From Micromonospora saelicesensis (GTDB lineage: Bacteria; Actinomycetota; Actinomycetes; Mycobacteriales; Micromonosporaceae): a stretch of 64,000 bases of DNA. The stretch covers positions 248,001-312,000 of the forward strand of contig NZ_FMCR01000001.1 of assembly GCF_900091575.1 (NCBI RefSeq). Direction: 5' to 3'. Below the pieces are notes generated by a model that did not search any database, was not told where the DNA came from, and saw only the letters and a list, made by a program, of their open reading frames with translations. The position numbers and the translations under genes were made by a program. Shown in pieces: positions 1 to 64,000 of this stretch. How positions within the stretch are numbered: position 1 is the stretch's first letter; every line of letters starts with the position of its first letter.

Positions 1-187
1 GCAGGTCGAGCCGGTGCAGCGCGCGGGCGGCGTTGCCGGGCAGGTAGAGACCGGTCTCGGTGGACTCCCCCGGCGGCAGCTTGTCGGTGACGTCGGGCCG
101 GAAGCCTGCCAGGCGCAGCGCCCGGGCTACGGCCAGGCCGGCGATGCCCGCGCCGACGACGAGGATGCGCAGGGGGGAGCCACCCAT
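1..187 (-). CDS. FAD-dependent monooxygenase, N-terminal part only
   Basis: The minus strand from an ATG at 187 encodes an N-terminus reading MGGSPLRILVVGAGIAGLAV, a Rossmann FAD-binding fold with the GxGxxG motif, followed by a conserved helix and a TETGLYLPGNAARAL stretch. That stretch is typical of the PHBH/UbiH class of aromatic-ring flavin monooxygenases. About 62 residues are visible and the gene runs off the left edge, so its substrate cannot be judged. It is transcribed away from the endoglucanase gene, and the 299-bp gap between them should hold both promoters. Confidence 0.8.
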   Translation of the reverse strand, partial: MGGSPLRILVVGAGIAGLAVARALRLAGFRPDVTDKLPPGESTETGLYLPGNAARALHRLDL

Positions 188-486
188 GGTGGTGTACGCC
201 TCCGGAGGGGGAGCGGCACGCGTTGGAGGCAACACGCTACTCGGAGCGATCGACGCACACCAGGCCCAATCGGCCCGCACGCCGCCGCTCGTCGGTGACC
301 CGCGCCGCTCGGCTGGCCGTCCGCGGCCAGCCGTCCGGCGGGAGATGGCAATCCTCACAATTCACCAGTTCGACCCGTACGGTTGCGCGTCAGTTTCAGA
401 CATGTAAATGTGTCGTTGAGCGTGGGAGCGCTCCCGCACTGCCCCACCACATCCGGCGCCCGGCACGCGCCGAGTCAAGGAGTGTC
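188..486. promoter_or_regulatory. divergent intergenic region upstream of the endoglucanase
   Basis: This 299-bp gap separates the minus-strand FAD monooxygenase start (187) from the plus-strand cellulase start (487). It contains the palindromic operator at 423-436 and the ribosome binding site AAGGAG at about 478-483 just before the ATG. I see no convincing gene inside it. Confidence 0.6.
423..436. promoter_or_regulatory. CebR-like operator upstream of the cellulase
   Basis: The 14-mer TGGGAGCGCTCCCG differs at one position from TGGGAGCGCTCCCA, the site bound by the LacI-family cellobiose-responsive repressor CebR in streptomycetes. It lies 50 bp before the GH12 start codon, where a repressor would block transcription. 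The palindrome is seen in the sequence; control by a CebR homologue is inference, and no cebR gene is in the window. Confidence 0.75.
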
Positions 487-1608
487 ATGAAACGTCAACT
501 TCGGGCCCTGGCCGCCGCCGGGTTGCTGGTCGCCAGTTCGCTGGTGGCAGTAGCCCTCGGCGGCAGCGCCTCCGCCGACACCCAGATCTGCGAACAGTAC
601 GGCTCGACCGTCATCGGGGGCCGCTACGTGGTGCAGAACAACCGCTGGGGCACCACCGCCCAGCAGTGCATCAACGCCACCAACAACGGCTTCGAGATCA
701 CCACCCTGAACGGCAGCAGCCCCACCAACGGGGCGCCCACGGCGTACCCCTCGGTGTTCTTCGGTTGTCACTACACCAACTGCTCCCCCGGCACGAACCT
801 GCCGATCCAGGTGAGCCAGATCAGCAGCGCCACCAGCAGCATCTCCTACCGCTACGTCAGCGGCGCCACCTACAACGCGTCGTACGACATCTGGCTGGAC
901 CCGTCGCCCAAGCGGGACGGGGTGAACCAGATGGAGATCATGATCTGGCTCAACCGGCAGGGTCCGATCCAGCCCATCGGCTCGGTCGTCGGCACCACCA
1001 ACCTGGCCGGCCGCACCTGGGAGGTCTGGCGGGGCAGCAACGGCTCCAACAACGTCATCTCCTACGTCGCGTCGTCGGCGATCTCCAGCCTGAACTTCAG
1101 CGTGCTGGACTTCATCAACGACACCCGCAACCGGGGCGCGATCACCAACTCCTGGTACCTGACCAGCATCCAGGCCGGCTTCGAGCCGTGGCAGGGCGGC
1201 GTCGGCCTGGCCGTGACGTCGTTCTCGGCCAACGTCAACGGCGGCGGCAACCCCACCACCCCGCCGCCGACCACCCCGCCGCCGGGCAATGCGGCCTGCG
1301 CGGTGAAGTACACGGCGAACTCGTGGAACAACGGGTTCACGGCCGACGTGCAGATCACCAACACCGGGTCCAGCGCGATCAACGGTTGGACGCTCACCTA
1401 CAGCCTGCCCAGCGGGCAGCAGGTCACCAACGCCTGGAACGCCACTGTGAGCCAGAGCGGCTCCACGGTGACCGCCCGCAACACCGGCCACAACGGGTCG
1501 GTCGCACCCGGCGGCACGGCAAGCTTCGGCTACCAGGGGACGCTGAGCGGCTCGTACTCGTCGCCGACCAGCTTCTCGCTCAACGGGGCCACCTGCTCCC
1601 GCTCCTGA
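487..1608 (+). CDS. secreted GH12 endoglucanase with C-terminal CBM2
   Basis: A 373-residue secreted cellulase that should cut internal beta-1,4-glucan bonds. It begins with a Sec signal peptide (MKRQLRALAAAGLLVASS..., cleavage probably after ASA near residue 31). The GH12 catalytic domain spans roughly residues 32-250, with a candidate nucleophile Glu in MEIMIW (about residue 150) and a candidate acid/base Glu in GFEPW (about 233). A short Pro/Thr linker follows, then a CBM2 cellulose-binding module (about 270-373) with its usual terminal cysteines and conserved Trp residues. The ATG at 487 is chosen because AAGGAG lies just before it and the signal peptide starts there; the frame is open further upstream but without a signal sequence. 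A CebR-like operator and a strong downstream hairpin make it a single-gene unit. Confidence 0.95.
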   Translation: MKRQLRALAAAGLLVASSLVAVALGGSASADTQICEQYGSTVIGGRYVVQNNRWGTTAQQCINATNNGFEITTLNGSSPTNGAPTAYPSVFFGCHYTNCSPGTNLPIQVSQISSATSSISYRYVSGATYNASYDIWLDPSPKRDGVNQMEIMIWLNRQGPIQPIGSVVGTTNLAGRTWEVWRGSNGSNNVISYVASSAISSLNFSVLDFINDTRNRGAITNSWYLTSIQAGFEPWQGGVGLAVTSFSANVNGGGNPTTPPPTTPPPGNAACAVKYTANSWNNGFTADVQITNTGSSAINGWTLTYSLPSGQQVTNAWNATVSQSGSTVTARNTGHNGSVAPGGTASFGYQGTLSGSYSSPTSFSLNGATCSRS

Positions 1609-1614
1609 CCTGTC

Positions 1615-1646
1615 GTGGGGGCGCGACCATGCGGTCGCGCCCCCAC
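1615..1646. terminator. strong hairpin terminator after the endoglucanase
   Basis: A perfect 14-bp stem (GTGGGGGCGCGACC against GGTCGCGCCCCCAC) closes a 4-nt ATGC loop. It sits 6 bp after the cellulase stop and before the convergent amidase gene, so it can stop transcription in both directions. Confidence 0.85.
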
Positions 1647-1663
1647 CGCTCAGGAGATCAGGG

Positions 1664-2629
1664 TCACACGCGGGTGAGGCGTACGGCGTCGGCGATGACC
1701 AGGCCGGTGGCGTTGCTCCACCGGCTCACGCCCACCCGGTTGGCGTCACCGGCCGGGAGTGTGAAGGTGCCGAGGATTCGCCACTGCCCGCCGGTGGCCC
1801 GTTGGTCGACCCGGACGGTCTGGTTGCCGGCGCTGGTGGCGACGATGTACGGGGCGGCGCTGTTGTAGCCGGAGTTCGCGGGCCACCAGGCCTCGACCCG
1901 GTAGCTGGCGGTGGCCGGGACGTTGAACCGGTACCACGCGACATCGCTGGCGGCGACCGGGTCGGCGTAGCGGTAGTCGGCGCCGTAGCGCTGGCTGGAG
2001 TACGACGACACGCCCCAGTTGGCGCTGGCGGTGAACCGACCGCTGGTGGTGTTGTCCACAGTGGAAGACCAGGCCGGGCCGCCGCCTGCCATTCTCGCCG
2101 CCACGTCGGCGCGCATGACGTTCAGGTCGATGAAGGACGGGTCGATCTTGCCGGTGGTGCTGGTCTCCCGGTGGCCCCGGGCGTAGCTGCTGTCCCGGCC
2201 GAGCCGGGTGAGCACGGCGGCGGTGGCGGCGAGCGACGCGTTGTACTGCGCGGCCGTCATCTCCTGGTTGACGCCGTTGTAGTCGATCTCCCACCCGATC
2301 ATCAGGGTGTTGCCGTCCCCGGCCGGGATCGGCCCGCTGCCGCCACTGACACCGGCGTGGTTGCACCGGCCGGCGGAGATGACGTGGAAGACGCCGTTGT
2401 AGTCGACGAGCGCCTGGCACAGCGGCCCCGGCAGGTCGGACCGGCCGTTGATGCAGATGCCGAGCGCCGGGTGGGGGTTGCTGGCGCTGGAGGTCGAGGC
2501 GGTGTGGTGCCAGAGCACCCCGATCGGGTCGAACGAGCCGGGCCGCATCCGGTTGAGCCAGTCCCCCTCGACCACGACCTGGACCCCGGCGGCGCGCAGC
2601 ACGTCCACCAGCCAGGGAATCGTCGCCAT
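1664..2629 (-). CDS. PGRP-type N-acetylmuramoyl-L-alanine amidase with C-terminal beta domain
   Basis: From ATG 2629 the product is 321 residues. The N-terminal half is an amidase_2/PGRP fold with expected zinc ligands and catalytic residues in VLWHHTAS, HVISAGRCNHAG and SYARGHRE, so it should cleave the muramyl-L-alanine bond in peptidoglycan. The C-terminal part (about residues 195-321; ASANWGVSSYSSQRYG, YRVEAWWPANSGYN) resembles the beta-rich golvesin-C-like domain of secreted actinobacterial hydrolases. This frame has no signal peptide of its own. One lies immediately upstream in another frame (2629-2781), joined by a TGATG stop/start overlap. Either translation is coupled, or an originally continuous secreted enzyme has been split by a frameshift. 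Confidence 0.85.
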   Translation of the reverse strand: MATIPWLVDVLRAAGVQVVVEGDWLNRMRPGSFDPIGVLWHHTASTSSASNPHPALGICINGRSDLPGPLCQALVDYNGVFHVISAGRCNHAGVSGGSGPIPAGDGNTLMIGWEIDYNGVNQEMTAAQYNASLAATAAVLTRLGRDSSYARGHRETSTTGKIDPSFIDLNVMRADVAARMAGGGPAWSSTVDNTTSGRFTASANWGVSSYSSQRYGADYRYADPVAASDVAWYRFNVPATASYRVEAWWPANSGYNSAAPYIVATSAGNQTVRVDQRATGGQWRILGTFTLPAGDANRVGVSRWSNATGLVIADAVRLTRV

Positions 2630-2781
2630 CAGGCGTCCTGAATCAGGTCGGCGAGGCACTCGGCCTTCGGCGCGGCGTTCGCCGCGGTGGGTCGGGCGAC
2701 GACGGTCAGCGCGGCGACGACCAGGGCGGGGATGCCGAGCACCCCACGACGGGGCAGACGGATGGACGGGGTTCGGGCCAT
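2629..2781 (-). CDS. 50-residue signal-peptide ORF fused out of frame to the amidase
   Basis: From ATG 2781 this short frame encodes MARTPSIRLPRRGVLGIPAL followed by a hydrophobic stretch ending in TAANAAPKAECLADLIQDA and TGA. It has the layout of an export signal: Arg-rich n-region, hydrophobic core and an A-x-A cleavage site near residue 36. Its stop TGA shares one base with the amidase ATG (TGATG at 2631-2627). About 14 residues follow the predicted cleavage site, so alone it would be a tiny exported peptide. I think it is the detached signal sequence of the amidase, or its translational coupler. It is absent from long-ORF lists because of its size. Confidence 0.6.
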   Translation of the reverse strand: MARTPSIRLPRRGVLGIPALVVAALTVVARPTAANAAPKAECLADLIQDA

Positions 2782-2905
2782 GGCGATCCTCCAGCGACGG
2801 CGGTACGAACGGATCGACGAACGTGATGACGGGACGCTATACCGTCACGTACGTCGATGTCGATACCCTTCATTGCCGGGTCGCTGGCTGAAGGAATTCG
2901 CCGAT

Positions 2906-3694
2906 TCAGACCTCGCCGAGCGCGTCGATGTCGCGCATCTCCTCCGCCGTGAGCGAGAAGTGGAAGACGTCGAAGTTGGCGCTGATCCGCTCCGGGGTCA
3001 CCGACTTCGGGATCACCACGATCTCGTGGTCGATGTGCCACCGCAGCACCACCTGCGCCGGGGAGACGCCGTGCGCGGCGGCAATCCTGGTCAGCACCGG
3101 GTCACTGAGGTCACTGGTCTTGAACGGGCTGTACCCCTCCAGCACCACGCCCCGGTCCCGGTGCTCGGCGTGCCGCTGCCGGTCGTACAGCGACGGGCTC
3201 CACCGGATCTGGTTGACCGCCGGGTTCTCCTCGGTGGACTGGATCAGCTCGTCGATCTCCGCGGTGCTGTAGTTGCTCACCCCGACCGCCCGGGCCAGGT
3301 TCTCGTCCCGGGCGGCGAGCAGCTCGCGCCACAGCGGGATGCTGTCCCCCGGCGACGACGGCGGCCAGTGGATCAGCCAGAGGTCCACGTGCTCGACGCC
3401 GAGCGCCTCCAGGCTGGCCTCCAGCGTCGCGCGCTCCCGGCCCACCCGGTCCGGCGGGATCTTGGTGGTGATGAAGAGGTCCTCCCGACGCAGCCCGCTC
3501 TCCCGTACCGCCCGGCCGACCTCCCGCTCGTTGCCGTACACGGTGGCGGTGTCGAGGTGCCGGTAGCCGGTGTCGAGCGCGGCCAGCACGGCGTCGTAAC
3601 CGGCCTGGCCGGTGGCCTGCCAGGTGCCGAAGCCGAGCAGGGGCATCCGCACGTCACCGGGGAGCAGGGCGGTGGGCTGGTCGGTGAGGTCCAT
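2906..3694 (-). CDS. aldo/keto reductase (AKR5-like)
   Basis: A 262-residue NADPH-dependent aldo/keto reductase of the 2,5-diketo-D-gluconate reductase type. The catalytic tetrad is visible in order: Asp and Tyr in LDTATVYGNE, Lys in FITTKIPP, and His in LWLIHWPP. The cofactor-binding IPKSVTPERI loop is near the C-terminus. ATG 3694 is chosen because the protein begins MDLTDQPTALLPG and matches the family length; the longer open frame upstream is on the strand opposite the next gene and carries no domain. The substrate cannot be predicted. Two more aldo/keto reductases occur at 38.6 and 43.7 kb. Confidence 0.93.
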   Translation of the reverse strand: MDLTDQPTALLPGDVRMPLLGFGTWQATGQAGYDAVLAALDTGYRHLDTATVYGNEREVGRAVRESGLRREDLFITTKIPPDRVGRERATLEASLEALGVEHVDLWLIHWPPSSPGDSIPLWRELLAARDENLARAVGVSNYSTAEIDELIQSTEENPAVNQIRWSPSLYDRQRHAEHRDRGVVLEGYSPFKTSDLSDPVLTRIAAAHGVSPAQVVLRWHIDHEIVVIPKSVTPERISANFDVFHFSLTAEEMRDIDALGEV

Positions 3695-3788
3695 GAGGTC
3701 CGTTCTACCCCGCCGCGCCCCCGGCCGCCGAGCGAACCGGACACTCCGGCGTCCAGCGCACCGGTCCGGTTTGCCCGAGAATGCCTGT

Positions 3789-4832
3789 GTGACCGACCGG
3801 CTGGACGAGTACCGGCGACGACGGGACGCGGCCCGCACGCCCGAGCCGGTGCCGTCGGAGAGCCCGCTGCCGGCCGGCCCCGACGCCGCCCGCTTCGTCA
3901 TCCAGCAGCACCACGCCCGCAGCCTGCACTGGGACCTGCGCCTGGAGCACGAGGGGGTGCTCGCGTCCTGGGCGGTGCCACGCGGTCTGCCCCGCGATCC
4001 GGGTCGCAACCACCTCGCCGTGCACACCGAGGACCACCCGATGGAGTACCTCGACTTCGCCGGTGAGATCCCCGCCGGTGAGTACGGCGGCGGCCGGATG
4101 CTGATTCACGACCAGGGCACCTACCGCTGCGAGAAGTGGCGCGACGACGAGGTGATCGTGACGCTCTCCGGTGAGCGGACCGCCGGCCGCTACGTCCTCT
4201 TCGCCACCGGAGGACGGGACTGGATGGTCCGCCGCACCGACCCCGCGCCGCCGGGCTGGACGCCGATGCCGGATCTGGTCCGACCAATGCACAGCACCCC
4301 GGCCGCCGGGCTCCCCCGCGACCGCGCCGCCTGGGGGTACGAGCTGCGCTGGGACGGCGTCCGGGCGATGGCGTACGTCTCCGGCGGGCGACTGCGGCTG
4401 CTCTCCGAGACCGACGAGGAGATCACCGGCGGGTACCCGTGGCTGCGCGCGATGGCCGAGGCGCTCGCGCCCACCGAGGCGGTGCTCGACGGTGTGCTGG
4501 TCCGCATCGACAGTGCCGGGCGGGTCCGCCCGGTCCGGCCGGCCACCGGCAGCCGGGTCCCCGCCGGCGCCCAGTACCTGATCGTCGACCTGCTCTGGTT
4601 GGAGGGCGTGAGCAGCGTCGACGTGCCGTACGCGCAACGCCGGGAGCTGCTCGATGGGCTGGTCTTGTCCGGTACGCACTGGCAGACTCCGCCGTGGTTC
4701 CCGGGCGCGGGCGACGAGGCCCTGCGTGCCGGGCGGGAACAGGGCCTGCCGGGCGTGGTCGCCAAGCGACTGGACTCGGTCTACCAGCCGGGGCGGCGCA
4801 GCCGGCACTGGCAGAGCATCGACGCGGTGTGA
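3789..4832 (+). CDS. LigD-like 3'-phosphoesterase fused to a degenerate ATP-dependent ligase domain
   Basis: The 347-residue protein starts at GTG 3789 (VTDRLDEYRRRRDAARTPEP). Residues about 30-160 form the 3'-phosphoesterase domain of LigD, with FVIQQHHARSLHWDLRLE, AVHTEDHP and EIPAGEYGGG carrying its metal and phosphate ligands. The rest matches the LigD nucleotidyltransferase domain, but every ligase motif is altered. KWDGVR is RWDGVR, losing the AMP-accepting Lys; the motif III Glu is Val in VLDGVLV; the motif IV Glu is Pro in PGVVAKR; the protein ends at HWQSIDAV without an OB-fold. The phosphoesterase looks intact while the ligase is probably inactive. It is followed by threonine synthase on the same strand. 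Confidence 0.85.
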   Translation: MTDRLDEYRRRRDAARTPEPVPSESPLPAGPDAARFVIQQHHARSLHWDLRLEHEGVLASWAVPRGLPRDPGRNHLAVHTEDHPMEYLDFAGEIPAGEYGGGRMLIHDQGTYRCEKWRDDEVIVTLSGERTAGRYVLFATGGRDWMVRRTDPAPPGWTPMPDLVRPMHSTPAAGLPRDRAAWGYELRWDGVRAMAYVSGGRLRLLSETDEEITGGYPWLRAMAEALAPTEAVLDGVLVRIDSAGRVRPVRPATGSRVPAGAQYLIVDLLWLEGVSSVDVPYAQRRELLDGLVLSGTHWQTPPWFPGAGDEALRAGREQGLPGVVAKRLDSVYQPGRRSRHWQSIDAV

Positions 4833-4846
4833 CGGCGAGGAGCAAC

Positions 4847-6037
4847 GTGTACCTGACTCACCTGGACTGCCCGCGCTGCGGCAAGGAGCACGCCGCCGAC
4901 CGGTTACAGAATCTCTGCGAGTGTGGGTCGCCGCTGCTGGCCCGCTACGACCTGCCGGCCGTGGCGAAGGCGGTCACGCCGGAACGCTTTCCGCTGCGCC
5001 CGGCCGACCTGTGGCGCTACCGGGAGGTGCTGCCGGTCGCCGATCCTCGGCACGTCACCACGCTGGGTGAGGGCTGGACGCCGCTGTTGCGGACTCCGGC
5101 GTACGGCACCGAGATCGGCATCACGGACCTGATGGTCAAGGACGAGGGGCTGATCCCGACCGGCTCGTTCAAGGCCCGGGGCGCGGCGGTCGGGGTGAGT
5201 CGGGCCCGCGAGCTGGGCGTCGAGCGGATCGCGATGCCCACCAACGGCAACGCCGGATCGGCCTGGGCCACGTACGCCGCGCGGGCCGGAATGGGCGCGA
5301 CCATCGTCATGCCGCTGGAGGCGCCGAGCATCTGCCGGCGCGAGTGCGTCGCCGCCGGTGCCGACCTGCGCCTGATCGACGGGCTGATCGGCGACGCCGG
5401 CCGGCGGGTGGCCGAGCTGATCGCCGAGTCGAACGGGGCGATCTTCGACGCCGGCACGCTGCGCGAGCCCTACCGGCTGGAGGGCAAGAAGACGATGGGG
5501 TACGAGATCGTCGAGCAGCTCGGCTGGCAGACGCCGGACGTGATCATCTATCCGACCGGCGGCGGGGTCGGTCTGATCGGCATCCACAAGGCGCTGCACG
5601 AGCTGCGCGAGCTGGGCTGGATCGGCGACAAGTTGCCCCGGCTGGTGGCGGTGCAGTCCACCGGCTGCGCGCCGATCGTGCGGGCCTTCGCCGCCGGCGA
5701 GGATCGGGCCCAGCCGTGGGCGGACGCGCACACTGTGGCGTTCGGCATCACGGTGCCGGCCCCGCTGGGCGACGAGCTGATCCTGGCGGCGTTGCGGGAG
5801 TCCTCCGGCACGGCAGTCGCCGTCGATGACGCGGACATCCTGGCCGATCTGCGGGACTTCGCCGCCCGGGAGGGGCTGCTGCTCTGCCCGGAGGGGGCGG
5901 CCTGCCTCACGGCGGCCCGGCAACTGCGCGCGGGCGGGTGGATCCGGGCCGGCGAACGAGTGGTGGTGCTCAACACCGGTGCCGGGCTGAAGTATCCGGA
6001 CACGGTCGACGTCTCCGGCGTACCAGTGATGGGGTGA
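4847..6037 (+). CDS. thrC: threonine synthase (PLP-dependent)
   Basis: A 396-residue type II PLP enzyme that would convert O-phospho-L-homoserine to L-threonine. The N-terminus has a zinc-ribbon (CPRCG and CECG) common in actinobacterial and archaeal threonine synthases. The Schiff-base Lys lies in PTGSFKARG (about residue 109), and the phosphate-binding glycine loop is GGGVGLIG. GTG 4847 is preferred because GGCGAGGAG precedes it by about 5 nt. A second GTG at 4829 would overlap the previous stop as GTGA and add six residues. Another thrC may exist beside the homoserine dehydrogenase gene elsewhere, as these standalone copies are often paralogues. A large hairpin terminates the unit. Confidence 0.9.
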   Translation: MYLTHLDCPRCGKEHAADRLQNLCECGSPLLARYDLPAVAKAVTPERFPLRPADLWRYREVLPVADPRHVTTLGEGWTPLLRTPAYGTEIGITDLMVKDEGLIPTGSFKARGAAVGVSRARELGVERIAMPTNGNAGSAWATYAARAGMGATIVMPLEAPSICRRECVAAGADLRLIDGLIGDAGRRVAELIAESNGAIFDAGTLREPYRLEGKKTMGYEIVEQLGWQTPDVIIYPTGGGVGLIGIHKALHELRELGWIGDKLPRLVAVQSTGCAPIVRAFAAGEDRAQPWADAHTVAFGITVPAPLGDELILAALRESSGTAVAVDDADILADLRDFAAREGLLLCPEGAACLTAARQLRAGGWIRAGERVVVLNTGAGLKYPDTVDVSGVPVMG

Positions 6038-6040
6038 GGT

Positions 6041-6080
6041 GACGGCGCCCCGCGGACCGGGCGGTCCGCGGGGCGCCGTC
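6041..6080. terminator. 18-bp hairpin between convergent genes
   Basis: A perfect 18-bp stem begins GACGGCGCCCCGCGGACC, with a GGGC loop and its exact complement. It occupies the gap between the threonine synthase stop and the pectate lyase stop and should terminate both transcripts. Confidence 0.9.
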
Positions 6081-6088
6081 GTGCCGGT

Positions 6089-7456
6089 CTACTGGTAGGT
6101 GATGTCCGAGGGCGAGTAGAGGCAGTTGACGCCGTCGGCGCCCTCGCCGATCTCGGTCGGCTCGCTGCCCTTCGGCACGCCCTTGTACTTCACACAGATC
6201 GAGGTCTCCCGGTCCGGGTCGCCGACGATGGTGATCCGGCTGAACCGGGCGGTGTCGCCCCAGTTGGTGTTGATGCCGGCGATCGCGTCGGTGTTCCGGA
6301 CGATCACGTTGTCGATCACGACGTGCCGCTGGTACGACGTGGAGCAGTTGCCGCAGGCGCGGTAGAGCTTGCCGGCGTTCTCCACCCGGAAGTTCTTGAT
6401 GTAGACGGTGCCCGAGCCGTTGTGCTGGAAGACCTTGTCGCTGGCGGAGCGGGCCCCGCCGCCGTCGACTGTGTACGTGGTGCCGCCGCGGAAGGTCGCC
6501 GCGTCCTCGCCGACGTCCTCCCACCAGACGTTGATCAGGGTGCAGTTGCCCTCGCAGTGCACGCCGTCGCCGGCCGGGGCGCCGATGATCACGTTGCGCA
6601 GGGTGGCGCCGGCGGCCAGTTCGAACATCGGGTCCTGGCTCTCGCTCTGCCCGCCGTCACCGATGCCGTAGTAGCGCTTGAGCCCACCGTCGAAGGAGCC
6701 GGAGACCGGGATCGTGGCGTCCACCTTCTGGCTGCCGGTGGGTGTCGGCCAGCCAGCGGGCGGAGGTGTGGTGGTCGGCGGCGGCGTGGTGGGTGGCGGA
6801 GTGGTCGTCGGTGGCGGTGTGGTCGGGGTGCCGCCGCCGGACGAGTCGACCAGCACGTCGTCGAAGCCGCCACTGGCGTACGCGGTGACCAGGCCGATCC
6901 GGCCCGCACCGGCCAGGCTGTTGCTGCCGGACGCGATCTGGGTGCCGTTGACGAAGCCGCGGATGGTGCTGCCGCTGGTCTCGATGCGCACTGTGTACCA
7001 GGTGCCGGTGCCGATGCCCAGCGCGGCGGAACCGATCGCCGTGACGGAGCTTCCATTGACCGCCTGGAGCTCGGCCCGACCGGAGCCGAGCAGGGCCAGC
7101 CGGTACATCTTGGTGCTGCTGGTGGAGCGGGCGGCGAGCCCGACCAGGGCGCTGGACGAGCCGAAGCTCGTCGGCCTGACCCGGGCCTGCACGGAGTAGT
7201 CGGTCCAGCTGGTCTGGCCGGCGAACTGGCGGGCCAGCTCACTGCCGGCGTTGGACTGGTTGAGCACGCCGGAGCCGTCGACGGTCCAGGTGCCGCCCGA
7301 CTTGGACCAGCCGGAGGTGTTGCCGTCGTTGAAGTCGTCGCTGAAGACGGTGGCCGCGAAGGCCGAGGTCATGCCGGCGGCGAGGGCCGCCGCGGTCACC
7401 CCGGCGCCCACCGCCAGCAGGAGTGGTCGGCGGCCGGAGAGTCGTCTTTTCTGCAC
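6089..7456 (-). CDS. secreted pectate lyase (PL3 type) with N-terminal beta-sandwich module
   Basis: A 455-residue exported enzyme. The signal peptide (VQKRRLSGRRPLLLAVGAG..., ending near SAFAA) is followed by a concanavalin/LamG-like module (about 35-215: FSDDFNDGNTSGW, WYTVRIETSG, GGFDDVLVD). A long repeated Pro/Thr linker (TPPPTTT) comes next, then a PL3 pectate lyase domain (about 245-455: VDATIPVSGSFDGGLKRYYG, GDGVHCEGNCTLINVWWEDVGEDAAT, VFQHNGSGTV). It should cleave polygalacturonate by beta-elimination, needing calcium. GTG 7456 is chosen because GGAGGAC lies just before it and the signal peptide begins there. The gene sits behind its own palindromic operator, paralleling the cellulase. 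Confidence 0.93.
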   Translation of the reverse strand: MQKRRLSGRRPLLLAVGAGVTAAALAAGMTSAFAATVFSDDFNDGNTSGWSKSGGTWTVDGSGVLNQSNAGSELARQFAGQTSWTDYSVQARVRPTSFGSSSALVGLAARSTSSTKMYRLALLGSGRAELQAVNGSSVTAIGSAALGIGTGTWYTVRIETSGSTIRGFVNGTQIASGSNSLAGAGRIGLVTAYASGGFDDVLVDSSGGGTPTTPPPTTTPPPTTPPPTTTPPPAGWPTPTGSQKVDATIPVSGSFDGGLKRYYGIGDGGQSESQDPMFELAAGATLRNVIIGAPAGDGVHCEGNCTLINVWWEDVGEDAATFRGGTTYTVDGGGARSASDKVFQHNGSGTVYIKNFRVENAGKLYRACGNCSTSYQRHVVIDNVIVRNTDAIAGINTNWGDTARFSRITIVGDPDRETSICVKYKGVPKGSEPTEIGEGADGVNCLYSPSDITYQ

Positions 7457-7600
7457 AGGTGTCCTCCTTGACGCATGTGGTGGTGATCCCTCGGCCGCCG
7501 TACCGAGACGTGTTCGCACGGCGTGCTGCGCTGAACGGGATCGGTGTGCGCCCCGTCGGACGCCCGGATCCGAGGCGGGGTGAAGCGGGATCAAAGCCCT

Positions 7601-7618
7601 TGGGAAAGGGCTTTCCCA
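7601..7618. promoter_or_regulatory. palindromic operator upstream of the pectate lyase
   Basis: TGGGAAAG-GG-CTTTCCCA is a perfect 8-bp inverted repeat with a 2-bp centre, 145 bp before the pectate lyase start. A second overlapping inverted repeat (AGCCCTT against AAGGGCT) surrounds part of it. The shape suits a LacI-family regulator sensing pectin-derived sugars. The 257-bp gap 7457-7713 holds nothing else I recognise. Confidence 0.6.
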
Positions 7619-7713
7619 CTCCTTCGAGGCTAGGACTGCCCAACCATCAGCGTCAATGCCTGGCGCTTGCAGGTCTGTTGCAGGATTCCGGCCGGGACGA
7701 CAGCGCCGACCGA

Positions 7714-9513
7714 TCAGTAGCTCTCCGGCTCGGTGATCCGCCACGCCGCGTTGATCAGCCCGATGTGCGAGAGCGCCTGCGGGGTGTTGCCGAGCTGCAT
7801 CCCGGTGGCGAGGTCGATCTGCTCGCTGAACAACCCCACGTCGTTGGCGTGACCAACGACCCGCTCGAAGAGCGCCTCGGCGCGCTGCTGCTCACCCGTC
7901 ATCACCAGGCACTCCACCAGCCAGAACGAGCACAGCAGGAATCCGGCCCCGTCGGTCGTCCAACGCCGCAGCAGGCCGTCCTCGGTGCCCAGCTCGCGCT
8001 CGACCATCGCGATGGTCGAGCGCATCCGTGGGTCGGTGGCCGGCAGGAAGTGCGTGACCGGCAGGGCGAGCACCGAGGCGTCCAGCTCCGCCGAGCCGAA
8101 CGCGCCGGTGAACGCCCCGATCCGGTCGTTCCACCCCTCGCGCAGCACGGTGTCGCGGATCTCGTCGCGTACCCGCGCCCAGCGACGGGGGTCGGCCCGA
8201 TCACCGAGCCGGTCGGCAAGCCCCACCGCCCGGTCCATGGTCAACCAGCAGGACACCTTGGACGAGACGTAGTGGCGCTCCTCGTCGCGGGTCTCCCAGA
8301 TCCCCCGGTCCGGCAGGTGCCACGTCGCCGCCACCTGCTCGGTCAGCCCGAGCACCATCTCCCGCAGCTCGTCCTCGAACCGCGCGCCCAGGTAGTCGCG
8401 CAGCCGCCACACCGCCGACATCACCTCACCCGGCACGTCGAGCTGCCGCTGCCGCCAGGCGTCGTTGCCGACCCGCACGGGTCGACTGTCGCGGTAACCG
8501 CGCAGGTGGGTGCAGTGGTGCTCGGAGAGGTCGCGCTCACCCTCCAGCCCGAAGAGCACCGGCACGGGCTCATCGCCGAACCGGCCGATCGAGCGGGTCG
8601 CCCAGGCGAACAGCCGGGACGTCTCGTCGGGGCAGGCCGCCACCCAGAGCGCCCGCATGGTCAACGAGAAGTCCCGCAGCCACGAGTAGCGGTAGTCGTA
8701 GTTCCGGTCGCCGCCGATCTGCTCCGGCAACGAGGAGGTCAACGCGGCGGCGACCGCGCCACTGCGGGCGTACGTGAGGCCGGTCAGGACCGTCGAGCTG
8801 TGTTTGACGAGTTCGGGGTAGCGGCCGGAGTACCCGTGCGTCTCCCGGAACGCCTGCCACGCCTGCGTCGTCTCGGCGAGCGTGGTCAGCGGGTCCATCC
8901 GGGCCGGCGGGTCGCCGTACGCCTCGCCGAACGCGAGGTCCATCCCGATGACCTGACCGGCGGAGACCTCGAACTCGTGGGTCACCCGGTCGGTGCCCGC
9001 CCGCAGGTGCAGGCCCCCGGCGCGCAACATCAGCACCACCGGGCCGGCACCGGCCAGCACCCCGCCGTCCGGCTGCTCGTGCAGGTACGGCGTGAGCAGG
9101 CCGTACTCCGGGCGGGGTGCGAAGTCCAGCGCCATCCGTACCCGCCCGGAGAGCCCCTGGACCACCCGGATCAGAACGGCGGGTGAGTTCCTGCCCAGCT
9201 CGTGGGCGCGGGCGCCGACCTCGGCGGCCAGCGCGTCGGTGACCGCCACGCTGCCGTGCGGGGTGTGGTGCACCGTCCGCAGCACCAACGTGTCCGGCAG
9301 GTACGCGCGCTCCACCCGGTGACCCGGGCCGCCGACCCCGACCGGCGCCAGCCGGAAGTGGCCGGCTCCCGGATCGAGCAACCGCGCGAACACGGACGCC
9401 CCGTCGAACCGGTTCGGGCACCACCAGTCGACCGAGCCGTCCTTGCCGACCAGGGCACCCGAACGAGAGTCCGAGAGAAACCCGTAGTCGGAAATCTGCG
9501 GCTGCTGCTCCAC
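7714..9513 (-). CDS. GH15 family glycoside hydrolase (trehalase/glucoamylase-like)
   Basis: A 599-residue cytosolic protein beginning MEQQPQISDYGFLSDSRSGA. The N-terminal beta domain has the GH15 signature DGSVDWWCPNRFDGASVFARLLD. The (alpha/alpha)6 catalytic domain starts near residue 240 (NYDYRYSWLRDFSLTMRALW) and includes LPDRGIWETRDEERHYVSSKVSCWLTMDRA-type segments in which the catalytic Glu residues lie. The absence of a signal peptide and the length match the intracellular actinobacterial GH15 group, which includes trehalose-cleaving enzymes. Whether the substrate is trehalose or a maltooligosaccharide cannot be settled here. It ends near EQIDLATGMQLGNTPQALSH, a conserved GH15 C-terminal segment. 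Confidence 0.93.
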   Translation of the reverse strand: MEQQPQISDYGFLSDSRSGALVGKDGSVDWWCPNRFDGASVFARLLDPGAGHFRLAPVGVGGPGHRVERAYLPDTLVLRTVHHTPHGSVAVTDALAAEVGARAHELGRNSPAVLIRVVQGLSGRVRMALDFAPRPEYGLLTPYLHEQPDGGVLAGAGPVVLMLRAGGLHLRAGTDRVTHEFEVSAGQVIGMDLAFGEAYGDPPARMDPLTTLAETTQAWQAFRETHGYSGRYPELVKHSSTVLTGLTYARSGAVAAALTSSLPEQIGGDRNYDYRYSWLRDFSLTMRALWVAACPDETSRLFAWATRSIGRFGDEPVPVLFGLEGERDLSEHHCTHLRGYRDSRPVRVGNDAWRQRQLDVPGEVMSAVWRLRDYLGARFEDELREMVLGLTEQVAATWHLPDRGIWETRDEERHYVSSKVSCWLTMDRAVGLADRLGDRADPRRWARVRDEIRDTVLREGWNDRIGAFTGAFGSAELDASVLALPVTHFLPATDPRMRSTIAMVERELGTEDGLLRRWTTDGAGFLLCSFWLVECLVMTGEQQRAEALFERVVGHANDVGLFSEQIDLATGMQLGNTPQALSHIGLINAAWRITEPESY

Positions 9514-9555
9514 CCGCCGGGGGTACCCGCATCGGCCCGGATCAGGCCGTATGGA

Positions 9556-9960
9556 TCACTCGGTCGGTGGCTCGTCCTCGCCCGCCGCCTCGGCCGCGTC
9601 GGCCTCTTCCTTGGTCTTGTGCACGGCCTTGTCGGCGTGCTCCGGCGGCCCGTAGACCGTGTACAGCACCAGTGGGTTGGGGCCGGTGTTGACGAAGTTG
9701 TGCTTGGTGCCTGCCGGCACCACGACCAGGTCGCCCGCGACGACCTTCCGCTTCGCGCCAGCGACCCGCGCCTCGCCGACGCCGCTGACGAAGGTGAGGA
9801 TCTGGTCGATGTCCTCGTGCACCTCCTCGCCGATCTCCCCATCGGCGGGGATGGTCATGATGACCAGCTGGGTGTGCTCACCGGTCCACAGCACGCGCCG
9901 GAAATCCGGGCTCTTCTCGGCGACAGTCGCGATAGTGAAATGCTCCATGTCCACGCTCAT
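9556..9960 (-). CDS. cupin-domain protein
   Basis: A 134-residue single cupin. Motif 1 is seen as GEIGEEVHEDIDQILTFVSG with His/Glu metal ligands, and motif 2 around VPAGTKHNFVNTG. The C-terminus is rich in Glu and Ala and probably disordered. ATG 9960 (MSVDMEHFTIA) and an internal ATG four codons later are both possible starts. Cupins of this compact type are often mannose-6-phosphate-isomerase-like or dioxygenase-like, but no substrate can be given. It is 42 bp upstream of the GH15 gene on the same strand, so the two may be co-transcribed. Confidence 0.85.
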   Translation of the reverse strand: MSVDMEHFTIATVAEKSPDFRRVLWTGEHTQLVIMTIPADGEIGEEVHEDIDQILTFVSGVGEARVAGAKRKVVAGDLVVVPAGTKHNFVNTGPNPLVLYTVYGPPEHADKAVHKTKEEADAAEAAGEDEPPTE

Positions 9961-10195
9961 ACCCCGTCCGGCGGCGCGTCACGCCGGGACTGGCGAATGG
10001 TGCAATTCCCCACGGCTGGCGGGTTTGGATCCACGCGGACCGGGGATCGACAACGCTGACCGGCGCGAACGGCCGGTCGAGCCAGGTCCCCGCCGGCGTA
10101 CCGCCGAACGGCTGCGGTGGTGGGAGACGGCCAGAGCACGGCGACGTTCCGACCACTGTCGAAACGGCGCCGTGCGCTCTTGTGCCCCCGCGGGC

Positions 10196-11074
10196 CTAGC
10201 GGTGCAGCCAGCTGAGCAGGTCGGGCGGCGCCAGCGCCGCGACCCGATGCTGGTAGCGGGCGAGACCGGCCTCGTCCAGCAGGTCACGTCCCTGACCCGA
10301 GCCTCCCCGGCGAAAGAACGCCTGCCGGTCACGCAGCACGCCGAGCGTGTCCGGTGCGAGCCGGTCGGCACGCTCCCGCATTCGACCGAAGGTGGCGGCC
10401 TCAACCAACTCCGGCCCTGGGCTCGGGAGTTGCCACCGGTCGGCCAGCCGGCGCATCTCACCAGCCAGATCGGCCAGCAGGTCGTCGTAGTGCACCAGCT
10501 CGACGTTCGGCTCGTGCCGGCGGGCCCACGCGTCGTTCAGGTGCATCAACACCCCGGGCAGCGAATCCAGCTCGACGGGGGGGTCCACCTCCCGGTCGAC
10601 CCAGCTCAGCAACCACTCCCGCACCGGAGGCCGCTCCCGGGGTGGCCCGGCCGGGGCGGGTTGGCCGGTCAACTCGGCGATGCGCGCCCGGTCCAGGTTG
10701 GCGCTCTGGTGGTAGAGGGAGACCGCCATGTCCAGCGGGTGCCGGGCCACCACCACGTAGTGCGCCCGGGGGTCGAGCGGCACCCCGTCCAGCGGGGTGT
10801 GCGTCTTGATGAACCGCCGGTGTGGCTGGGCGGCCAGCCGGTCGTACACCGTGGCCTGCGGCTCGCCCAACCAGTCCAGCCACGGCGACAGCACGGTCAG
10901 GGGCGCCGGCAACTCCGCGGTGCCCAGCACCAGGAGCGCACAGATCATCTGCATCCAGGTGGTGCCGCTCTTCGACCGGGTGCTGATCACGATGTCGCCG
11001 TCACGGAACGGAAAACCGGTCCACCGCGCGCTGTCCTCTTCGTCGGATTGGTAACGGTGAATTGGCGTGGGCAT
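10196..11074 (-). CDS. PAPS-dependent sulfotransferase family protein
   Basis: The 292-residue product has the Sulfotransfer_1 layout. The 5'-phosphosulfate loop is STRSKSGTTWMQMICALLVL (about residues 30-49). The catalytic/3'-phosphate region is FIKTHTPLDG and HYVVVARHPLDMAVSLYHQ, with the conserved Arg and Ser. The C-terminal GSGQGRDLLDEAG resembles the RKGxxGdWk loop. It should transfer sulfate from PAPS to a hydroxyl acceptor. A TACCAT -10 element lies 6 bp before the ATG, so it is probably translated leaderless. It is divergent from the beta-family gene. Confidence 0.9.
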   Translation of the reverse strand: MPTPIHRYQSDEEDSARWTGFPFRDGDIVISTRSKSGTTWMQMICALLVLGTAELPAPLTVLSPWLDWLGEPQATVYDRLAAQPHRRFIKTHTPLDGVPLDPRAHYVVVARHPLDMAVSLYHQSANLDRARIAELTGQPAPAGPPRERPPVREWLLSWVDREVDPPVELDSLPGVLMHLNDAWARRHEPNVELVHYDDLLADLAGEMRRLADRWQLPSPGPELVEAATFGRMRERADRLAPDTLGVLRDRQAFFRRGGSGQGRDLLDEAGLARYQHRVAALAPPDLLSWLHR

Positions 11075-11080
11075 CGGTGG

Positions 11081-11160
11081 ATGGTAGTCGCCGAACCGAC
11101 AGTGCAGCAGCCGAATTCCGGCTTACATTCCTGGGGGATGTGCGTACGCCTGGCTAGATT
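11081..11160. promoter_or_regulatory. back-to-back leaderless -10 elements
   Basis: On the minus strand TACCAT (11086-11081) lies exactly 6 bp before the sulfotransferase ATG. On the plus strand TAGATT (11155-11160) lies 5 bp before the beta-family ATG. Both match the TANNNT -10 of actinobacterial leaderless transcripts. No Shine-Dalgarno sequence precedes either gene. Confidence 0.6.
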
Positions 11161-11165
11161 GAACT

Positions 11166-12236
11166 ATGGTGCCCGCCCACGGGGGCCGGGCGGCGGCACC
11201 GGTCTACCGCCCCATCCTCGCCAGCCGACGAGGCGAGCTTGAGGCCCTGAGCCACCTCGATCCCGCGTACGCCGCACTGGTCGCCCCGATCCTGGAGATC
11301 GGCGCGATCGGCCGGTCCACGATGGACACCATTCGCCGGTTGCCAGCCGGGCTGCTGCCCGCCATCGACGTCAGCGCACTGCCCGACATCCCCGAGGCGG
11401 AGCTGACCCGTTGGGGCGTACCGGTGGTGCCGGTGATCGGGCTCTCCGAGAGCGACCACCGGCTGGTCGCGCACGGCGCGGCGGCGCGGGTGTACGGCCG
11501 ACGCGCGCTCATCCGGCTGCGAGCCGGCCAGGACCGGGCCGGGCCGGATGCGAGCACCACCGCTGTGGAACGGATCTGGCGGTTCACCAGCCTCGCCCCG
11601 GAGGAGTGCGACCTGCTGGTGGACGCGGGAGACGTCTGCTGCCCGGCGGACGTACGGACCGCCGAGCCCCGGGTACGCCACCTGCTGGACTGGGCGCGCC
11701 GACACGCCTGGCGGTCGGTGACGGTGGCGGCGGGCGGTATGCCGCCGACGCTGTCCCGGTTGCCCACCGACGAGCCGGTCCAGCTGGACCGTTGGGACTG
11801 GCAACTGTGGCGACGACTGGCCGACGCCGGGGTCGACTACGGCGACTACGGCGTCCAGCCGGCCGGGCCGGGCGCCGGTGACCCTGGCGACCGGTTGCCG
11901 ACCGTGCGCTACACCGACGACGGCAGCTGGTGGGTCTATCGCTGGGCGCGACGCGGCGGCCGGGGCGACGACCGGTTCGCCGACCTGTGCCGCACGCTGG
12001 TGTCGGCACCGCACTGGCCGACCACCGGGGCGGCCTTCTCCTGGGGTGACCATGAGCTGCTGCGCCGGGCCCGCCGGGGCGCCGGGGCCGGCTCGACCGC
12101 CAACTGGGCGGCGTGGAGCACCTCGCACCACCTGGCCCACGTACTCGCCACGCTGCTGCATCCAGCCGGCGACGGCGCGCCGCGGTGGCACCCCGGGCAG
12201 GGGCCACCACCGCAGCGGGGACGATCGCTGCGGTGA
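11166..12236 (+). CDS. beta-family protein (T4 beta-protein-like)
   Basis: A 356-residue cytosolic protein beginning MVPAHGGRAAAPVYRPILAS. Features such as APVYRPILASRRGELEAL, LPAIDVSALPD, CDLLVDAGDV and RLADAGVDYGDYGVQ are those of the family named after the phage T4 beta protein, found in phages and scattered bacterial genomes. The function is unknown. The C-terminus (TANWAAWSTSHHLAHVL) is conserved in related actinobacterial proteins by my recollection. A leaderless-type -10 precedes the start. It converges on the IscA-like gene with only 8 bp between stops. Confidence 0.75.
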   Translation: MVPAHGGRAAAPVYRPILASRRGELEALSHLDPAYAALVAPILEIGAIGRSTMDTIRRLPAGLLPAIDVSALPDIPEAELTRWGVPVVPVIGLSESDHRLVAHGAAARVYGRRALIRLRAGQDRAGPDASTTAVERIWRFTSLAPEECDLLVDAGDVCCPADVRTAEPRVRHLLDWARRHAWRSVTVAAGGMPPTLSRLPTDEPVQLDRWDWQLWRRLADAGVDYGDYGVQPAGPGAGDPGDRLPTVRYTDDGSWWVYRWARRGGRGDDRFADLCRTLVSAPHWPTTGAAFSWGDHELLRRARRGAGAGSTANWAAWSTSHHLAHVLATLLHPAGDGAPRWHPGQGPPPQRGRSLR

Positions 12237-12244
12237 AGCCGGAT

Positions 12245-12526
12245 CTACTGCTTCTCGGTGAAGCCGAACTGGATGATGCCCTCGTCGTCGACGGTGGCGT
12301 CCACCGACGCGTCGCCGAGCAGCTCGGCGGCGTCCTCGTCCAGGAAGATCCGGGCGCCCTGGTTGTCGACCACCCGATCGCCCTGTACCGGTTCGGGAAC
12401 CAGCTCGACGGTGAGCGAGCCCGCCTCGGTGTCGGCGGCGATACGCACACCGCCGTCCTGGGCGACGTCCTGTTGGTTGGCGAGGTCACGGATGACGAGC
12501 ACGGCGTTATCGGTCATGGTGAGCAT
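12245..12526 (-). CDS. IscA/HesB-fold protein lacking cysteines
   Basis: A 93-residue acidic protein (MLTMTDNAVLVIRDLANQQD...). The pattern VRIAADTEAGSLTVELV, QGARIFLDEDAAELLGDASVDATVDDEG and QFGF matches the A-type iron-sulfur carrier fold, in which three cysteines bind the cluster. None of those cysteines is present, so cluster transfer is unlikely. ATG 12526 is chosen because GAGGAG lies 8 nt before it; a second ATG follows three codons later. Such Cys-less HesB-like proteins recur in actinobacteria, and no role is known to me. Confidence 0.75.
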   Translation of the reverse strand: MLTMTDNAVLVIRDLANQQDVAQDGGVRIAADTEAGSLTVELVPEPVQGDRVVDNQGARIFLDEDAAELLGDASVDATVDDEGIIQFGFTEKQ

Positions 12527-12718
12527 TGATGGAACTCCTCGTGGATTCTCGGCTCGCGGTCGGATACCGCGCGGACCGGACAGTCGGCCCGCGTACGAGC
12601 ACACGTGGGAGGCGACAGAGGGGCGAACGGTCATCGCCGTCGCATCGAATCGGGGCAGCTGACGGCCCCGTCACTCCCACCGTGCCCGCTGGCGGACCAT
12701 CCGTCAAATAGAGCCAGG

Positions 12719-13852
12719 TCAGTGGAGAGCGGGGGCCGGCGTCAGCCACGCGCGAATCTCGTTGACCGCCGCGCGGCCGGCCCGGTTGGCACCGATCGTG
12801 CTGGCCGAGGGCCCGTACCCGACCAGGTGAACCCTCGCGTCGGCGACCACCCGGGTGCCGTCCATCGTGATACCGCCGCCGGGCGCGCGCAGCCCCAGCG
12901 GGGCGAGGTGGTCGATGGCCGCCCGGAAGCCGGTGCACCACAGGATCACGTCCGCCGGCACGAACCTCCCGTCCGTCCAGGCCACCCCGTCGGGCGTGAT
13001 CCGGTCGAACATGGGTAGCCGGTCGAGGACGCCGCGCTCGCGCAGTCGGCGTACCTCCGGGGTGACCGGAAGCCCGGTCACGCCCACCACACTGCCCGGC
13101 GGTCGGCCGGCCCGGACCGCCTGGTCCACCCGGGCCACCGCGGCGCGACCCAGTTCCGGGCCGAACTCCTCGTCGTTGAACGTCGGCGGCCGACGGGTCA
13201 CCCAGGTGGTGGTCGCCGCGACGGTGGAGACCTCGCCGAGCAGTTGCACGGCCGAGGTGCCGCCGCCGACCACCACCACGCGAAGGCCGCTGAACTCGGC
13301 CGGCCCTCGGTAGTCGGCGGTGTGCAACTGGCGTCCCCGGAACGTCGACCGGCCCGGGTAGTGCGGCCAGAACGGTCGGGTCCAGGTGCCGGTGGCGTTG
13401 ATCAGGGCGCGGGCGGTCCAGGTGCCCCGGTCGGTGTGCACGTCGAGCCGGCCGTCGGGGCGGGAGCGCACCGCCCGGACCCGCACCGGCCGTCGCACCG
13501 GCAGGTCGAAGGCCCTCTCGTACGCGGCGAAGTAGGCGCGGACCTGCTCGGAAGCCGGGCGCTGCGGCTCGGTGGGCGGGAGCGGCAGCCCGGGCAGGTC
13601 GTGGAAGCCGTGCACCCGGTCGAAGACCAGCGTCGGCCAGCGGTGCTGCCAGGCGCCGCCGGGCCCGTCGTCGGCGTCGAGGATGACGAAGCCGCTGCCG
13701 GGCGCGACGCCGGTGCGGTGCAGGTGATAGCCGGCGCTCAGGCCGGCCTGACCGGCACCGATCACCACGACGTCCACGGAGTGGGTGTCCACGTGGGCTA
13801 CAACGCCCCGGATGTCACCGCTGTGCCCGGCCTCGACCGTCGCGCCGATCAC
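12719..13852 (-). CDS. flavin-containing monooxygenase-like oxidoreductase
   Basis: Up to 377 residues. The FAD-binding motif VVVIGAGQAGLSAGYHLHRTG sits near the N-terminus and a second Rossmann motif (LRVVVVGGGTSAVQLLGEV) binds NADP. ILWCTGFRAAIDHLAPLGL and RVHLVGYGPSASTIGANRAG are conserved C-terminal FMO/CzcO motifs. It may oxygenate or oxidise a small organic substrate using NADPH. The start is uncertain: GTG 13852 gives the longest form, while GTG 13792 (VDTHSVDVVVIGAG) puts the FAD motif at the usual distance from the N-terminus. It is divergent from the aquaporin gene. Confidence 0.85.
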   Translation of the reverse strand: MIGATVEAGHSGDIRGVVAHVDTHSVDVVVIGAGQAGLSAGYHLHRTGVAPGSGFVILDADDGPGGAWQHRWPTLVFDRVHGFHDLPGLPLPPTEPQRPASEQVRAYFAAYERAFDLPVRRPVRVRAVRSRPDGRLDVHTDRGTWTARALINATGTWTRPFWPHYPGRSTFRGRQLHTADYRGPAEFSGLRVVVVGGGTSAVQLLGEVSTVAATTTWVTRRPPTFNDEEFGPELGRAAVARVDQAVRAGRPPGSVVGVTGLPVTPEVRRLRERGVLDRLPMFDRITPDGVAWTDGRFVPADVILWCTGFRAAIDHLAPLGLRAPGGGITMDGTRVVADARVHLVGYGPSASTIGANRAGRAAVNEIRAWLTPAPALH

Positions 13853-13889
13853 AGCAGGCCATTCCAGCCTCGACCACCTGACCTGCGCC

Positions 13890-13895
13890 TACGCT
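13890..13895 (+). promoter_or_regulatory. leaderless -10 element of the aquaporin gene
   Basis: TACGCT lies 6 bp before ATG 13902. No ribosome binding site is visible, which suggests a transcript starting at the A of the ATG. Confidence 0.5.
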
Positions 13896-13901
13896 GAGTG
13901 A

Positions 13902-14618
13902 ATGAGCGACTTCCGTCGGTACGCGGGCGAGTTCCTCGGCACCCTGCTGCTGGTGTTCTTCGGGGTGGGCAGCGCGGTCGCCGCACGGGTCCAGGGCGGC
14001 GTGGTGGTGGTGGCGCTGGCCTTCGGGTTCGTGATGGTGGCCCTCGTCTACACGATCGGCCCGCTCTCCGGCAGCCACGTCAACCCGGCGGTGACGCTCG
14101 GTGTGCTGCTCTCCGGCAAGATCTCGGTGCTCGGGGCGGTGGCGTACTGGATCGCGCAGTTCGTCGGCGCGACCGTCGCGGGCTTCGTGCTCTGGGCGCT
14201 CACCCGATGGGGTGACGTCGCGGACCAGACCGGGGCCCTGGGCACGAACGGCTACGGCGCGCACATCAACCGGGGCGGCGCGGCTGTGCTGGAAGTCGTG
14301 CTGACCTTCCTCTTCGTGCTGGTCGTGCTGGTGGTGACGAGTCGGAGCGAAAATCCGGGCACCGCCGGGCTGGCCATCGGGTTGGCCCTGGCCGTGACCC
14401 AACTGGTGGGCGTGACGCTCACCGGCGCGGCGGTCAACCCGGCCCGCGCGTTCGGCCCGGCGGTCTTCGAGGGCGGCGTTGCGCTACGGCAGCTCTGGGT
14501 GTTCATCGTCTTCCCGCTGCTCGGCGGCGCGCTCGCCGCGCTGGTCGCACCACTGGTGATGGGGGCGCAGCGGCACTACTGGGGTGGCCACGAGAAGACG
14601 GTCGGCGGGCCGAAGTAG
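13902..14618 (+). CDS. MIP-family aquaporin/glycerol channel
   Basis: A 238-residue integral membrane channel of the MIP family. It has the two half-helix NPA motifs (GSHVNPAVTLG near residue 65 and GAAVNPARAFGPA near residue 180) and six predicted membrane helices. Arg follows the second NPA, as in the aromatic/Arg filter. It should pass water or small neutral solutes. The first transmembrane segment starts at once (FRRYAGEFLGTLLLVFFGVG), supporting ATG 13902. Confidence 0.93.
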   Translation: MSDFRRYAGEFLGTLLLVFFGVGSAVAARVQGGVVVVALAFGFVMVALVYTIGPLSGSHVNPAVTLGVLLSGKISVLGAVAYWIAQFVGATVAGFVLWALTRWGDVADQTGALGTNGYGAHINRGGAAVLEVVLTFLFVLVVLVVTSRSENPGTAGLAIGLALAVTQLVGVTLTGAAVNPARAFGPAVFEGGVALRQLWVFIVFPLLGGALAALVAPLVMGAQRHYWGGHEKTVGGPK

Positions 14619-14684
14619 CCCAGACGGCAATTTCTTTCGCCTGAGGGCCTTCTCTGGCGAATATCTCCGTGACAGCATCGGCAG

Positions 14685-16268
14685 ATGCATCGCCGTCACT
14701 TTCCCCGGGCCCTCGCCCTGCTCGCGCTGGTCGCCACCGCGGCCACCGCCGCCGCGCCCGGTGCCACGGCCGAGTCGCCCACCCCCGCGACGACCCAGCT
14801 GCGTGCCACCATCGACACGATCCTCGCCGACACCCGGTTGGCCGGCGCGCAGGCGTCGGTGGTCGTGGTCGACACCAGCACGGGACAGACGCTCTACGAC
14901 CGCAACGGTGACCGCCGGCTGGTTCCGGCGTCCAACACCAAGCTGCTGACCTCGACGGCCGCCCTTGAGCTGCTCGGCCCGGGCCACCGCTTCAGCACCG
15001 ACGTACGGGCCAGCGGCAAGCGCCGTGCCGGCCTGCTCTCCGGCAACCTCTACCTGCGCGGCGGGGGCGACCCGACCATGCTCGCCGCCGACTACGACGC
15101 GCTCGCCGCGCAGGTCGCCGCCGACGGCGTGCGGGTGGTCACCGGAAACCTGATCGCCGACGACACCCGCTACGACCGCACCCGGCTCGGCCCCGACTGG
15201 ACCTGGGACGACGAGCCCTACTACTACGCCGCCCAGGTTTCCGCGCTGACCGTCGCCCCGGACACCGACTACGACGCGGGCACCGTGATCGTGCACGCCG
15301 CACCGGCCGACCGGGCCGGTGCCCCACCGGTGGTCACCACCACCCCCACCACCGGGTACGTCCGCGTCGACAACCGCGCCCAGACGGTCAGCGACGGCGA
15401 GACCTCGATCTCGATCGAGCGCGAGCACGGCGGCAACACCGTCGTGGTGACCGGTCAGATCGCCGTCGGTGACGAGCCCGCCAGCGACTGGGTCACCGTC
15501 TGGGAACCCACCGGCTACGCGGCCGACGTGTTCCGGGCAGCGCTGCACCGACACGGCGTCCGGGTGCTCGGCCGGACCGTGCTCGGCCAGCCCACCCCGG
15601 AGACGGCCGACCCGGTGGCACGCCACGACTCGATGAGCCTGGGCGAGTTGATGACGCCGTTCCTGAAGCTGTCCAACAACGGGCACGCCGAGGTGTTGAC
15701 CAAGGAGATCGGCCGGGTGCTCTCCGGCTCGGGCACCTGGACGGCCGGTATCACCGCGATCAGCGAGTATGTCGCCGACACCGGAATGGACACCGGGAGA
15801 CTGCGCCAGCGTGACGGCTCAGGGTTGTCCCGGCGCAATCTGATCCCGGCGACGGAATTCGTCGACCTGCTGAGCGCCGTCCGCGCCGAACCGTGGTTCG
15901 CGACCTGGTACGCGGCGTTGCCGATCGCCGGTCAGCCCGAGCGGTTCGTCGGCGGCACCCTGCGCAGCCGGATGGCCGGCACACCGGCCGCGGGCAACGT
16001 GCACGCCAAGACCGGCAGCCTGACCGGTGTCTCCGGGCTCTCCGGCTACGTCACCAGCGCCGATGGTCGACTGCTGGCGTTCTCCATCCTGCTGAACAAC
16101 TACCTCACGGCGTCGGTGAAGTCGCTCGAGGACCAGATCGCCGTGGCGTTGGCCGGCTTCCGCGAGGGTGGTGCGCCGACGGCACGGGTGGCCCGGCCGG
16201 CAGTGCCGGAGACGCCGCGCACCCCGGAGGGCGTCGAGTGCTCCTGGGTCAAACCGATCACCTGCTGA
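14685..16268 (+). CDS. dacB: D-alanyl-D-alanine carboxypeptidase/endopeptidase (PBP4 type)
   Basis: A 527-residue exported class C penicillin-binding protein (peptidase S13). The signal peptide MHRRHFPRALALLALVATAA ends near ATAES. The catalytic triad motifs are SNTK in VPASNTKLLTS (about residue 83), SNN in FLKLSNNGHAE, and KTG in VHAKTGSLTGVSGLSGY (about 443). Between the first two lies the long insertion characteristic of PBP4. The enzyme trims or cuts D-Ala peptide bonds in peptidoglycan. A strong hairpin follows the stop. Confidence 0.95.
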   Translation: MHRRHFPRALALLALVATAATAAAPGATAESPTPATTQLRATIDTILADTRLAGAQASVVVVDTSTGQTLYDRNGDRRLVPASNTKLLTSTAALELLGPGHRFSTDVRASGKRRAGLLSGNLYLRGGGDPTMLAADYDALAAQVAADGVRVVTGNLIADDTRYDRTRLGPDWTWDDEPYYYAAQVSALTVAPDTDYDAGTVIVHAAPADRAGAPPVVTTTPTTGYVRVDNRAQTVSDGETSISIEREHGGNTVVVTGQIAVGDEPASDWVTVWEPTGYAADVFRAALHRHGVRVLGRTVLGQPTPETADPVARHDSMSLGELMTPFLKLSNNGHAEVLTKEIGRVLSGSGTWTAGITAISEYVADTGMDTGRLRQRDGSGLSRRNLIPATEFVDLLSAVRAEPWFATWYAALPIAGQPERFVGGTLRSRMAGTPAAGNVHAKTGSLTGVSGLSGYVTSADGRLLAFSILLNNYLTASVKSLEDQIAVALAGFREGGAPTARVARPAVPETPRTPEGVECSWVKPITC

Positions 16269-16273
16269 GCGAC

Positions 16274-16303
16274 GGCCGGGAGGCGCGAACGCGCCTCCCG
16301 GCC
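16274..16303. terminator. hairpin terminator after dacB
   Basis: A perfect 13-bp stem (GGCCGGGAGGCGC against GCGCCTCCCGGCC) with a GAAC loop lies between the dacB stop and the convergent small gene. Confidence 0.85.
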
Positions 16304-16313
16304 CAGCGAGCGC

Positions 16314-16643
16314 TCAGGCCGGACGGTCCGGTGGGGGGACCACCGCCGTCGGGTCACCACGTTCGATGAGCGCGGCGATCTCAGCGGCCCGCAGCCCGCG
16401 CAGCGCCAGCACCCGGGTGCCCCAGCGGTGCAGGCGGCACGGGTGCGGGCTGGCATCGTTACGGCAGACCACACCCCCGGACCATCGGCGGGGGGCGTGC
16501 ACCACCACCGCCCGTACGGCGAACTGGGTGTCCTCGCCCGTCACGTACGGCGGCAGGGGGATGTCGCGAAGAACCTCCCCGGACGTTTCACCGGTGCCGG
16601 ACGAAGCGGCACGACGGACGCGGTGGGCGGTACTGCTACTCAT
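16314..16643 (-). CDS. small CRND/PCRLHRWG-motif protein, copy 1
   Basis: A 109-residue protein of unknown function from ATG 16643 (MSSSTAHRVRRAASSG). GGAGG lies 8 nt before that ATG; the GTG at 16658 is less likely. The core reads FAVRAVVVHAPRRW, then CRNDASPHPCRLHRWG, then a predicted helix ending IAALIERGDP. The gene at 22868-23278 shares this core closely, including both cysteines and the RLHRWG string. The two spaced cysteines and histidine could bind a metal, but I recognise no characterised family. There are no membrane segments or signal peptide. Confidence 0.7.
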   Translation of the reverse strand: MSSSTAHRVRRAASSGTGETSGEVLRDIPLPPYVTGEDTQFAVRAVVVHAPRRWSGGVVCRNDASPHPCRLHRWGTRVLALRGLRAAEIAALIERGDPTAVVPPPDRPA

Positions 16644-16761
16644 CTCCGCTGCCTCCACACTGGATGGTCGGATGGGGACAGCAGAAAGTTACGACGCATT
16701 CGACAGTCCGCGACGGACAAACTGTCCCCGCTGTCCCAACGCGCAGCGATCAGTCAGTCAG

Positions 16762-17748
16762 TCAACGCACCGTCACGGCCTGGAGGCCAACGTTGCCGCA
16801 GTGCGACGTGAAGACCTTCTCGACGGTCCAGTTCAGCAGCAGCCGGGCACCCTTCGGCACTGTGAAGCGGATGGTGAACTGGGCGCTCTGACTGGTGTAC
16901 GGGTCTTCCAGTCGGACGGTGCTGGCGGGCCCGCCGGTGGACAGCCGCGCCTCCAGTCGCCCCCGAGCCATCCAGATGCCACCGTAGAGCTGGACGGTGC
17001 GCGGCTCACCACTGCCGGCGACGGCGAGGCTGAACCCGTTCCCGGTACCGCAGGCGTAGACGCCGTTGGAGCTGCCGTTCGTCGACCGCTCCGGCGTGCC
17101 GTCGGTCCAGCGCACGTACTCCTGGTTGCCGTCCCAACCGACCCGCCGGCCCGGGCCGCCCCCGTCGATGATCTCGCCGGAGCCGGAGCGCTTGCGGTTC
17201 GTCGACCTGCCGCCGCGCTCCCCCCAGTGCACCCAGTCCCGGGCGCCCACGGCGGTGAGGTCGACGATGGCGGGCATCTCGCCCCGGCTCACCGTCAGCG
17301 CCGGTGCACCGGGCTTCGCCGGTGGCGGGGCGGGCGCGCTGGCCGACGGCGTCGGGTCCGGCGAGGGTGGGCGCTGGCGCGGACGCAGACCGGGCGTCGC
17401 CGGCCCCGCCTCGCCGGTGCGCCCGTCGGCGGCCGGGAGACCTGGGGGACGAGCGGGCACGCCCCCCGGACCCGCCTGGTCGTCGTCCGGCACCGAACCG
17501 GACCGGGTGGCGAGGTACGAGATCAACATCACCAGGCAGACGAGTACGGCGGCTCCCTCCACCGCCCAGCGCCGCCGCTGTCGGGCGCGGCGCAACACCC
17601 TGCGGGTCACCCCGGCGGTAATGGCGCGCGGACGGTGCTTCGGCGGCGCGTCGCCTGCCCTCGAACCAGCCCGCGTGCGGTCTTCGTCCGCCACCGACCC
17701 CTCCAACTCCGCCGCCCGGCCGTTTTGGACCGCCGAGGACCACACCAT
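16762..17748 (-). CDS. membrane-anchored protein with extracytoplasmic beta-rich domain
   Basis: The 328-residue protein has an Arg-rich cytosolic N-terminus (VTRRVLRRARQRRRW), one membrane helix at about residues 61-81, then a Pro/Gly/Ala-rich linker (about 85-150). The C-terminal domain (about 150-328: VDLTAVGARDWVHWGERGG, YVRWTDGTPERSTNG, RTVQLYGGIWMARGRLEARL, FTIRFTVPKGARLLLNWTVE) is beta-rich. It resembles ligand-binding sandwich domains seen in secreted actinobacterial proteins, possibly carbohydrate-binding. The topology suggests a wall-facing domain on a flexible stalk. I know no function. Confidence 0.7.
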   Translation of the reverse strand: MVWSSAVQNGRAAELEGSVADEDRTRAGSRAGDAPPKHRPRAITAGVTRRVLRRARQRRRWAVEGAAVLVCLVMLISYLATRSGSVPDDDQAGPGGVPARPPGLPAADGRTGEAGPATPGLRPRQRPPSPDPTPSASAPAPPPAKPGAPALTVSRGEMPAIVDLTAVGARDWVHWGERGGRSTNRKRSGSGEIIDGGGPGRRVGWDGNQEYVRWTDGTPERSTNGSSNGVYACGTGNGFSLAVAGSGEPRTVQLYGGIWMARGRLEARLSTGGPASTVRLEDPYTSQSAQFTIRFTVPKGARLLLNWTVEKVFTSHCGNVGLQAVTVR

Positions 17749-17894
17749 CCACTGTGGGTAGTTTCACGTTTGCCCGGGCGTGGACGACACGCTAGATCCG
17801 GACTGCCGGACGTGTCCAGCCCACAATGGGACGCTGTCGGACAACCCGGCCGCCCCGCACGGGCACTTCGGCAGACCAGGAGCGCCTTCTCGGG

Positions 17895-18488
17895 TCAGCC
17901 GATCCGGAAGCCGAGCAGTTGCGCGACGACCACTGCCTGCTCGACGTCGATCACGGCACCGGCCCGTTCGACGACCGTCGGGTCCAGCGCGGTGAGATCG
18001 CTGCCCCGCAGGTCGGCGCCGCCGAGCCGGACGTTGGTCAGCTGCGCCCCGGAAAGATCGACACCGGTGACCGTAGCACCGGTGAGATTGGCTCTGGTGA
18101 GGTCCACCTCGCGCATGCGCACCCCGGTCAGCCGGACGCCACGCAGGTCGGCACCGGGCAACGCGACGAAGGACCAGTCACCGCCGTCCACCGTCAACGG
18201 GCGCAGATCGCACTCGCTGAAGGTGCTGCCGACCAGCTTGCAGCCGGTGAACTCGGCCTCGAAGAAGTTGCACCGCCGAAAGACGCAACGGGTGAAGGCG
18301 GAGTCGACATGTCGGGAGGCGTTGAACGCCACGTTGCCGAACGTGCACCCGGTGAAGACCGCGCCTCTGCTGACCGCCTCGGTCAGGTCCACCCCGAAGA
18401 ACTCGCAACCCACGAAGTGCCGCTCGGTCAGCTCCTCGCCGTACCAGTCCTCGTTGCGGAAGGTCACGTCCTCGGTCAACTCCGGCAT
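17895..18488 (-). CDS. pentapeptide-repeat protein
   Basis: A 197-residue protein made almost wholly of A(D/N)LxX-type pentapeptides (FVGCEFFGVDL, CVFRRCNFFEAEFTGCKL, ADLRGVRLTGVRM, DLTRANLTGATVTGVDLSGA, ADLRGSDLTALDP). These form a right-handed quadrilateral beta-helix. Family members such as MfpA and Qnr mimic DNA and protect gyrase from quinolones, but many have unknown roles. Here the first half is Phe/Cys-rich and the second half Leu-rich. A TAACCT -10 lies 6 bp before the ATG, pointing to leaderless translation. It is divergent from the serine hydrolase gene. Confidence 0.9.
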   Translation of the reverse strand: MPELTEDVTFRNEDWYGEELTERHFVGCEFFGVDLTEAVSRGAVFTGCTFGNVAFNASRHVDSAFTRCVFRRCNFFEAEFTGCKLVGSTFSECDLRPLTVDGGDWSFVALPGADLRGVRLTGVRMREVDLTRANLTGATVTGVDLSGAQLTNVRLGGADLRGSDLTALDPTVVERAGAVIDVEQAVVVAQLLGFRIG

Positions 18489-18494
18489 CCGGCC

Positions 18495-18577
18495 AGGTTA
18501 GTGGGCGCCGCCGACAGCCGACGGCCGGCGGGCCGGTGCCGGCCCCCTTCCGGTGTCGGTGTACCGGCGAGTACGTT
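18495..18577. promoter_or_regulatory. divergent leaderless -10 pair
   Basis: Minus-strand TAACCT (18500-18495) lies 6 bp before the pentapeptide-repeat ATG. Plus-strand TACGTT (18572-18577) lies 7 bp before the serine hydrolase GTG 18585. The latter supports that GTG over earlier in-frame starts. Confidence 0.55.
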
Positions 18578-18584
18578 CGGCGGC

Positions 18585-19817
18585 GTGAGTGTGGCTCGGA
18601 GCAAGGACCCGGATCAGATCGGTTTCGACAGGGCGCGGCTGGCGCGGATCGACGAGCACTTCGGCCGGTACGTCGACGACGGCCGGCTGGCTGGCTGGCA
18701 GGTGGTGGTCACCCGTCGCGGCGAGGTGGCGCACTCCTCGACGTACGGGCTGCGCGACCGGGAGTCGGGCGCACCGGTCGAGGCCGACACCCTGTGGCGG
18801 ATCTACTCGATGACCAAGCCGGTCACCTCGGTCGCGGCCATGATGCTGTGGGAGGAGGGCCGGTTCGAGCTGACCGACGAGATCAGCCGCTGGCTGCCCG
18901 AGTTCGCCGACCTGCGGGTCTACTCCAAGGGGTCGGCGCTCAAGCCGTACACAGTGCCGGCGGTCGAGCCGATCCGGGTGTGGCACCTGCTCACCCACAC
19001 GGCCGGCCTGACGTACGGCTTCATGCAGACCTCGGTGGTCGACGGGCTCTACCGGGCCGCCGGCTACGACCTGTACCCGCCGGCGGACGTCGACCTGGCT
19101 GGCGCCTGCGCGGCCTTCGGCGAGCTGCCGCTGCTGTTTCAGCCCGGCTCGGCGTGGGGCTACTCCGTCGCCACCGACGTGCTCGGCCGACTTGTCGAGG
19201 TGATCTCCGGGCAGAGCCTCGACGCCTTCTTCGCCGACCGGATCTTCGGCCCACTGGGCATGACCGACACCCGCTGGTGGGTGGAGGGCGAGGAGGCCGA
19301 TCGGCTGGCCGCGCTCTACGTACCGGAACCGCGCGGCGGCCGGGCCGTCCGCTACGACAGCCTGGGGTCGCTCGCGTTCAGCAAGCCGGCGCTGCTCTCC
19401 GGCGGTGGCGGCCTGATCTCCAGCGCCGCCGACTACCACCGATTCACGCAGTTGCTGCTGCGCGGCGGCGAGCTGGACGGCGTCCGGCTACTCGGGCCGC
19501 GCACGGTGCGGTTCATGACCCGCAACCACCTGCCCGGCGGTCAGGATCTGGGCACCCTGTCCACCGGCGGCTTCGCCGAGACCACCCTGGACGGGATCGG
19601 TTTCGGCCTCGGCTTCGCGGTGGTCGACGACCCGGTCCCCAGCCGGGTGCCGAGCAGCGTCGGCGAGTACTACTGGGGCGGGGTGGCCAGCACCGCGTTC
19701 TGGGTCGACCCGGCCGAGGAGATCACCGCGCTGCTGTTCACGCAGCTGATGCCGTCGAGCACCTACCCGCTCCGCTCCCAGCTGCGCCAGCTCGTCTACG
19801 CCGCCCTGATCGACTGA
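18585..19817 (+). CDS. serine hydrolase of the beta-lactamase/esterase (class C) family
   Basis: A 410-residue protein from GTG 18585 (VSVARSKDPDQIGFDRARLA). The catalytic Ser and Lys are in IYSMTKPVTSVAAM (SxxK), the Tyr in WGYSVATDVLGRLVE (Y-S-V), and the C-terminal region has YYWGGVASTAFWVDP in place of a KTG/HTG motif. No signal peptide is visible, which fits cytosolic EstB-type esterases and D-aminopeptidase-like enzymes better than a true exported beta-lactamase. The substrate is unknown. Confidence 0.9.
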   Translation: MSVARSKDPDQIGFDRARLARIDEHFGRYVDDGRLAGWQVVVTRRGEVAHSSTYGLRDRESGAPVEADTLWRIYSMTKPVTSVAAMMLWEEGRFELTDEISRWLPEFADLRVYSKGSALKPYTVPAVEPIRVWHLLTHTAGLTYGFMQTSVVDGLYRAAGYDLYPPADVDLAGACAAFGELPLLFQPGSAWGYSVATDVLGRLVEVISGQSLDAFFADRIFGPLGMTDTRWWVEGEEADRLAALYVPEPRGGRAVRYDSLGSLAFSKPALLSGGGGLISSAADYHRFTQLLLRGGELDGVRLLGPRTVRFMTRNHLPGGQDLGTLSTGGFAETTLDGIGFGLGFAVVDDPVPSRVPSSVGEYYWGGVASTAFWVDPAEEITALLFTQLMPSSTYPLRSQLRQLVYAALID

Positions 19818-19857
19818 CGGGATCGTCGTTCCACCAACCGGGAGCTGGCCCAGTCCC

Positions 19858-19863
19858 TAACCT
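19858..19863 (+). promoter_or_regulatory. leaderless -10 element
   Basis: TAACCT lies 6 bp before GTG 19870, in the 52-bp gap after the serine hydrolase, so the reductase gene probably has its own promoter. Confidence 0.5.
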
Positions 19864-19869
19864 GAGCTG

Positions 19870-20511
19870 GTGAGCACCATCGTCGTGTTTGGCGCGGGCG
19901 GCACCGCCGGTTCGCGGGTCGTTTCCGAGGCGGTCGACCGGGGGCACCGGGTGATCGCCGCCGTTCGCCGCCCGGAGGCCACCTCGTATCTGCCGGCCGG
20001 GGTGCGGACGGTCACCGGCGACGCGACCAGCGAGCGGAGTGTCCGGGAGTTGGCGCCGGACGCCGACGCGCTGGTCGTGGCGATCGGCGGCGGCGAGCGT
20101 GAGCTGTGGCGGAACGCGGCGGAGAACCTGGTGACCACGCTGCGCGGGATGCCGGCCGCACCGCGGATCATCCACCTGGGCGGCGGGTCCACCCTGCTCA
20201 CCCCGGGCGGCACCCGCATTCTCGACGAACCGGACTTCCCGGCGGAGTACCGGGAATCGGCGCTGGGCCAGGCGGACGCGCTGGACTACTACCGCACCGC
20301 GGCCGACGGGGTGAGCTGGACGTATGTCTCGCCACCCCCGCTGGAGTTCCATCCCGGCGCTCGCACCGGGCACTACCGCACCGGCACCGACCAGCCGGTC
20401 ACCGATGCTCAGGGCCGCTCGGTGCTCACCTATGAGGACCTGGCGGTGGCGATCGTCGACGAAATCGAGCAGCCGCGACACCCGAACGCCCGTTTCACCG
20501 CCGCGTACTGA
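19870..20511 (+). CDS. NmrA/atypical SDR-type NAD(P)-binding protein
   Basis: A 213-residue Rossmann-fold protein. The N-terminal dinucleotide motif is VVFGAGGTAGSRVV (GxxGxxG), followed by the NADP-preferring AAVRRPE loop, and the C-terminus has VLTYEDLAVAIVDEIEQPRH. This is the atypical SDR layout of NmrA-like or flavin-reductase-like (BLVRB) proteins, which lack the YxxxK pair. It may be a small NADPH-dependent reductase or redox sensor. GTG 19870 is supported by the -10 element directly upstream. Confidence 0.88.
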   Translation: MSTIVVFGAGGTAGSRVVSEAVDRGHRVIAAVRRPEATSYLPAGVRTVTGDATSERSVRELAPDADALVVAIGGGERELWRNAAENLVTTLRGMPAAPRIIHLGGGSTLLTPGGTRILDEPDFPAEYRESALGQADALDYYRTAADGVSWTYVSPPPLEFHPGARTGHYRTGTDQPVTDAQGRSVLTYEDLAVAIVDEIEQPRHPNARFTAAY

Positions 20512-20534
20512 CCCGGCTGCGGGGCCAGCCGCGG

Positions 20535-20999
20535 TCAGTCGGCGAGGCGGGCCGGGAAGCCACCGGTGGCGATCGGACCCCAGGTGTCGATGGTGACCCG
20601 GATCAGTGACTTGCCCTGACGCACCATCGCCGCCCGGTAGTCGTCCCAGTCCGGGTGCTCGCCCGAGATGCTGCGGAAGTATTCGACCAACGGCTCCAGT
20701 GCCTCGGGCAGGTCGAGCACCTCGGCGGTGCCGTCGATCTGCACCCAGGGGCCGTTCCAGTCGTCGCTGAGCACGCAGGCCGAGACCCGGGGGTCGCGGC
20801 GGACGTTGCTCACCTTGGCCCGTTCCGGGTAGGTGGAGACGACCAGCCGCCCCTGCCCGTCGACCCCGGCGGAGACCGGGGAGGACTGCGGTCGCCCGTC
20901 GGCGCGGGTGGTCATCAGCACGACGCGGTGTCGCGGCCGGAGGAAGTCGAGCAGGCCGTCCCGGTCGACCCGGGTGTTCCTTGCGATGCTGCGTGCCAT
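20535..20999 (-). CDS. PPOX-class F420-dependent oxidoreductase
   Basis: The 154-residue protein has the split-barrel flavin-binding fold of the pyridoxamine-phosphate-oxidase superfamily (DFLRPRHRVVLMTTRADGRP, SPVSAGVDGQGRLVVSTYPERAKVSNVRRDPRVSACV, WVQIDGTAEVLDLPEAL). These features mark the actinobacterial F420-binding group. Such enzymes reduce varied substrates, including biliverdin and fatty-acid analogues. ATG 20999 gives the usual N-terminus. It converges on the SDR-like gene. Confidence 0.9.
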   Translation of the reverse strand: MARSIARNTRVDRDGLLDFLRPRHRVVLMTTRADGRPQSSPVSAGVDGQGRLVVSTYPERAKVSNVRRDPRVSACVLSDDWNGPWVQIDGTAEVLDLPEALEPLVEYFRSISGEHPDWDDYRAAMVRQGKSLIRVTIDTWGPIATGGFPARLAD

Positions 21000-21041
21000 T
21001 CCCCGTTCCTACCAGGGTGCGGGCGCAGCGGCGGCGGCGGG

Positions 21042-21686
21042 TCAGCGGGGTCGGGCCGCAGCGCGGTGCACCGCCTGGGTGGGCACCCGGGGACGGCCGG
21101 ACGGGCGCCAAGCCCGACCGTTGGCGTAGATCACCCGAAAACCGAGGTACGACGCGAGCGGCGCCCAGTGGGCGGAGCCCATCCGCAGCTCGGCCGCATT
21201 GTGTCGCTGGCCGTTGGCGAGCACGTCGAGGAGCACGGTTTCGAAGGCCGCCGATTCGACCCAGTCGACTTCCCGGGTGAAACCGCAGATCAGAGCGGCT
21301 CCGGTGACCTCCAGGAACTCGCGGAGCACCGCGTCCGAGGCGCGCAGCACCGAGCAGCTGCCGAAATAGAGTCGCCGCCCCTCCGCGCGGCCGGCCATCA
21401 ACTCGGCCACCTCGTTCAACTCCACCGACTGCCAGTCGGTGAGGCAGAGCCGGCTCGGCTCACCGTGCATGGCGAAGAAGCCGACCCGGTGGTCGGCGTA
21501 CTGCTTGAGCAGCCAACGGTCCAGGAAGTAGAACAGCTCGTCGCGGGTGGCCGCGTCCTTGTGGATGAAGCGGATCTTGCCCAGCCGCTCCAGCAGCTCC
21601 AGCGTGGGCAGGACCGAGCCCCGCTCGTTGAGGTCACGGTGCCACTGACCCTCGACACAGAAGACGCCACCGCGTGCCACGCGCAC
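21042..21686 (-). CDS. DUF6642-like protein with possible caspase-like His/Cys dyad
   Basis: A 212-214-residue cytosolic protein that I associate, from memory, with an uncharacterised actinobacterial family (DUF6642). It has HKDAATRDELFYFLDRWLLK, then VGFFAMHGEPSRLCL, then RRLYFGSCSVLRASDAVLRE. A hydrophobic strand ending in His-Gly, followed about 40 residues later by a strand ending in Gly-Ser-Cys, is the arrangement of caspase-fold (clan CD, including CHAT) peptidases. Catalysis is inference only. GTG 21680 has GGAG 6 nt upstream and may be the real start. There is no obvious partner gene nearby. Confidence 0.65.
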   Translation of the reverse strand: MRVARGGVFCVEGQWHRDLNERGSVLPTLELLERLGKIRFIHKDAATRDELFYFLDRWLLKQYADHRVGFFAMHGEPSRLCLTDWQSVELNEVAELMAGRAEGRRLYFGSCSVLRASDAVLREFLEVTGAALICGFTREVDWVESAAFETVLLDVLANGQRHNAAELRMGSAHWAPLASYLGFRVIYANGRAWRPSGRPRVPTQAVHRAAARPR

Positions 21687-21985
21687 CTCCGCCAGTCCGC
21701 CGCCCCGCAGCTGACGTTACCGGCCGCCATCGCCCCGGGAACATCACCCTCCGTGTGACAGATTGCGACGTTCGGTGCCCTTGGCCGCAGGAGGGGTGAT
21801 CGGTCGGAAATGGCTGTTTCGCAAATCAGCCGAATTCCCAGCCAATACCCAGGGACAGCAGATTGTGAGCACGATTCTCGTTAACCACCTCCAACGGCAC
21901 TGATCGGTGCGAGGGTGGAAATCACGGGACTTCTCGGTCGATGTCCTGGTGCCACCCCATTCGCTCTCCTATCGGGAGGACTTCT
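21687..21985. other. intergenic region upstream of the M15 peptidase
   Basis: This 299-bp gap separates two divergent genes. It contains a small hairpin-prone stretch (GGCTG...CAGCC, about 21813-21833) and the ribosome binding site GGGAGGA at 21974-21980. I looked for a cyclic-di-AMP (ydaO) riboswitch, common before cell-wall hydrolases in actinomycetes, and did not find its conserved blocks. Confidence 0.5.
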
Positions 21986-22765
21986 GTGCGCGTAAACACC
22001 TTGAAGCGGGTCGCCGTCGCATTCGCCCTGGCACTGCCCGGGGCCGCAATCGCCACGGTGATCGCCGCACCGGCGGCGCACGCGGACGGCTGTTACACCT
22101 GGAACCGCACCCTGAGCCAGGGGCGCTCCGGCGACGACGTCCGCCAGTTGCAGATCCGGGTCGCCGGGTGGGCCGGTTACCGGGACATCGTGGAGAACGA
22201 CGGCCGCTACGGGCCGAAGACCGCCGCCGCGGTCAAGCGGTTCCAGCAGGCGTACGGGCTGCGCGCCGACGGCATCGCCGGCCCGCAGACCTTCGCCAAG
22301 CTGTACCAACTCCAGGACAACGACTGCACGCCCGCACACTTCAGCTACGGCGAGCTGGACAACGGCTGCGGCGGAAGCGGGTGGAGCGGCGGCCCGTTGT
22401 CGGCGAACCAGACCAAGCAGAACGCGTTGCGCACCATGTGGAAGCTGGAGGCGCTGCGCAAGGGCCTCGGTGACAAGCCGCTCTACGTGTCGAGTGGGTT
22501 CCGCAGTCGCGCCTGCAACAACCAGGTCGGCGGCGCGTCCGACAGCCAACACCTGTACGGCAACGCGGCCGACGTGACCTCACGGACGTCCTCGCTGTGC
22601 CAGGTCGCCCGCGGCGCCCGTAACAACGGCTTCAGTGGGATCTACGGGCCGGGCTACCCCGACCACGACGACCACGTGCACGTCGACTCGCGTCGGGAAA
22701 ACAACAGCGACAGCAGCTCGAACACGACGAGCTGGTCCGCCCCGGACTGCGGGGTCGGCAACTGA
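21986..22765 (+). CDS. secreted peptidoglycan-binding M15 D,D-peptidase
   Basis: A 259-residue exported protein. After the signal peptide (VRVNTLKRVAVAFALALPGA, cleavage near AHADG) comes a PG-binding-1 domain (about 35-105: LSQGRSGDDVRQLQIRVAGW, GRYGPKTAAAVKRFQQAYGL). The peptidase M15A domain (about 115-245) has zinc ligands in SDSQHLYGNAADV (H and D) and DHDDHVHVD. It should cut D-Ala-containing peptide stems as in the zinc D-Ala-D-Ala carboxypeptidase of Streptomyces albus. GTG 21986 is preferred because GGGAGGA lies 5 nt before it. Confidence 0.93.
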   Translation: MRVNTLKRVAVAFALALPGAAIATVIAAPAAHADGCYTWNRTLSQGRSGDDVRQLQIRVAGWAGYRDIVENDGRYGPKTAAAVKRFQQAYGLRADGIAGPQTFAKLYQLQDNDCTPAHFSYGELDNGCGGSGWSGGPLSANQTKQNALRTMWKLEALRKGLGDKPLYVSSGFRSRACNNQVGGASDSQHLYGNAADVTSRTSSLCQVARGARNNGFSGIYGPGYPDHDDHVHVDSRRENNSDSSSNTTSWSAPDCGVGN

Positions 22766-22781
22766 GCCAACCCGCTCAGAG

Positions 22782-22830
22782 CGACGTCGGCCCGACGCGG
22801 AGGGGGAATCTTCGCGCCGGGCCGACGTCG
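22782..22830. terminator. hairpin terminator between convergent genes
   Basis: A perfect 13-bp stem (CGACGTCGGCCCG and its complement) encloses a 23-nt loop between the M15 peptidase stop and the stop of the second CRND-motif gene. Confidence 0.75.
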
Positions 22831-22867
22831 TGTCGCCCCGGGTCGGATGGGCGGAGGGGTAGCGCGC

Positions 22868-23278
22868 TCAGCTCGCCCGGGGCCAGCGCGGCGCGGTGAC
22901 GGGGGGAGTCACCGGCCGGCCAGCAGCGGTGGGCCGTACCCCCTGGGGGACGACCCGCGCGGCCTGTTGCCGCGACGGCCCGGTCGCCGTGAACGGGAAC
23001 GGCACGTGCACAAACGGATTGCCATGCCGGATCAACGCCTCGATCTGCCGCTCGTTGAGCCCGTGTGCCTCCAACACCCGACGCCCCCAGCGGTGCAGTC
23101 GGCACGGGTAGGAGGCGCCGTCGTTGCGGCACAGCGGCCCGGTGGGCCACTCCTCGGCGGTGTGCACGACCACCGCCCGGACCGCGAGCCGGACATCCTC
23201 CGGGGTCAGTGGTGCCGGCATCGGCACCTCACCCAGTACCTGATCGATGGGATCCGTCGACTGCTCACCAACTCGCAC
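22868..23278 (-). CDS. small CRND/PCRLHRWG-motif protein, copy 2
   Basis: A 136-residue protein from GTG 23278, preceded by GGGAGG at a spacing of 6. The core (LAVRAVVVHTAEEW, then CRNDGASYPCRLHRWG, then a helix ending IEALIRHGNP) matches the 16314-16643 protein. The present copy adds a basic Pro-rich tail of about 40 residues. The family is unknown to me; the shared Cys-x13-Cys spacing hints at a metal site or disulfide. The copies lie about 6.5 kb apart in different contexts. Confidence 0.7.
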   Translation of the reverse strand: MRVGEQSTDPIDQVLGEVPMPAPLTPEDVRLAVRAVVVHTAEEWPTGPLCRNDGASYPCRLHRWGRRVLEAHGLNERQIEALIRHGNPFVHVPFPFTATGPSRQQAARVVPQGVRPTAAGRPVTPPVTAPRWPRAS

Positions 23279-23422
23279 GGCAGGCCTCCCGCAGTTCGGC
23301 AGCGGTACGGCGGACCTACCGCACCGACATCCTCGGCCATGGGTACGGCGGACACCGGACGAAAGTTCAATTCCGGTACGCGGTAAGCAGATCCTCCGCC
23401 GACAAGCCGGCGCGACCGACGG

Positions 23423-24163
23423 TCAGACGAGGCCGGCGTCGTGCACGAGCAGCGCCACCTGGACCCGGTTGTTCAGCTCCAGTCGGGTCAGCAGCCGGGA
23501 GACGTACGCCTTCACCGTCGCCACGCTCATGAACAACTCCCCCGCGATCTCCGCGTTGGTGTGGCCCCGCCCCAACGCGACAGCCACCTGCCGCTCCCGC
23601 TCGCTGAGCCCGGTGAGCAGCCGCAGCGCCCGTTCGCGGCGCGGGTCCGGGCCGACCGGGCCGGGGGCGGCGGCGGTCACGTGGGCGATCAACGTCCGGG
23701 TCACCGTCGGCGAGAGCGTCGCCTCGCCCGCCGCGACCCGGCGTACGGCGCGCACGATCTCCGCCGGTGGGGTGTCCTTGAGCAGGAAACCGGCTGCCCC
23801 GGCGCGGAGCGCCCGCAGCACCTGTTCGTCGGCGTCGAAGGTGGTCAGCACCAGCACCTCCGGCGGGTGCGGTTGGGCACGCAGCGCCTCGGTGGCGGTC
23901 AGCCCGTCGACCCGGGGCATCCGGATGTCCATCAGCACCACGTCCGGGGCGTACGCGGCGACGGCCGCCGGCACCTCGCCACCGTCGGCCGCCTCGCCGA
24001 CCACGGCCAGGTCCGGCAGACCGCCGAGGATCATCGAGAGCCCGGCCCGGACCAACGCGTCGTCGTCCACGATCAGCACGCGTACCGGCGGCGCGGCCGC
24101 GTCGGCCGGCCCGGTCGCGTCCGGCGGTCCGGCTGAGCCGGCAGGGCTGGTCACGCCGGCCAC
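23423..24163 (-). CDS. NarL/LuxR-family response regulator
   Basis: The 246-residue regulator has a Gly/Ala/Pro-rich N-terminal extension of about 25 residues, then a receiver domain (VRVLIVDDDALVRAGLSMIL, phospho-acceptor Asp in PDVVLMDIRMPR, Lys in GFLLKDTPP). It ends in a LuxR HTH (LTGLSERERQVAVALGRGHTNAEIAGELFMS). GTG 24163 overlaps the end of the sensor kinase gene by 13 bp, so the two are translationally coupled. The pair faces an ABC exporter operon that it probably controls. Confidence 0.93.
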   Translation of the reverse strand: MAGVTSPAGSAGPPDATGPADAAAPPVRVLIVDDDALVRAGLSMILGGLPDLAVVGEAADGGEVPAAVAAYAPDVVLMDIRMPRVDGLTATEALRAQPHPPEVLVLTTFDADEQVLRALRAGAAGFLLKDTPPAEIVRAVRRVAAGEATLSPTVTRTLIAHVTAAAPGPVGPDPRRERALRLLTGLSERERQVAVALGRGHTNAEIAGELFMSVATVKAYVSRLLTRLELNNRVQVALLVHDAGLV

Positions 24164-25410
24164 GGCAGCCAGGCGGCCAGCCGGAAGTCACCGCTGTCGT
24201 CCCGACCGTAGGCGAGTCGCCCGCCGGCCAGGGTCACCCGTTCACTGATGCCGACCAGGCCGGTGCCGGCACCCGGCAGTGTGTCGCCGGCCGGCGCCCC
24301 GACCGGCCACCGGTTGCCGATCGCCACGCTCAGCCCGGCGCCCGGCCCGCCGGCCACGTCCACGGTGACGGCCGCGCCGGCAGCGTGCTTGCGGGCGTTG
24401 GTCAGCCCCTCCTGCACGATCCGGTACGCGGCCCGGCCCAACGCCGCCGGCACCTCCCCAGGGCTGGTGACGCTGTCACTGACGTTCACCCGCACCCCGG
24501 CCGACCGCGACTCGGCGATCAGGGCCGGCAGGTCGGCGAGGGTGGGCTGCGGCGGCTCGGGGGCGTCGCCCGCACCGTCGTCCTCGGCCCGGAGCACCCC
24601 GATCACCTCCCGCAGGTCCTGGAGGGCGGCGTGCGCGCTGCCCCGGATCACCCCGGCGGCCCGGGCCACCTCGTCGGCCGGCGCATCCGGGCGGAACTCC
24701 AGCGCACCCGCGTGCAGGCTGAGCAGGGAGATCCGGTGGGCCAGCACATCGTGCATCTCCCGGGCGATCCGGGTGCGTTCCAGGTGGCGGGCCTGGGTGA
24801 CGCGCAGTTGCTGCTCCGCCTCGGCCCGCTCGGCCCGCTCCCGCAACGACACGATCAACTGCCGGCGGGCCCGGACGAACATCCCCCAGGCAAGCACCGC
24901 GAAACTGAGCACCACACCCCAGGACGCGGTCTCCCAGTACGACATGTGCGGATCCGGACGCACCCAACTGAAGACCAAGTTGGTGAGAAGGCCGGCACCG
25001 GTGACCGCGATCGCGACGGCCGTCCGTCGATGCACCACCACTGTGAAGTAGAAGATCAGCAGCGGAATGGCGGCGGCCATCGAGAACAGGGTCAGCGGTG
25101 TCGTGGCCACGATCAGCCCGAGCGGCCACCGTCGGCGCAGCCAGAGCAGCCCACAGCAGACCAGACCGAGCAGCGCGTCCACGCCGGTCATCCAGTCGTG
25201 CGGCAGCGGGGCCGCCATCGCCGGATCCGGCGACAGGGCATCCGCGGTGACGAACAGCACCCACAGCAGGGAGAGCAGGAAGGCCAGGGTGTCGACAGCC
25301 CAGTCCCGGGTCGTGCGGCGCGGCCGCCGCGTCGCCGCGTCCGGGCTGACCGCGCCGACCAGCGCCCCGGGCAGCAGCCAGGGGTGCTCCGGAACGGCGA
25401 GGCTGGTCAC
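24151..25410 (-). CDS. NarL-type sensor histidine kinase
   Basis: A 419-residue membrane kinase. Several predicted membrane helices (about residues 35-165) precede the dimerisation and phospho-acceptor motif TRIAREMHDVLAHRISLLSL, with His in HDVLAH, and an HATPase_c domain (RIVQEGLTNARKHA, GTGLVGISERV). It should phosphorylate the adjacent regulator. GTG 25410 is chosen because a TAGCAT -10 lies exactly 7 bp upstream and the TTG at 25455 has no support. The kinase gene is divergent from the ABC exporter it presumably senses for. Confidence 0.92.
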   Translation of the reverse strand: MTSLAVPEHPWLLPGALVGAVSPDAATRRPRRTTRDWAVDTLAFLLSLLWVLFVTADALSPDPAMAAPLPHDWMTGVDALLGLVCCGLLWLRRRWPLGLIVATTPLTLFSMAAAIPLLIFYFTVVVHRRTAVAIAVTGAGLLTNLVFSWVRPDPHMSYWETASWGVVLSFAVLAWGMFVRARRQLIVSLRERAERAEAEQQLRVTQARHLERTRIAREMHDVLAHRISLLSLHAGALEFRPDAPADEVARAAGVIRGSAHAALQDLREVIGVLRAEDDGAGDAPEPPQPTLADLPALIAESRSAGVRVNVSDSVTSPGEVPAALGRAAYRIVQEGLTNARKHAAGAAVTVDVAGGPGAGLSVAIGNRWPVGAPAGDTLPGAGTGLVGISERVTLAGGRLAYGRDDSGDFRLAAWLPWPA

Positions 25411-25417
25411 GACGCCA

Positions 25418-25423
25418 ATGCTA
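25418..25423 (-). promoter_or_regulatory. leaderless -10 element of the kinase-regulator operon
   Basis: On the minus strand TAGCAT lies 7 bp before GTG 25410. The rest of the 133-bp divergent gap should hold the exporter promoter and any regulator binding site. Confidence 0.5.
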
Positions 25424-25543
25424 GGCAGCCGACGGGCGACACGACCAGCTACCAAAGTCGAGACCTACCGGTCGACCAAGGTCGACGCGGCAGCGACCGG
25501 TGGCCGCAGCGGATGGCCGGGCGGCGCGGGCAGGCTCAACCGC

Positions 25544-26440
25544 ATGATCACGGTAGAGAACCTCACCAAGCGATACGGGCCACACCCGGCCGTGGACGAC
25601 GTGTCGTTCCAGTGCGAGCCGGGCACCGTCACCGGCTTCCTCGGCCCCAACGGGGCCGGCAAGTCGACGACCATGCGCATGATCTGCGGGCTGACCACGC
25701 CGACCGCCGGCCGCGCCACCGTCTCCGGGCACCCGTACCAGGAGCTGCCCAACCCGGGGCGGGAGGTCGGGGTGCTGCTGGACGCCTCCGCCCAGCACGC
25801 CGGGCGCACCGGCCGCGAGGCGTTGACGCTGTCCGCGTACACCATGGGTCTGGACCGGCGCGAGGTGGCCGCGAAGCTCGACCTGGTCGGGTTGAACGCG
25901 GTGGCCGCGAAGCGTCGGGTACGGGCGTACTCGTTGGGTATGCGCCAACGGCTCGGGCTGGCGCACGCGCTGCTCGGCGACCCCCGGGTGTTGATCCTCG
26001 ACGAGCCGGCCAACGGGCTGGACCCGGAGGGGATCTTCTGGATGCGCGGCCTGCTGCGCGACTTCGCCGACCGGGGCGGCACCGTGCTGCTCTCCTCCCA
26101 CCTGCTGCGCGAGGTGGAGGCGGTCGCGGACCGGCTGGTGGTTATCGGGGGCGGCCGGATCGTGGCCCAGGGGGACAAGAACGAGTTGCTGGCCGGCGGC
26201 GGCACCGTGGTCCGGGCCCGCGACAGTGCCGCGCTGCGCCGGGCGCTGGAGGTGGCCAACCTGAGCGCCGCCGACAGCTCGGAGGGGCTGCTCGTGCAGG
26301 CCGACGCCGAGGCGGTCGGCCAGGCCGCCGCCGATGCCGGCGTCGCGTTGGCCGAGCTGCGCCCCGCCAGCGGCGGCGGCCTGGAACAGCTCTTCCTCAC
26401 CCTGACCGCCGGCGAATCGACCAAGGAGGCCGTCCGATGA
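25544..26440 (+). CDS. ABC exporter ATP-binding protein
   Basis: The 298-residue ATPase starts MITVENLTKRYGPHPAVDD. Walker A is [16 protein letters not shown], the signature is AYSLGMRQRLGLAHALLG, and Walker B is VLILDEPANGLDPEG, with the H-loop in TVLLSSHLLREVEA. This is the drug/bacitracin-exporter subclass. Its stop overlaps the permease start (ATGA), and it heads a likely four-gene operon facing the two-component genes. Confidence 0.95.
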   Translation: MITVENLTKRYGPHPAVDDVSFQCEPGTVTGFLGPNGAGKSTTMRMICGLTTPTAGRATVSGHPYQELPNPGREVGVLLDASAQHAGRTGREALTLSAYTMGLDRREVAAKLDLVGLNAVAAKRRVRAYSLGMRQRLGLAHALLGDPRVLILDEPANGLDPEGIFWMRGLLRDFADRGGTVLLSSHLLREVEAVADRLVVIGGGRIVAQGDKNELLAGGGTVVRARDSAALRRALEVANLSAADSSEGLLVQADAEAVGQAAADAGVALAELRPASGGGLEQLFLTLTAGESTKEAVR

Positions 26441-27234
26441 CCACCACCACCGCGCCCGCCGCCGGCGCCGTCGCGCCCCGGCACCACACTCCGGTACGCC
26501 GACCGTCGCTGCTCCGGCTCACCGGCGTGGAGCTGCGCAAGCTCGTCGACACCCGGGCCGGTCGCTGGCTGCTGATCACCATCGGCCTGACCACCGCCGC
26601 GATCGTCACCCTGCAACTGATCTACGCCGGGGAGGCCGACCAGACCTTCCTCAACTTCTTCGTCCCCTCGCTGCTGCCGGTGTCGGTGCTGCTGCCGGTG
26701 CTGGGCATCCTGTCGATCACCAGTGAGTGGTCGCAGCGCACCGCCCTCACCACGTACGCCCTGGTGCCCCGCCGGGAGCGGGTGGTCGCCGCGAAGCTGT
26801 TCGCCGTGATGCTCACCGCGCTCGCCTCGGTGCTGGCCAGTCTCGCCGTCGCCGCAGTCGGCACGCTGGTCGCGTCCGCGACCGGCGGGGCGGGCACCTG
26901 GGAGTTCGACTGGTCGCTGGTCCTGAACGCGGCGGTCCTCCAGGTCACCAGCGTGTTGATGGGTGCCGCCTTCGGTCTGCTGCTGCTCAACCCGCCGCTG
27001 GCGATCGTCGGCTACCTGCTGCTGCCCACCCTGTGGGGGGTGCTCGGCGAGATGGTCAAGCCGCTGCGCGGTCCGTCCGAATGGCTGGACACCAGCAAGA
27101 CCATGGAGCCGTTGTTCAGCAGCGACGCCGTCACCGGCGGGCAGTGGGGGCGGATAGCGGTCTCCCTGCTGGTCTGGATGGTCCTCCCGCTGGCCGCCGG
27201 GCTGTTCCGGACCCTGCGCCGCGAGGTGTCCTGA
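26437..27234 (+). CDS. ABC exporter permease
   Basis: A 265-residue ABC-2 type permease with about six hydrophobic segments. The conserved cytosolic SITSEWSQRTALTTYALVPRRE region is typical of exporters paired with bacitracin-type ATPases. It should form the membrane channel with the preceding ATPase. The ATGA overlap indicates translational coupling. Confidence 0.9.
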   Translation: MTTTTAPAAGAVAPRHHTPVRRPSLLRLTGVELRKLVDTRAGRWLLITIGLTTAAIVTLQLIYAGEADQTFLNFFVPSLLPVSVLLPVLGILSITSEWSQRTALTTYALVPRRERVVAAKLFAVMLTALASVLASLAVAAVGTLVASATGGAGTWEFDWSLVLNAAVLQVTSVLMGAAFGLLLLNPPLAIVGYLLLPTLWGVLGEMVKPLRGPSEWLDTSKTMEPLFSSDAVTGGQWGRIAVSLLVWMVLPLAAGLFRTLRREVS

Positions 27235-27236
27235 CC

Positions 27237-27986
27237 ATGGAGATGGCCAGCTACCGTCCGCGCACCGTGGTCAGCGGCGGCCCGCTGGAGCTGGCGGTCC
27301 TGTGGGGTGGCTTTCCGCTGCTCGGCGCGGGTGCCGGATGGCTCCTCGCGGCGGCGACGGGCTGGCTCGCCCGGCTGCCCTGGGTGCCGTTCAGCGACCT
27401 GATCGAGTGGTTGGACCGGCTGCCCGAGCCGCAGGCCACCGCCGGCACCATCGGAGTGGGCGTCCTGGCCGGCCTGGTCATCGCCGGGATCGGCACCGCC
27501 GAACGGTTGATCGTCACCGTCGACGGGGCTCAGGTCCAGCTGCGCCGCTCCGATGAGAACCGGACCATCGCCCGGGTCGACACCCGGGTGGTCTTCCTCG
27601 CCGACAAACACCTGGTGCTGCTGGACGCCGACGGCGCGGAACTGGTGCGGGAGTCGACGGACCTGCCGGCCGCGAAACTGGCGGCGGCGTTCCGGGAGCA
27701 CGGCTGGGGTTGGGCGGACGACGACCCGCACCGGTCGGCGTACCGGCTGTGGGTTCCGGAACTGCCCGGGTTGCCGGCCGGCGCGGACGCGCTGCTGCGT
27801 GCACGGGCTCGGGCGATCGAGCGGGACCGCCGCGACGACGCCCGGGAGTTGCGCCGCGAGCTGGGCCAGATCGGGGTGGTGCTGCGCGACGAGGGCAAGC
27901 GGCAGTACTGGCGGTTGACCACCCGGGCCCTCGCCCCCGGGCCGGAGCAGCCGACTTCGGCCGAGCGGGAGCCGGACGGGCGGTAG
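27237..27986 (+). CDS. YqeB-like membrane protein
   Basis: A 249-residue protein starting 2 bp after the permease stop. Two membrane helices near the N-terminus (about 20-45 and 75-95) flank a short loop. A soluble domain follows with VTVDGAQVQLRRSDENRTI, RVVFLADKHLVLLDADGAEL and a C-terminal winged-helix-like segment (ELRRELGQIGVVLRDEGKRQYWRL). The layout resembles the YqeB family; its function is unknown to me. Its position suggests a role linked to the exporter. Confidence 0.75.
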   Translation: MEMASYRPRTVVSGGPLELAVLWGGFPLLGAGAGWLLAAATGWLARLPWVPFSDLIEWLDRLPEPQATAGTIGVGVLAGLVIAGIGTAERLIVTVDGAQVQLRRSDENRTIARVDTRVVFLADKHLVLLDADGAELVRESTDLPAAKLAAAFREHGWGWADDDPHRSAYRLWVPELPGLPAGADALLRARARAIERDRRDDARELRRELGQIGVVLRDEGKRQYWRLTTRALAPGPEQPTSAEREPDGR

Positions 27987-28018
27987 CGTCTGTCCCAGCA
28001 GACCCTGGGAGCCGCGCG

Positions 28019-28582
28019 ATGACCGAACAGCAGCCGTACCGGGTGGTGTCCCGACACCCCGGCTTCGAGCTGCGTCGGTACCCCGCCCACCTGGTGGCCG
28101 AGATGCAGATCCAGGCGTCGTTCACCCGGGCGCCGATCGAGGCGTTCCGGCCGCTGGCCGCGTACATCGGTGGCGCCAATCGGGCCCGGCACCCGATCGG
28201 CTCCGCCGCGCCGGCGATGGCGGCGGCCGGCGGCTCGGAGAAGATCGCCATGACCGTGCCGGTGGTGCAGATCGAGGGTGAGTGGCCGGGCGCGTACCTG
28301 ATCCAGTTCGTCATGCCGGCCAGCTTCACCACCGCCACCCTGCCCGAGCCGGTGGACGCCCGGGTGCGGATCCGCGCGGTTCCGGCGCGGCTGGCTGCGG
28401 CGATGCGGTTCTCCGGGCGGTGGACGGAGCAGGCGTTCAGCCAGCGGGCCACGATGCTGGGCCGGTCGGTGACAGCGGCCGGGCTGCAACCGACCGGCGC
28501 CATCCGGTACGCGCGCTTCGACCCGCCGTGGAAGCCGTGGTTCCTGCGCCGCAACGAGGTAGTGCTGCCGGTCGTCGAGTGA
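28019..28582 (+). CDS. SOUL-family haem-binding protein
   Basis: A 187-residue cytosolic protein with the SOUL/HBP fold: PYRVVSRHPGFELRRYPAHLVAEM, the central IAMTVPVVQ motif, and the terminal FDPPWKPWFLRRNEVVLPV. Family members bind haem or other tetrapyrroles; the bacterial role is unclear. It follows the YqeB-like gene by 32 bp and may be the last gene of that operon. Confidence 0.9.
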   Translation: MTEQQPYRVVSRHPGFELRRYPAHLVAEMQIQASFTRAPIEAFRPLAAYIGGANRARHPIGSAAPAMAAAGGSEKIAMTVPVVQIEGEWPGAYLIQFVMPASFTTATLPEPVDARVRIRAVPARLAAAMRFSGRWTEQAFSQRATMLGRSVTAAGLQPTGAIRYARFDPPWKPWFLRRNEVVLPVVE

Positions 28583-28583
28583 A

Positions 28584-29591
28584 CTAGCGGAGCTGCCGAC
28601 GGTCCTCCACGCTCGGCCGCGCCAGCAGCACCGCCATCCCGAGCCCCGAAAGCAACCCGGCCAGGGAGACCAGCAGGTCGGAGTCGGCCGCGTTGATCGG
28701 ACTGTTGCCGGCCAGCTCAGTGAACGCCGCGCCGATCGGGATCATCATCATGGTGATGGCCGTGGCCACCAGGAACACCAACGGGCCCACCAACGCGATG
28801 AGAGCGGCCAGGGCGTGGTGCCACCAGATCGGCCGACCACCCGGCCAGTCCCAGGCCAGCACTGTGACCCCGGTGAGCAGCACCGCCCCGAGAACGGCCT
28901 CCGGCAGGAGTCGTTCACCGGGCGCGGCGGCACGGACCAGCCCGACGCCGAGCAGGCCCACCACGGTGAGGCCGGCCGCCAGCCCGACCCGAACTCGGGT
29001 CCGCGCCGGAGCCGCCGCCAGCGCGGTGCCGACGGCCACTGCCACCAGCAGCGCCGCCGTGGCCAGGGCGCCCTGGTTCAGCTCCGGCTCCCGGTCGGTC
29101 GGTGACTCGATTCCGGCCGCCACCAGCGTCAGCACCCCGGCCACGCAGGCCGCGCCGGTCAGCACCCGCCGGTCGGCGGCCGGAGTCGTGCCAGGCTCCC
29201 GCGTCTGCGGCGCGGCGCGCTCCCACCGGAGCAGAAGCGCCGCGACCACGCCGAGCACGGCGTAGCCGGCGACGGCGAGCAGCACCGTCGCGTCGAGGCC
29301 GATCGGGTCGGCCCGGTCGACAGCCACGTCGGCGCCGACCCAGCAGCCGCCCACCACCACCGCCGGGCCGCTCCACCGCACCTGCCCGCGCCCGGCCAGC
29401 ACCAGCCCGAGCGGCACCGCCATGATCGCCATGAACCGCAGGTCGCGCGCCCAGTAGGCGTTGTTGCCCGGCAGGCTCTCCGACCAGGGGCCGAGCGGCT
29501 CGGTCAGCGGTTGCCACGTGGTCATGCCGTACGCCCAGAGCGCGACGGCGGCGGCGGAGAGGAGCAGCCCGACCGGGCGCGCGGATCGCAT
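28584..29591 (-). CDS. multi-pass membrane protein of unknown function
   Basis: The 335-residue protein has about nine or ten hydrophobic helices separated by short Arg-rich loops (VGLLLSAAAVALWAYGM, TVLLAVAGYAVLGVVAALLL, PLVFLVATAITMMMIPIG). I recognise no transporter or enzyme motif. A TACCGT -10 lies 6 bp before the ATG on the minus strand, so it has its own leaderless promoter. It converges on the SOUL gene with a 1-bp gap. Confidence 0.7.
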   Translation of the reverse strand: MRSARPVGLLLSAAAVALWAYGMTTWQPLTEPLGPWSESLPGNNAYWARDLRFMAIMAVPLGLVLAGRGQVRWSGPAVVVGGCWVGADVAVDRADPIGLDATVLLAVAGYAVLGVVAALLLRWERAAPQTREPGTTPAADRRVLTGAACVAGVLTLVAAGIESPTDREPELNQGALATAALLVAVAVGTALAAAPARTRVRVGLAAGLTVVGLLGVGLVRAAAPGERLLPEAVLGAVLLTGVTVLAWDWPGGRPIWWHHALAALIALVGPLVFLVATAITMMMIPIGAAFTELAGNSPINAADSDLLVSLAGLLSGLGMAVLLARPSVEDRRQLR

Positions 29592-29597
29592 CAGTGG

Positions 29598-29603
29598 ACG
29601 GTA
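29598..29603 (-). promoter_or_regulatory. leaderless -10 element
   Basis: Minus-strand TACCGT lies 6 bp before ATG 29591, separating this gene from the upstream FtsX-like exporter operon. Confidence 0.5.
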
Positions 29604-29633
29604 ACGGGCCCATCGCCCACGCGGGGGGCGGCG

Positions 29634-32057
29634 TCATCCGCCGACCGGTGACCGGGCGGGACGGTGGCGCAGCAGCCGCCACGTCGGCAACACACTGGAC
29701 AGCACCGCGAGCAACAGGCACAGCCCCACCACCCCGGCGACCACCGACCACGGCACCACCAGGTCGACGGGGGCACCGACCTGCTCGGCGAGGCCGGCGC
29801 TGATGCTGAGCAGACCGACGAACGCGACAGCCCCGCCCAGCAGCGCGCCGATCAGGACCACCAGGGCGGACTCCGCCGTGACCAGCCAGATGGCCTGCCG
29901 TCGGGTCGCCCCGGCCATCCGGATCAGCCGCAGGTCCGCGGCGCGGCCGGCGGCGGCCAGCAGCAGCGTGTTGGCCACCGCGATCGCCCCGTAGCCGGCG
30001 GACACCCCGATCAGCAGCACTGTGAAGAGCCAGACGAGGCGGTCCTCGGCGGCGTCCGCCTCGGCCGCCCAGCCCGGCACGTCGAGGATCCGCGCGCCGA
30101 CCGGTGGATCGATGCGGTCCCGGACGTACACAGTGGACGTCAGTGCCGACGGGTCGTGCGCCCGCACCACGGCCCGGGGCACGAGCAGGTCGCCGGGGAT
30201 CGAGGCGTCGTCGACCACGGCGACGACGCGCAACGGCACCGTCGTCCCGTCGGCGAAGACCACCGGGTACGGCTCGGACGGCAGCCGGTTCGCCGAGGCG
30301 CTGACCACCACCGTGTCGTCACCCCTCAGGTCGTTCAGCGAACCGGCGACGACGGTGAGCACCCGGTTCGCGGCGGCGAAGCCCTCCGGGTCCACACCGA
30401 GCGCGGTCATCGGCCGGTCCGGTGGCGACGTTCCGGGGTCGGTGCGGTAGACGGTGGTCGGCAGGAGCGCGGTGCCGCCGGTCGCGGCGACGGCCCGGTC
30501 GGACAGGCCGGGCGCGCGGTCCGGCACGACGATCCAGCCGGCGTTCACGTTGTCCGCCCGACCCGCCGCGTACGCGGCGGTGCTGGTGCGCACCATCCCG
30601 GACACCAGCACCGCGAACGCGACAGTGAGCAGCACCGGCGCGGCGATGGCGGCGGTCCGCCGGGTCGCTGTCAACGCCCCGCCCCGGACCAGCATCCCGA
30701 TCGCGCCACCGGGTCGACGCACCGGAGAACGCAGCAGCCACACCAGCGGTCCGACCACCACCGGGGCGAGCACTGTGGTGCCGGCCACCAGCGCCATCAC
30801 CGCGTAGAGCGCGTACTGCGCCCCCACCCGCGCCTCGTCGGCGGTCGCCGTACCCAGGCTGAGAGCGGCCCCCGCCGCGAGGAGCAGCGCCCCGGTGACG
30901 GCACGCAGCCGGCCGATCGGTCGCTGTTCCACAGCGGCATCGCGTAACGCCTCCAACGGGCGGACCCGCGCCGCTCGGCGGGACGCCGACCAGACGGCCA
31001 GCAACGCGATCACCGGCCCGGCGGCGAGCGAGACCGCGACCGGCCAGAGTTCGTAGCGGACCCGGAAGGTCGACGGTTCGTAGCCGACGTCGACCAGCAG
31101 CCGACCCAGCAACGGGGCGAGCGCCGCGCCCACCAGCAGGCCGACGAGCCCCGCCGAGACGCCGACGGCGAGCGCCTCGGTGTGGACCATGCGGCGGACC
31201 TGGCGTCCGGTGGCGCCGACGGCGCGCAGCAGGCCCAGCTCACGGCGGCGCTGCGCGATGGTGAACGCGAAGGTGGAGGCGACCACGAACACCGTGACGA
31301 AGCCGGCGAGGGCCGCCGTGGCGGTGAGCACCTGCATGCCGATCCACCGGGTACGGGCATCGCCGCGCGGCTCCAGCGCACCACGGGCGTCACCGGTGAG
31401 CACCCGTCCGTCGACGCCGACGACTCCGCGAGCCGCCGTGGCGACCCGCTCGGGGTCGGCGTCCGGCGCGACCACCAGCCCGATGGCCCGCACGCCCGGC
31501 GCGAGCGTGGCGGCGACCTCGTCCGCGACGTGGACGCCGGGTCCGTCGACCAGACCGCTGACGGTGTACGACTCCGGGCCCACGGCGGTCAGCACTGTGA
31601 CCGGTGCGCCGGCGCGCAGTCCGAGCGCGCTGTCGACGACCACCTCGCCGGGCCGGCGGGGTGGCTCGCCGGCCGTGAGTCGCAGCCCACCCAGTTGGGC
31701 GCTGGACCAGCCGTGCCCCTGGTAGGCGTCCTCGCGCCGGGTGTCGGCGGCCGAGGGTCGGCCGCCGACGAGCGGCTGAGCGTAGAAGGTGCGGTCCGGC
31801 ACCGCCGCCACCACGCCCGGCAGACCAGTCAGCCTGCCGACCAACTCCGCCGCCGTGGTGGCGGACCAGGGCCGGGTCGGCACGAACTCGTCAGGGGACG
31901 CACCCGCCTCGGGGCTCTGCACCACGACCGCCGCCCGCGCCAGCCGGTCCGGCACCTGCGGGCGCCCGGAAGCGAGCAGCAGTGTGGCCGCCGCGACCAG
32001 TGTGACCCCGATGGCGACGGCCACGAACGCGCTGGCCGACCGCCGGACGCTCAGCAC
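29634..32057 (-). CDS. FtsX/MacB-type ABC transporter permease
   Basis: The 807-residue permease has two FtsX repeats: a first membrane helix, a large extracytoplasmic domain, then three helices, repeated twice with a fused central pair. Conserved FtsX loops are seen as TFAFTIAQRRRELGLLRAVGATGRQVRRMV and AGRAADLRLIRMAGATRRQAIWLV. GTG 32057 overlaps the ATPase stop by 7 bp. These transporters act as mechanotransmitters, or export antimicrobials or lipids. Together with the ATPase it faces a second two-component system. Confidence 0.92.
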   Translation of the reverse strand: MLSVRRSASAFVAVAIGVTLVAAATLLLASGRPQVPDRLARAAVVVQSPEAGASPDEFVPTRPWSATTAAELVGRLTGLPGVVAAVPDRTFYAQPLVGGRPSAADTRREDAYQGHGWSSAQLGGLRLTAGEPPRRPGEVVVDSALGLRAGAPVTVLTAVGPESYTVSGLVDGPGVHVADEVAATLAPGVRAIGLVVAPDADPERVATAARGVVGVDGRVLTGDARGALEPRGDARTRWIGMQVLTATAALAGFVTVFVVASTFAFTIAQRRRELGLLRAVGATGRQVRRMVHTEALAVGVSAGLVGLLVGAALAPLLGRLLVDVGYEPSTFRVRYELWPVAVSLAAGPVIALLAVWSASRRAARVRPLEALRDAAVEQRPIGRLRAVTGALLLAAGAALSLGTATADEARVGAQYALYAVMALVAGTTVLAPVVVGPLVWLLRSPVRRPGGAIGMLVRGGALTATRRTAAIAAPVLLTVAFAVLVSGMVRTSTAAYAAGRADNVNAGWIVVPDRAPGLSDRAVAATGGTALLPTTVYRTDPGTSPPDRPMTALGVDPEGFAAANRVLTVVAGSLNDLRGDDTVVVSASANRLPSEPYPVVFADGTTVPLRVVAVVDDASIPGDLLVPRAVVRAHDPSALTSTVYVRDRIDPPVGARILDVPGWAAEADAAEDRLVWLFTVLLIGVSAGYGAIAVANTLLLAAAGRAADLRLIRMAGATRRQAIWLVTAESALVVLIGALLGGAVAFVGLLSISAGLAEQVGAPVDLVVPWSVVAGVVGLCLLLAVLSSVLPTWRLLRHRPARSPVGG

Positions 32058-32800
32058 GACGACTCCGCGACGGTCTCCCGCTCGGCGATCCGGGCGGCGA
32101 CGGCGGCGGCGGTGATCCCGCCGGTCAGCTCGTCGACGACGCGGCCGTCGGCCAGCAGGAGGACCCGATCGGCGTACGCGGCGGCGGCGGGATCGTGCGT
32201 CACCATCACGACGGTCTGCCCGTGGTCGTCGACGAGCGCCCGCAGCAGCCGGAGCACCTGCCGGGAGGAGGCGCTGTCCAACGCCCCGGTCGGTTCGTCG
32301 GCGAAGACCACCGCCGGACGGGTGATCAACGCGCGGGCCACGGCGACGCGCTGCTGCTCCCCGCCGGACAGCTCGCTCGGCCGGTGCCCGGCCCGGTCGG
32401 CGAGGCCGACGGCGTCGAGGGCGGCGGCGACGTCCCCGGCTGGCGGGCGGCGGCGGGCCAGGCGCGACGGCAACTCGACGTTCTGCGCGGCGGTCAGCGT
32501 GGACACGAGGTTGAACGCCTGGAAGACGAAGCCGATCCGGTCCCGTCGCAGCCGGGTCAGGTCGTCCTCACCGAGGTCGTTGAGGTTGGTGCCGTCGATC
32601 GTGACGATCCCCTCGGTCGGGCGGTCCAGCCCCGCCGCGCAGTGCAGCAGGGTGGACTTCCCCGAGCCGGAGGGGCCCATCACCGCCGTGAACGTGCCGC
32701 TCGCGAAGCCGGTGGTCACGCCGTCGAGCGCCGTCACCCGCCGGGTTCCGGTGCCGTACACCGCGCGCAGCCCCGTCAGGGTCACCGTGTCTGTGGTCAT
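32051..32800 (-). CDS. MacB/LolD-type ABC ATP-binding protein
   Basis: A 249-residue ATPase with Walker A VMGPSGSGKSTLLHCAAGLD, the LolD/MacB Q-loop DRIGFVFQAFNLVSTLTA, signature LSGGEQQRVAVARALITRPA, and Walker B VVFADEPTGALDS. ATG 32800 (MTTDTVTLTGLRAV) is chosen at the normal family N-terminus. It is cotranscribed with the FtsX-type permease and divergent from a sensor kinase gene. Confidence 0.95.
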   Translation of the reverse strand: MTTDTVTLTGLRAVYGTGTRRVTALDGVTTGFASGTFTAVMGPSGSGKSTLLHCAAGLDRPTEGIVTIDGTNLNDLGEDDLTRLRRDRIGFVFQAFNLVSTLTAAQNVELPSRLARRRPPAGDVAAALDAVGLADRAGHRPSELSGGEQQRVAVARALITRPAVVFADEPTGALDSASSRQVLRLLRALVDDHGQTVVMVTHDPAAAAYADRVLLLADGRVVDELTGGITAAAVAARIAERETVAESSC

Positions 32801-32956
32801 GACCGTTACCGTGCCGAATGCCGGGGGTGCGGCGCGTCGTGCCGGGGCGGGCACTTTCCAGCCCTCCCCCGGGTGGAGTCCGGGGCCCGCAACCCGCCGC
32901 GCGTCGTCCTGCGGGATGACCACCCGCAGGCGGACGCGGCCGACCCAGCCGGCCAT

Positions 32957-32962
32957 TACCGT
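32957..32962 (+). promoter_or_regulatory. leaderless -10 element of the second two-component operon
   Basis: TACCGT lies 7 bp before GTG 32970 and supports that start. The 169-bp divergent gap (32801-32969) should also contain the exporter promoter. Confidence 0.5.
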
Positions 32963-32969
32963 TCGACGG

Positions 32970-34127
32970 GTGACCGCTCTCCTGCTGACCCGACGAATGC
33001 GGCCGGTGGATCTCTACACCGTGGACGCCCTGCTGGCGGTGGCCGTCGGTGGGCTGCTCTGCCCGTACGCGGCGCTGGAGTCGCCGCTGCACGGCGGCGT
33101 ACGCGAGCCGCTCTGGGTGTCGGTGCTGGTCGGGATGGCCCTCGGGCTGCCGTTGGCCGTCCGGCGACGGTGGCCGATGACGGTGGCCGTCGTGATCAGT
33201 TCGATCGCCACCGTCGCTCTGATCACCGGGGTGATACCCAACTTCGCGGCCGCCGCTCCGGCGTTCGCCATCGGCCTGTCCTTCTACACGGTGGCCGTGG
33301 CGACGCCCACCCGCCGGTCGATGCTCTGCGCCGCCGGTTGTCTGGCGCTGGTGAGCGTCGGCCTGGTGCTGACCGCTGGCGACCTCTGGTCGCGGACCGG
33401 CGCTGTCGTCTACGCCGCGGTCATGGTCGCGCCCGCCTGGGTGATCGGTTGGCTGATCCGGGAGCGACGCGCCCTCGCCACCCGGCAGAGTGATCAGCTG
33501 GTCCGTCAGGCTGCCACCGAGGAGCGGTTGCGGGTGGCGCGTGAGTTGCACGACGTGGTCGCGCACACGCTCAGTCTCATCGTGGTGAAGGCGGCCGTCG
33601 CCAATCACGTCGCGGAGGCCGACCCGCGCGAGGCGGGCGCCGCGCTCCGGGTCATCGAGGAGACCGGCCGTACCGCGCTGACCGACGTACGTCGGGTGCT
33701 CGGCGTGCTGCGCGAGGACAGCCCGTACGCGCCGACGCCCGGGCTGGACGAGTTGCCCCTCCTCGCCCGGCAGGCGGCGATCGGCGGCGTCGACGTGCAA
33801 CTCGACGTACGGCGGGACGAGCCGGCCGTTGCGGTGCCGGAGTCGGTGGGCCTCGCGGTGTACCGGATCGTGCAGGAGGCGGTGACGAACGTGGTGAAGC
33901 ACGCGGCGCCGGCCGCCTGCCGGGCCACGGTGACCGTCCTGCCCGACGAGGTGCGGGTGGAGGTGACCGACGACGGCCGGCGGCCGGTCCTGCTCGGCGG
34001 GGAGGGGCACGGGTTGATCGGCATGCGGGAACGGGTGGTGTTGCACGGCGGGGAGTTCCGTGCCGGCCCCCGCTCCGACGGTGGCTTCGCGGTGACGGCC
34101 AGCCTCCCCTACCGGGTGGCCGCGTGA
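32970..34127 (+). CDS. NarL-type sensor histidine kinase
   Basis: A 385-residue kinase beginning VTALLLTRRMRPVDLYTVDA. Five or so predicted membrane helices occupy residues 15-165. The phospho-acceptor motif is RVARELHDVVAHTLSLIVVK, and the HATPase_c domain has YRIVQEAVTNVVKHA and GHGLIGMRERV. Its GTGA overlap with the regulator start marks a coupled pair. Its divergence from the FtsX-type exporter suggests that the exporter is its target. Confidence 0.93.
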   Translation: MTALLLTRRMRPVDLYTVDALLAVAVGGLLCPYAALESPLHGGVREPLWVSVLVGMALGLPLAVRRRWPMTVAVVISSIATVALITGVIPNFAAAAPAFAIGLSFYTVAVATPTRRSMLCAAGCLALVSVGLVLTAGDLWSRTGAVVYAAVMVAPAWVIGWLIRERRALATRQSDQLVRQAATEERLRVARELHDVVAHTLSLIVVKAAVANHVAEADPREAGAALRVIEETGRTALTDVRRVLGVLREDSPYAPTPGLDELPLLARQAAIGGVDVQLDVRRDEPAVAVPESVGLAVYRIVQEAVTNVVKHAAPAACRATVTVLPDEVRVEVTDDGRRPVLLGGEGHGLIGMRERVVLHGGEFRAGPRSDGGFAVTASLPYRVAA

Positions 34128-34792
34128 TCCGCGTGCTGATCGCCGACGACCAGGCGTTGCTGCGCGGCAGTTTCCGGCTGCTGGTGGATCTCAGCCCGGA
34201 CTGCACCACTGTCGGTGAGGCGGGCACCGGCGTGGAGGCTGTCGCGTTGACCGGGCAGCACCGGCCGGATGTGGTGCTGATGGACGTGCGGATGCCGGAG
34301 ATGGACGGCATCGAGGCGACCCGGCGGATCTGCGCCGACCCGGCGACGGCCGACACCCGGGTCATCATCCTGACCACGTTCGACCTCGACGAGTACGTCT
34401 ACGGGGCGCTGCGCGCCGGAGCCAGCGGGTTCCTGCTCAAGGACACCCCACCGGCGGACCTGCTGACCGGGATCCGGGTGGTCGCGGCCGGGGAGGGGCT
34501 GCTGGCGCCGACGGTGACCCGCCGGCTGATCGACGAGTTCGCCCGGCAGCCGGAGCCGACCCGGCCGCTGCCCCGGCAGCTCGACGGGGTGACCGACCGG
34601 GAACGGGAGGTCCTCGCGCTGATCGCCCAGGGCCTGTCCAACGCGGAGTTGGCCGCGCACCTCAACCTCAGCCAGGCCACCGTCAAGACGCACGTCGGGC
34701 GGCTGCTGACCAAGCTGGCGGTACGCGACCGGGCGCAACTGGTCATCGTCGCGTACGAGACGGGCCTGGTGGGGCCGGGCGGCCTACGCTGA
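34124..34792 (+). CDS. NarL/LuxR-family response regulator
   Basis: A 222-residue regulator with receiver domain VIRVLIADDQALLRGSFRLL, phospho-acceptor Asp in PDVVLMDVRMPEMDG, Lys in GFLLKDTPPAD, and C-terminal LuxR HTH (GVTDREREVLALIAQGLSNA). GTG 34124 overlaps the kinase stop by 4 bp. It is closely similar in layout to the regulator at 23.4 kb. Confidence 0.95.
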   Translation: MIRVLIADDQALLRGSFRLLVDLSPDCTTVGEAGTGVEAVALTGQHRPDVVLMDVRMPEMDGIEATRRICADPATADTRVIILTTFDLDEYVYGALRAGASGFLLKDTPPADLLTGIRVVAAGEGLLAPTVTRRLIDEFARQPEPTRPLPRQLDGVTDREREVLALIAQGLSNAELAAHLNLSQATVKTHVGRLLTKLAVRDRAQLVIVAYETGLVGPGGLR

Positions 34793-34820
34793 GCGGGTTG
34801 TCCGCACCCGAGGAGGAGCC

Positions 34821-35360
34821 ATGACCCGGTACGTCGCCCTGCTGCGCGGGGTCAACGTCGGCACCACCCGGCTGGCGATGGCCGACCTGCGCCGGATCGT
34901 CACCGACCTCGGGCACGAGGACGTCAAGACGTACCTGCAGAGCGGCAACGTGGCCTTCGGCAGCACCGTGCGCGACGCGGAGAAGCTGGCCGCCGGCATC
35001 GCGCGGGCACTCACCGACGAGCTGGCGTTGACAGTGCCGGTGCTGGTGCGCAGCGGCCGGGAGTTGGCGGCGATCGCCGGCGGCAACCCGTACGCCGACC
35101 GGGAGGACGACCCGACGCGACTGCTGGTGGCCTTCCTCGCCACCGCACCGGAGAAGTCCACTGTGGACGCCCTGGCCGCGCCCGGTGGCGAGAACGTGTC
35201 GTTCACGGTGACCGGCCGGGAGGTGTTCCTGCACTACGTCGACGGCGGTTACGGGCGGTCGAAGTTCACAAACGCGTACCTGGAGAAGAAGCTCGGCGTG
35301 GTGGCCACCTCCCGCAACTGGAAGTCGGTGCGGGCCCTGGCGGAGATGACCGCCTCCTGA
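34821..35360 (+). CDS. DUF1697 family protein
   Basis: The 179-residue protein has the DUF1697 pattern: RYVALLRGVNVGTTRLAMAD, then VKTYLQSGNVAF, PVLVRSGRELAAI and GGYGRSKFTNAYLEKKLGVV. The family is widespread and uncharacterised. The ATG at 34821 follows GAGGAG at a spacing of about 5. It is 28 bp after the regulator and may be cotranscribed. A terminator hairpin follows. Confidence 0.9.
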   Translation: MTRYVALLRGVNVGTTRLAMADLRRIVTDLGHEDVKTYLQSGNVAFGSTVRDAEKLAAGIARALTDELALTVPVLVRSGRELAAIAGGNPYADREDDPTRLLVAFLATAPEKSTVDALAAPGGENVSFTVTGREVFLHYVDGGYGRSKFTNAYLEKKLGVVATSRNWKSVRALAEMTAS

Positions 35361-35364
35361 CCGT

Positions 35365-35394
35365 GGTGGGGGCCGCGGCTCGGCGACCCCCACC
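35365..35394. terminator. hairpin terminator
   Basis: An 8-bp stem (GGTGGGGG against CCCCCACC) with a 14-nt loop lies between the DUF1697 stop and the stop of the convergent metallo-hydrolase gene. Confidence 0.6.
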
Positions 35395-35402
35395 GACGCT
35401 GG

Positions 35403-36380
35403 TCAGAAGTGGTACGCAGTCTCGTACTCGGGCACCAGCACCCGGCTGCGCGGCGAGATCCGGCGCACCGCCGCGATCATCTCGTTCAGGCGGGTGCGGT
35501 CGGTCGGGGCGACCGGCGGCGGGTTCTGCAACGCCGTCTCGAAGTTGTCGTAGTGCACCGGCACCACGACCTTCGGGTAGTCGAGGCCGGCCAGCAGCCG
35601 GGGCAGGTAGTCGCCGGTGGTGGTGGCGTTCTGCATGGCCACCATCGCCACGTCCGGCGCGAGGCCGGTGAGGTTCCGCTCGGCGACGTCGCTGGCCCCG
35701 GTGAAGTAGACCGACGGTCCGCCGTCGACCCGCAGCAGGTAGCCCAGCGTGTCGCCCTCCGGCAGGTCGGCGATGGTGGCCGGCTGCGGCGGCGGGCTCA
35801 CCCGCACCCCGGGAAAGGCCACCGAGTACGACGGGTTGCGGCTGTGCAGCGAGCCGACCACCTCGACGCTGTGGTCGCCGAAGTCCAGCACCTCACCACC
35901 CTTCACGGCGCTGAGCTGCGTCGACGGCAACCCGTAGGCCAACCCCAGGTGGTACGCGGTCAGCGTGCCGAACACCCGTGCGCCGGTGCGCTTGGCGATG
36001 TACGGCACGTCCATGAAGTGGTCCCAGTGGGTGTGCGTGACCAGCACCGTCGTGGCCCGGTCGACCCGCGGGTCGATCACGTCGGTGCGCACTGTCAACG
36101 CCGTATCGGTCTTGAACGCCCCGGTGAACAGCCCGGTGTCGATCCGGCTGAGGAACGGGTCGACGAGAATTGTGCGGTCGCCGATGTCGACGCGCCAGCC
36201 GGCCGTACCCCACCAGCGGAAGCTGACCGCACCCTTGCGGCGAGCGGTCGGCGTGGCCGCGGCGGTCGAGGGCGCGGCCTGGGCCGGGGTGGCGACGCCG
36301 GCGGCGAGACCACCGGCGGAGACCAGAGCGGTGGTGGTGGCGGCGTCGCGCAGGAAGCGTCGGCGGTCGAGACTGGGCAT
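35403..36380 (-). CDS. Tat-exported metallo-beta-lactamase-fold hydrolase
   Basis: The 325-residue protein starts MPSLDRRRFLRDAATTTALV, a twin-arginine signal with an A-x-A site near residue 34. The zinc motif HxHxDH is in TVLVTHTHWDHFMD, with further ligands in VVEVVGSLHSRNPS and VVVPVHYDNFETAL. This resembles UlaG/RomA-like hydrolases, which act on phosphodiesters, lactones or N-acyl lipids. Its substrate is unknown. GGGGAG lies about 9 nt before the ATG. Confidence 0.9.
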   Translation of the reverse strand: MPSLDRRRFLRDAATTTALVSAGGLAAGVATPAQAAPSTAAATPTARRKGAVSFRWWGTAGWRVDIGDRTILVDPFLSRIDTGLFTGAFKTDTALTVRTDVIDPRVDRATTVLVTHTHWDHFMDVPYIAKRTGARVFGTLTAYHLGLAYGLPSTQLSAVKGGEVLDFGDHSVEVVGSLHSRNPSYSVAFPGVRVSPPPQPATIADLPEGDTLGYLLRVDGGPSVYFTGASDVAERNLTGLAPDVAMVAMQNATTTGDYLPRLLAGLDYPKVVVPVHYDNFETALQNPPPVAPTDRTRLNEMIAAVRRISPRSRVLVPEYETAYHF

Positions 36381-36534
36381 GCGGATCTACTCCCCGTGGT
36401 CGGGTGATGTGTCGACCACGAGCCAACCAGCGGCACCGGGCCGCAGTCCAAGATCAAAGGCCGTCGGCTTCGATACGCCGGCGGATATCGGTCCTGCTCG
36501 GCGGGGGTGCGGCGACGCTCGGAGGGTCGCGGAA

Positions 36535-37458
36535 TCAGTCGCCGCGCAGCGCTTCGACCGCCGTCCGGGCGGCCTCCCCCATGGCCAGGTCCACGTCGAT
36601 GCGGCGCGGGGTCAGCTGTTCGGCGCGGGCGAAGACGGCGATCGCGTACCGGCCGCCGTCGGGGTATTCGGCGACCCCGGCCTCCAGGTGGAACCCGGGC
36701 AGGGTGCCGGTCTTTCCGGAGACCCGGACGCCGGGCGGGAACCCGGCGGCCAGCCGGGTCCAGAAGATCTGCCGGGCCATCCAGGTGCGGACCATCGCGC
36801 AGGCCGCCGCCGGCCCGGCCTCGTCCCGCCAGATCAGCGTGAGCAGCCGGGTGATCTCCCGGGCGGTGCTGGACGTGGTGTGCGCGGGGTCGAAGACCCG
36901 CATCGACCGGACCCGGTCCGCCGGCAGTGTGGGGAAGATCCGGGCGAACTCCGCCTCGGTCCGGGCGCCCACGTCGGCGAGCATCATCTCGACCAGTTCC
37001 CGAGGGCCACCGAGGACGCGGGTACGGGTCAGCCCCAGCTCGACGGCGAGCATCGGCAGCAGGTCCGGGCCGACCCGGCGCAGCAGCAGGTCGGCGGCCG
37101 TGTTGTCGGTGACCGACATGGCGAAGTACGCGAGGTCGCGCAGCGACACCTCGGCGTCGTCGTCGCAGCCGGCCAGACCCCACCCACCGAGCCGGTCGGC
37201 GGCGGTGACCAGTACCCGCTCGGTCGGGTCCAGCTGACCGGCCTCGACCTGCCGGGCGAACTCCAGCACCAGAAGGATCTTGAAGATCGAGGCGATCACC
37301 ACCTGCTCGTCGGCCCGCACCCCGACCTCGCGACCGCCGCCGGCCGGGCCGCCACCCTCGACGGCGCTCAGGTCGACGGCGTCCAGGTCCACGACGTGCA
37401 GGCTGGCCGTCACCCCGACGGCAGCGAAGATGGCCCCGATACGTTCCTCCACGTCCAC
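36535..37458 (-). CDS. class A beta-lactamase-like serine hydrolase
   Basis: A 307-residue protein from GTG 37458. It has SIFK in VIASIFKILLVLEF (SxxK), TDN in MSVTDNTAADLLL where class A enzymes have SDN, and KTG in RVSGKTGTLPGFHLEAG. I do not see the ExELN omega-loop motif that activates the deacylating water. No signal peptide is evident. It is therefore probably a cytosolic or atypical member of the beta-lactamase-2 family rather than a resistance enzyme. A TACCGT -10 lies 6 bp upstream, and a LysR regulator is divergent from it, as in ampC-ampR loci. Confidence 0.85.
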   Translation of the reverse strand: MDVEERIGAIFAAVGVTASLHVVDLDAVDLSAVEGGGPAGGGREVGVRADEQVVIASIFKILLVLEFARQVEAGQLDPTERVLVTAADRLGGWGLAGCDDDAEVSLRDLAYFAMSVTDNTAADLLLRRVGPDLLPMLAVELGLTRTRVLGGPRELVEMMLADVGARTEAEFARIFPTLPADRVRSMRVFDPAHTTSSTAREITRLLTLIWRDEAGPAAACAMVRTWMARQIFWTRLAAGFPPGVRVSGKTGTLPGFHLEAGVAEYPDGGRYAIAVFARAEQLTPRRIDVDLAMGEAARTAVEALRGD

Positions 37459-37464
37459 GCCAGC

Positions 37465-37503
37465 ACGGTATCCAGCGTCGCCGTGGCCGCGTTGGCGTAG
37501 GGT
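37465..37503. promoter_or_regulatory. compact divergent promoter between the beta-lactamase-like gene and the LysR gene
   Basis: Only 51 bp separate the two start codons. Minus-strand TACCGT (37470-37465) and plus-strand TAGGGT (37498-37503) each lie 6 bp before their GTG. Each -35 region must therefore overlap the other gene's promoter or coding start. A LysR dimer bound here would affect both genes. Confidence 0.6.
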
Positions 37504-37509
37504 CCCGGC

Positions 37510-38475
37510 GTGGATCTGCTCCGGCACCTGCGGCACTTCGTGGTGGTCGCACACGAACTGCACTTCGGGCGGGCCGCGGAGCTGCTCGGGATGGCCCAGC
37601 CGCCGCTGAGCCAGTCGATCCAGCGGCTGGAACGGGAACTGACGGTCGAGCTGTTCGACAGGTCCCGCCGCCAGGTACGCCTGACCACCGCCGGTGAACT
37701 GCTGCTCGGCGAGGCGGAGGAGCTGCTCGCCGGCGAGGGCCGACTCCGCAGCCTGATGGGGCAGATCCGCGCCGGTGAGCTGGGCGTACTCCGGGCCGGG
37801 GTGCCACCGGAGACACCCGCCGTGACGCTGCGCTCGCTGCTGGACGGGCTCACCACCCGGGCGCCCGGCCTGGACGTGGAGCTGCACGAGCTGACCACGG
37901 CCGAGCAGGTGCGGATGCTCACCGAGCGGACCCTGGACGTGGGGCTCGTGCATCACCCGGTGGCGGCGGACGGGCTGCGCTTCGGCGCCCCGGTCGACGT
38001 ACCACTGGGGGTGCTGCTGCCGCGCACCTCGCCGCTGGCCCGCGGCCGCGAGGTGACGCTCGCGTCGCTGGCCGGTCTGGACCTGGTGGCCGCTCCCCGC
38101 GCCACCGCCCCCGGGTGGCACGACCACCTGCTGGCGGTGTGCCGGCAGCACGGTTGGCGCCCGGGGCGGGTGCGGCCGGCCCGCAACCCGGAATTTCTCT
38201 TCGGGCTGGTGCTGGCCGGCGGCGGGGTGGCCGTGGAACCGGCGACGGTGGCCCGCCGGGAACCCCGGATGGCCTGGCGGCCGATCACCGACGCGCCGCT
38301 GGCCAAGCGCACCTCGGCGGCCTGGCCGGACCGGTCGGCGCACCCGGCGGCGGCGATGTTCGGCCAGCTCGCCGCGGAGGTGCTGGCCGACGCCGAGCCC
38401 ACCGCGCCCGCGCCGGCCGCGACGTCGGTGCCGGCGGCACGGCCGTGGCCGGTGCTGTTCGACACGACCGGGTGA
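37510..38475 (+). CDS. LysR-family transcriptional regulator
   Basis: The 321-residue regulator has the LysR winged HTH at its start (VDLLRHLRHFVVVAHELHFG, MAQPPLSQSIQRLERELTVE, LFDRSRRQVRLTTAGELLL) and the periplasmic-binding-like effector domain after about residue 90. The C-terminus (about 290-321) is an Ala/Pro-rich extension. It most likely controls itself and the divergent beta-lactamase-like gene. Confidence 0.93.
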   Translation: MDLLRHLRHFVVVAHELHFGRAAELLGMAQPPLSQSIQRLERELTVELFDRSRRQVRLTTAGELLLGEAEELLAGEGRLRSLMGQIRAGELGVLRAGVPPETPAVTLRSLLDGLTTRAPGLDVELHELTTAEQVRMLTERTLDVGLVHHPVAADGLRFGAPVDVPLGVLLPRTSPLARGREVTLASLAGLDLVAAPRATAPGWHDHLLAVCRQHGWRPGRVRPARNPEFLFGLVLAGGGVAVEPATVARREPRMAWRPITDAPLAKRTSAAWPDRSAHPAAAMFGQLAAEVLADAEPTAPAPAATSVPAARPWPVLFDTTG

Positions 38476-38572
38476 ACCGACCGGCCGTTGTGTTCGTCAC
38501 CCCCGGTTGGGCGGTGGATCGTCCACCCACCCGGGTATGGATGACAGGACACGAAGACGCGAAGGAGCCGCA

Positions 38573-39424
38573 GTGGCAATCACGATTCCCGACATCAGCC
38601 TGAACGACGGCACCACCATTCCGCAGCTCGGCTTCGGGGTGTTCCAGATCGAGCCGAAGGACACCGTCGCGGCGGTGACCACCGCCCTGGAGGTGGGCTA
38701 CCGGCACATCGACACCGCTGAGATGTACGGCAACGAGGCCGAGGTCGGCGAGGCGGTACGCGTGTCCGGCCTCGACCGGGGTTCGGTCTACGTGACCAGC
38801 AAGCTGAACAACGCCTTCCACCGCCCCGACGACGCCCGCAGGGCGTTCGACTCGACGCTGGCGGCGCTGAAGATGGACTACATCGACCTGTTCCTGATCC
38901 ACTGGCCGCTGCCGACCCTGTACGACGGCGACTACGTCTCGACCTGGAAGGTGCTGGAGGAGTTCCAGCGCGACGGCCGGGCCCGCTCGATCGGCGTGTC
39001 GAACTTCCAGGTGTCGCACCTGCAGCGGCTGGCCGACGAGGCGACCGTCGTGCCGGCGGTCAACCAGATCGAGGCGCACCCGTACTTCACCAACGACGAG
39101 GTCCGCGCCTACGGCCGTGAGCACAACATCCTCACCGAGGCGTGGTCGCCGATCGCCCAGGGCAAGGTGCTCGACGACCCGACGGTCGTCGACATCGCCG
39201 GGCAGCTCGACCGGACGCCGGCGCAGGTGGTGCTCCGCTGGCACGTGCAGCGCGGCGACATCATCTTCCCGAAGTCGACCACCCCGAAGAGGATCGAGGA
39301 GAACACCCGGATCTTCGACTTCGAGTTGGACGACGCGGCGATGGAGCGGATCACCGCGCTGAACAAGGGCGAGGCCGGCCGGCAGGGCCCGAACCCGGAC
39401 ACCTTCGCCTACCTGCCCGAGTAA
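38573..39424 (+). CDS. aldo/keto reductase (AKR5-like)
   Basis: A 283-residue NADPH-dependent reductase. The catalytic tetrad is visible in YRHIDTAEMYGNE (Asp, Tyr), YVTSKLNN (Lys) and LFLIHWPLP (His). The cofactor loop is IFPKSTTPKRIEEN, and the C-terminus DTFAYLPE is typical. GTG 38573 follows GAAGGAG at a spacing of about 6. A strong hairpin ends the transcript. Confidence 0.95.
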   Translation: MAITIPDISLNDGTTIPQLGFGVFQIEPKDTVAAVTTALEVGYRHIDTAEMYGNEAEVGEAVRVSGLDRGSVYVTSKLNNAFHRPDDARRAFDSTLAALKMDYIDLFLIHWPLPTLYDGDYVSTWKVLEEFQRDGRARSIGVSNFQVSHLQRLADEATVVPAVNQIEAHPYFTNDEVRAYGREHNILTEAWSPIAQGKVLDDPTVVDIAGQLDRTPAQVVLRWHVQRGDIIFPKSTTPKRIEENTRIFDFELDDAAMERITALNKGEAGRQGPNPDTFAYLPE

Positions 39425-39448
39425 CGCCTGAGCCGGCGGCGGCGCTCA

Positions 39449-39480
39449 GCGAAAGGGGGTCCGGACGGGCCCCCTTTCGC
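39449..39480. terminator. hairpin terminator after the reductase
   Basis: A perfect 11-bp stem (GCGAAAGGGGG against CCCCCTTTCGC) with a 10-nt loop lies 24 bp after the reductase stop. Confidence 0.8.
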
Positions 39481-39502
39481 CGTGAAAGGACCGTCCCCGG
39501 CA

Positions 39503-40198
39503 ATGTCGTTCCGCCGCACCACCCCGGCTCTGCTGTCGTTGCTTCTACTCGGGCCAGTGGCCTGCGCGCCGAGCCAGGCCGCCGAGGCTCCCCGCTGGTC
39601 CGAGCCTTCGGTATCGGCCTCGCCGACCCCGCCAAAGCCACGTCCGGCGCCGACCTCCACGGCCGAGGTCCGCAGCCGGGTCACCGCAGCGATGCTGAAC
39701 CTGGACGCAAAGTTCCATCCGGAGACGGCGCAGTACACCGACGAGAACACCGAGGCGTGGAAGCTGATCTCCCTTTGCAAGGCGAGTCTGCCGTCGGACA
39801 TCAAACGCACCGCGTACCGGGAGCGGATCTGGGACGGCGAGTCCGTGTGGATCCGGCAGTACGTGGTCGGCTACCTGAAGGTGCCGGGGCGCAAGCTCGC
39901 CGACGAATTGCGGTCGGTCCTGTCGACGTGCAAGGAGTACGAGGTGCCCGACGACGGGCGCACGTCGACGATCCTGCGGCCGTCGCCCCCGCCGCTGCCT
40001 GACGGCCCGGACGTGATCACCTTCTGCGAGCGGCTGAGCGGGAAGGCGATCCGACACCAGTGCACTCTCGTCCTGGTGCGCGGCAACTTCGTCATGCAGG
40101 TGGACGCCGCGGCGAGCAACGGTGACCTGGCGGCCGGCAGCGCGCTGATCGCGAAGATTGCGCCGCTGGCGGTGGCCGCCTTCGAGAAGGCCGCCTGA
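39503..40198 (+). CDS. lipoprotein of unknown function
   Basis: A 231-residue protein with a lipoprotein signal: MSFRRTTPALLSLLLLGPVA followed by the lipobox Cys (LLGPVAC). A Ser/Pro/Thr-rich linker leads into a mixed domain with three further Cys (ISLCKASLPSD, VLSTCKEYEVPD, FCERLSGKAIRHQC). The start at ATG 39503 fits the lipobox distance; GTG 39482 would add seven residues and overlaps the likely ribosome binding site. I recognise no family. Confidence 0.75.
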   Translation: MSFRRTTPALLSLLLLGPVACAPSQAAEAPRWSEPSVSASPTPPKPRPAPTSTAEVRSRVTAAMLNLDAKFHPETAQYTDENTEAWKLISLCKASLPSDIKRTAYRERIWDGESVWIRQYVVGYLKVPGRKLADELRSVLSTCKEYEVPDDGRTSTILRPSPPPLPDGPDVITFCERLSGKAIRHQCTLVLVRGNFVMQVDAAASNGDLAAGSALIAKIAPLAVAAFEKAA

Positions 40199-40247
40199 AC
40201 GCCGCCGTGGGGCGCGTGCCGCTGCTGGGGCGCCCGCCCCTGCCCCC

Positions 40248-40269
40248 GGCTGGCGACCCCTTGCCAGCC
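40248..40269. terminator. small hairpin between convergent genes
   Basis: A 7-bp stem (GGCTGGC against GCCAGCC) with an 8-nt loop lies just before the stop of the NTF2-like gene. It is a weak terminator candidate. Confidence 0.4.
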
Positions 40270-40276
40270 TCCGTGG

Positions 40277-40807
40277 TCAGATCCGGCCCACGGAGTCCTG
40301 GTTCTGCAGCACCAGCCACCGGCCGTGCTGGTAGGTGTAGCTGACCCCGATCAACAGCGGCACCCTGGTGCCGGTGGCCGGCACCGCGTAGACGGAGTCG
40401 AACAGCACGAAGCCCGTCCGGCAGCCCACCACTGTCTGCTTCGCCACGCTGAAGGACTGGGTCCACGAGTCGTCGGCGAAGAACCCGCGCAGCCAGTCCA
40501 CTGTGGCTCGCTTGCCGTCGAGCACCTCCCCGTCGGAGGCGAAGACGGAGGTGACATCGGGGTGCAGCAGCGCGGCGAAGCCGTCCAGGTCGCGCCGGGC
40601 GGTGGTCTCCACGTACGCCCGGACGGCGCGGTCGAAGGCGCGCTCGCAGCCGCGGGCCGCCGCGTCCCCGGTTGTGGTGTCGTCCGGGCCGGGGGTGGCG
40701 GCCGACACCGCGGCCGGAGCGGCGGCGAGCAGGCCGGCGGTGAGCCCGAGCAGGGCGATCGTGCGGCCGAGCCGGCCGGCGGGACGGGCGGAGGCGGGTG
40801 GACGCAT
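40277..40807 (-). CDS. secreted NTF2/SnoaL-like protein
   Basis: The 176-residue protein has a signal peptide ([20 protein letters not shown], cleavage near SAATP) and an NTF2-like fold (AFDRAVRAYVETTARRDLDG, ALLHPDVTSVFASDGEVLDG, GVSYTYQHGRWLVLQNQDS). This is typical of the nuclear-transport-factor-2/SnoaL family with a cavity for a small ligand. ATG 40807 follows GAAGGAGAA. Its function is unknown. Confidence 0.85.
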   Translation of the reverse strand: MRPPASARPAGRLGRTIALLGLTAGLLAAAPAAVSAATPGPDDTTTGDAAARGCERAFDRAVRAYVETTARRDLDGFAALLHPDVTSVFASDGEVLDGKRATVDWLRGFFADDSWTQSFSVAKQTVVGCRTGFVLFDSVYAVPATGTRVPLLIGVSYTYQHGRWLVLQNQDSVGRI

Positions 40808-40921
40808 CGGGTTCTCCTTCGGACGAGTGGTGGTGCCGTCGCAGCCAACCCGGCCCGCCACGCGGTCGGCCAGTGATTCGAACCAGCTCGAATGCGGACC
40901 ACACATCGATGCCGCCGCTTG

Positions 40922-40927
40922 TACGAT
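40922..40927 (+). promoter_or_regulatory. leaderless -10 element
   Basis: TACGAT lies 7 bp before GTG 40935, favouring that GTG over the ATG immediately after it. Confidence 0.45.
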
Positions 40928-40934
40928 CCGGGCT

Positions 40935-41945
40935 GTGATGGTCGCTCACCTGGACGGTTCGAGCCTCGCGCGGCTCCGGTTGGCGATCTCGCCAGCGTCG
41001 GAGGTGACGTCCTGGCTGCGGGCCGCGCTGTCGCGCTTCGGGCACCCGGTGCACGGCGATCCCGGTCCGGCCGCCCGCGCCGCGCTGCGACACCCCGACG
41101 TGGCAGTGGTCGCGGAGCTGGTGACGCCGCCCGGCCGGCTCGGCTACACGCCGGACCTACTCACGCCCAAGCCGCCGCTGGGTCCGCTCGACGCGGCCTT
41201 CGAGCAGCAGTTGGCGGCCACGGCCGCGACGCCCGCCGACGAGGTGGCGGCGCAGGTGAACGAGCGGTTTCCGGCGGGCGGGATCCCGGCGCGGATCCGC
41301 ACGGCGGTCGAGGACGGCACCCTGGCCCGGCGGGTCACCAACGGGTTGCGCCACTTCTGGCGGGCCGCGCTCGCCGAGCAGTGGCCAACTGTGCGCACCA
41401 CGCTGGAGGCCGAGCTGGCCCTGCGAGCCACCACGATGGCCACCGCCGGAGTGGGCAGCATGCTGAACAGCCTGCACCCGAAGGTCGGCTGGACCGGCAG
41501 GTCGCTGACCATCGACAGCTCGTACCGGATCACCACCGCGCTGACCGGCGCGGAGCTGGTGCTCGCGCCGTCGGCGCTGGCCTGGCCTCAGCTCTCCACC
41601 CAGCTGTGCGACGAGGGCAACGCCGTGCTGGTCTACCCGGTCGGCGCCGGGCCGACAGTCCAGCGCAGGGCGGATCGGCTCGGTGACCTGGTCGGTGCGA
41701 GCCGGGCGGCGATCCTGGCGGACCTGGACGTTCCCCGGTCCACCGGGCAGCTCAGCGAACGGCACCGGCTGGCCCCGGCCACCGTCTCCTACCACCTGGG
41801 CGTGCTGCTGCGCTCCGGCCTGGTGGTGCGCACTCGGGAGCGCCACAGCGTGCTCTACCGGCGGTCCGACCACGGGGACGGGCTGGTCGGCTGCCGGGCA
41901 GGTCAGGGCGCGACGCGCTCCGCGATCCGGCGAAACACCGCCTGA
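40935..41945 (+). CDS. ArsR-like winged-helix transcriptional regulator
   Basis: A 336-residue regulator. Residues about 1-240 form an effector-like domain (MVAHLDGSSLARLRLAISPA, AEQWPTVRTTLEAELALRAT, SSYRITTALTGAELVLAPSA). The C-terminal winged helix (GASRAAILADLDVPRSTGQL, LAPATVSYHLGVLLRSGLVV) is ArsR-like with a DUF5937-type N-terminal region. It contains no obvious metal-binding cysteine cluster. It converges with the next gene, overlapping it by 43 bp. Confidence 0.85.
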   Translation: MMVAHLDGSSLARLRLAISPASEVTSWLRAALSRFGHPVHGDPGPAARAALRHPDVAVVAELVTPPGRLGYTPDLLTPKPPLGPLDAAFEQQLAATAATPADEVAAQVNERFPAGGIPARIRTAVEDGTLARRVTNGLRHFWRAALAEQWPTVRTTLEAELALRATTMATAGVGSMLNSLHPKVGWTGRSLTIDSSYRITTALTGAELVLAPSALAWPQLSTQLCDEGNAVLVYPVGAGPTVQRRADRLGDLVGASRAAILADLDVPRSTGQLSERHRLAPATVSYHLGVLLRSGLVVRTRERHSVLYRRSDHGDGLVGCRAGQGATRSAIRRNTA

Positions 41946-42745
41946 GTCGGCGAGTCGGGCTCGGGGACGTAGACGATCAGCCGCTGCTCGGTCTCCGGCA
42001 CCAGCAATACCCGGCACTCGAACTCCAACGACCCCAGGCGGGGATGCGGCACCTTCTTGATCATGGGACGCCGCTCCTCGACGTCGTGTTCGGCCCACAG
42101 CTGGGCGAACCGGGGCGAGGTGCCGAGCAGTTCGGTGACCAGCTCACGGATCGCCGGGTCGGCGGGGTAGCGACCGTAGGCGGCGCGCAGGTCCGCCACC
42201 GTGCTCTGCACGAAGCAGCGTGCGTCCGCGTCGGTCCAGTGGGCGTCGGTCGCAGGCTGCCGGAACGTCCAACGGATCATGTTGCGGTCCGCGTCCGGCA
42301 CGGCGGCGAGATCACCCACGAAGTACGTGGCCAGGTGGTTCCAGGCCAGCACGTGGTACGCGGCGTCGACGAGGTACGCCGGGGTCTCGGTCATGGCGTC
42401 GAGCAGGTGCCGCAGTCCGGGCGTCACCTCCCGGCTCGGGCCGACGGTACGCGGCGGGTTCTCCCCGGCGATCCGGAACAGGTACTCGCGCTCGTCCCGA
42501 CTCAACATCAGCGCCCGGGCCATCGACGCGAGCACCTGCCGGGACGGGTGCGGTCCGCGGCCCTGCTCCAGCCGGATGTAGTAGTCGATCGACATCCCGG
42601 CGAGCTGGGCGACCTCCTGCCGGCGCAGCCCCGGGGTGCGTCGGCGTTCACCCTCCGGGAGCCCGACCTCGGCGGGCCGCAACCGGGCGCGGCGGGTACG
42701 CAGGAACGCCGCCAGTTCGTCACGCTGCAGCCCGCTGCTCGTCAT
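41903..42745 (-). CDS. XRE-family regulator with MmyB-like ligand domain
   Basis: A 280-residue regulator with an N-terminal HTH (ELAAFLRTRRARLRPAEVGL, TPGLRRQEVAQLAGMSIDYY, RLEQGRGPHPSRQVLASMAR) and a PAS-like MmyB domain (YLVDAAYHVLAWNHLATYFV, DVEERRPMIKKVPHPRLGSL). Such regulators usually control a divergent reductase gene. Here that is the SDR gene starting at 42848, 102 bp away. Confidence 0.93.
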   Translation of the reverse strand: MTSSGLQRDELAAFLRTRRARLRPAEVGLPEGERRRTPGLRRQEVAQLAGMSIDYYIRLEQGRGPHPSRQVLASMARALMLSRDEREYLFRIAGENPPRTVGPSREVTPGLRHLLDAMTETPAYLVDAAYHVLAWNHLATYFVGDLAAVPDADRNMIRWTFRQPATDAHWTDADARCFVQSTVADLRAAYGRYPADPAIRELVTELLGTSPRFAQLWAEHDVEERRPMIKKVPHPRLGSLEFECRVLLVPETEQRLIVYVPEPDSPTQAVFRRIAERVAP

Positions 42746-42847
42746 GCCCCCAGCATGCCCCGGGCCGGGCCGGCGAGGGTGGTACCACCGGTCCCAGCCT
42801 CGGCCCGGCTCTCCCCGGGCGCGGCCAGCCCGGCGAGGCTCGACGGC

Positions 42848-43600
42848 ATGACGAACATGACCGCCCTGATCACCGGGGCCAACAAGGGGATCGGCTTCGC
42901 CACCGCCCGGCAGCTCGGCGCCCTCGGGATGACAGTGCTGGTGGGGGCACGGGACGCCGAGCGGGGTCGGGCCGCCGAGCGGGAGCTGCGCGACGGCGGC
43001 GCGGACGCGGTGTTCGTGCCACTCGACGTCACCGACGCCGAGTCGGTGACGGACGCCGCGAAGCGGGTGGAGGCGGAGTACGGCCGGCTGGACGTGCTGG
43101 TCAACAACGCCGGCATCATCCTCGCCGACGGCGCACGGGGGCTGCCCAGCGAGACGACAGTGGCGACGCTGCGCCGGCTGTACGAGACGAATGTCTTCGG
43201 GGTGGTGGCGGTGACCAACGCGCTGCTGCCGCTGCTGCGCCGGGCACCGGCCGCCAGAATCGTCAACGTGTCGAGCGAGGTCGGCTCGATCGCGGTGATG
43301 ACCGACCCGAACGGTGCGCTGTTCGAGCTGACCTCCGTGCCGTACCCGTCGTCGAAGGCGGCGCTGAACATGCTCACCGCGATGTACGCCAAGGAGCTGC
43401 GGGACACCCCGATCACTGTGAACGCGGCGAACCCGGGCTACTGCGCCACCGACCTGAACGGCAACAGTGGCTTCCGCACGGCCGAGCAGGGCGCCGAGGT
43501 GAGCGTGCACCTGGCGACCCTGCCGGCCGACGGCCCGAGCGGGCTGCTCTGGGGCTTCCAGATGGACGCCGGCGGTGGGTACGGCGTGCTGCCCTGGTGA
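42848..43600 (+). CDS. short-chain dehydrogenase/reductase
   Basis: The 250-residue classical SDR has TALITGANKGIGFATARQLG (TGxxxGIG), NNAG in LVNNAGIILADG, the catalytic Ser in IVNVSSEVGS, and YPSSK in VPYPSSKAALNMLTAMYA (YxxxK). It is NADPH-type by the ARD loop. Its closest general resemblance is to plant-like carbonyl reductases of the SDR21 type. Probable regulation is by the divergent MmyB-type repressor. Confidence 0.93.
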   Translation: MTNMTALITGANKGIGFATARQLGALGMTVLVGARDAERGRAAERELRDGGADAVFVPLDVTDAESVTDAAKRVEAEYGRLDVLVNNAGIILADGARGLPSETTVATLRRLYETNVFGVVAVTNALLPLLRRAPAARIVNVSSEVGSIAVMTDPNGALFELTSVPYPSSKAALNMLTAMYAKELRDTPITVNAANPGYCATDLNGNSGFRTAEQGAEVSVHLATLPADGPSGLLWGFQMDAGGGYGVLPW

Positions 43601-43682
43601 CTGAGCGCTTGACCTGGAGTGCGCTCCAGCCGGCAGTGTGACCCGTGCGCCCACCGGTAAGGGCGCACGAGAGGAGACCCCC

Positions 43683-44669
43683 ATGCGGTACCGCACGATC
43701 GGCGCAGACCCGGCGACCCGGCGCGAGGTCAGCGTGCTCAGCCTCGGCGCGATGCTCTTCGGCAGCGCCACCGACGAGGCCACCTCGTACGCGATCCTGG
43801 ACCGGTACGTCGAGGCCGGCGGCACGTTCATCGACACGTCGGACAACTACGCGTTCTGGGTGGACGGCGGCCAGGGCGGGCAGAGTGAGGAGTTGCTCGG
43901 CCGGTGGCGGCGCAGCCGGGGCGTCGGCGCCGAGATCGTCATCGCCACCAAGCTGGGTGCCCGACCGCTGGCCCCGGGGACCAGCTACCTGGACAACGCC
44001 GAGGGCCTCTCCGCCAAGGTGATCCGCGAGTCCGCGGAGCGCAGCCGGGAACGGCTCGGGGTGGAGCGGCTGGACCTGCTCTACGCGCACATCGAGGACC
44101 GGACCGTGCCGCTCCAGGAGACCGTGGAGGGCTTCGCCGAGCTGGTCGCCGAGGGCACTGTGGGTCTGCTGGGCGCCAGCAACCACCGGGCCTGGCGGGT
44201 GGAGCGGGCCCGCGCGTTGGCCGCCGCCGCCGGCCTGCCCGGGTACGAGGTGCTCCAGTACCACCGCAGTTACCTGCCGAACCGCACCGACCTGATCAGC
44301 GAACTGGACCCGGACGGCGAGCCGGGCGGCGTCAGCGGCGACCTGCTCAGCTATCTGCGTGCCGAGCCCGAGCTGACCCTGGTGGCGTACTCGCCGCTGC
44401 TCAAGGGGGCGTTCACCCGGGCGGACAAGCCGCTCAGCTCGGCGTACGACCTGCCGAGCGCGCCCCGGCGACTGGCCGCGCTGCGGGAGGTGGCCGGGCA
44501 GTGCGGCGCGACGGTCAACCAGGTGGTGCTCGCCTGGCTGCTGGGCGGTGAGCTGCCGTCGATCCCGCTGGTGGGCGCCTCGTCGGTGGCGCAACTGGAG
44601 GAGAGCCTGGCAGCGGTCGACCTGGAGCTGACCGCCGAGCAACGGCACCGCCTCGACACCACCTGGTGA
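43683..44669 (+). CDS. aldo/keto reductase (general type)
   Basis: A 328-residue reductase of the Tas/YajO-like group (MRYRTIGADPATRREVSVLS). The tetrad is Asp and Tyr in FIDTSDNYAFW, Lys in VIATKLGARP, and His in DLLYAHIEDRT. It has a C-terminal IPLVGASSVAQLEES cofactor loop. GAGAGGAG precedes ATG 43683. It is 82 bp downstream of the SDR gene and may share its control. Confidence 0.93.
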   Translation: MRYRTIGADPATRREVSVLSLGAMLFGSATDEATSYAILDRYVEAGGTFIDTSDNYAFWVDGGQGGQSEELLGRWRRSRGVGAEIVIATKLGARPLAPGTSYLDNAEGLSAKVIRESAERSRERLGVERLDLLYAHIEDRTVPLQETVEGFAELVAEGTVGLLGASNHRAWRVERARALAAAAGLPGYEVLQYHRSYLPNRTDLISELDPDGEPGGVSGDLLSYLRAEPELTLVAYSPLLKGAFTRADKPLSSAYDLPSAPRRLAALREVAGQCGATVNQVVLAWLLGGELPSIPLVGASSVAQLEESLAAVDLELTAEQRHRLDTTW

Positions 44670-44680
44670 CCTGTCACCGG

Positions 44681-44717
44681 CCGCCCCGCCGACCTCAGCT
44701 CACGGTCGGTGGGGCGG
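44681..44717. terminator. imperfect hairpin between convergent genes
   Basis: A 14-bp stem with one mismatch (CCGCCCCGCCGACC against GGTCGGTGGGGCGG) overlaps the 3' end of the acetyltransferase gene. Confidence 0.5.
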
Positions 44718-45210
44718 TCAGGTCGAGCTGCCAGTCGTTGGCCCGCATCATCTGCCCCGGCGGGTATTCGAAGCCGGTCTCGCCGAGCAACGTGAAGCCG
44801 GCCTTGCGGCACACCGCGTTCGACGCCGGATTGTCGACCGAGGGGTAGGCGTGGGCGTAGTGCCGGTCCCGTCGGGCGCGAGCCACGTCCACCACCGCGC
44901 GCACCGCCGCAGTGGCCAGCCCCTGCCCCCGGTACGCGGGCAGCACCGCCCAGCCCAGCTCGTACACCGGTTGGTCGCGCCACTGGCGGGCCCAGTAGCC
45001 GACGCTGCCCGCCCGCGTCCCGTCCGGCAGAACCATCGTGAACATGCAGCCCTGCTCGGTGCCGGAGAAGTGCACGTACCGGTCGTGCCGGGCGAGCACC
45101 TGCTCGTCGGTCTCCGGGCCGCCGGTGTGCTTGCGGGTGTCCGGTGAGTTGAGCTGCCGCAGCAGGTCGAGGTCGTCCTCGTGCCACTGCTCGATGCGCA
45201 CCTGTGCCAT
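44695..45210 (-). CDS. GNAT-family N-acetyltransferase
   Basis: A 171-residue RimJ/RimL-like acetyltransferase. The acetyl-CoA loop is in VLPAYRGQGLATAAVRAVVD (motif A R/QxxGxG/A), and the C-terminal SNAVCRKAGFTLLGETGFEY is the usual N-x-x-S-x-x-l-x-x-k-x-G-F segment. It should transfer acetyl from acetyl-CoA to an amine, substrate unknown. Confidence 0.93.
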   Translation of the reverse strand: MAQVRIEQWHEDDLDLLRQLNSPDTRKHTGGPETDEQVLARHDRYVHFSGTEQGCMFTMVLPDGTRAGSVGYWARQWRDQPVYELGWAVLPAYRGQGLATAAVRAVVDVARARRDRHYAHAYPSVDNPASNAVCRKAGFTLLGETGFEYPPGQMMRANDWQLDLTAPPTVS

Positions 45211-45339
45211 TCCGCCCCCGTTCGTCGACCCCCAGTCAAGCCGATCCCACCGACATTTCGCCCCCGAACCCGGCCCGCTAGATCGGATCTAGCGGGCGCG
45301 CGTCGTCACCTCGCGCCTTCAGTGTGGAAGGGGGTGGCC

Positions 45340-45894
45340 ATGACGCAGTTGCGGATCGCCGTGATCGTCGGCAGTACCCGGGAGGGACGGGTCGGCGACC
45401 GGCTGGCCCACTGGTTCGTCGAGCAGGCCGCGCGGCACGACGACCTGGCGGTGACGGTCGTTGACCTGACCGAGTACGACTTCCCGGCCACCTACCCCGC
45501 CGAGCCGACAGCGTCCATCCGGGCGTTCGTCCGCGAGGTGGGCCGGGCGGACGCGTTCGTCGTGGTCACCCCCGAGTACAACCACAGCTTCCCGGCACCC
45601 TTGAAACAAGCCATCGACTACGCGTACGACGAGTGGCAGGCCAAAGCGGTCGGCTTCGTGTCGTACGGCTGTCGGTCCACCGGCCTGCACGCGGTCGACC
45701 AGCTCCGTACCGTCTTCACCGCGCTGCACGCGATGACGGTGCGCGACGTCGTCGGGATCGACCTGCTCGCCGGCGAGCCGACCGCCCAGTGCACCGACGA
45801 GCTGCACCGCGACGTCGGTGTCCTGCTCGACCAGCTGCGCTGGTGGGGTCTGGCACTGCGCGACGGCCGGGCGGCCCGACCCTACGTCTCCTGA
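45340..45894 (+). CDS. NADPH-dependent FMN reductase
   Basis: The 184-residue flavodoxin-like reductase has the FMN phosphate loop IAVIVGSTREGRVGDRLAHW and the conserved VVVTPEYNHSFPAPLKQAID segment. It reduces FMN or quinones with NADPH. ATG 45340 is chosen over GTG 45322, which adds only VWKGVA. It precedes the DrrAB-like exporter by 27 bp and probably shares a transcript with it. Confidence 0.92.
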   Translation: MTQLRIAVIVGSTREGRVGDRLAHWFVEQAARHDDLAVTVVDLTEYDFPATYPAEPTASIRAFVREVGRADAFVVVTPEYNHSFPAPLKQAIDYAYDEWQAKAVGFVSYGCRSTGLHAVDQLRTVFTALHAMTVRDVVGIDLLAGEPTAQCTDELHRDVGVLLDQLRWWGLALRDGRAARPYVS

Positions 45895-45921
45895 ACACGT
45901 CCAACACGAAAGGTAAGGATC

Positions 45922-46935
45922 ATGAGTAGACGCACCACCGGCCTGGCCATCGAGGCCGAGGGGCTAACCCGCTCGTTCGGGGACACCCGGGCGCTGGCCG
46001 GCATCGACCTCCAGGTGCCCGCCGGCACCGTCTACGGTCTGCTCGGCCCGAACGGCGCGGGCAAGACCACGGCGGTCCGGGTGCTCGCCACGTTGCTGCG
46101 ACCCGACGGCGGTTCCGCCAGGGTCTTCGGGCACGACGTGGTCACCGAGGCCGACAAGGTCCGTTCCCGGGTCAGCCTCACCGGCCAGTACGCCTCCGTC
46201 GACGAGGACCTGACCGGCACGGAGAACCTGGTGCTCCTCGCCCGCCTGCTCGGCCTGCGCAAGCCTGCCGCTCGGGAGCGCGCCGCGGCCCTGCTCGCCG
46301 CGTTCGGCCTGACCGACGCGAGCGACCGCCAGGTGAAGAAGTACTCGGGCGGGATGCGGCGACGCATCGACATCGCCGCCAGCATCCTGAACACCCCGGA
46401 TCTGCTCTTCCTCGACGAGCCGACGACCGGCCTCGACCCGCGCAGCCGCAACCAGGTGTGGGAGATCGTCCGGGCGGTGGTGTCGCACGGCACGACGGTG
46501 CTGCTGACCACCCAGTACCTCGACGAGGCCGACCAGCTCGCGGGGCGGATCGCGGTCGTCGACCACGGCCGGGTGATCGCGGAGGGCACCCCGGGTGAGT
46601 TGAAGTCGTCGATCGGTTCCGGCACCGTCCACCTGCGACTGCGCGACCCCGCTCAGCGCCCCGAGGCGGAGCGGGTGCTCCGGGAGGCGCTCGACGTGCC
46701 GGTGCAGCTCGCCGCCGATCCGGTGGCGTTGACCGCCCGCGTCGGCGAGGCCGGCACCGACCTCGACGCCAGCGCCCAGGCCGCTCGGGCGCTCAGCGAC
46801 CTGGCCCGCGCCGGCATCGTGGTCGACAACTTCTCCCTCGGCCAGCCGAGCCTGGACGAGGTCTTCCTGGCCCTGACCGACCATCCCGCCGTGCCGACCG
46901 ACGAGCGCGACGACGAGCTGGAGGCAGCCCGATGA
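45922..46935 (+). CDS. DrrA-like ABC exporter ATP-binding protein
   Basis: A 337-residue ATPase with Walker [21 protein letters not shown], signature [19 protein letters not shown], Walker [21 protein letters not shown], and the C-terminal regulatory extension of daunorubicin-resistance DrrA proteins (about 240-330, with [19 protein letters not shown]). It pairs with the permease that follows by an ATGA overlap, and should energise export of a hydrophobic compound. Confidence 0.95.
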
Positions 46936-47789
46936 GCGACACCACGACCACCACCGCCGAACGGGCGCCGTCCGTCTACGTGCCGTCCGCCGAGGCGCTG
47001 GCTACCGTGCTCGCGCCAGGTGCCCGACCGCCCCGGCCGAGCGCGCTGGGCGCGTCGCTCACCTTCGGCTGGCGGGCCATGCTGAAGATCAAGCACGTGC
47101 CGGAGCAGCTCTTCGACGTGACCGCGTTCCCGATCATCATGGTGCTGATGTTCACGTACCTGTTCGGTGGCGCCCTCGCCGGCAGCCCGCGCGAATACCT
47201 GCAGTTCTTCCTGCCCGGCATCATGGTGACCAGCGTCGTCATGATCACCATGTACACCGGCATCGGCCTCAACACCGACATCGAGAAGGGCATCTTCGAC
47301 CGATTCCGGACGCTGCCCGTCTGGCGCCCGGCCGCCCTGGTCGGCATGATCTTCGGCGACGTGCTGCGCTACATCCTCGCCGCCGTGGTGATCCTGGGTC
47401 TCGGGCTGGTGCTCGGGTTCCGCCCCGAAGGCGGAGTGGTCGGAGTCGCCACCGGAATCGGGCTGCTGGTCATCTTCTCGTTCGCGTTCTCCTGGGTGTG
47501 GACGTTCTTCGGGCTGATCCTGCGCAGCGAGAAGTCGGTGATGGGAGTCAGCATGATGGTGCTGTTCCCGCTGACGTTCCTCAGCAACGTCTTCGTCGAG
47601 CCGAGCACCATGCCCGGCTGGCTCCAGGCGTTCGTGAAGGTCAACCCGGTGACGCAGCTGGTGGCCGCGATCCGGGGAGCGATGAGCGGCGACTCGGACC
47701 CGTCGGCAACGATGTGGCTGCTGCTGTGGAGCGCCGGCTTCGTCCTGGTCTTCGGCACCCTGACCATGTACAGGTACAACCGCCGCTGA
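46932..47789 (+). CDS. DrrB-like ABC exporter permease
   Basis: The 285-residue ABC-2 permease has six predicted helices ([56 protein letters not shown]) and the [15 protein letters not shown] loop characteristic of DrrB. With the preceding ATPase it forms a drug or metabolite exporter. Confidence 0.93.
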
Positions 47790-47815
47790 CAGTGATCCCC
47801 ACCCCACCCCACCCC

Positions 47816-47889
47816 CGCGATCTTGCACTTACTGTCCCGGCAAAGGTGGCAAATCCCCCTGAACCGGCGACCGAAAGTGCAAGATCGCG
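47816..47889. repeat. 15-bp intergenic inverted repeat
   Basis: CGCGATCTTGCACTT (47816-47830) and its exact complement (47875-47889) flank 44 bp. The outer flanks are C-rich on the left (CCCCACCCCACCCC) and G-rich on the right (GGGGGTGGGG), extending the stem imperfectly. It lies between the exporter and the convergent AAA regulator, so it can act as a terminator. Similar elements may be a dispersed intergenic repeat in Micromonosporaceae; that is recollection, not shown here. Confidence 0.8.
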
Positions 47890-47906
47890 GAGGGCTGGGG
47901 GTGGGG

Positions 47907-50900
47907 TTAGAGCTGCCAGCGCAGCGGCTCCGGCGGCAGGTAGCGGCAGGTGGTGCCGGTGGAGACGGCGTCGCGCAGGTGGCTCGCCAGTGCCGGGTGT
48001 CGGTCGTCGAGCTTGCGGAGCGTGTCGCGGATTCGCGCGGTCACCGTCTTGCGGGCCCGTTCGGCCTCGTCGCCCAGGCGGCGGCTCCGGCCGGCGAGGC
48101 CCGCCGCGGCACGCAGCTCGTCGAGCAACGCGCCCCGTTCGGCGTCCAGCTTGGACACCTTCCGGTCGTCGTCGCGGGCGGCGGCCCGGTCGATCTCCTC
48201 GTCGAGGCGGGCCAGGTGCCGCCGGTAGCGGGCCTTCGCCTCGTCGTCGAGGACCGGGTCGGCGCCCATCCGGCGGGCGGCGACCAGCTCCGGCCCGGCC
48301 GCCGGGTCGAGCAACTCGACCGCCGGTACGTCGCTGCCCGGACGGCTGAGCAGCAGGTGCAGGTCGTGCAGGCCCTTGGCGTCGGGCAGGTGCACCACGA
48401 CACCGTCGTACGCGAGCTGCCAGACCGGCCCGTCGCGCCGGAACTCGTACCCCTGGATCGCAGTCGCGACCGGCGCGGCCTGGCCCGGCGCGACGACCTG
48501 AACCGACCCGACGGCCCGGCCCGAATCAGCAACCTGGCCCGGCGCCACCACCTGACCCGACCCACCGGCCTGGACCGATACGACGGCCTGGTTCGGGAGG
48601 TCGGCGTCGGGGGCTGTCGGGGCGGCGAGCCGGTGGAGCACCTGCGTCATGCCGAGGGCGGTCGCCTCCTGGACGGCGGCGGCGCGCAGCGAGGCCGCCG
48701 TAGCGGTGTCGCCCGGGTGGCCTCGGCCGGCGAGGGCGTTCGCGAGGCCGGTGCGGGCGAGCAGCGACCAGGGCCGGGAGCCCAGCCGGTCGGCGGAGTC
48801 CCGAGCGGCGGTGAAGCCGGCGACGGCGTCGTCCCAGCGTGCCTGGGCGGCGTCGATCAGCGCCAGCCAGTGGTCGACGGGGCCACTGATGTCGCAGCCG
48901 AAGAGCCCTACCGTCCACTCTCCACGGTGCGGCGCCAGCGCGGCCCGCGCGGCGTCGCAGCGCTTCGGGTCGGCGGACGCGGCGGCGGCCTGCGCGCGTA
49001 GCCGTAGCCAGAGCGGTGACACCGGGCGCGGGTACCGGATGCCGTCGGCCTCGATGCCGGCGGTCAGCCGGATCGCCGTCTCGCCGTCGCCCCGCTCGGC
49101 CGCGGTGATCGCCCGCAGCAGCTCCCGGTAGGGGTAGTCGATCGGGGCCAGCCCGTCCACCAGCGCGGCGGCCTCGGCGACCCGGCCCTGGAGCAGCAAT
49201 CGGGACCAGCGCAGGTGGTGGCCCATGAACCCGAACTCGGTGTGGCCCGGGTCGGTCTGGTCGGTGAGGACGGCGAACCGCTCGTCGGCAGTGGCGAAGT
49301 CACCCTGGAACGCCGCGATGATCCCGCTGTCGACGGCCGCTGCCATCCGGTGCCGGGCGAAGTCGCCCTGCCGTTCGGCGTCGACGAAGGTGGTCAGCTC
49401 CTCGGCGAAGCGAGGGTCGCCCAGTTCCAGCAGCGCCACCCAGCGCAGCGAGGTCGCCCACAGCTCGGTCTCCCGGTCGCCCGTCCGACGGGCCACGTCC
49501 CGGATCTCGGCGGTGAGTGCGGCTCGGGTCGCGGCGGTGCCGAGCCCCCAGGTCGTGTCGTGGCGGGCCCAGAGGCTGAAGGTGAGCGCCTCGTCGTCCT
49601 GCCCTCGACGGGCGATCGTCTCGCTGGCGGTGATCAGGTCGGCGACCAGGGCGCCGACCGTCGCGGTGGCGTCCGGTTCGCCGATCAACCGGCGGTACGC
49701 CTCGCGGACCAACTCCGCCGCCTCGGTCGACTGGGCGGTATCCACCTGGCGGGAGCGGTTCACCGTGAGCGCGACCCGGGCCAGCAGCACCGGTTCGTCG
49801 AGTGAGCGGGCCAGCCTGGCGGCCTCGGCCAGTAGTCGCGTGACCTCTTCCCGGCGGGCGTGGTGATAGTGCGACTCGGCGAACTCGACGAGGATCCGCA
49901 CTCGTTGTGCCGGGTCTTCGACGACCTCGAGGGCTCGGCGGAAGTGCACCGCCGCCTCGTCGCCGGCCAGCCGGGCGAACGCGTCCCGCCCGGCGGCGAC
50001 CAGCAGCGTGGCCACCCGGCCCCGGTCGAGCGCGGGGCCGGCCAGGTAGGCGTGACGGGCCAGGTCGGCCGGGATCAGCCGGTCGGTGAGCTCCCGCAGG
50101 TCGTCGACCGCCCGGACGACCGCGCCGTGGCGGGCCCGCCGGTCGTCGTCGGTCAGCCCGTCGTAGAGGGTTTCGCGGACCAGGTCGTGGGCGAAGGCGA
50201 ACCGGCCACCGCCCCGGGCGACCACCAGTCGAGCGGTCACCGCCCGGTCGAGCAGCCGGTCGACCTGCGCCGCCGGTGCGGCCGCGCAGGCCGCGAGGAC
50301 CTGACGGTGGAACTCGCGACCCAGTACGGCGGCGACGGTCAGCGCCTCCACCACGGCGGCGGGCAGTTGGGCCAGGCGGCGGCGCACCGCCTCCCGTACG
50401 CCGGGTGCGATCGTGCCGACCGCGTCGTCGGCGTGCCACAGCCGCGCGGTCTGCTCGACGAAGAACGGGTTGCCGCCGGTGCGCCGGTGCACCTCGTCGA
50501 CCAGGCTGGACTCGGGCTCCCGGCCGGCGGTCCGGGTCATCAGTGCGGCCACCTCGTCGCGGGTGAAACCGGTGAGGGTGATCGTGGTGGCCTTCGCGAC
50601 CAGCGGCATCAGCAGTGGGCGCAGCGGATGCTCGCCCGACTCGACCTCGGCGTCGCGGTAGGTGCCGATCAGCAGGAGCCGCTCGAACCAGGTGTGCTGG
50701 GCGGCGAAGCTCAGCAACCGCAGTGAGGCCGGGTCGGCCCAGTGCAGATCGTCGAGGACGACTACGACCGGCCGGTGCTGGGAGACGGCGACCAGGGCGG
50801 CGGTCACCGCGTCGTACAGCGCGAACGCCTCCTGGTCGGCGGCGTCCGGGCCGGGGTCGACGCCGGCCCAACTGACGAGGCGACCGGCCTGCTCGCCGCC

Positions 50901-51236
50901 GGCACCGGACTGGCCGAGCAGGGCCGCGAGGGCCGGCTCGGCGGACTGCCGCGCCACCGCCCAGTCGTCGGCGGAGCGCCGCAGGGCACGCAGCACCTGC
51001 AACCACGGCCAGTAGCCGGGAGCGCTGTCGGAATCCCAGCAGGCGGCGCCGAGCACCAGCGCGCCTCGCTGCCGGGCCTCCCGGGCCGCCGACGTGACGA
51101 GGGTCGTCTTGCCGATGCCCGGCTCGCCGGTGACCAGGGCGAGACCGCCGTGGCTGGTGGTGGCGCGGTCCAACTCGGCGCGCAGCAGACCCGCGGGGTG
51201 ATCCCGCCCGATGATGGCGTCGCCGAGGGCGTCCAT
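47907..51236 (-). CDS. large AAA-ATPase/TPR regulator with a non-LuxR C-terminus
   Basis: The 1109-residue STAND-type protein has Walker A ALVTGEPGIGKTTLVTSAAR (about residues 32-51), Walker B VVVVLDDLHWADPASLRLLS, and a sensor region FVEQTARLWHADDAV. A long helical TPR-like region follows (about 400-850). Related LAL regulators end in a LuxR HTH. Here residues about 860-910 are instead a Gln/Val/Ala/Gly-rich linker with repeated VVAPGQ, followed by a domain reading IQGYEFRRDGPVWQLAYDGV, LPDAKGLHDLHLLLSRPGS and a coiled-coil (EAKARYRRHLARLDEEIDRA). No DNA-binding motif is recognised, so it may signal through protein contacts. Confidence 0.88.
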   Translation of the reverse strand: MDALGDAIIGRDHPAGLLRAELDRATTSHGGLALVTGEPGIGKTTLVTSAAREARQRGALVLGAACWDSDSAPGYWPWLQVLRALRRSADDWAVARQSAEPALAALLGQSGAGGEQAGRLVSWAGVDPGPDAADQEAFALYDAVTAALVAVSQHRPVVVVLDDLHWADPASLRLLSFAAQHTWFERLLLIGTYRDAEVESGEHPLRPLLMPLVAKATTITLTGFTRDEVAALMTRTAGREPESSLVDEVHRRTGGNPFFVEQTARLWHADDAVGTIAPGVREAVRRRLAQLPAAVVEALTVAAVLGREFHRQVLAACAAAPAAQVDRLLDRAVTARLVVARGGGRFAFAHDLVRETLYDGLTDDDRRARHGAVVRAVDDLRELTDRLIPADLARHAYLAGPALDRGRVATLLVAAGRDAFARLAGDEAAVHFRRALEVVEDPAQRVRILVEFAESHYHHARREEVTRLLAEAARLARSLDEPVLLARVALTVNRSRQVDTAQSTEAAELVREAYRRLIGEPDATATVGALVADLITASETIARRGQDDEALTFSLWARHDTTWGLGTAATRAALTAEIRDVARRTGDRETELWATSLRWVALLELGDPRFAEELTTFVDAERQGDFARHRMAAAVDSGIIAAFQGDFATADERFAVLTDQTDPGHTEFGFMGHHLRWSRLLLQGRVAEAAALVDGLAPIDYPYRELLRAITAAERGDGETAIRLTAGIEADGIRYPRPVSPLWLRLRAQAAAASADPKRCDAARAALAPHRGEWTVGLFGCDISGPVDHWLALIDAAQARWDDAVAGFTAARDSADRLGSRPWSLLARTGLANALAGRGHPGDTATAASLRAAAVQEATALGMTQVLHRLAAPTAPDADLPNQAVVSVQAGGSGQVVAPGQVADSGRAVGSVQVVAPGQAAPVATAIQGYEFRRDGPVWQLAYDGVVVHLPDAKGLHDLHLLLSRPGSDVPAVELLDPAAGPELVAARRMGADPVLDDEAKARYRRHLARLDEEIDRAAARDDDRKVSKLDAERGALLDELRAAAGLAGRSRRLGDEAERARKTVTARIRDTLRKLDDRHPALASHLRDAVSTGTTCRYLPPEPLRWQL

Positions 51237-51404
51237 GGTTTCCAGACGGTACTGGACCCGTCCGACAGCGCGAGCGAGTTAGCCGGCCATAAGCCTCGCG
51301 GAGCCTCACCGGTCCAGGTGGGTTCGGATCCTTTGGAGTTGATGTCGCCAACGAGTCAGCCCCATCACTCCTCATACTTCCTTATTCGGGTAGCATAGGG
51401 AGCG

Positions 51405-51857
51405 ATGACGGAAGAAATGTACTCAGTTGAGCAGGTGGCCGACCGGCTCAACCTGCATGTGCGTACCGTGCGCGGCTACATCCGCTCGGGCCGGCTGCGC
51501 GCGGTGCGGATCGGCAAGCAGTACCGGATCGCCGCCAGCGATCTCGACGCCCTCACCGGACAGGCCCCGACCGCGCCCAGCGTCGCCAGGCAGGCGGAGG
51601 TGTCGAGCATCGTCCAGATCGACGGTGTCGACAGAGCCGCCGCCGACCGGCTCGGCACGCTCGTGCTGACCAGCGCCAACACCGGCCACGACCAGGCCAA
51701 CCCGCTGCGGGTGCAGACGGTGCACGACGAGGAACGCCACCGTCTGAAGATCATCATCCTGGGTGACCCGGCCGCCACCGCCGAGTTGCTGCACCTGCTC
51801 GACGCCGTACTCAACGCCGACAACGGCCTGCTCGACCGGGAGGTCCACGATGCCTGA
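51405..51857 (+). CDS. excisionase/MerR-like HTH protein
   Basis: A 150-residue protein. The N-terminal winged HTH of the excisionase/AlpA class (MYSVEQVADRLNLHVRTVRG, RSGRLRAVRIGKQYRIAASD) is followed by an unrelated C-terminal domain (SSIVQIDGVDRAAADRLGTL, HRLKIIILGDPAATAELLHL). Its last 8 bp overlap the DUF4180 gene, so the two are coupled. A TAGCAT element lies 8 bp before the ATG. A degraded second copy of its 3' half lies at 53.9 kb. Confidence 0.85.
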   Translation: MTEEMYSVEQVADRLNLHVRTVRGYIRSGRLRAVRIGKQYRIAASDLDALTGQAPTAPSVARQAEVSSIVQIDGVDRAAADRLGTLVLTSANTGHDQANPLRVQTVHDEERHRLKIIILGDPAATAELLHLLDAVLNADNGLLDREVHDA

Positions 51858-52218
51858 CCAGATCCAGGAACGCGCCGGAGTGCCGGTGCTGGTCTGCGAC
51901 CCGGCGGGGCCGCCGGTGGCCACCGAACAGGACGCGCTGGACCTGATCGGGGCGGCGTTCCTCGGCGCCCAGGTGGTCGCCGTGCCGGCCAACCGACTCG
52001 ACGAACGCTTCTTCTCGCTGGGCACCCGCTTCGCCGGCGACGTGATGCAGAAGTTCGTCAACTACCGGGTGCGGCTGGCCGTCGTCGGCGACATCTCGGC
52101 GCAACTCGCGGAGAGTTCCGCGTTGCGCGCCCTGGTGCACGAGTCGAACCAGGGCGGGCAGATCTGGTTCGTCCCCGACCTCGACGCGCTCGACACCCGC
52201 CTCCGCGCCGCCCGATAG
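51850..52218 (+). CDS. DUF4180 family protein
   Basis: The 122-residue protein has the DUF4180 core: a Rossmann-like strand VPVLVCDPAGPP, then ALDLIGAAFLGAQVVAVPAN, RFFSLGTRFAGDVMQKFVNY, RLAVVGDISAQLAESSALRA and VHESNQGGQIWFVPDLDALD. This family is usually encoded next to an HTH regulator, as here. Its function is unknown. Its C-terminal sequence reappears in the pseudogene at 53.9-54.3 kb. Confidence 0.88.
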   Translation: MPDQIQERAGVPVLVCDPAGPPVATEQDALDLIGAAFLGAQVVAVPANRLDERFFSLGTRFAGDVMQKFVNYRVRLAVVGDISAQLAESSALRALVHESNQGGQIWFVPDLDALDTRLRAAR

Positions 52219-52223
52219 CCACC

Positions 52224-52290
52224 TCACCCGCCGGCGACAACCCTCATCTCGACGTCGTCCGCCTCGACCGCCCTCACCCGGGCCTGCTCG
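52224..52290 (-). pseudogene. C-terminal remnant of an OGG-fold gene
   Basis: Read on the minus strand, this segment ends REQARVRAVEADDVEMRVVA followed by two glycines and a stop. It aligns with the C-terminus of the intact OGG-fold protein at 54265-54900 (AEQARIRGVEPDAVEMAVVP). The preceding reading frame (up to 52451) shows no further similarity. It is therefore a stump of a second OGG gene next to the first DUF4180 gene. The rest of the 297-bp gap (52219-52515) shows no gene. Confidence 0.65.
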
Positions 52291-52515
52291 CGGCGCAGAT
52301 CGGTGAGGTTCAGACTGCTGGCCTCAGAGACCCTGTCGATTGAGGGTGGCCAGCATCGTGACGAGTACAAGGTTTCGTGGGAAGCCGAAGCGCCAACTAC
52401 CGACGGCGGGGCCGCGGCCCACAGTGACGCCCCCAGCGGCAGGAACGGCATCCATCACAAGCTACGAGGCGGGGCGCAAACCAGCTGGTTCGCGTCCCGC
52501 CTCGGTCATGCGGAA

Positions 52516-53796
52516 TTACAGGAAGGCGGGACGCTTCTTATACCAGTTGGTGATTACGTTAACGAGATGAACGATGTTCTGCTGGCGCATGATCGGCGCC
52601 ATGGCGTTCAACTCGAAGTCTTCTTTCGTCTCCGGGTTGGTGTACCAGAAGCTGTTTTCGGTGATCGGGGCTGCCATGTACGGGTCGAGCTGCTTGAAAA
52701 ACACGATGATGTCGCCGGGTTCGGCGGGGTTACTGCCCTCGCGTAGGTTGTGGAAGACACCCCCGAAAACGCGCAGCATGCCAACGGATCCGAGCAGCGA
52801 GGACGCGCGCAACTTCTGGGCTTCGGTCAGTTCGCCGGCCCGCAGCTCGATCTCCGGGTCCTCCTCAGTCAAGGTAGCCAGCCCCGTGAATGCGGTCGAG
52901 ATGACGTCGAGGAACTCCTTGACCTCCTCAATGACCTCTCCGTCGGAGATGGTCTTCTCAGCCTTGGGACTGATTCGACCGCCGGGCCCAGCAATTACCG
53001 CACGAGTTAGGTCTGCAACGTGTTTCGCGCCCATGAACTTGGGGTTTTTCGCGGTCATTCGATCCTGCTGGGCATCGACGCGGCCCTTGAGCATCGGGTG
53101 CTCGGCAATGTCTCCGAGTGTGCGGTTGGCGACCCGGTAGTTGTCGAAGCGAGCGCGCACGGCACTGCTGATGCCCTTTGCGTTGTCAGCAACGTCCACG
53201 AACATCTGCTGCGCCTTGATCGGGTCTGGCTCTAGGTAGACATCCAGGCCGACGAACTCGTCGGAGAGGCGCTGCATCTGGGCGACCAACTTCTCGCGCT
53301 CCGCCTGTAGTTTCAAGGCTCGCTCAGCGCTGACCTTGCGGGCCATGGTTCGGTCGAGGTCTGCGATCGCGTCTGAAATTCGCTGCTTCTCGATGTGCAC
53401 ACCGAGGACTCGGTGTTGGCCGTCGATGGTGCGCATCGACGAAATTCCCCCGATGGCCCAGGGAATGGTGAGGTAGCCGACCTGACCGGCGGCGTCGACC
53501 GGCTCGAACCGGCAGCCGCCGCTGTCACGGGCGAGTAGGGCAGGCGCGACCCAGTCCTGCTTCTCGTGCAGGTAGATGCCGAATCGCTTCGCGTGCAGTC
53601 GGTCGACCTTGCGGTTGTCCTTGTCGACATTTTCAGGGTCGGGCAGGGGCAGGACGGTGGGCAGGTCCAACAGCGGCACCCGGGTCGTGTAGACGGTGCG
53701 GCCACCCTGGATGGTTTTGATGGCCAGGTAGGTGCTCGAGTTGGTCGGCTTCGAAAGGCGGAGCGGATCGATGGAGATGCTCAACCAATGCCTCAT
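52516..53796 (-). CDS. orphan DGQHR-domain (DndB-like) protein
   Basis: A 426-residue protein with the DGQHR signature at about residues 125-129 (SMRTIDGQHRVLGV), preceded by VGYLTIPWAIGGI. A predicted coiled-coil (about 145-182) and a conserved VDVADNAKGISSAVRARFDN segment follow. DGQHR proteins include DndB of the DNA phosphorothioation system and related DNA-modification or defence factors. No dndACDE, restriction or BREX genes are nearby. Its GC content is about 55-58% in two counted 60-bp rows, well below the neighbours, and codon use differs accordingly. It is flanked by two copies of an HTH-DUF4180-OGG module, one decayed, which suggests horizontal arrival. Confidence 0.85.
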   Translation of the reverse strand: MRHWLSISIDPLRLSKPTNSSTYLAIKTIQGGRTVYTTRVPLLDLPTVLPLPDPENVDKDNRKVDRLHAKRFGIYLHEKQDWVAPALLARDSGGCRFEPVDAAGQVGYLTIPWAIGGISSMRTIDGQHRVLGVHIEKQRISDAIADLDRTMARKVSAERALKLQAEREKLVAQMQRLSDEFVGLDVYLEPDPIKAQQMFVDVADNAKGISSAVRARFDNYRVANRTLGDIAEHPMLKGRVDAQQDRMTAKNPKFMGAKHVADLTRAVIAGPGGRISPKAEKTISDGEVIEEVKEFLDVISTAFTGLATLTEEDPEIELRAGELTEAQKLRASSLLGSVGMLRVFGGVFHNLREGSNPAEPGDIIVFFKQLDPYMAAPITENSFWYTNPETKEDFELNAMAPIMRQQNIVHLVNVITNWYKKRPAFL

Positions 53797-53810
53797 TAGG
53801 GTTGTCTGCT

Positions 53811-53880
53811 AGATCTTACCGTCCAGCATGGAGCGCTAACCATAGCCTTCAAGACGCAACATGACAAGATTAAGATCTTA
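53811..53880. promoter_or_regulatory. repeated AGATCTTA sites upstream of the DGQHR gene
   Basis: AGATCTTA occurs at 53811-53818 and again at 53873-53880, the second inside the perfect palindrome TAAGATCTTA (53871-53880). On the minus strand the first copy contains TAAGAT, a plausible -10, 16 bp before the DGQHR start codon. A repressor binding both sites is possible. Confidence 0.4.
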
Positions 53881-54259
53881 TGTTGAAGAACAACGCGTAG
53901 TCGGTGGGTCGAGTGTCGACAGAACTGCCGTCGACCGGCTCGGCACGCTCGTGCTCACTAGCGCCAACCCGCTGCGGGTGCAGACCGTGTACGACGAGCA
54001 ACGCCACGCCACCGCCTGGAGATCATCATCCTGGGTGACCCGGCCGCCACCGCCGAGTCGCTGCACCTGCTCGACGCCGACAACGGCCTGCTCGACCGGG
54101 AGGGCCCACATGCGGCTGGCCGTCGTCGGCGACATCTCGGCGCAGCTCGCGGAGAGTTCCGCGTTGCGCGCGCTGGTGCACGAGTCGAACCAGGGTGGGC
54201 AGATCTGGTTCGTCCCCGACCTCGACGCGCTCGACACCCGCCTCCGCACCACCCGATAG
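53861..54259 (+). pseudogene. decayed second copy of the HTH and DUF4180 genes
   Basis: From about 53905 the sequence matches 51605-52218. The HTH gene copy lacks its 5' half. It also has a 21-bp in-frame deletion after AGCGCCAAC, a 5-bp tandem duplication (GCCAC) that shifts the frame, and a 12-bp deletion. It then jumps directly to the C-terminal third of DUF4180 (MRLAVVGDISAQLAESSALR), dropping about 220 bp including the DUF4180 start. The resulting open frame of 132 codons is a chimera, with middle residues out of frame (RSSSWVTRPPPP). Confidence 0.85.
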
Positions 54260-54277
54260 CCACCTCACCGGTCGGGC
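54252..54277. repeat. 26-bp boundary repeat, copy A
   Basis: The sequence from CCCGATAGCC through CGGTCGGGC spans the end of the DUF4180 remnant and the end of the OGG gene. It recurs with 24 of 26 matches at 55925-55950. A shorter match (CCCGATAGCCACCTCACC) begins at 52211 after the intact DUF4180 gene. Confidence 0.75.
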
Positions 54278-54900
54278 ACGACCGCCATCTCCACCGCGTC
54301 CGGTTCCACTCCCCTGATCCGAGCCTGCTCGGCCGCCCACCGCAGATAGGCCAGCCACTCCTCGGACGACCAGCCGTTGCGCCGGCCGACGCCCGCGTCG
54401 GCGGGGAGTTGGCCGGCCACGACCCGGTCGAGGATCAGGGGCTGCACGCCGCCCACCCCGCGCCGGTAGCCGACGAAGTAGAGGACCTTCGTGCACAGGC
54501 CCGGCCCCAACCAGGGCAGACGAGCGTGATCGGGGTCGCGGAAGCGGCGGTACGCCGTACGCAGCACGTCCTCGTCGGGCGCTGGCGTGGACACCCCCTC
54601 CAGCGCGTACGCCAGGCGTTTGCCGTGCGGATCGGCGTCGAGCGACCTGGCGGCGCGCCACGGGCCGTACCCGATGGGTCCGTAAGCCCAGGCCAGCACG
54701 GCCGCCAGCAGGTGCCGTGGGCTCGCGGACCCCGCCCGGTAAGCGTCGGCCACCGCGAAGACGTCCCGCCGCCAGAGCTCCCCGCTCGCTGGCAGCGTGT
54801 CGGGCCACGCATCCGGTGGTAGCCCAGCCCGCCACCTGTCCATGTTGAACCTGACCGGAGCCCGCTCCCCCGGTAACACCAGACCCTCGGTTGCCTGCAT
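54265..54900 (-). CDS. OGG-fold (HhH-type) protein
   Basis: The 211-residue protein resembles the actinobacterial family named for the 8-oxoguanine DNA glycosylase OGG fold (VLAWAYGPIGYGPWRAARSL, HARLPWLGPGLCTKVLYFVG, PLILDRVVAGQLPAD). The WLGPGLCTKVLYF segment is a helix-hairpin-helix-like element with Lys in the expected place. Whether it is an active DNA glycosylase is unknown. It is convergent with the DUF4180 remnant and divergent from the DUF1963 gene. GGAGGCGACC precedes the ATG. Confidence 0.75.
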   Translation of the reverse strand: MQATEGLVLPGERAPVRFNMDRWRAGLPPDAWPDTLPASGELWRRDVFAVADAYRAGSASPRHLLAAVLAWAYGPIGYGPWRAARSLDADPHGKRLAYALEGVSTPAPDEDVLRTAYRRFRDPDHARLPWLGPGLCTKVLYFVGYRRGVGGVQPLILDRVVAGQLPADAGVGRRNGWSSEEWLAYLRWAAEQARIRGVEPDAVEMAVVPDR

Positions 54901-54950
54901 GGTCGCCTCCCACAGATCGCGCGCTCGCGGAACTCCGTGGTTCGGACGCT

Positions 54951-55913
54951 ATGGTCGGGCGCTTCTGCCTGCCGCCCGCCGACGGCAAATCGCGGTATCG
55001 ACCGCAGGGGCGCCTGCCTTCCGGGGAGCCAGCATCCGGCGGGGTCGAGTACGTCGCACTGTTGACCTACGGTGCTCCCGTGCTTCCCCGAAACGTGAAA
55101 ATCATCGATCAGGTCCGCGCCGAGGCGCTGCGCCGCGGCATACCCGCCCCCGACGTGGAACGCTGGCTGGGGCTCGCCCGCCCGTCTGCCTTTCTGACAC
55201 AGGGGGGTGACGGGCCGGTCGTGGGCGCCATCCGTGGACCGGTGATGCTCCCGGCCGACGCCGAGGACCCCGAGTACCCCTTGATCGCCACCATCGACTG
55301 CGCTGCCCTTCCGGCAGACGTGACCGACCTTCCGCTACCGGCCGACGGCCAACTGCTGCTGTTCGGCTGGCCCGAAGAGCACGGTTACGGCCAGGTGATG
55401 TACGTGCCGGCGGGCGTCGCCGTCGAGGAACGAGAGCAGTATCCGCCTGACTTCCCTCCGGACGACGAGGAGTTCGCCGAGGTCTACACGGAGATCCCGC
55501 AGGGCGATCTGCACCTCACTGTCGACATCTCTCTGCCCTACGTCAAGACGATCCCGGGGCCCCCGTGGTCTCCGCCAATGCCGGGAGACCCCCCGTTCGA
55601 AGAGATGACCGACGTGTGGAAGGAAGTCCTGGGCAGGGTGCCGGACGGCCCGTTCTCCTATGAAGACGGGACGACGCCGCTGTTGTTGGGCGGCTACGGC
55701 ACTGACTGCAACGGTTTCAACCCCGCGTGGTTGGGCGCCAACCCCCCGGGCCGGTCCGGCCAGGACGAGTCGGACCATGGTGACTGGGTTGTGCTGGCCG
55801 AGTTCCACGGCGGGAGACAGGGCGGCGCGAGCATCCACTGGGTGATCCAGCGTGCCGACCTGAAGGACCGGCGCTTCGACCAGGCCAGGGTCCTCGTCTA
55901 CTGGAATCCGTGA
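54951..55913 (+). CDS. DUF1963 (YwqG-like) protein
   Basis: Up to 320 residues from ATG 54951. The DUF1963 pattern is visible: ARPSAFLTQ, then IATIDCAALPADVTDLPLPA, DGQLLLFGWPEEHGYGQV, LLLGGYGTDCNGFNP and GDWVVLAEF. The family is SMI1/KNR4-adjacent in some toxin-immunity contexts but has no proven function. The true start may be further downstream, for example GTG 55080 before the NVKIIDQVRAEALRRG segment, since the first 40 residues look unlike a folded domain. A copy of the 26-bp boundary repeat follows its stop. Confidence 0.8.
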   Translation: MVGRFCLPPADGKSRYRPQGRLPSGEPASGGVEYVALLTYGAPVLPRNVKIIDQVRAEALRRGIPAPDVERWLGLARPSAFLTQGGDGPVVGAIRGPVMLPADAEDPEYPLIATIDCAALPADVTDLPLPADGQLLLFGWPEEHGYGQVMYVPAGVAVEEREQYPPDFPPDDEEFAEVYTEIPQGDLHLTVDISLPYVKTIPGPPWSPPMPGDPPFEEMTDVWKEVLGRVPDGPFSYEDGTTPLLLGGYGTDCNGFNPAWLGANPPGRSGQDESDHGDWVVLAEFHGGRQGGASIHWVIQRADLKDRRFDQARVLVYWNP

Positions 55914-55924
55914 GTGCCAGTCGT

Positions 55925-55950
55925 CCCGATAACCACCTCACCGGTCGGGA
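55925..55950. repeat. 26-bp boundary repeat, copy B
   Basis: This copy (CCCGATAACC... CGGTCGGGA) begins 12 bp after the DUF1963 stop and ends 16 bp before the poly-G run. It matches 54252-54277 at 24 of 26 positions, while the following bases do not match. Confidence 0.75.
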
Positions 55951-55965
55951 CGGCACTGGCGCTGA

Positions 55966-56025
<60 letters not shown>

Positions 56026-56059
56026 GACTAGCCGCACAGTGAACGGGTACGCGCGATCC

Positions 56060-56281
56060 ATGGGTAGCCACAAGCAGAACAAACACGACAGCGGGGGCGA
56101 GTCGGCGCGAGGCCGGCGGCATTCGGGCAGCGGCGCTCCGGGCCGCCAGGGCTCGACCGTGGAGCACTCGCCCGACCAACGGCACCGCCGTACCGCGACC
56201 GGCCCGGCCGGCACCGAACGCGACCTGGGCCGGGCCAAGGTCTCGGGCGACGGGCGGATCCAGCGCCAGGGCGGCTCCTGA
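56060..56281 (+). CDS. small hydrophilic basic protein
   Basis: A 73-residue protein (MGSHKQNKHDSGGESARGRR...) rich in Gly, Arg, Ser and His, with no hydrophobic core, so it is probably intrinsically disordered. It ends AKVSGDGRIQRQGGS. The ATG at 56060 is preceded by no strong Shine-Dalgarno sequence. It lies just after the poly-G run, so its upstream region is unreliable. I recognise no family. Confidence 0.5.
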   Translation: MGSHKQNKHDSGGESARGRRHSGSGAPGRQGSTVEHSPDQRHRRTATGPAGTERDLGRAKVSGDGRIQRQGGS

Positions 56282-56290
56282 GCCGATCAC

Positions 56291-56337
56291 TCAGCCGGTG
56301 CAGCCGCTCGCGCTCGCAGGGCGCCTGCACCGGCTGA
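56291..56337. terminator. hairpin terminator between convergent genes
   Basis: A perfect 13-bp stem (TCAGCCGGTGCAG against CTGCACCGGCTGA) encloses a 21-nt loop between the small basic gene and the repeat-protein gene. Confidence 0.75.
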
Positions 56338-56344
56338 TCGGCTT

Positions 56345-57250
56345 CTACGCGGTGGCGCAGATGGCGTACGCCGTGTCGGACCAGTTCCCGGCGAACGCGT
56401 CCTCCTCGTACGCGCCGGACGCTGCGGACGTCGGGGCGGTCGCGGGGCCGCCGTTGGGGCGGAAGTCATCGACGATGCCCTCGCCGGTCACCCCGTTCAG
56501 CTCGTAGCCGGCGCCGGTCAGCACCTTCCCGACCGGGCAGGTGGCCGTGACGCTGCGGAAGTCGAGGGAGGTGCTGGCCCCCACGGCTGAGGTGCGTACC
56601 AGGCCCGCGAGGGGGTTGGCGCAGATCGCGTACGTGGTCGCTGACCAGTTCAGGGCCGTGGCGTCCGACTCGTACGCGCCGACGGTGACCGCGGTGGGCG
56701 CCGTGGCGACGCCACCGTTGGGCCGGAAGTCGTCGACGACACCTTCGCCGGTGACCCCGTTCAGCTCGTAGCCGGTGCCGGTCAGCACCTTCCCGACCGG
56801 GCACGTGGCGGTGACGCTGCGGAAGTCGGTCGAGTTGCTGACGCTGGTAGTGGCCACCCGGAACAGGCCGGCCAGCGGGTTGGCGCAGATCGCGTACGCC
56901 GTCACCGACCAGTTCCCCGCGAACGCCTCGGTCTCGTAGGCGCCGACGGTGACCGCGGTCGGTGCCGTGGCGACGCCGCCGTTGGGGCGCAGGTCGTCGA
57001 CGACACCCTCGCCGGTGACGCCGTTGAGTTCGTAGCCGGTGCCGGTGAGCACCTTCCCGACCGGGCAGGTCGCCGTGACGCTGTGGTAGTCGGCCGAGTT
57101 GTTGACGCTGGTCGCGGCGACCCGCACCAGACCGGGGACCGCGGCGGACGCCGGGCTCGCCGGGGCGAGCACCGCTCCGGCCGCGACAAGACCGAGCACG
57201 AGTACGGACGCTCGGGCGCCGTACCGCCGGCTTTTGTTCTGAGCACGCAT
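56345..57250 (-). CDS. secreted protein of three tandem 88-residue repeats
   Basis: The 301-residue product has a signal peptide (MRAQNKSRRYGARASVLVLG, cleavage near ASAAV) followed by three near-identical repeats of about 88 residues. Each contains RSVTATCPVGKVLTGTGYEL, NGVTGEGVVDD, RPNGGVATAPTAV, GAYE, NWS and TAYAICANPLAGL. Each repeat has two cysteines, probably disulfide-bonded. The repeats are very similar also at DNA level, suggesting recent internal duplication. I know no function; the domain looks beta-rich and extracellular. Confidence 0.75.
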   Translation of the reverse strand: MRAQNKSRRYGARASVLVLGLVAAGAVLAPASPASAAVPGLVRVAATSVNNSADYHSVTATCPVGKVLTGTGYELNGVTGEGVVDDLRPNGGVATAPTAVTVGAYETEAFAGNWSVTAYAICANPLAGLFRVATTSVSNSTDFRSVTATCPVGKVLTGTGYELNGVTGEGVVDDFRPNGGVATAPTAVTVGAYESDATALNWSATTYAICANPLAGLVRTSAVGASTSLDFRSVTATCPVGKVLTGAGYELNGVTGEGIVDDFRPNGGPATAPTSAASGAYEEDAFAGNWSDTAYAICATA

Positions 57251-57444
57251 GTGTTTCTCCCGTCTGAGGCCGAGACGGGCGGCAGGTGAGACGCCGACGT
57301 CCAGGCCGTTCGTGATGACGGGTTCACGCTAGGTAGCCACCTGACCAGGCATTATCTCCAAGCCGACTACGTCGCGTAACGGACTGGACCCTTCGTCGAC
57401 GTCGCTGGACTGACGGACGATGCCCAGGCATCGATGCTTGTGCA

Positions 57445-57450
57445 TACCAT
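57445..57450 (+). promoter_or_regulatory. leaderless -10 element
   Basis: TACCAT lies 6 bp before ATG 57457 and no ribosome binding site is present. Confidence 0.45.
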
Positions 57451-57456
57451 TCGCCT

Positions 57457-58341
57457 ATGCCTGCTCGCCGCGTCGCCGCCACCATCGCCCTCGCCGCGCT
57501 GGCGAGCCTGCTCGCCGTCAACGCCGCCCGTGCCGACGGGCCAGCGATCAGCACCCCGGGCACCCCCACGGTGGTGGCCAACGAACCGCACGAGCTCACG
57601 CTCAGCTGGGCGCCCTCCGCCTGGGTCGAGCCCGGCGCGGAGCAGCCGATCAACTACGAGGTGCAGGTGCCGCTGGGGCCGAACACGTACCGGTTCCTCG
57701 GCTCCACCACCGACACCACGATCACGCTGACCGACCTCGCACCCGGCACGACGTACCGGATCGCGATTGCCGCCCGCGCGCTCGGCGGCTACTCCGACAC
57801 CTCGCCCACCACCACCGTGCGCACCGCGGCCGGCCGCGCGACGGTCAGCTACCTCAACCTGGACTGGTCCCCCACGAACAACCAGATCCAGCACCTCCTG
57901 AAGGTGACAAACACCGGCACCGGACCACTCGACCTGAGCACGGTGCGGGTGCGCTACCACCTGCGCTTCGAGGGCGGCAACACCTCGCTGGTGCCGAACT
58001 GCGACTGGGCCGCGCTGGGCTGCCACCGGATCCAGCAGACCGTGCAGTTCTTCATCCCGCCGGGTGGGCCCCCGGGGGCCATGACGACGCCAGCGCCGCC
58101 GGGTTACCCGATCCCGGGAACGCCGGTCCCCGGCTGGGTGGAGCTGACCTTCACCGACGGCACGCTCGCGCCGGGTCAGTCGACCGGGCCGATCCAGCTG
58201 CGGCACCACCGGCACAGCTGGAGCAACATCGACGAACGCGACGACCCGAGCTGGGCCGCCGCCACCGGCCAGTGGACCGAGAACGACCGGATCACGCTGG
58301 ACGTCGACGGGGTACGCGAGTTCGGTGACACCATCAGTTGA
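57457..58341 (+). CDS. secreted FnIII protein with CBM3-like domain
   Basis: A 294-residue exported protein. The signal peptide (MPARRVAATIALAALASLLA) is cleaved near ARADG. A fibronectin type III domain spans about 35-125 (ELTLSWAPSAW, YEVQVPLGPNTYRF, LAPGTTYRIAIAARALGGYS). The C-terminal CBM3-like domain (about 130-290) has VSYLNLDWSPTNNQIQHLLK, VTNTGTGPLDLSTVRVRYHL and SNIDERDDPSW. CBM3 binds crystalline cellulose, so this may be a non-catalytic cell-wall or cellulose-binding accessory protein. Confidence 0.85.
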   Translation: MPARRVAATIALAALASLLAVNAARADGPAISTPGTPTVVANEPHELTLSWAPSAWVEPGAEQPINYEVQVPLGPNTYRFLGSTTDTTITLTDLAPGTTYRIAIAARALGGYSDTSPTTTVRTAAGRATVSYLNLDWSPTNNQIQHLLKVTNTGTGPLDLSTVRVRYHLRFEGGNTSLVPNCDWAALGCHRIQQTVQFFIPPGGPPGAMTTPAPPGYPIPGTPVPGWVELTFTDGTLAPGQSTGPIQLRHHRHSWSNIDERDDPSWAAATGQWTENDRITLDVDGVREFGDTIS

Positions 58342-58405
58342 CGCACCAACGGCACCGCGTCCTCTGACTGTCGAACGCCTCAGCCCGTGGCTTGACCGGT
58401 CACCT

Positions 58406-58411
58406 TACGAT
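58406..58411 (+). promoter_or_regulatory. leaderless -10 element
   Basis: TACGAT lies 6 bp before ATG 58418, which is the reason for choosing that start over the GTG at 58325 that overlaps the previous gene. Confidence 0.45.
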
Positions 58412-58417
58412 CCGCTC

Positions 58418-59893
58418 ATGCGGCGCGAGGAGATAGACGGAGTTGCTGTCATCCAACGCGATGTGCCTGGCACCTTGGCCGCATCGCTGACGTTTGGGTG
58501 CGGTGCCCGCGACGAAGAGATCGACTCCATCGGCCTGACCCATCTCGTGCAGCACCTGGTGGACTGGACGGCGGATCACGTCGCGGAGAAGCACGAGGAC
58601 AACATTTGGATGAACGACACGTCATTCCTCGCAGGCGGCCCACCGGGTCAGGTAGCGGAGCACCTCGCCACCATCTGCTCGGCCATCAGCAATCTTCCGC
58701 CCGAGGATCTGTCCGACGCGGTCGCGGACCTCAATGCGGACAGCCGGTACGTCTCGAACATCGAAGAAGGTCTGCGCGACCCGTGGGGAGCGCTGCTGTC
58801 GCGGCGTTTCGGGCCGAGCGGATACGGCCTGTCGCGCTGGCCCGCAGTGGACTACAAGCTCTTCACAGCGGACGAGATCCGACGGTATGTCGAAAGGTTC
58901 TTCACCAGCGGCAACGCGGTTCTCACCCTGACGGGCGAACCGCCTCAGGCGATGCGACTGCCATTGCCCGCCGGCCCGCGAGTCACCCGCAGCACGCCAC
59001 TCGTCAACAACCAAATGGGGCCGATCTGGTACGCCGACGAGGTCCGCGGCGTCGCGCTGACGGTCGGTGTCGAACCCAGCGCGGAAGCTGTCGTTCTGAT
59101 GTGGGCACTGCGGTCGCGAGTCGCTGAGGCAGTGGACGAGGCCGGGGTGGCCATCGGTGCGGAATTCATGTGCGAAGTCGTCGACAGTACGCGGCACGAG
59201 CTCGGGTTGAGGGTCACACCAGACTTCGGCAGGAAGGGCAAGAATTTCGACGCCACCGTCGCGGCGGAGCTGCTCTGGGCCGAGCTGCAACGGCTTGCCG
59301 CCGATGGAATCGATCGAGTGGAGATCGCCGACCGGGTGCCAACGCAGCGCATGGCCATGGAGGGCGACATCGAATGGATGCAGTCGATTAGCGAGCTTCA
59401 AGCCTTGGCCCACCAGGAGCTGCTCGGCACGGCTGAAATCTACGGCTCGGAATCACTCAGCGAGCTGACTGGGCTTACTCCGGACGCGACACGGGACATC
59501 GTGTCGGGCTGGCTCTCAAGCGCCATGATCGTCGTGCCGTACGGGTCGAAACCCGACCTTCCTCGCGCCACCGAGGATTCCTGCCCGACCACCCGCTTCG
59601 TGCCCGCAGGCGAGGTCGTCAGGCCGCCGTTCTCCAAGCGGTTCCACAACAAGGGCAAGCTGGTCATCGGCATCGACGCGATCTCCACGGTGGATGGCGA
59701 CGGGAACGTGCACACCGTCCCGCTGTCCCAGGCACTCGTGGTCGAGCGGTTTGGTGTCATCCGGCTCGCCCACCTCGGCCACGGCTGCGTCACCACGATC
59801 TCGGACTTCGCTGACGCTGCCGACAAGCTCCGGGCCGTCCTGCCGCCGCGGCGTTTCCGCCAGGCCGTCAAGCAGCTCAGTTCCAACTGGTAG
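58418..59893 (+). CDS. M16-like protein with a degenerate zinc motif
   Basis: The 491-residue protein has an insulinase/PqqF-like (M16) layout: IQRDVPGTLAASLTFGCGAR, then GLTHLVQHLVDW where active M16 enzymes have HxxEH, and NIEEGLRDPWGALLSRRF in the region of the distal Glu. A second M16-like half follows (ELGLRVTPDFGRKGKNFD, QRMAMEGDIEWMQSISELQ). The Glu-to-Gln change in HLVQH should abolish the general base. It could be an inactive partner subunit. Neighbouring genes do not suggest a substrate. Confidence 0.75.
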   Translation: MRREEIDGVAVIQRDVPGTLAASLTFGCGARDEEIDSIGLTHLVQHLVDWTADHVAEKHEDNIWMNDTSFLAGGPPGQVAEHLATICSAISNLPPEDLSDAVADLNADSRYVSNIEEGLRDPWGALLSRRFGPSGYGLSRWPAVDYKLFTADEIRRYVERFFTSGNAVLTLTGEPPQAMRLPLPAGPRVTRSTPLVNNQMGPIWYADEVRGVALTVGVEPSAEAVVLMWALRSRVAEAVDEAGVAIGAEFMCEVVDSTRHELGLRVTPDFGRKGKNFDATVAAELLWAELQRLAADGIDRVEIADRVPTQRMAMEGDIEWMQSISELQALAHQELLGTAEIYGSESLSELTGLTPDATRDIVSGWLSSAMIVVPYGSKPDLPRATEDSCPTTRFVPAGEVVRPPFSKRFHNKGKLVIGIDAISTVDGDGNVHTVPLSQALVVERFGVIRLAHLGHGCVTTISDFADAADKLRAVLPPRRFRQAVKQLSSNW

Positions 59894-59961
59894 TCGATCG
59901 TCGAGGATCATGATCGGCGGGCGTAAGCGGGCCGGTCAGTGTGGGTCTGGTAAGCAAGCCA

Positions 59962-61065
59962 TCAGCAGGTGAGGCCTTTGGGCAGGTGGATGCGTGCGGC
60001 GGGGATGCCGAGTGCGCACAGCCGTGGCCGCGCGTCGGCAAGCATCGCGGGTGGGCCGCAGAGGTAGATGTCCTGACCGGGCTGGTGGTGTTCGAGGGCG
60101 ATGGTCAGGGCGTCGCCCTGCTCGGCCGGCTCCGCGCAGGGGTCGTCGGAGAGCGCCGGCACGATGGTCAGCCAGTCGTGGGCGCATTGCAGCTTGTCGA
60201 GGGCGATCGAGTCGTACAGGTCGGTGAAGGTGCGCACGCCGACGATCAGCGTCACCCGCCGGCCGTCCGGTGCGGCGGCGACGTGCTCGACCAGGGCGCG
60301 CATCGGCGCCAGGCCGGTGCCGCCGGCGACAAGTAGCAGATCGCTCGTGGTCGCCGGGTCGAGGCTCAGCCCGGTGTCGGCGGGTGGGCCGAGCCAGAGC
60401 AGCTCGCCGGGGCGTACCTCATGGACCAGGCGGTGGGAGACGGTGCCGGCGGGTACGGCGCGGACGTGCAGCTCGACGGTGCCGTCCGCGCGTGGGGCAT
60501 TGGCCGGTGAGAACCAGCGCCAGTGGCCGGGCCGGCTTGGCGTACAGACCGGCACGGCCTGACCTGGCTGGAAGGGCAGTCGCCGCCAGGGACGTACCGT
60601 CAGGATGGCGATGTCGGGCGACGGCCGGTCGTGGCCGATCACCTCGACGTGCCACCAGGCCCGTCCGTCGCCGGCCTGCGCGGCGGCGCGGCGGATGGCG
60701 TGCGTGGCGCGGTACAGTGCGCGCTCGGCGGCGATGGTGAGCTGCGGCGTCCACAGTGGGCGCGCGTGGCGGGCAACGGTCGCGAGCAGCGCGTCGCCGA
60801 TGGTGGTGGCGTGCGGGAGCAGGTCGAAGTGACGGTACGCGTGGCCGAGCACCCGGAGCAGCGCCGCCCGGTTCGCCGGGGCGTCGCCGCCGACCAGGAG
60901 GCGGCCCAGCGCGCTGAAGAACAGCGGCGCGGCGCGCTGTGGGAGCAGCCCGGGTCGGCGGTCTTCGAGGGTGCACCAGAAGTCGCCGGCGGCCCGCACG
61001 TCGACCGACTCCCAGGCGGCCTCCAGACTCACGCGAGCCGGATGGTCGTCGTTCACTGTGGGCAT
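59962..61065 (-). CDS. globin-domain FAD/NAD(P)H reductase (flavohaemoglobin-like)
   Basis: A 367-residue fusion. The globin domain (about 1-140) carries the proximal-His helix in RVLGHAYRHFDLLPHATTIG. The FAD domain has RWFSPANAP and PGQAVPVCTP, and the NAD domain LLLVAGGTGLAPMRALVEHV and IYLCGPPAMLADA. Flavohaemoglobins detoxify nitric oxide to nitrate. This one has a reshaped N-terminus, lacking a clear distal-pocket Tyr and Gln, and may be of the single-domain-related FHb group. ATG 61065 follows GGAG; the earlier frame adds 41 Arg/Pro-rich residues of unlikely sequence. Confidence 0.88.
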   Translation of the reverse strand: MPTVNDDHPARVSLEAAWESVDVRAAGDFWCTLEDRRPGLLPQRAAPLFFSALGRLLVGGDAPANRAALLRVLGHAYRHFDLLPHATTIGDALLATVARHARPLWTPQLTIAAERALYRATHAIRRAAAQAGDGRAWWHVEVIGHDRPSPDIAILTVRPWRRLPFQPGQAVPVCTPSRPGHWRWFSPANAPRADGTVELHVRAVPAGTVSHRLVHEVRPGELLWLGPPADTGLSLDPATTSDLLLVAGGTGLAPMRALVEHVAAAPDGRRVTLIVGVRTFTDLYDSIALDKLQCAHDWLTIVPALSDDPCAEPAEQGDALTIALEHHQPGQDIYLCGPPAMLADARPRLCALGIPAARIHLPKGLTC

Positions 61066-61295
61066 GCCGGCTCCAAGTCGTTGATTGATGGGCTGGCACC
61101 GGGGCGGGCGGGAGGAGCTGCGCCGTTGAGGGCCGGCGCAACTCCGGGACAAGGCACCCGCCCCGGGCCATGCACCCATCCTGTTCAAGTAGCTGAAACC
61201 GCGACATGACTACTCGCTGTACTTGCGCTGTACCTATGCTGCATTGGAGTCGTTAAGCTGCCCGGAGCGGCCACGATGCGATCGGGGGCGAAACC
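61066..61295. promoter_or_regulatory. divergent promoter region between the globin-reductase and the XRE gene
   Basis: The 230-bp gap separates two divergent genes and should carry both promoters. I see no palindrome or -10 element I would defend. The sequence AACCGCGACATGACTACTCG... lowers to about 55-60% GC locally. Confidence 0.4.
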
Positions 61296-62456
61296 TTGCC
61301 TACTGTCCAGGCGTGGACAGGTCGCGAAACCCGTGCGCTGCGGCAAGCCCTACGCATGAGCATTCGCGACTTCGCGGAAAACCTCGGCGTTAGCGAGCGG
61401 ACCGTCTCCAAATGGGAAGCCGGCCGAGACGCGGTGCAGCCTCGGCCGGAGATGCAGGCTGCGCTCGACACCGTCCTGAGCAGAGCCGGAGATGGGGCAG
61501 GAGATCGTTTCGTCGCTGCCACTAGCAGGACTGATCTCGTAGACAGCCGCTTCGGTGCTCGCTATCAGGTCCAGTCGCACAAGTTCATACCGGCATACAC
61601 AGGTGCGTCGGCGGCCGCGAAGCTCGCTGCGCAGGACGCCTTTCACCCGCGACCGCACGAGTGGCTAGAGGTCTCAATCGCTGGGGTGCCTCACGCGGAA
61701 GGGACGTGCACGGCTCACCTCTTCGCGTGCGGTGTCGTGGTGCTGCACCTCAGCCAAGAGCTGCACTTCAGCACATTGGCCTCGCTCGCCGCCTGGCGGT
61801 ACGCCAGCTACGAGCAGGACTTGCCTTGGGCGGCCGACCAAGTTGCGCGGCTACTCTCGCCCACCCGGTCCACGGATCACGCCGCGCCCGAATACGTCCT
61901 GTCGATGTACGTCCTGCAAGAGCCTGCCTGGAGCGGCGCCGAACTAGAGACCGCCCTACGCCTCATGAGCCTGCCGTCTGTACTGGTCAACCGGCGAGCA
62001 CACCCTTTTCCCGAACCAGTCGGCGACGACGTCGAACGCCGCTTGCTTGCCCAAGGCTTCGATCAGCCGTCAATTCAGCCCTTCGGCGTGCACGGACTCT
62101 CCGTGGGCTACGCCAGTTGGGCGGGCATGGCCTACCACGCGCTCTCCCCCGAGCAGGCCCTCGTGATTGACGACCTGGTGTCCTGTGAGGTCGACGTGCA
62201 GATGCTCTGGGCCTACTGCCGTCACATTCAGCGTCAGGTCGAGGATGGGCAAGACCCGGCGATGCCACGCGAGTTTGGATGGCGCTTCCTCCGTGCTGCC
62301 CACTCACGGTTGACGACGGCCAGAGCACGTGAGACATCGCAGCACTGCATGATGCGCGAGGCGGCGCTCTCAACGAGCGGCCTACCGGAACGTCTGACGC
62401 AGGCTCAGACAGCCCTTCGCGAGACCGCCGCGTTGAGTGGCAGAGTCAACACATGA
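61296..62456 (+). CDS. XRE-family regulator with large C-terminal domain
   Basis: The 386-residue regulator begins at TTG 61296 after GGGGGCG. Its HTH (RETRALRQALRMSIRDFAEN, LGVSERTVSKWEAGRDAVQP) is followed by about 300 residues with HEWLEVSIAGVPHAEGTCTA, LHLSQELHFSTLASLAAWRY and PFGVHGLSVGYASWAGMAYH. These resemble the long XRE regulators of streptomycetes with an unknown effector domain. The ATGA overlap with the isochorismatase gene shows translational coupling, so it probably senses or controls that function. Confidence 0.85.
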   Translation: MPTVQAWTGRETRALRQALRMSIRDFAENLGVSERTVSKWEAGRDAVQPRPEMQAALDTVLSRAGDGAGDRFVAATSRTDLVDSRFGARYQVQSHKFIPAYTGASAAAKLAAQDAFHPRPHEWLEVSIAGVPHAEGTCTAHLFACGVVVLHLSQELHFSTLASLAAWRYASYEQDLPWAADQVARLLSPTRSTDHAAPEYVLSMYVLQEPAWSGAELETALRLMSLPSVLVNRRAHPFPEPVGDDVERRLLAQGFDQPSIQPFGVHGLSVGYASWAGMAYHALSPEQALVIDDLVSCEVDVQMLWAYCRHIQRQVEDGQDPAMPREFGWRFLRAAHSRLTTARARETSQHCMMREAALSTSGLPERLTQAQTALRETAALSGRVNT

Positions 62457-62992
62457 GCGAGAAGCGTGCTGCCCTGATCGTCGTCGACATGCAGAACGGC
62501 TTCATCAACGACCGCAGCCGAGGCGTCATCCAAAAGGTCGTCGAGCTGGTCGAGTACTGGGAGGCGACCGGACGACCTGTGGTGTTCACCCGCTATCACA
62601 ACTACCCCGGTAGCCCGTTCGAGCGATTGATCCACTGGTCCTCGGTGCAGCACCCGCCCGAGACTGACATCGTGCCCGAGCTGGCGCAGCACGTGAGTCG
62701 CGCACGAGCGGTGATTGACAAGAGGATCTATTCGTATTTCTCCTCTGAGGGTGCCGCATTGACGGATCAAGAGGGGTGGACCGACCTGGTGTTCTGTGGC
62801 GTGGCGACGGAGAGTTGCGTGCTCAAGTCGGCGGTTGACGCCTTCGAACGCGACCTGACACCGTGGCTCGTGACCGATGCGTCCGCCAGCCACGGCGGAC
62901 AACCCGCACACGAGGCCGGCCTGCTAGTTGCGCGTCGGTTCATCGGTGCCGGGCAGCTGCTCCCTAGCGACGACGTGAGCGTCAGAGTCTGA
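62453..62992 (+). CDS. isochorismatase-family cysteine hydrolase
   Basis: A 179-residue hydrolase with the complete catalytic triad: Asp in ALIVVDMQNGFIND, Lys in AVIDKRIYSYFS, and Cys in CGVATESCVLKSAVDAFERD. The family cleaves amides, carbamates or vinyl ethers, such as nicotinamide or isochorismate. Its ATG overlaps the XRE stop by 4 bp. Confidence 0.92.
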   Translation: MSEKRAALIVVDMQNGFINDRSRGVIQKVVELVEYWEATGRPVVFTRYHNYPGSPFERLIHWSSVQHPPETDIVPELAQHVSRARAVIDKRIYSYFSSEGAALTDQEGWTDLVFCGVATESCVLKSAVDAFERDLTPWLVTDASASHGGQPAHEAGLLVARRFIGAGQLLPSDDVSVRV

Positions 62993-63059
62993 GAGGCGGG
63001 GCGGCGGCCCAGCCCATATCCGCTCGCTGCACGTCGGCCGGCTCGGGCAGACTGCGGGC

Positions 63060-63572
63060 ATGACGGAGCGCCCCGTGCTGTATCTGGTCGTCTGCGCCGC
63101 CGGCCCAGCGGAAGACATCGACGAGCTGGTAGACCTGCTGATCGCCGACGGCTGGCGAGTGTGCATGATCGTCAGCCCGACGGCAGCTCTGTGGCTCGAC
63201 CGGGCGGCGTTGGAAGGTAAGACTGGCTATCTCGTCCGTGTGGAGTGGCGGATGCCTGGCGACCCGGAACCGCACCCGCCAGCCGATGTTGTGTTGGCCG
63301 TGCCTGTCACGTTCAACACGGTGACGAAGTGGGCGCTGGGCATCAACGACACGTTGGCACTGGGCATCCTCAACGAGTCGCTGGGCGCGGACCTACCGAT
63401 CTTTGCCTTTCCACACGTCAAGGCGGAGTTGGCCGCCCACCCGGCGTACGCCGGCCGCGTGGCGGTTCTGCGCGCTGCAGGCGTCGTCGTCGTTGACGGG
63501 AATGTGCTCAACCCTGTACTCGGGCCGGACCGTTGGGGCTTGGTCATCGAGGCCCTCCGCTCGGCTCGATAA
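63060..63572 (+). CDS. HFCD-type flavoprotein
   Basis: The 170-residue flavoprotein has the Rossmann-like start PVLYLVVCAAGPAEDIDELV and the FMN-binding PADVVLAVPVTFNTVTKWAL, followed by GINDTLALGILNESLG, as in phosphopantothenoylcysteine decarboxylase and EpiD-like proteins. The active-site His of those decarboxylases is not clearly present. Its role is unknown. It follows the isochorismatase gene by 67 bp. Confidence 0.85.
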   Translation: MTERPVLYLVVCAAGPAEDIDELVDLLIADGWRVCMIVSPTAALWLDRAALEGKTGYLVRVEWRMPGDPEPHPPADVVLAVPVTFNTVTKWALGINDTLALGILNESLGADLPIFAFPHVKAELAAHPAYAGRVAVLRAAGVVVVDGNVLNPVLGPDRWGLVIEALRSAR

Positions 63573-64000
63573 TTACAGGTCCTATTCCCTGATGAGGGCG
63601 AGCCACCCAACCGAGGCGGGCGACTTCGGCAGGCCCCGCTCCGCTGGGCCGCGTCGAAAAAGAGCCAGGTGAGGTAATGAACGTTGAGCTGCTCGCGTTA
63701 CAAGGGCTGCTTCGAAGCAACAGCTAAGCCGGTCACCGAATGTTCGGGTGCGACGGCGTAAGAGGGGATCCACATCACCATGCCTCAAGGTAACCGAGGC
63801 GGAACCTGCGCCAATTTCCTCTGATTGGAACCGGTGGCCCACGGACAAGGAACAGCTACTCATGCCGCGCGTCCGTCGCCACGAAGCTGGAGCCGTACGG
63901 GCTTGGTAACGATCGGCACGCCACGTCAAGCATCCCAACTCCCGGTCTTGCCACAACCCGACGTTGATCGATCGTGGCCCAGGGTTATCCGCGCCCCGGC
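63573..64000. other. 428-bp terminal stretch without a clear gene
   Basis: No long open frame here looks real. A 16-codon frame at 63677-63727 (MNVELLALQGLLRSNS) has GGTGAGGT just upstream and a TAA stop. Its ELLALQ string faintly recalls class III lanthipeptide leaders, but it is too short for a leader plus core. I see no RNA gene. Confidence 0.4.

What the first reader, a model, noticed from the sequence alone, without database searches (positions are those of the whole stretch)
3789..4832. LigD-like phosphoesterase fused to a ligase domain with all catalytic residues lost
The phosphoesterase motifs are intact, but the adenylation Lys is Arg (RWDGVR), the motif III Glu is Val (LDGVLV), the motif IV Glu is Pro (PGVVAKR), and the OB-fold is missing. 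Loss at several independent motifs while the domain stays in frame suggests retention as a DNA- or partner-binding scaffold rather than random decay. Such a pseudo-ligase could steer 3'-end processing in double-strand-break repair.
Basis: partly seen in the sequence, partly recalled or inferred. Interest (0 to 1): 0.55.

Follow-up and report, generated by a model that had tools for sequence, protein, structure and literature searches.

The report
Conserved repair nuclease with dead ligase
A soil bacterium and its relatives keep a protein that joins a DNA-end-cleaning enzyme to a DNA ligase domain that has lost its chemistry; selection preserves that domain, probably as a docking or binding part in mending broken DNA rather than as debris.

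Summary
Window 3789-4832 (+) encodes a LigD 3'-phosphoesterase (PE) domain with its critical residues intact, fused to a well-folded ligase nucleotidyltransferase (NTase) domain that ends where the OB-fold should start. The genome is Micromonospora-like. This is not isolated decay. Of 156 related proteins aligned, 103 lack the nucleophilic Lys. None of these has the motif IV Glu, the first motif V Lys or an OB-fold; the 53 with the Lys have them wherever their sequence is complete. The dead domain is under purifying selection (dN/dS 0.32, against 0.25 for the live NTase of the same genus). The form arose at least twice. Loss falls mainly on phosphate- and metal-handling residues; Glu185, Arg192 and Lys326, aligned with adenine and ribose contacts of mycobacterial LigD, are kept in 103 of 103. 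The genome also has Ku, an intact ligase and POL together at another locus, without PE. Best reading: a non-catalytic docking module bringing PE to Ku-bound breaks. That step is inferred, and many Ku-bearing relatives lack the gene. A retained adenylate-binding role is the boldest alternative. New variant of a known kind; six searches of open papers listed no description of it.

The parts
3789..4832 (+). Whole gene: PE-pseudoligase, 347 aa, GTG start
   Evidence: open frame; Pfam and NCBIfam; start column shared by the 79 of 81 rows that reach it
3888..4235 (+). 3'-phosphoesterase (PE) domain, residues 34-149; critical residues kept (arm residues R12 and E19 lie just upstream, 3789-3887)
   Evidence: structure match to 3p43, Z 21.1
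4263..4823 (+). Pseudo-ligase NTase domain, residues 159-345, no OB-fold after it
   Evidence: structure match to 6nhx, Z 24.8
4347..4349 (+). Codon of R187, in place of the nucleophilic Lys (K481 of mycobacterial LigD)
4494..4496 (+). Codon of V236, in place of the motif III Glu (E530)
4749..4751 (+). Codon of P321, in place of the motif IV Glu (E613)
4815..4823 (+). Codons of S343-D345, in place of the motif V Lys pair (K635, K637)
   Evidence: numbering agrees with chain range

Best explanation
The gene encodes a two-domain accessory protein of bacterial non-homologous end joining (NHEJ). Its PE domain most likely keeps the LigD 3'-end-healing activity (Mn-dependent 3'-phosphatase and removal of 3'-terminal ribonucleotides). 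Its C-terminal domain is a ligase NTase fold that should no longer form a ligase-AMP intermediate or seal DNA, and is kept as a non-catalytic docking module that places PE at Ku-bound double-strand breaks, while sealing and filling are done by separate LIG and POL proteins encoded next to ku. Shown by sequence: architecture, pattern of loss, conservation, purifying selection, at least two origins, Ku/LIG/POL elsewhere in the genome. Inferred: PE activity, lack of ligase activity, docking to Ku or DNA.
For: PE residues kept in all close rows that cover them. Pseudo-NTase dN/dS 0.315 (1080 pairs), against 0.248 for the active NTase and 0.299 for the neighbouring reductase. Well-predicted fold (mean pLDDT 88.8; Z 24.8 to 6nhx). 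The truncated form without Lys arose at least twice. Ku, LIG with OB-fold and POL together at another locus, no PE within the 14 kb fetched there. In 300 family genomes the two-domain gene is in 187, all with Ku, and in 0 of 13 without Ku. Ku core binds the LIG domain of mycobacterial LigD (PMC9638933, passages) and a Ku core-LIG contact is inferred in B. subtilis (PMC13201618, passages). PE is stable without a ligase domain elsewhere (stand-alone archaeal PE structures), so fold support is not obviously needed.
Against: No binding or activity was tested. The gene is dispensable: 100 of the 287 Ku-bearing family genomes lack it by the count, and 6 of 19 re-searched Micromonospora genomes hold only fragments. 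It is not beside ku or POL in any of the 80 close loci. Ku-binding was shown for whole LIG domains with the OB-fold, which this protein lacks. The Ku association is not corrected for kinship (8 of the 13 Ku-less genomes are one genus). The pseudo-NTase is less constrained than PE (0.315 against 0.183). A few distant copies have damaged PE motifs (L212, L213, L215).
Confidence: 0.5

Rival explanations
1. Adenylate reader: the pseudo-NTase still binds an adenosine group non-covalently (ATP, AMP, or the AMP cap of a 5'-adenylated DNA end left by abortive ligation) and uses that to gate or aim PE.
For: Residues aligned with adenine and ribose contacts are unchanged in all pseudo rows (E185, R192, K326: 103 of 103; also after thinning to 10 clusters) while phosphate and metal residues are lost; the same split is seen in L143, an independent origin.
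Against: E530-equivalent, another ribose contact, is kept in only 38 of 103. Structural columns with no nucleotide role are kept as well, and E185 and K326 could pair with each other. No ligand was tested or modelled.
Confidence: 0.2
2. Fold-support remnant: the NTase shell is kept only because it stabilises PE or the protein, with no partner or ligand.
For: Retained columns include many structural ones; constraint is weaker than in PE; confident PE-plus-NTase model (pTM 0.80).
Against: Stand-alone PE domains exist (3p43, 3p4h, 5dmp), as does a PE-only frame in this genome (L003). Invariant charged pocket residues are not explained by shell packing alone.
Confidence: 0.22
3. Isolated decay or a pseudogene.
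For: Decayed copies exist in some relatives: G153 in shifted frames, G162, G217, G096 and G296 with C-terminal pieces, G191 with mostly the PE part.
Against: Open frame in 80 of 80 retrieved relatives, 78 of them full length, same truncated form, dN/dS far below 1 in both domains.
Confidence: 0.03

Closest known systems
PE-LIG part of POL-PE-LIG LigD (NCBIfam NF007210; mycobacterial type)
   Same: Same domain order; residues 2-341 match model positions 298-654; NTase fold Z 24.8 to mycobacterial LigD 6nhx
   Different: No POL, no OB-fold, no nucleophilic Lys, motif Ia Arg, motif IV Glu or motif V Lys
Two-domain actinobacterial PE-LIG proteins of about 480-500 aa (for example L117-L123, L205, L207)
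   Same: PE followed by NTase, 51-60% identical over the matched part
   Different: Those have KWDG, both Glu, motif V Lys and an OB-fold of about 120 residues; some lie beside POL and ku
Stand-alone archaeal PE enzymes (3p43, 3p4h, 5dmp)
   Same: PE fold and residues
   Different: No ligase-like domain in those chains
Catalytically inactive human DNA ligase IV with a structural role in synapsis
   Same: A dead ligase still supports end synapsis and repair (PMC10858965, passages)
   Different: Dead form there is an experimental mutant; other organism, partners and domains; an analogy only

Membership tests
LigD 3'-phosphoesterase (PE) superfamily | Match over curated cut-off | tested here: met
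   PF13298 126.8 bits, cut-off 31.1; TIGR02777 156.8 bits, cut-off 144
LigD 3'-phosphoesterase (PE) superfamily | Metal- and phosphate-binding residues (H42, H48, D50, R52, H84, Y88 of P. aeruginosa LigD) | tested here: met
   H41, H47, D49, R51, H83, Y87, present in every close row that covers them (list from PMC8656161)
LigD 3'-phosphoesterase (PE) superfamily | Mn-dependent 3'-phosphatase/ribonuclease activity | not testable with these tools
   needs an assay
ATP-dependent DNA ligase (LigD LIG) | Nucleophilic Lys in KxDG | tested here: not met
   R187; 0 of 81 close rows have Lys
ATP-dependent DNA ligase (LigD LIG) | Motif IV Glu and motif V Lys | tested here: not met
   P321, S343 and D345; motif IV Glu and first motif V Lys 0 of 103 in the pseudo rows
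ATP-dependent DNA ligase (LigD LIG) | C-terminal OB-fold domain | tested here: not met
   no PF04679 match listed; frame ends after the motif V Trp; 0 of 103 pseudo rows have such a tail
ATP-dependent DNA ligase (LigD LIG) | NTase fold | tested here: met
   PF01068 61.2 bits, cut-off 26.2; Z 24.8, rmsd 2.1 over 183 residues to 6nhx
Full LigD (POL-PE-LIG equivalog NF007210) | Score over the curated cut-off with all three domains | tested here: not met
   371.7 bits, cut-off 989; no POL

The most novel reading that the evidence does not exclude
A ligase turned into a reader: having shed phosphate chemistry and the OB clamp but kept its adenosine pocket, the domain recognises an adenylate (ATP or AMP as a signal, or the AMP cap on a stalled 5'-adenylated DNA end) and directs the attached 3'-end nuclease to such ends, a step I saw described for bacterial NHEJ in none of the papers listed or read here.
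Probability: 0.17. Interest if true: 0.7.

Novelty: new variant of a known kind. Interest (0 to 1): 0.45.

Why it matters
Bacterial NHEJ is usually described as Ku plus one multi-domain LigD. Here PE, POL and LIG are on separate proteins, and the PE protein carries a ligase-like domain that selection keeps without its chemistry. If it docks or reads, it is a natural separation-of-function version of LigD with which one can ask how PE reaches breaks and which part of LIG contacts Ku. It also warns that proteins of this kind may be annotated as DNA ligases although they very probably cannot seal DNA (their names in public records were not checked).

Tried and rejected
Isolated decay: rejected. 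A simple split of one duplicated gene (one copy losing PE, the other losing LIG): the NTase tree does not put this genome's LIG next to the pseudo-ligases, but the deep branch is weak (57/91), so this stays open. One origin of all pseudo forms: rejected for L143 (a group chosen after seeing the tree); one origin for the Micromonosporaceae, f17 and f32 forms is not rejected (p-AU 0.286), and the larger tree needs only 2 changes, so I claim at least two origins. NHEJ neighbours of the window gene: none; ku and POL were found in 0 of the 80 close loci, and the flanks are an aldo/keto reductase and a PLP enzyme. Promoter and terminator scan of 3600-6200: nothing found. Damage to PE by K66->R and R76->H: dropped, because active actinobacterial PE-LIG proteins mostly have NH (some NR) where P. 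aeruginosa has KR and some have PRG for PKG, and the review section does not list K66 or R76; their effect was not tested. Literature: six searches ran on this topic; no listed title or abstract start describes a conserved PE-pseudoligase. Only open-licence PubMed Central papers are held, so this is weak evidence of absence. PMC5124664 (passages) reports stand-alone LIG and POL genes and none to one NucDom gene per Streptomyces genome; PMC7719229 (passages) classes split-domain NHEJ as non-conventional; the passages seen do not describe this form.

Rows dropped or special: one search kept the best 80 of 582 relatives. L084 and L085 start at residue 80. L231 duplicates L223 and was left out. 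L212 and L220 were left out of the tree (broken or cut PE) but are among the 103. Named and unnamed collections overlap (two identical pairs). Pseudo and active are defined by column 187, so the Lys count of the 103 is by definition; the other columns and the OB tail are the independent tests. The 53 active rows include 15 LIG-only proteins. L132 and L144 are cut by contig ends. One search read plus-strand matches only and was redone. In one search gene presence was typed from the tables (best E up to about 1e-80; G153 counted as lacking, G089 as having the gene); one search scored only the first candidates per genome, so its absences are less sure, though 19 of the 25 lacking genomes of the genus were re-searched with all candidates scored. 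The dN/dS pairs are not independent of one another.

Full report
WHAT IS THERE. The window (G000:C2:248001-312000) is from a 7.1 Mb genome whose closest named relatives for this gene are Micromonospora. The frame at 3789-4832 (+) is as described. It holds a LigD 3'-phosphoesterase (PE) domain and a ligase NTase domain, with no OB-domain match, and fits the PE-LIG stretch of a POL-PE-LIG LigD model (residues 2-341). An AlphaFold2 model from an alignment of 79 sequences (the window protein and 78 loci) has mean pLDDT 88.8 and pTM 0.80. Its NTase part superposes on mycobacterial LigD (6nhx, Z 24.8, rmsd 2.1 over 183 residues, chain 453-639) and its PE part on 3p43 (Z 21.1, rmsd 1.4 over 120). The chain stops just after the motif V Trp: the OB-fold is absent and the rest is predicted to fold well.

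PE DOMAIN. The residues named as critical in a LigD review (PMC8656161, section 8) are present, and each is invariant in the 79 to 81 of 81 close rows that cover it. Among the 22 further pseudo rows some differ: L143 has T, H, D and F for E19, Q39, E81 and Y87 (its active sister L141 shares T, D and F); L203, L204 and L206 have H for Q39, L203 also C for S60; L212, L213 and L215 have broken motifs; L220 and L175 lack their starts. PE is therefore very likely active in the window protein, but not in every distant copy.

LIGASE DOMAIN. Column 187 (K481 of mycobacterial LigD) splits them into 53 with Lys and 103 without. Active against pseudo: R501 53 of 53 against 1 of 103; E613 52 of 52 (one gap) against 0 of 103; K635 52 of 52 (one gap) against 0 of 103; OB tail 51 of 53 (two cut by contig ends) against 0 of 103; E530 53 of 53 against 38 of 103; R629 52 of 52 against 84 of 103. 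Unchanged: E479, G484 and R486 in 53 of 53 and 103 of 103, K618 in 52 of 52 and 103 of 103, W482 in 51 of 53 and 103 of 103. The pattern holds after thinning to 65, 32, 17 and 10 pseudo clusters. According to the review (section 6) K481, R501, E613, K635 and K637 act on ATP phosphates or metal, E479 and K618 touch the adenine and R486 the ribose. The loss thus falls mainly on the chemistry. Not all of it does: A169, F248 and F266, conserved in active rows, are also mostly gone. And structural columns (P166, D234-G235, D267, R284, L288, Y332, W341) are kept, so retention of the pocket does not by itself prove nucleotide binding.

SELECTION AND HISTORY. Pairwise dN/dS (Nei-Gojobori, overall dS 0.05-0.8): pseudo-NTase 0.315 (1080 pairs), PE 0.183 (1081), active NTase of the Ku-locus ligase in the same genus 0.248 (104), its OB 0.150 (104), Ku core 0.102 (153), downstream PLP enzyme 0.199 (903), upstream reductase 0.299 (1035). 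The pseudo-NTase is constrained nearly as much as a working one. In trees built without columns 187, 207, 236 and 321 the main Micromonosporaceae pseudo rows form one clade (100/100 with 19 rows; 100/99 with 29 rows). L143 of family f20 is nested among active f20 proteins; forcing all 25 pseudo rows of the first tree together is rejected (p-AU 1.4e-81), while joining the Micromonosporaceae, f17 and f32 rows is not (p 0.286). So there were at least two origins. Four further pseudo rows of the same family (L214, L217, L221, L222) group with f17 with moderate support (84/88). Active full-length PE-LIG proteins occur in three genera of the same family (L205; L207 and L209; L210, L211 and L223). 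Where the gene is lost it decays visibly: of 19 Micromonospora genomes re-searched (of 25 counted as lacking it), 6 hold fragments, in five of them between the same reductase and PLP-enzyme genes with both present (L147-L151; in G153, L146, likewise).

GENOME CONTEXT. Ku (PF02735), a divergently encoded LIG with KWDG and OB-fold (PF01068 and PF04679, 345 aa) and POL (PF21686, 304 aa) lie together at C2:954-958 kb; no PE match lies in the 14 kb fetched around them. A 119-aa PE-like frame lies on C4. In 29 class-level loci with short flanks, POL lies beside or is fused to 11 of the PE-LIG genes and Ku lies beside 4; in the 80 close loci neither is found. In two f17 genomes (G315, G429) ku, LIG and POL lie together without PE in the stretch fetched, and a PE-pseudoligase lies elsewhere, as in Micromonospora. 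Ku is present in 111 of 111 genomes of the genus. In 300 family genomes, 287 with Ku, the two-domain gene (pseudo or active) is counted in 187, all with Ku, and in 0 of the 13 without Ku (Fisher p 2e-6); 8 of those 13 are one genus, so kinship weakens this. Equally, 100 Ku-bearing genomes lack the gene, so NHEJ does not require it. The reductase upstream and PLP enzyme downstream are conserved in Micromonospora and some near genera but not in Actinoplanes and others: the conserved unit is the protein, not the neighbourhood.

HOW IT MOST LIKELY WORKS. Ku and its core domain bind the LIG domain of mycobacterial LigD (PMC9638933, passages including part of the abstract), and a B. subtilis study infers a Ku core-LIG contact (PMC13201618, passages). 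Where LIG, POL and PE are separate proteins, a ligase-shaped domain fused to PE could give the nuclease its own way to the break. I give this docking model 0.5; rivals are a fold-support remnant (0.22), an adenylate-binding reader (0.2) and decay (0.03). Catalytically inactive human ligase IV supports synapsis (PMC10858965, passages): such a role is possible in principle, which does not show that it applies here.

COMPARISON WITH KNOWN THINGS. It is a member of the PE superfamily. It fails defining features of an ATP-dependent ligase and of full LigD, so it should not be filed as either. I call it a PE-pseudoligase, a new variant of LigD-derived proteins. Six searches of open PubMed Central papers listed none that, by title or abstract start, describes it.

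Noticed in passing
L003:1519-1878 (-), contig C4 of the same genome: A 119-aa PE-only frame (PF13298, 73.5 bits) that, aligned by eye, has P and H where the critical E82 and Y88 of P. aeruginosa LigD stand; possibly a diverged or inactive PE.
   Followed up: partly
window 4830-4850: The next gene (PLP enzyme, PF00291, GTG at 4847) starts 14 bases after the stop of the PE-pseudoligase, and a similar short gap is seen in many Micromonospora loci, which suggests one transcript.
   Followed up: partly
L148, L149, L150, L151: In four relatives only the 3' end of the gene (about 80-110 codons) survives next to the PLP-enzyme gene, as if that end carried expression signals for the downstream gene.
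   Followed up: no
L143 and L141 (family f20): L143 is a pseudo form nested among active PE-LIG proteins; both rows have T, D and F at three critical PE positions (E21, E82, Y88 of P. aeruginosa LigD), so PE may also be altered in this branch.
   Followed up: no
L186, L194 (family f19): Two LIG-only proteins have KQDG in place of KWDG while keeping the other motifs checked.
   Followed up: no
L002:2162-3187 (+): This genome's Ku has a long Lys/Ala-rich C-terminal tail that weakly matches a histone H1-like family (HC2, 26.1 bits, below its cut-off of 40).
   Followed up: no
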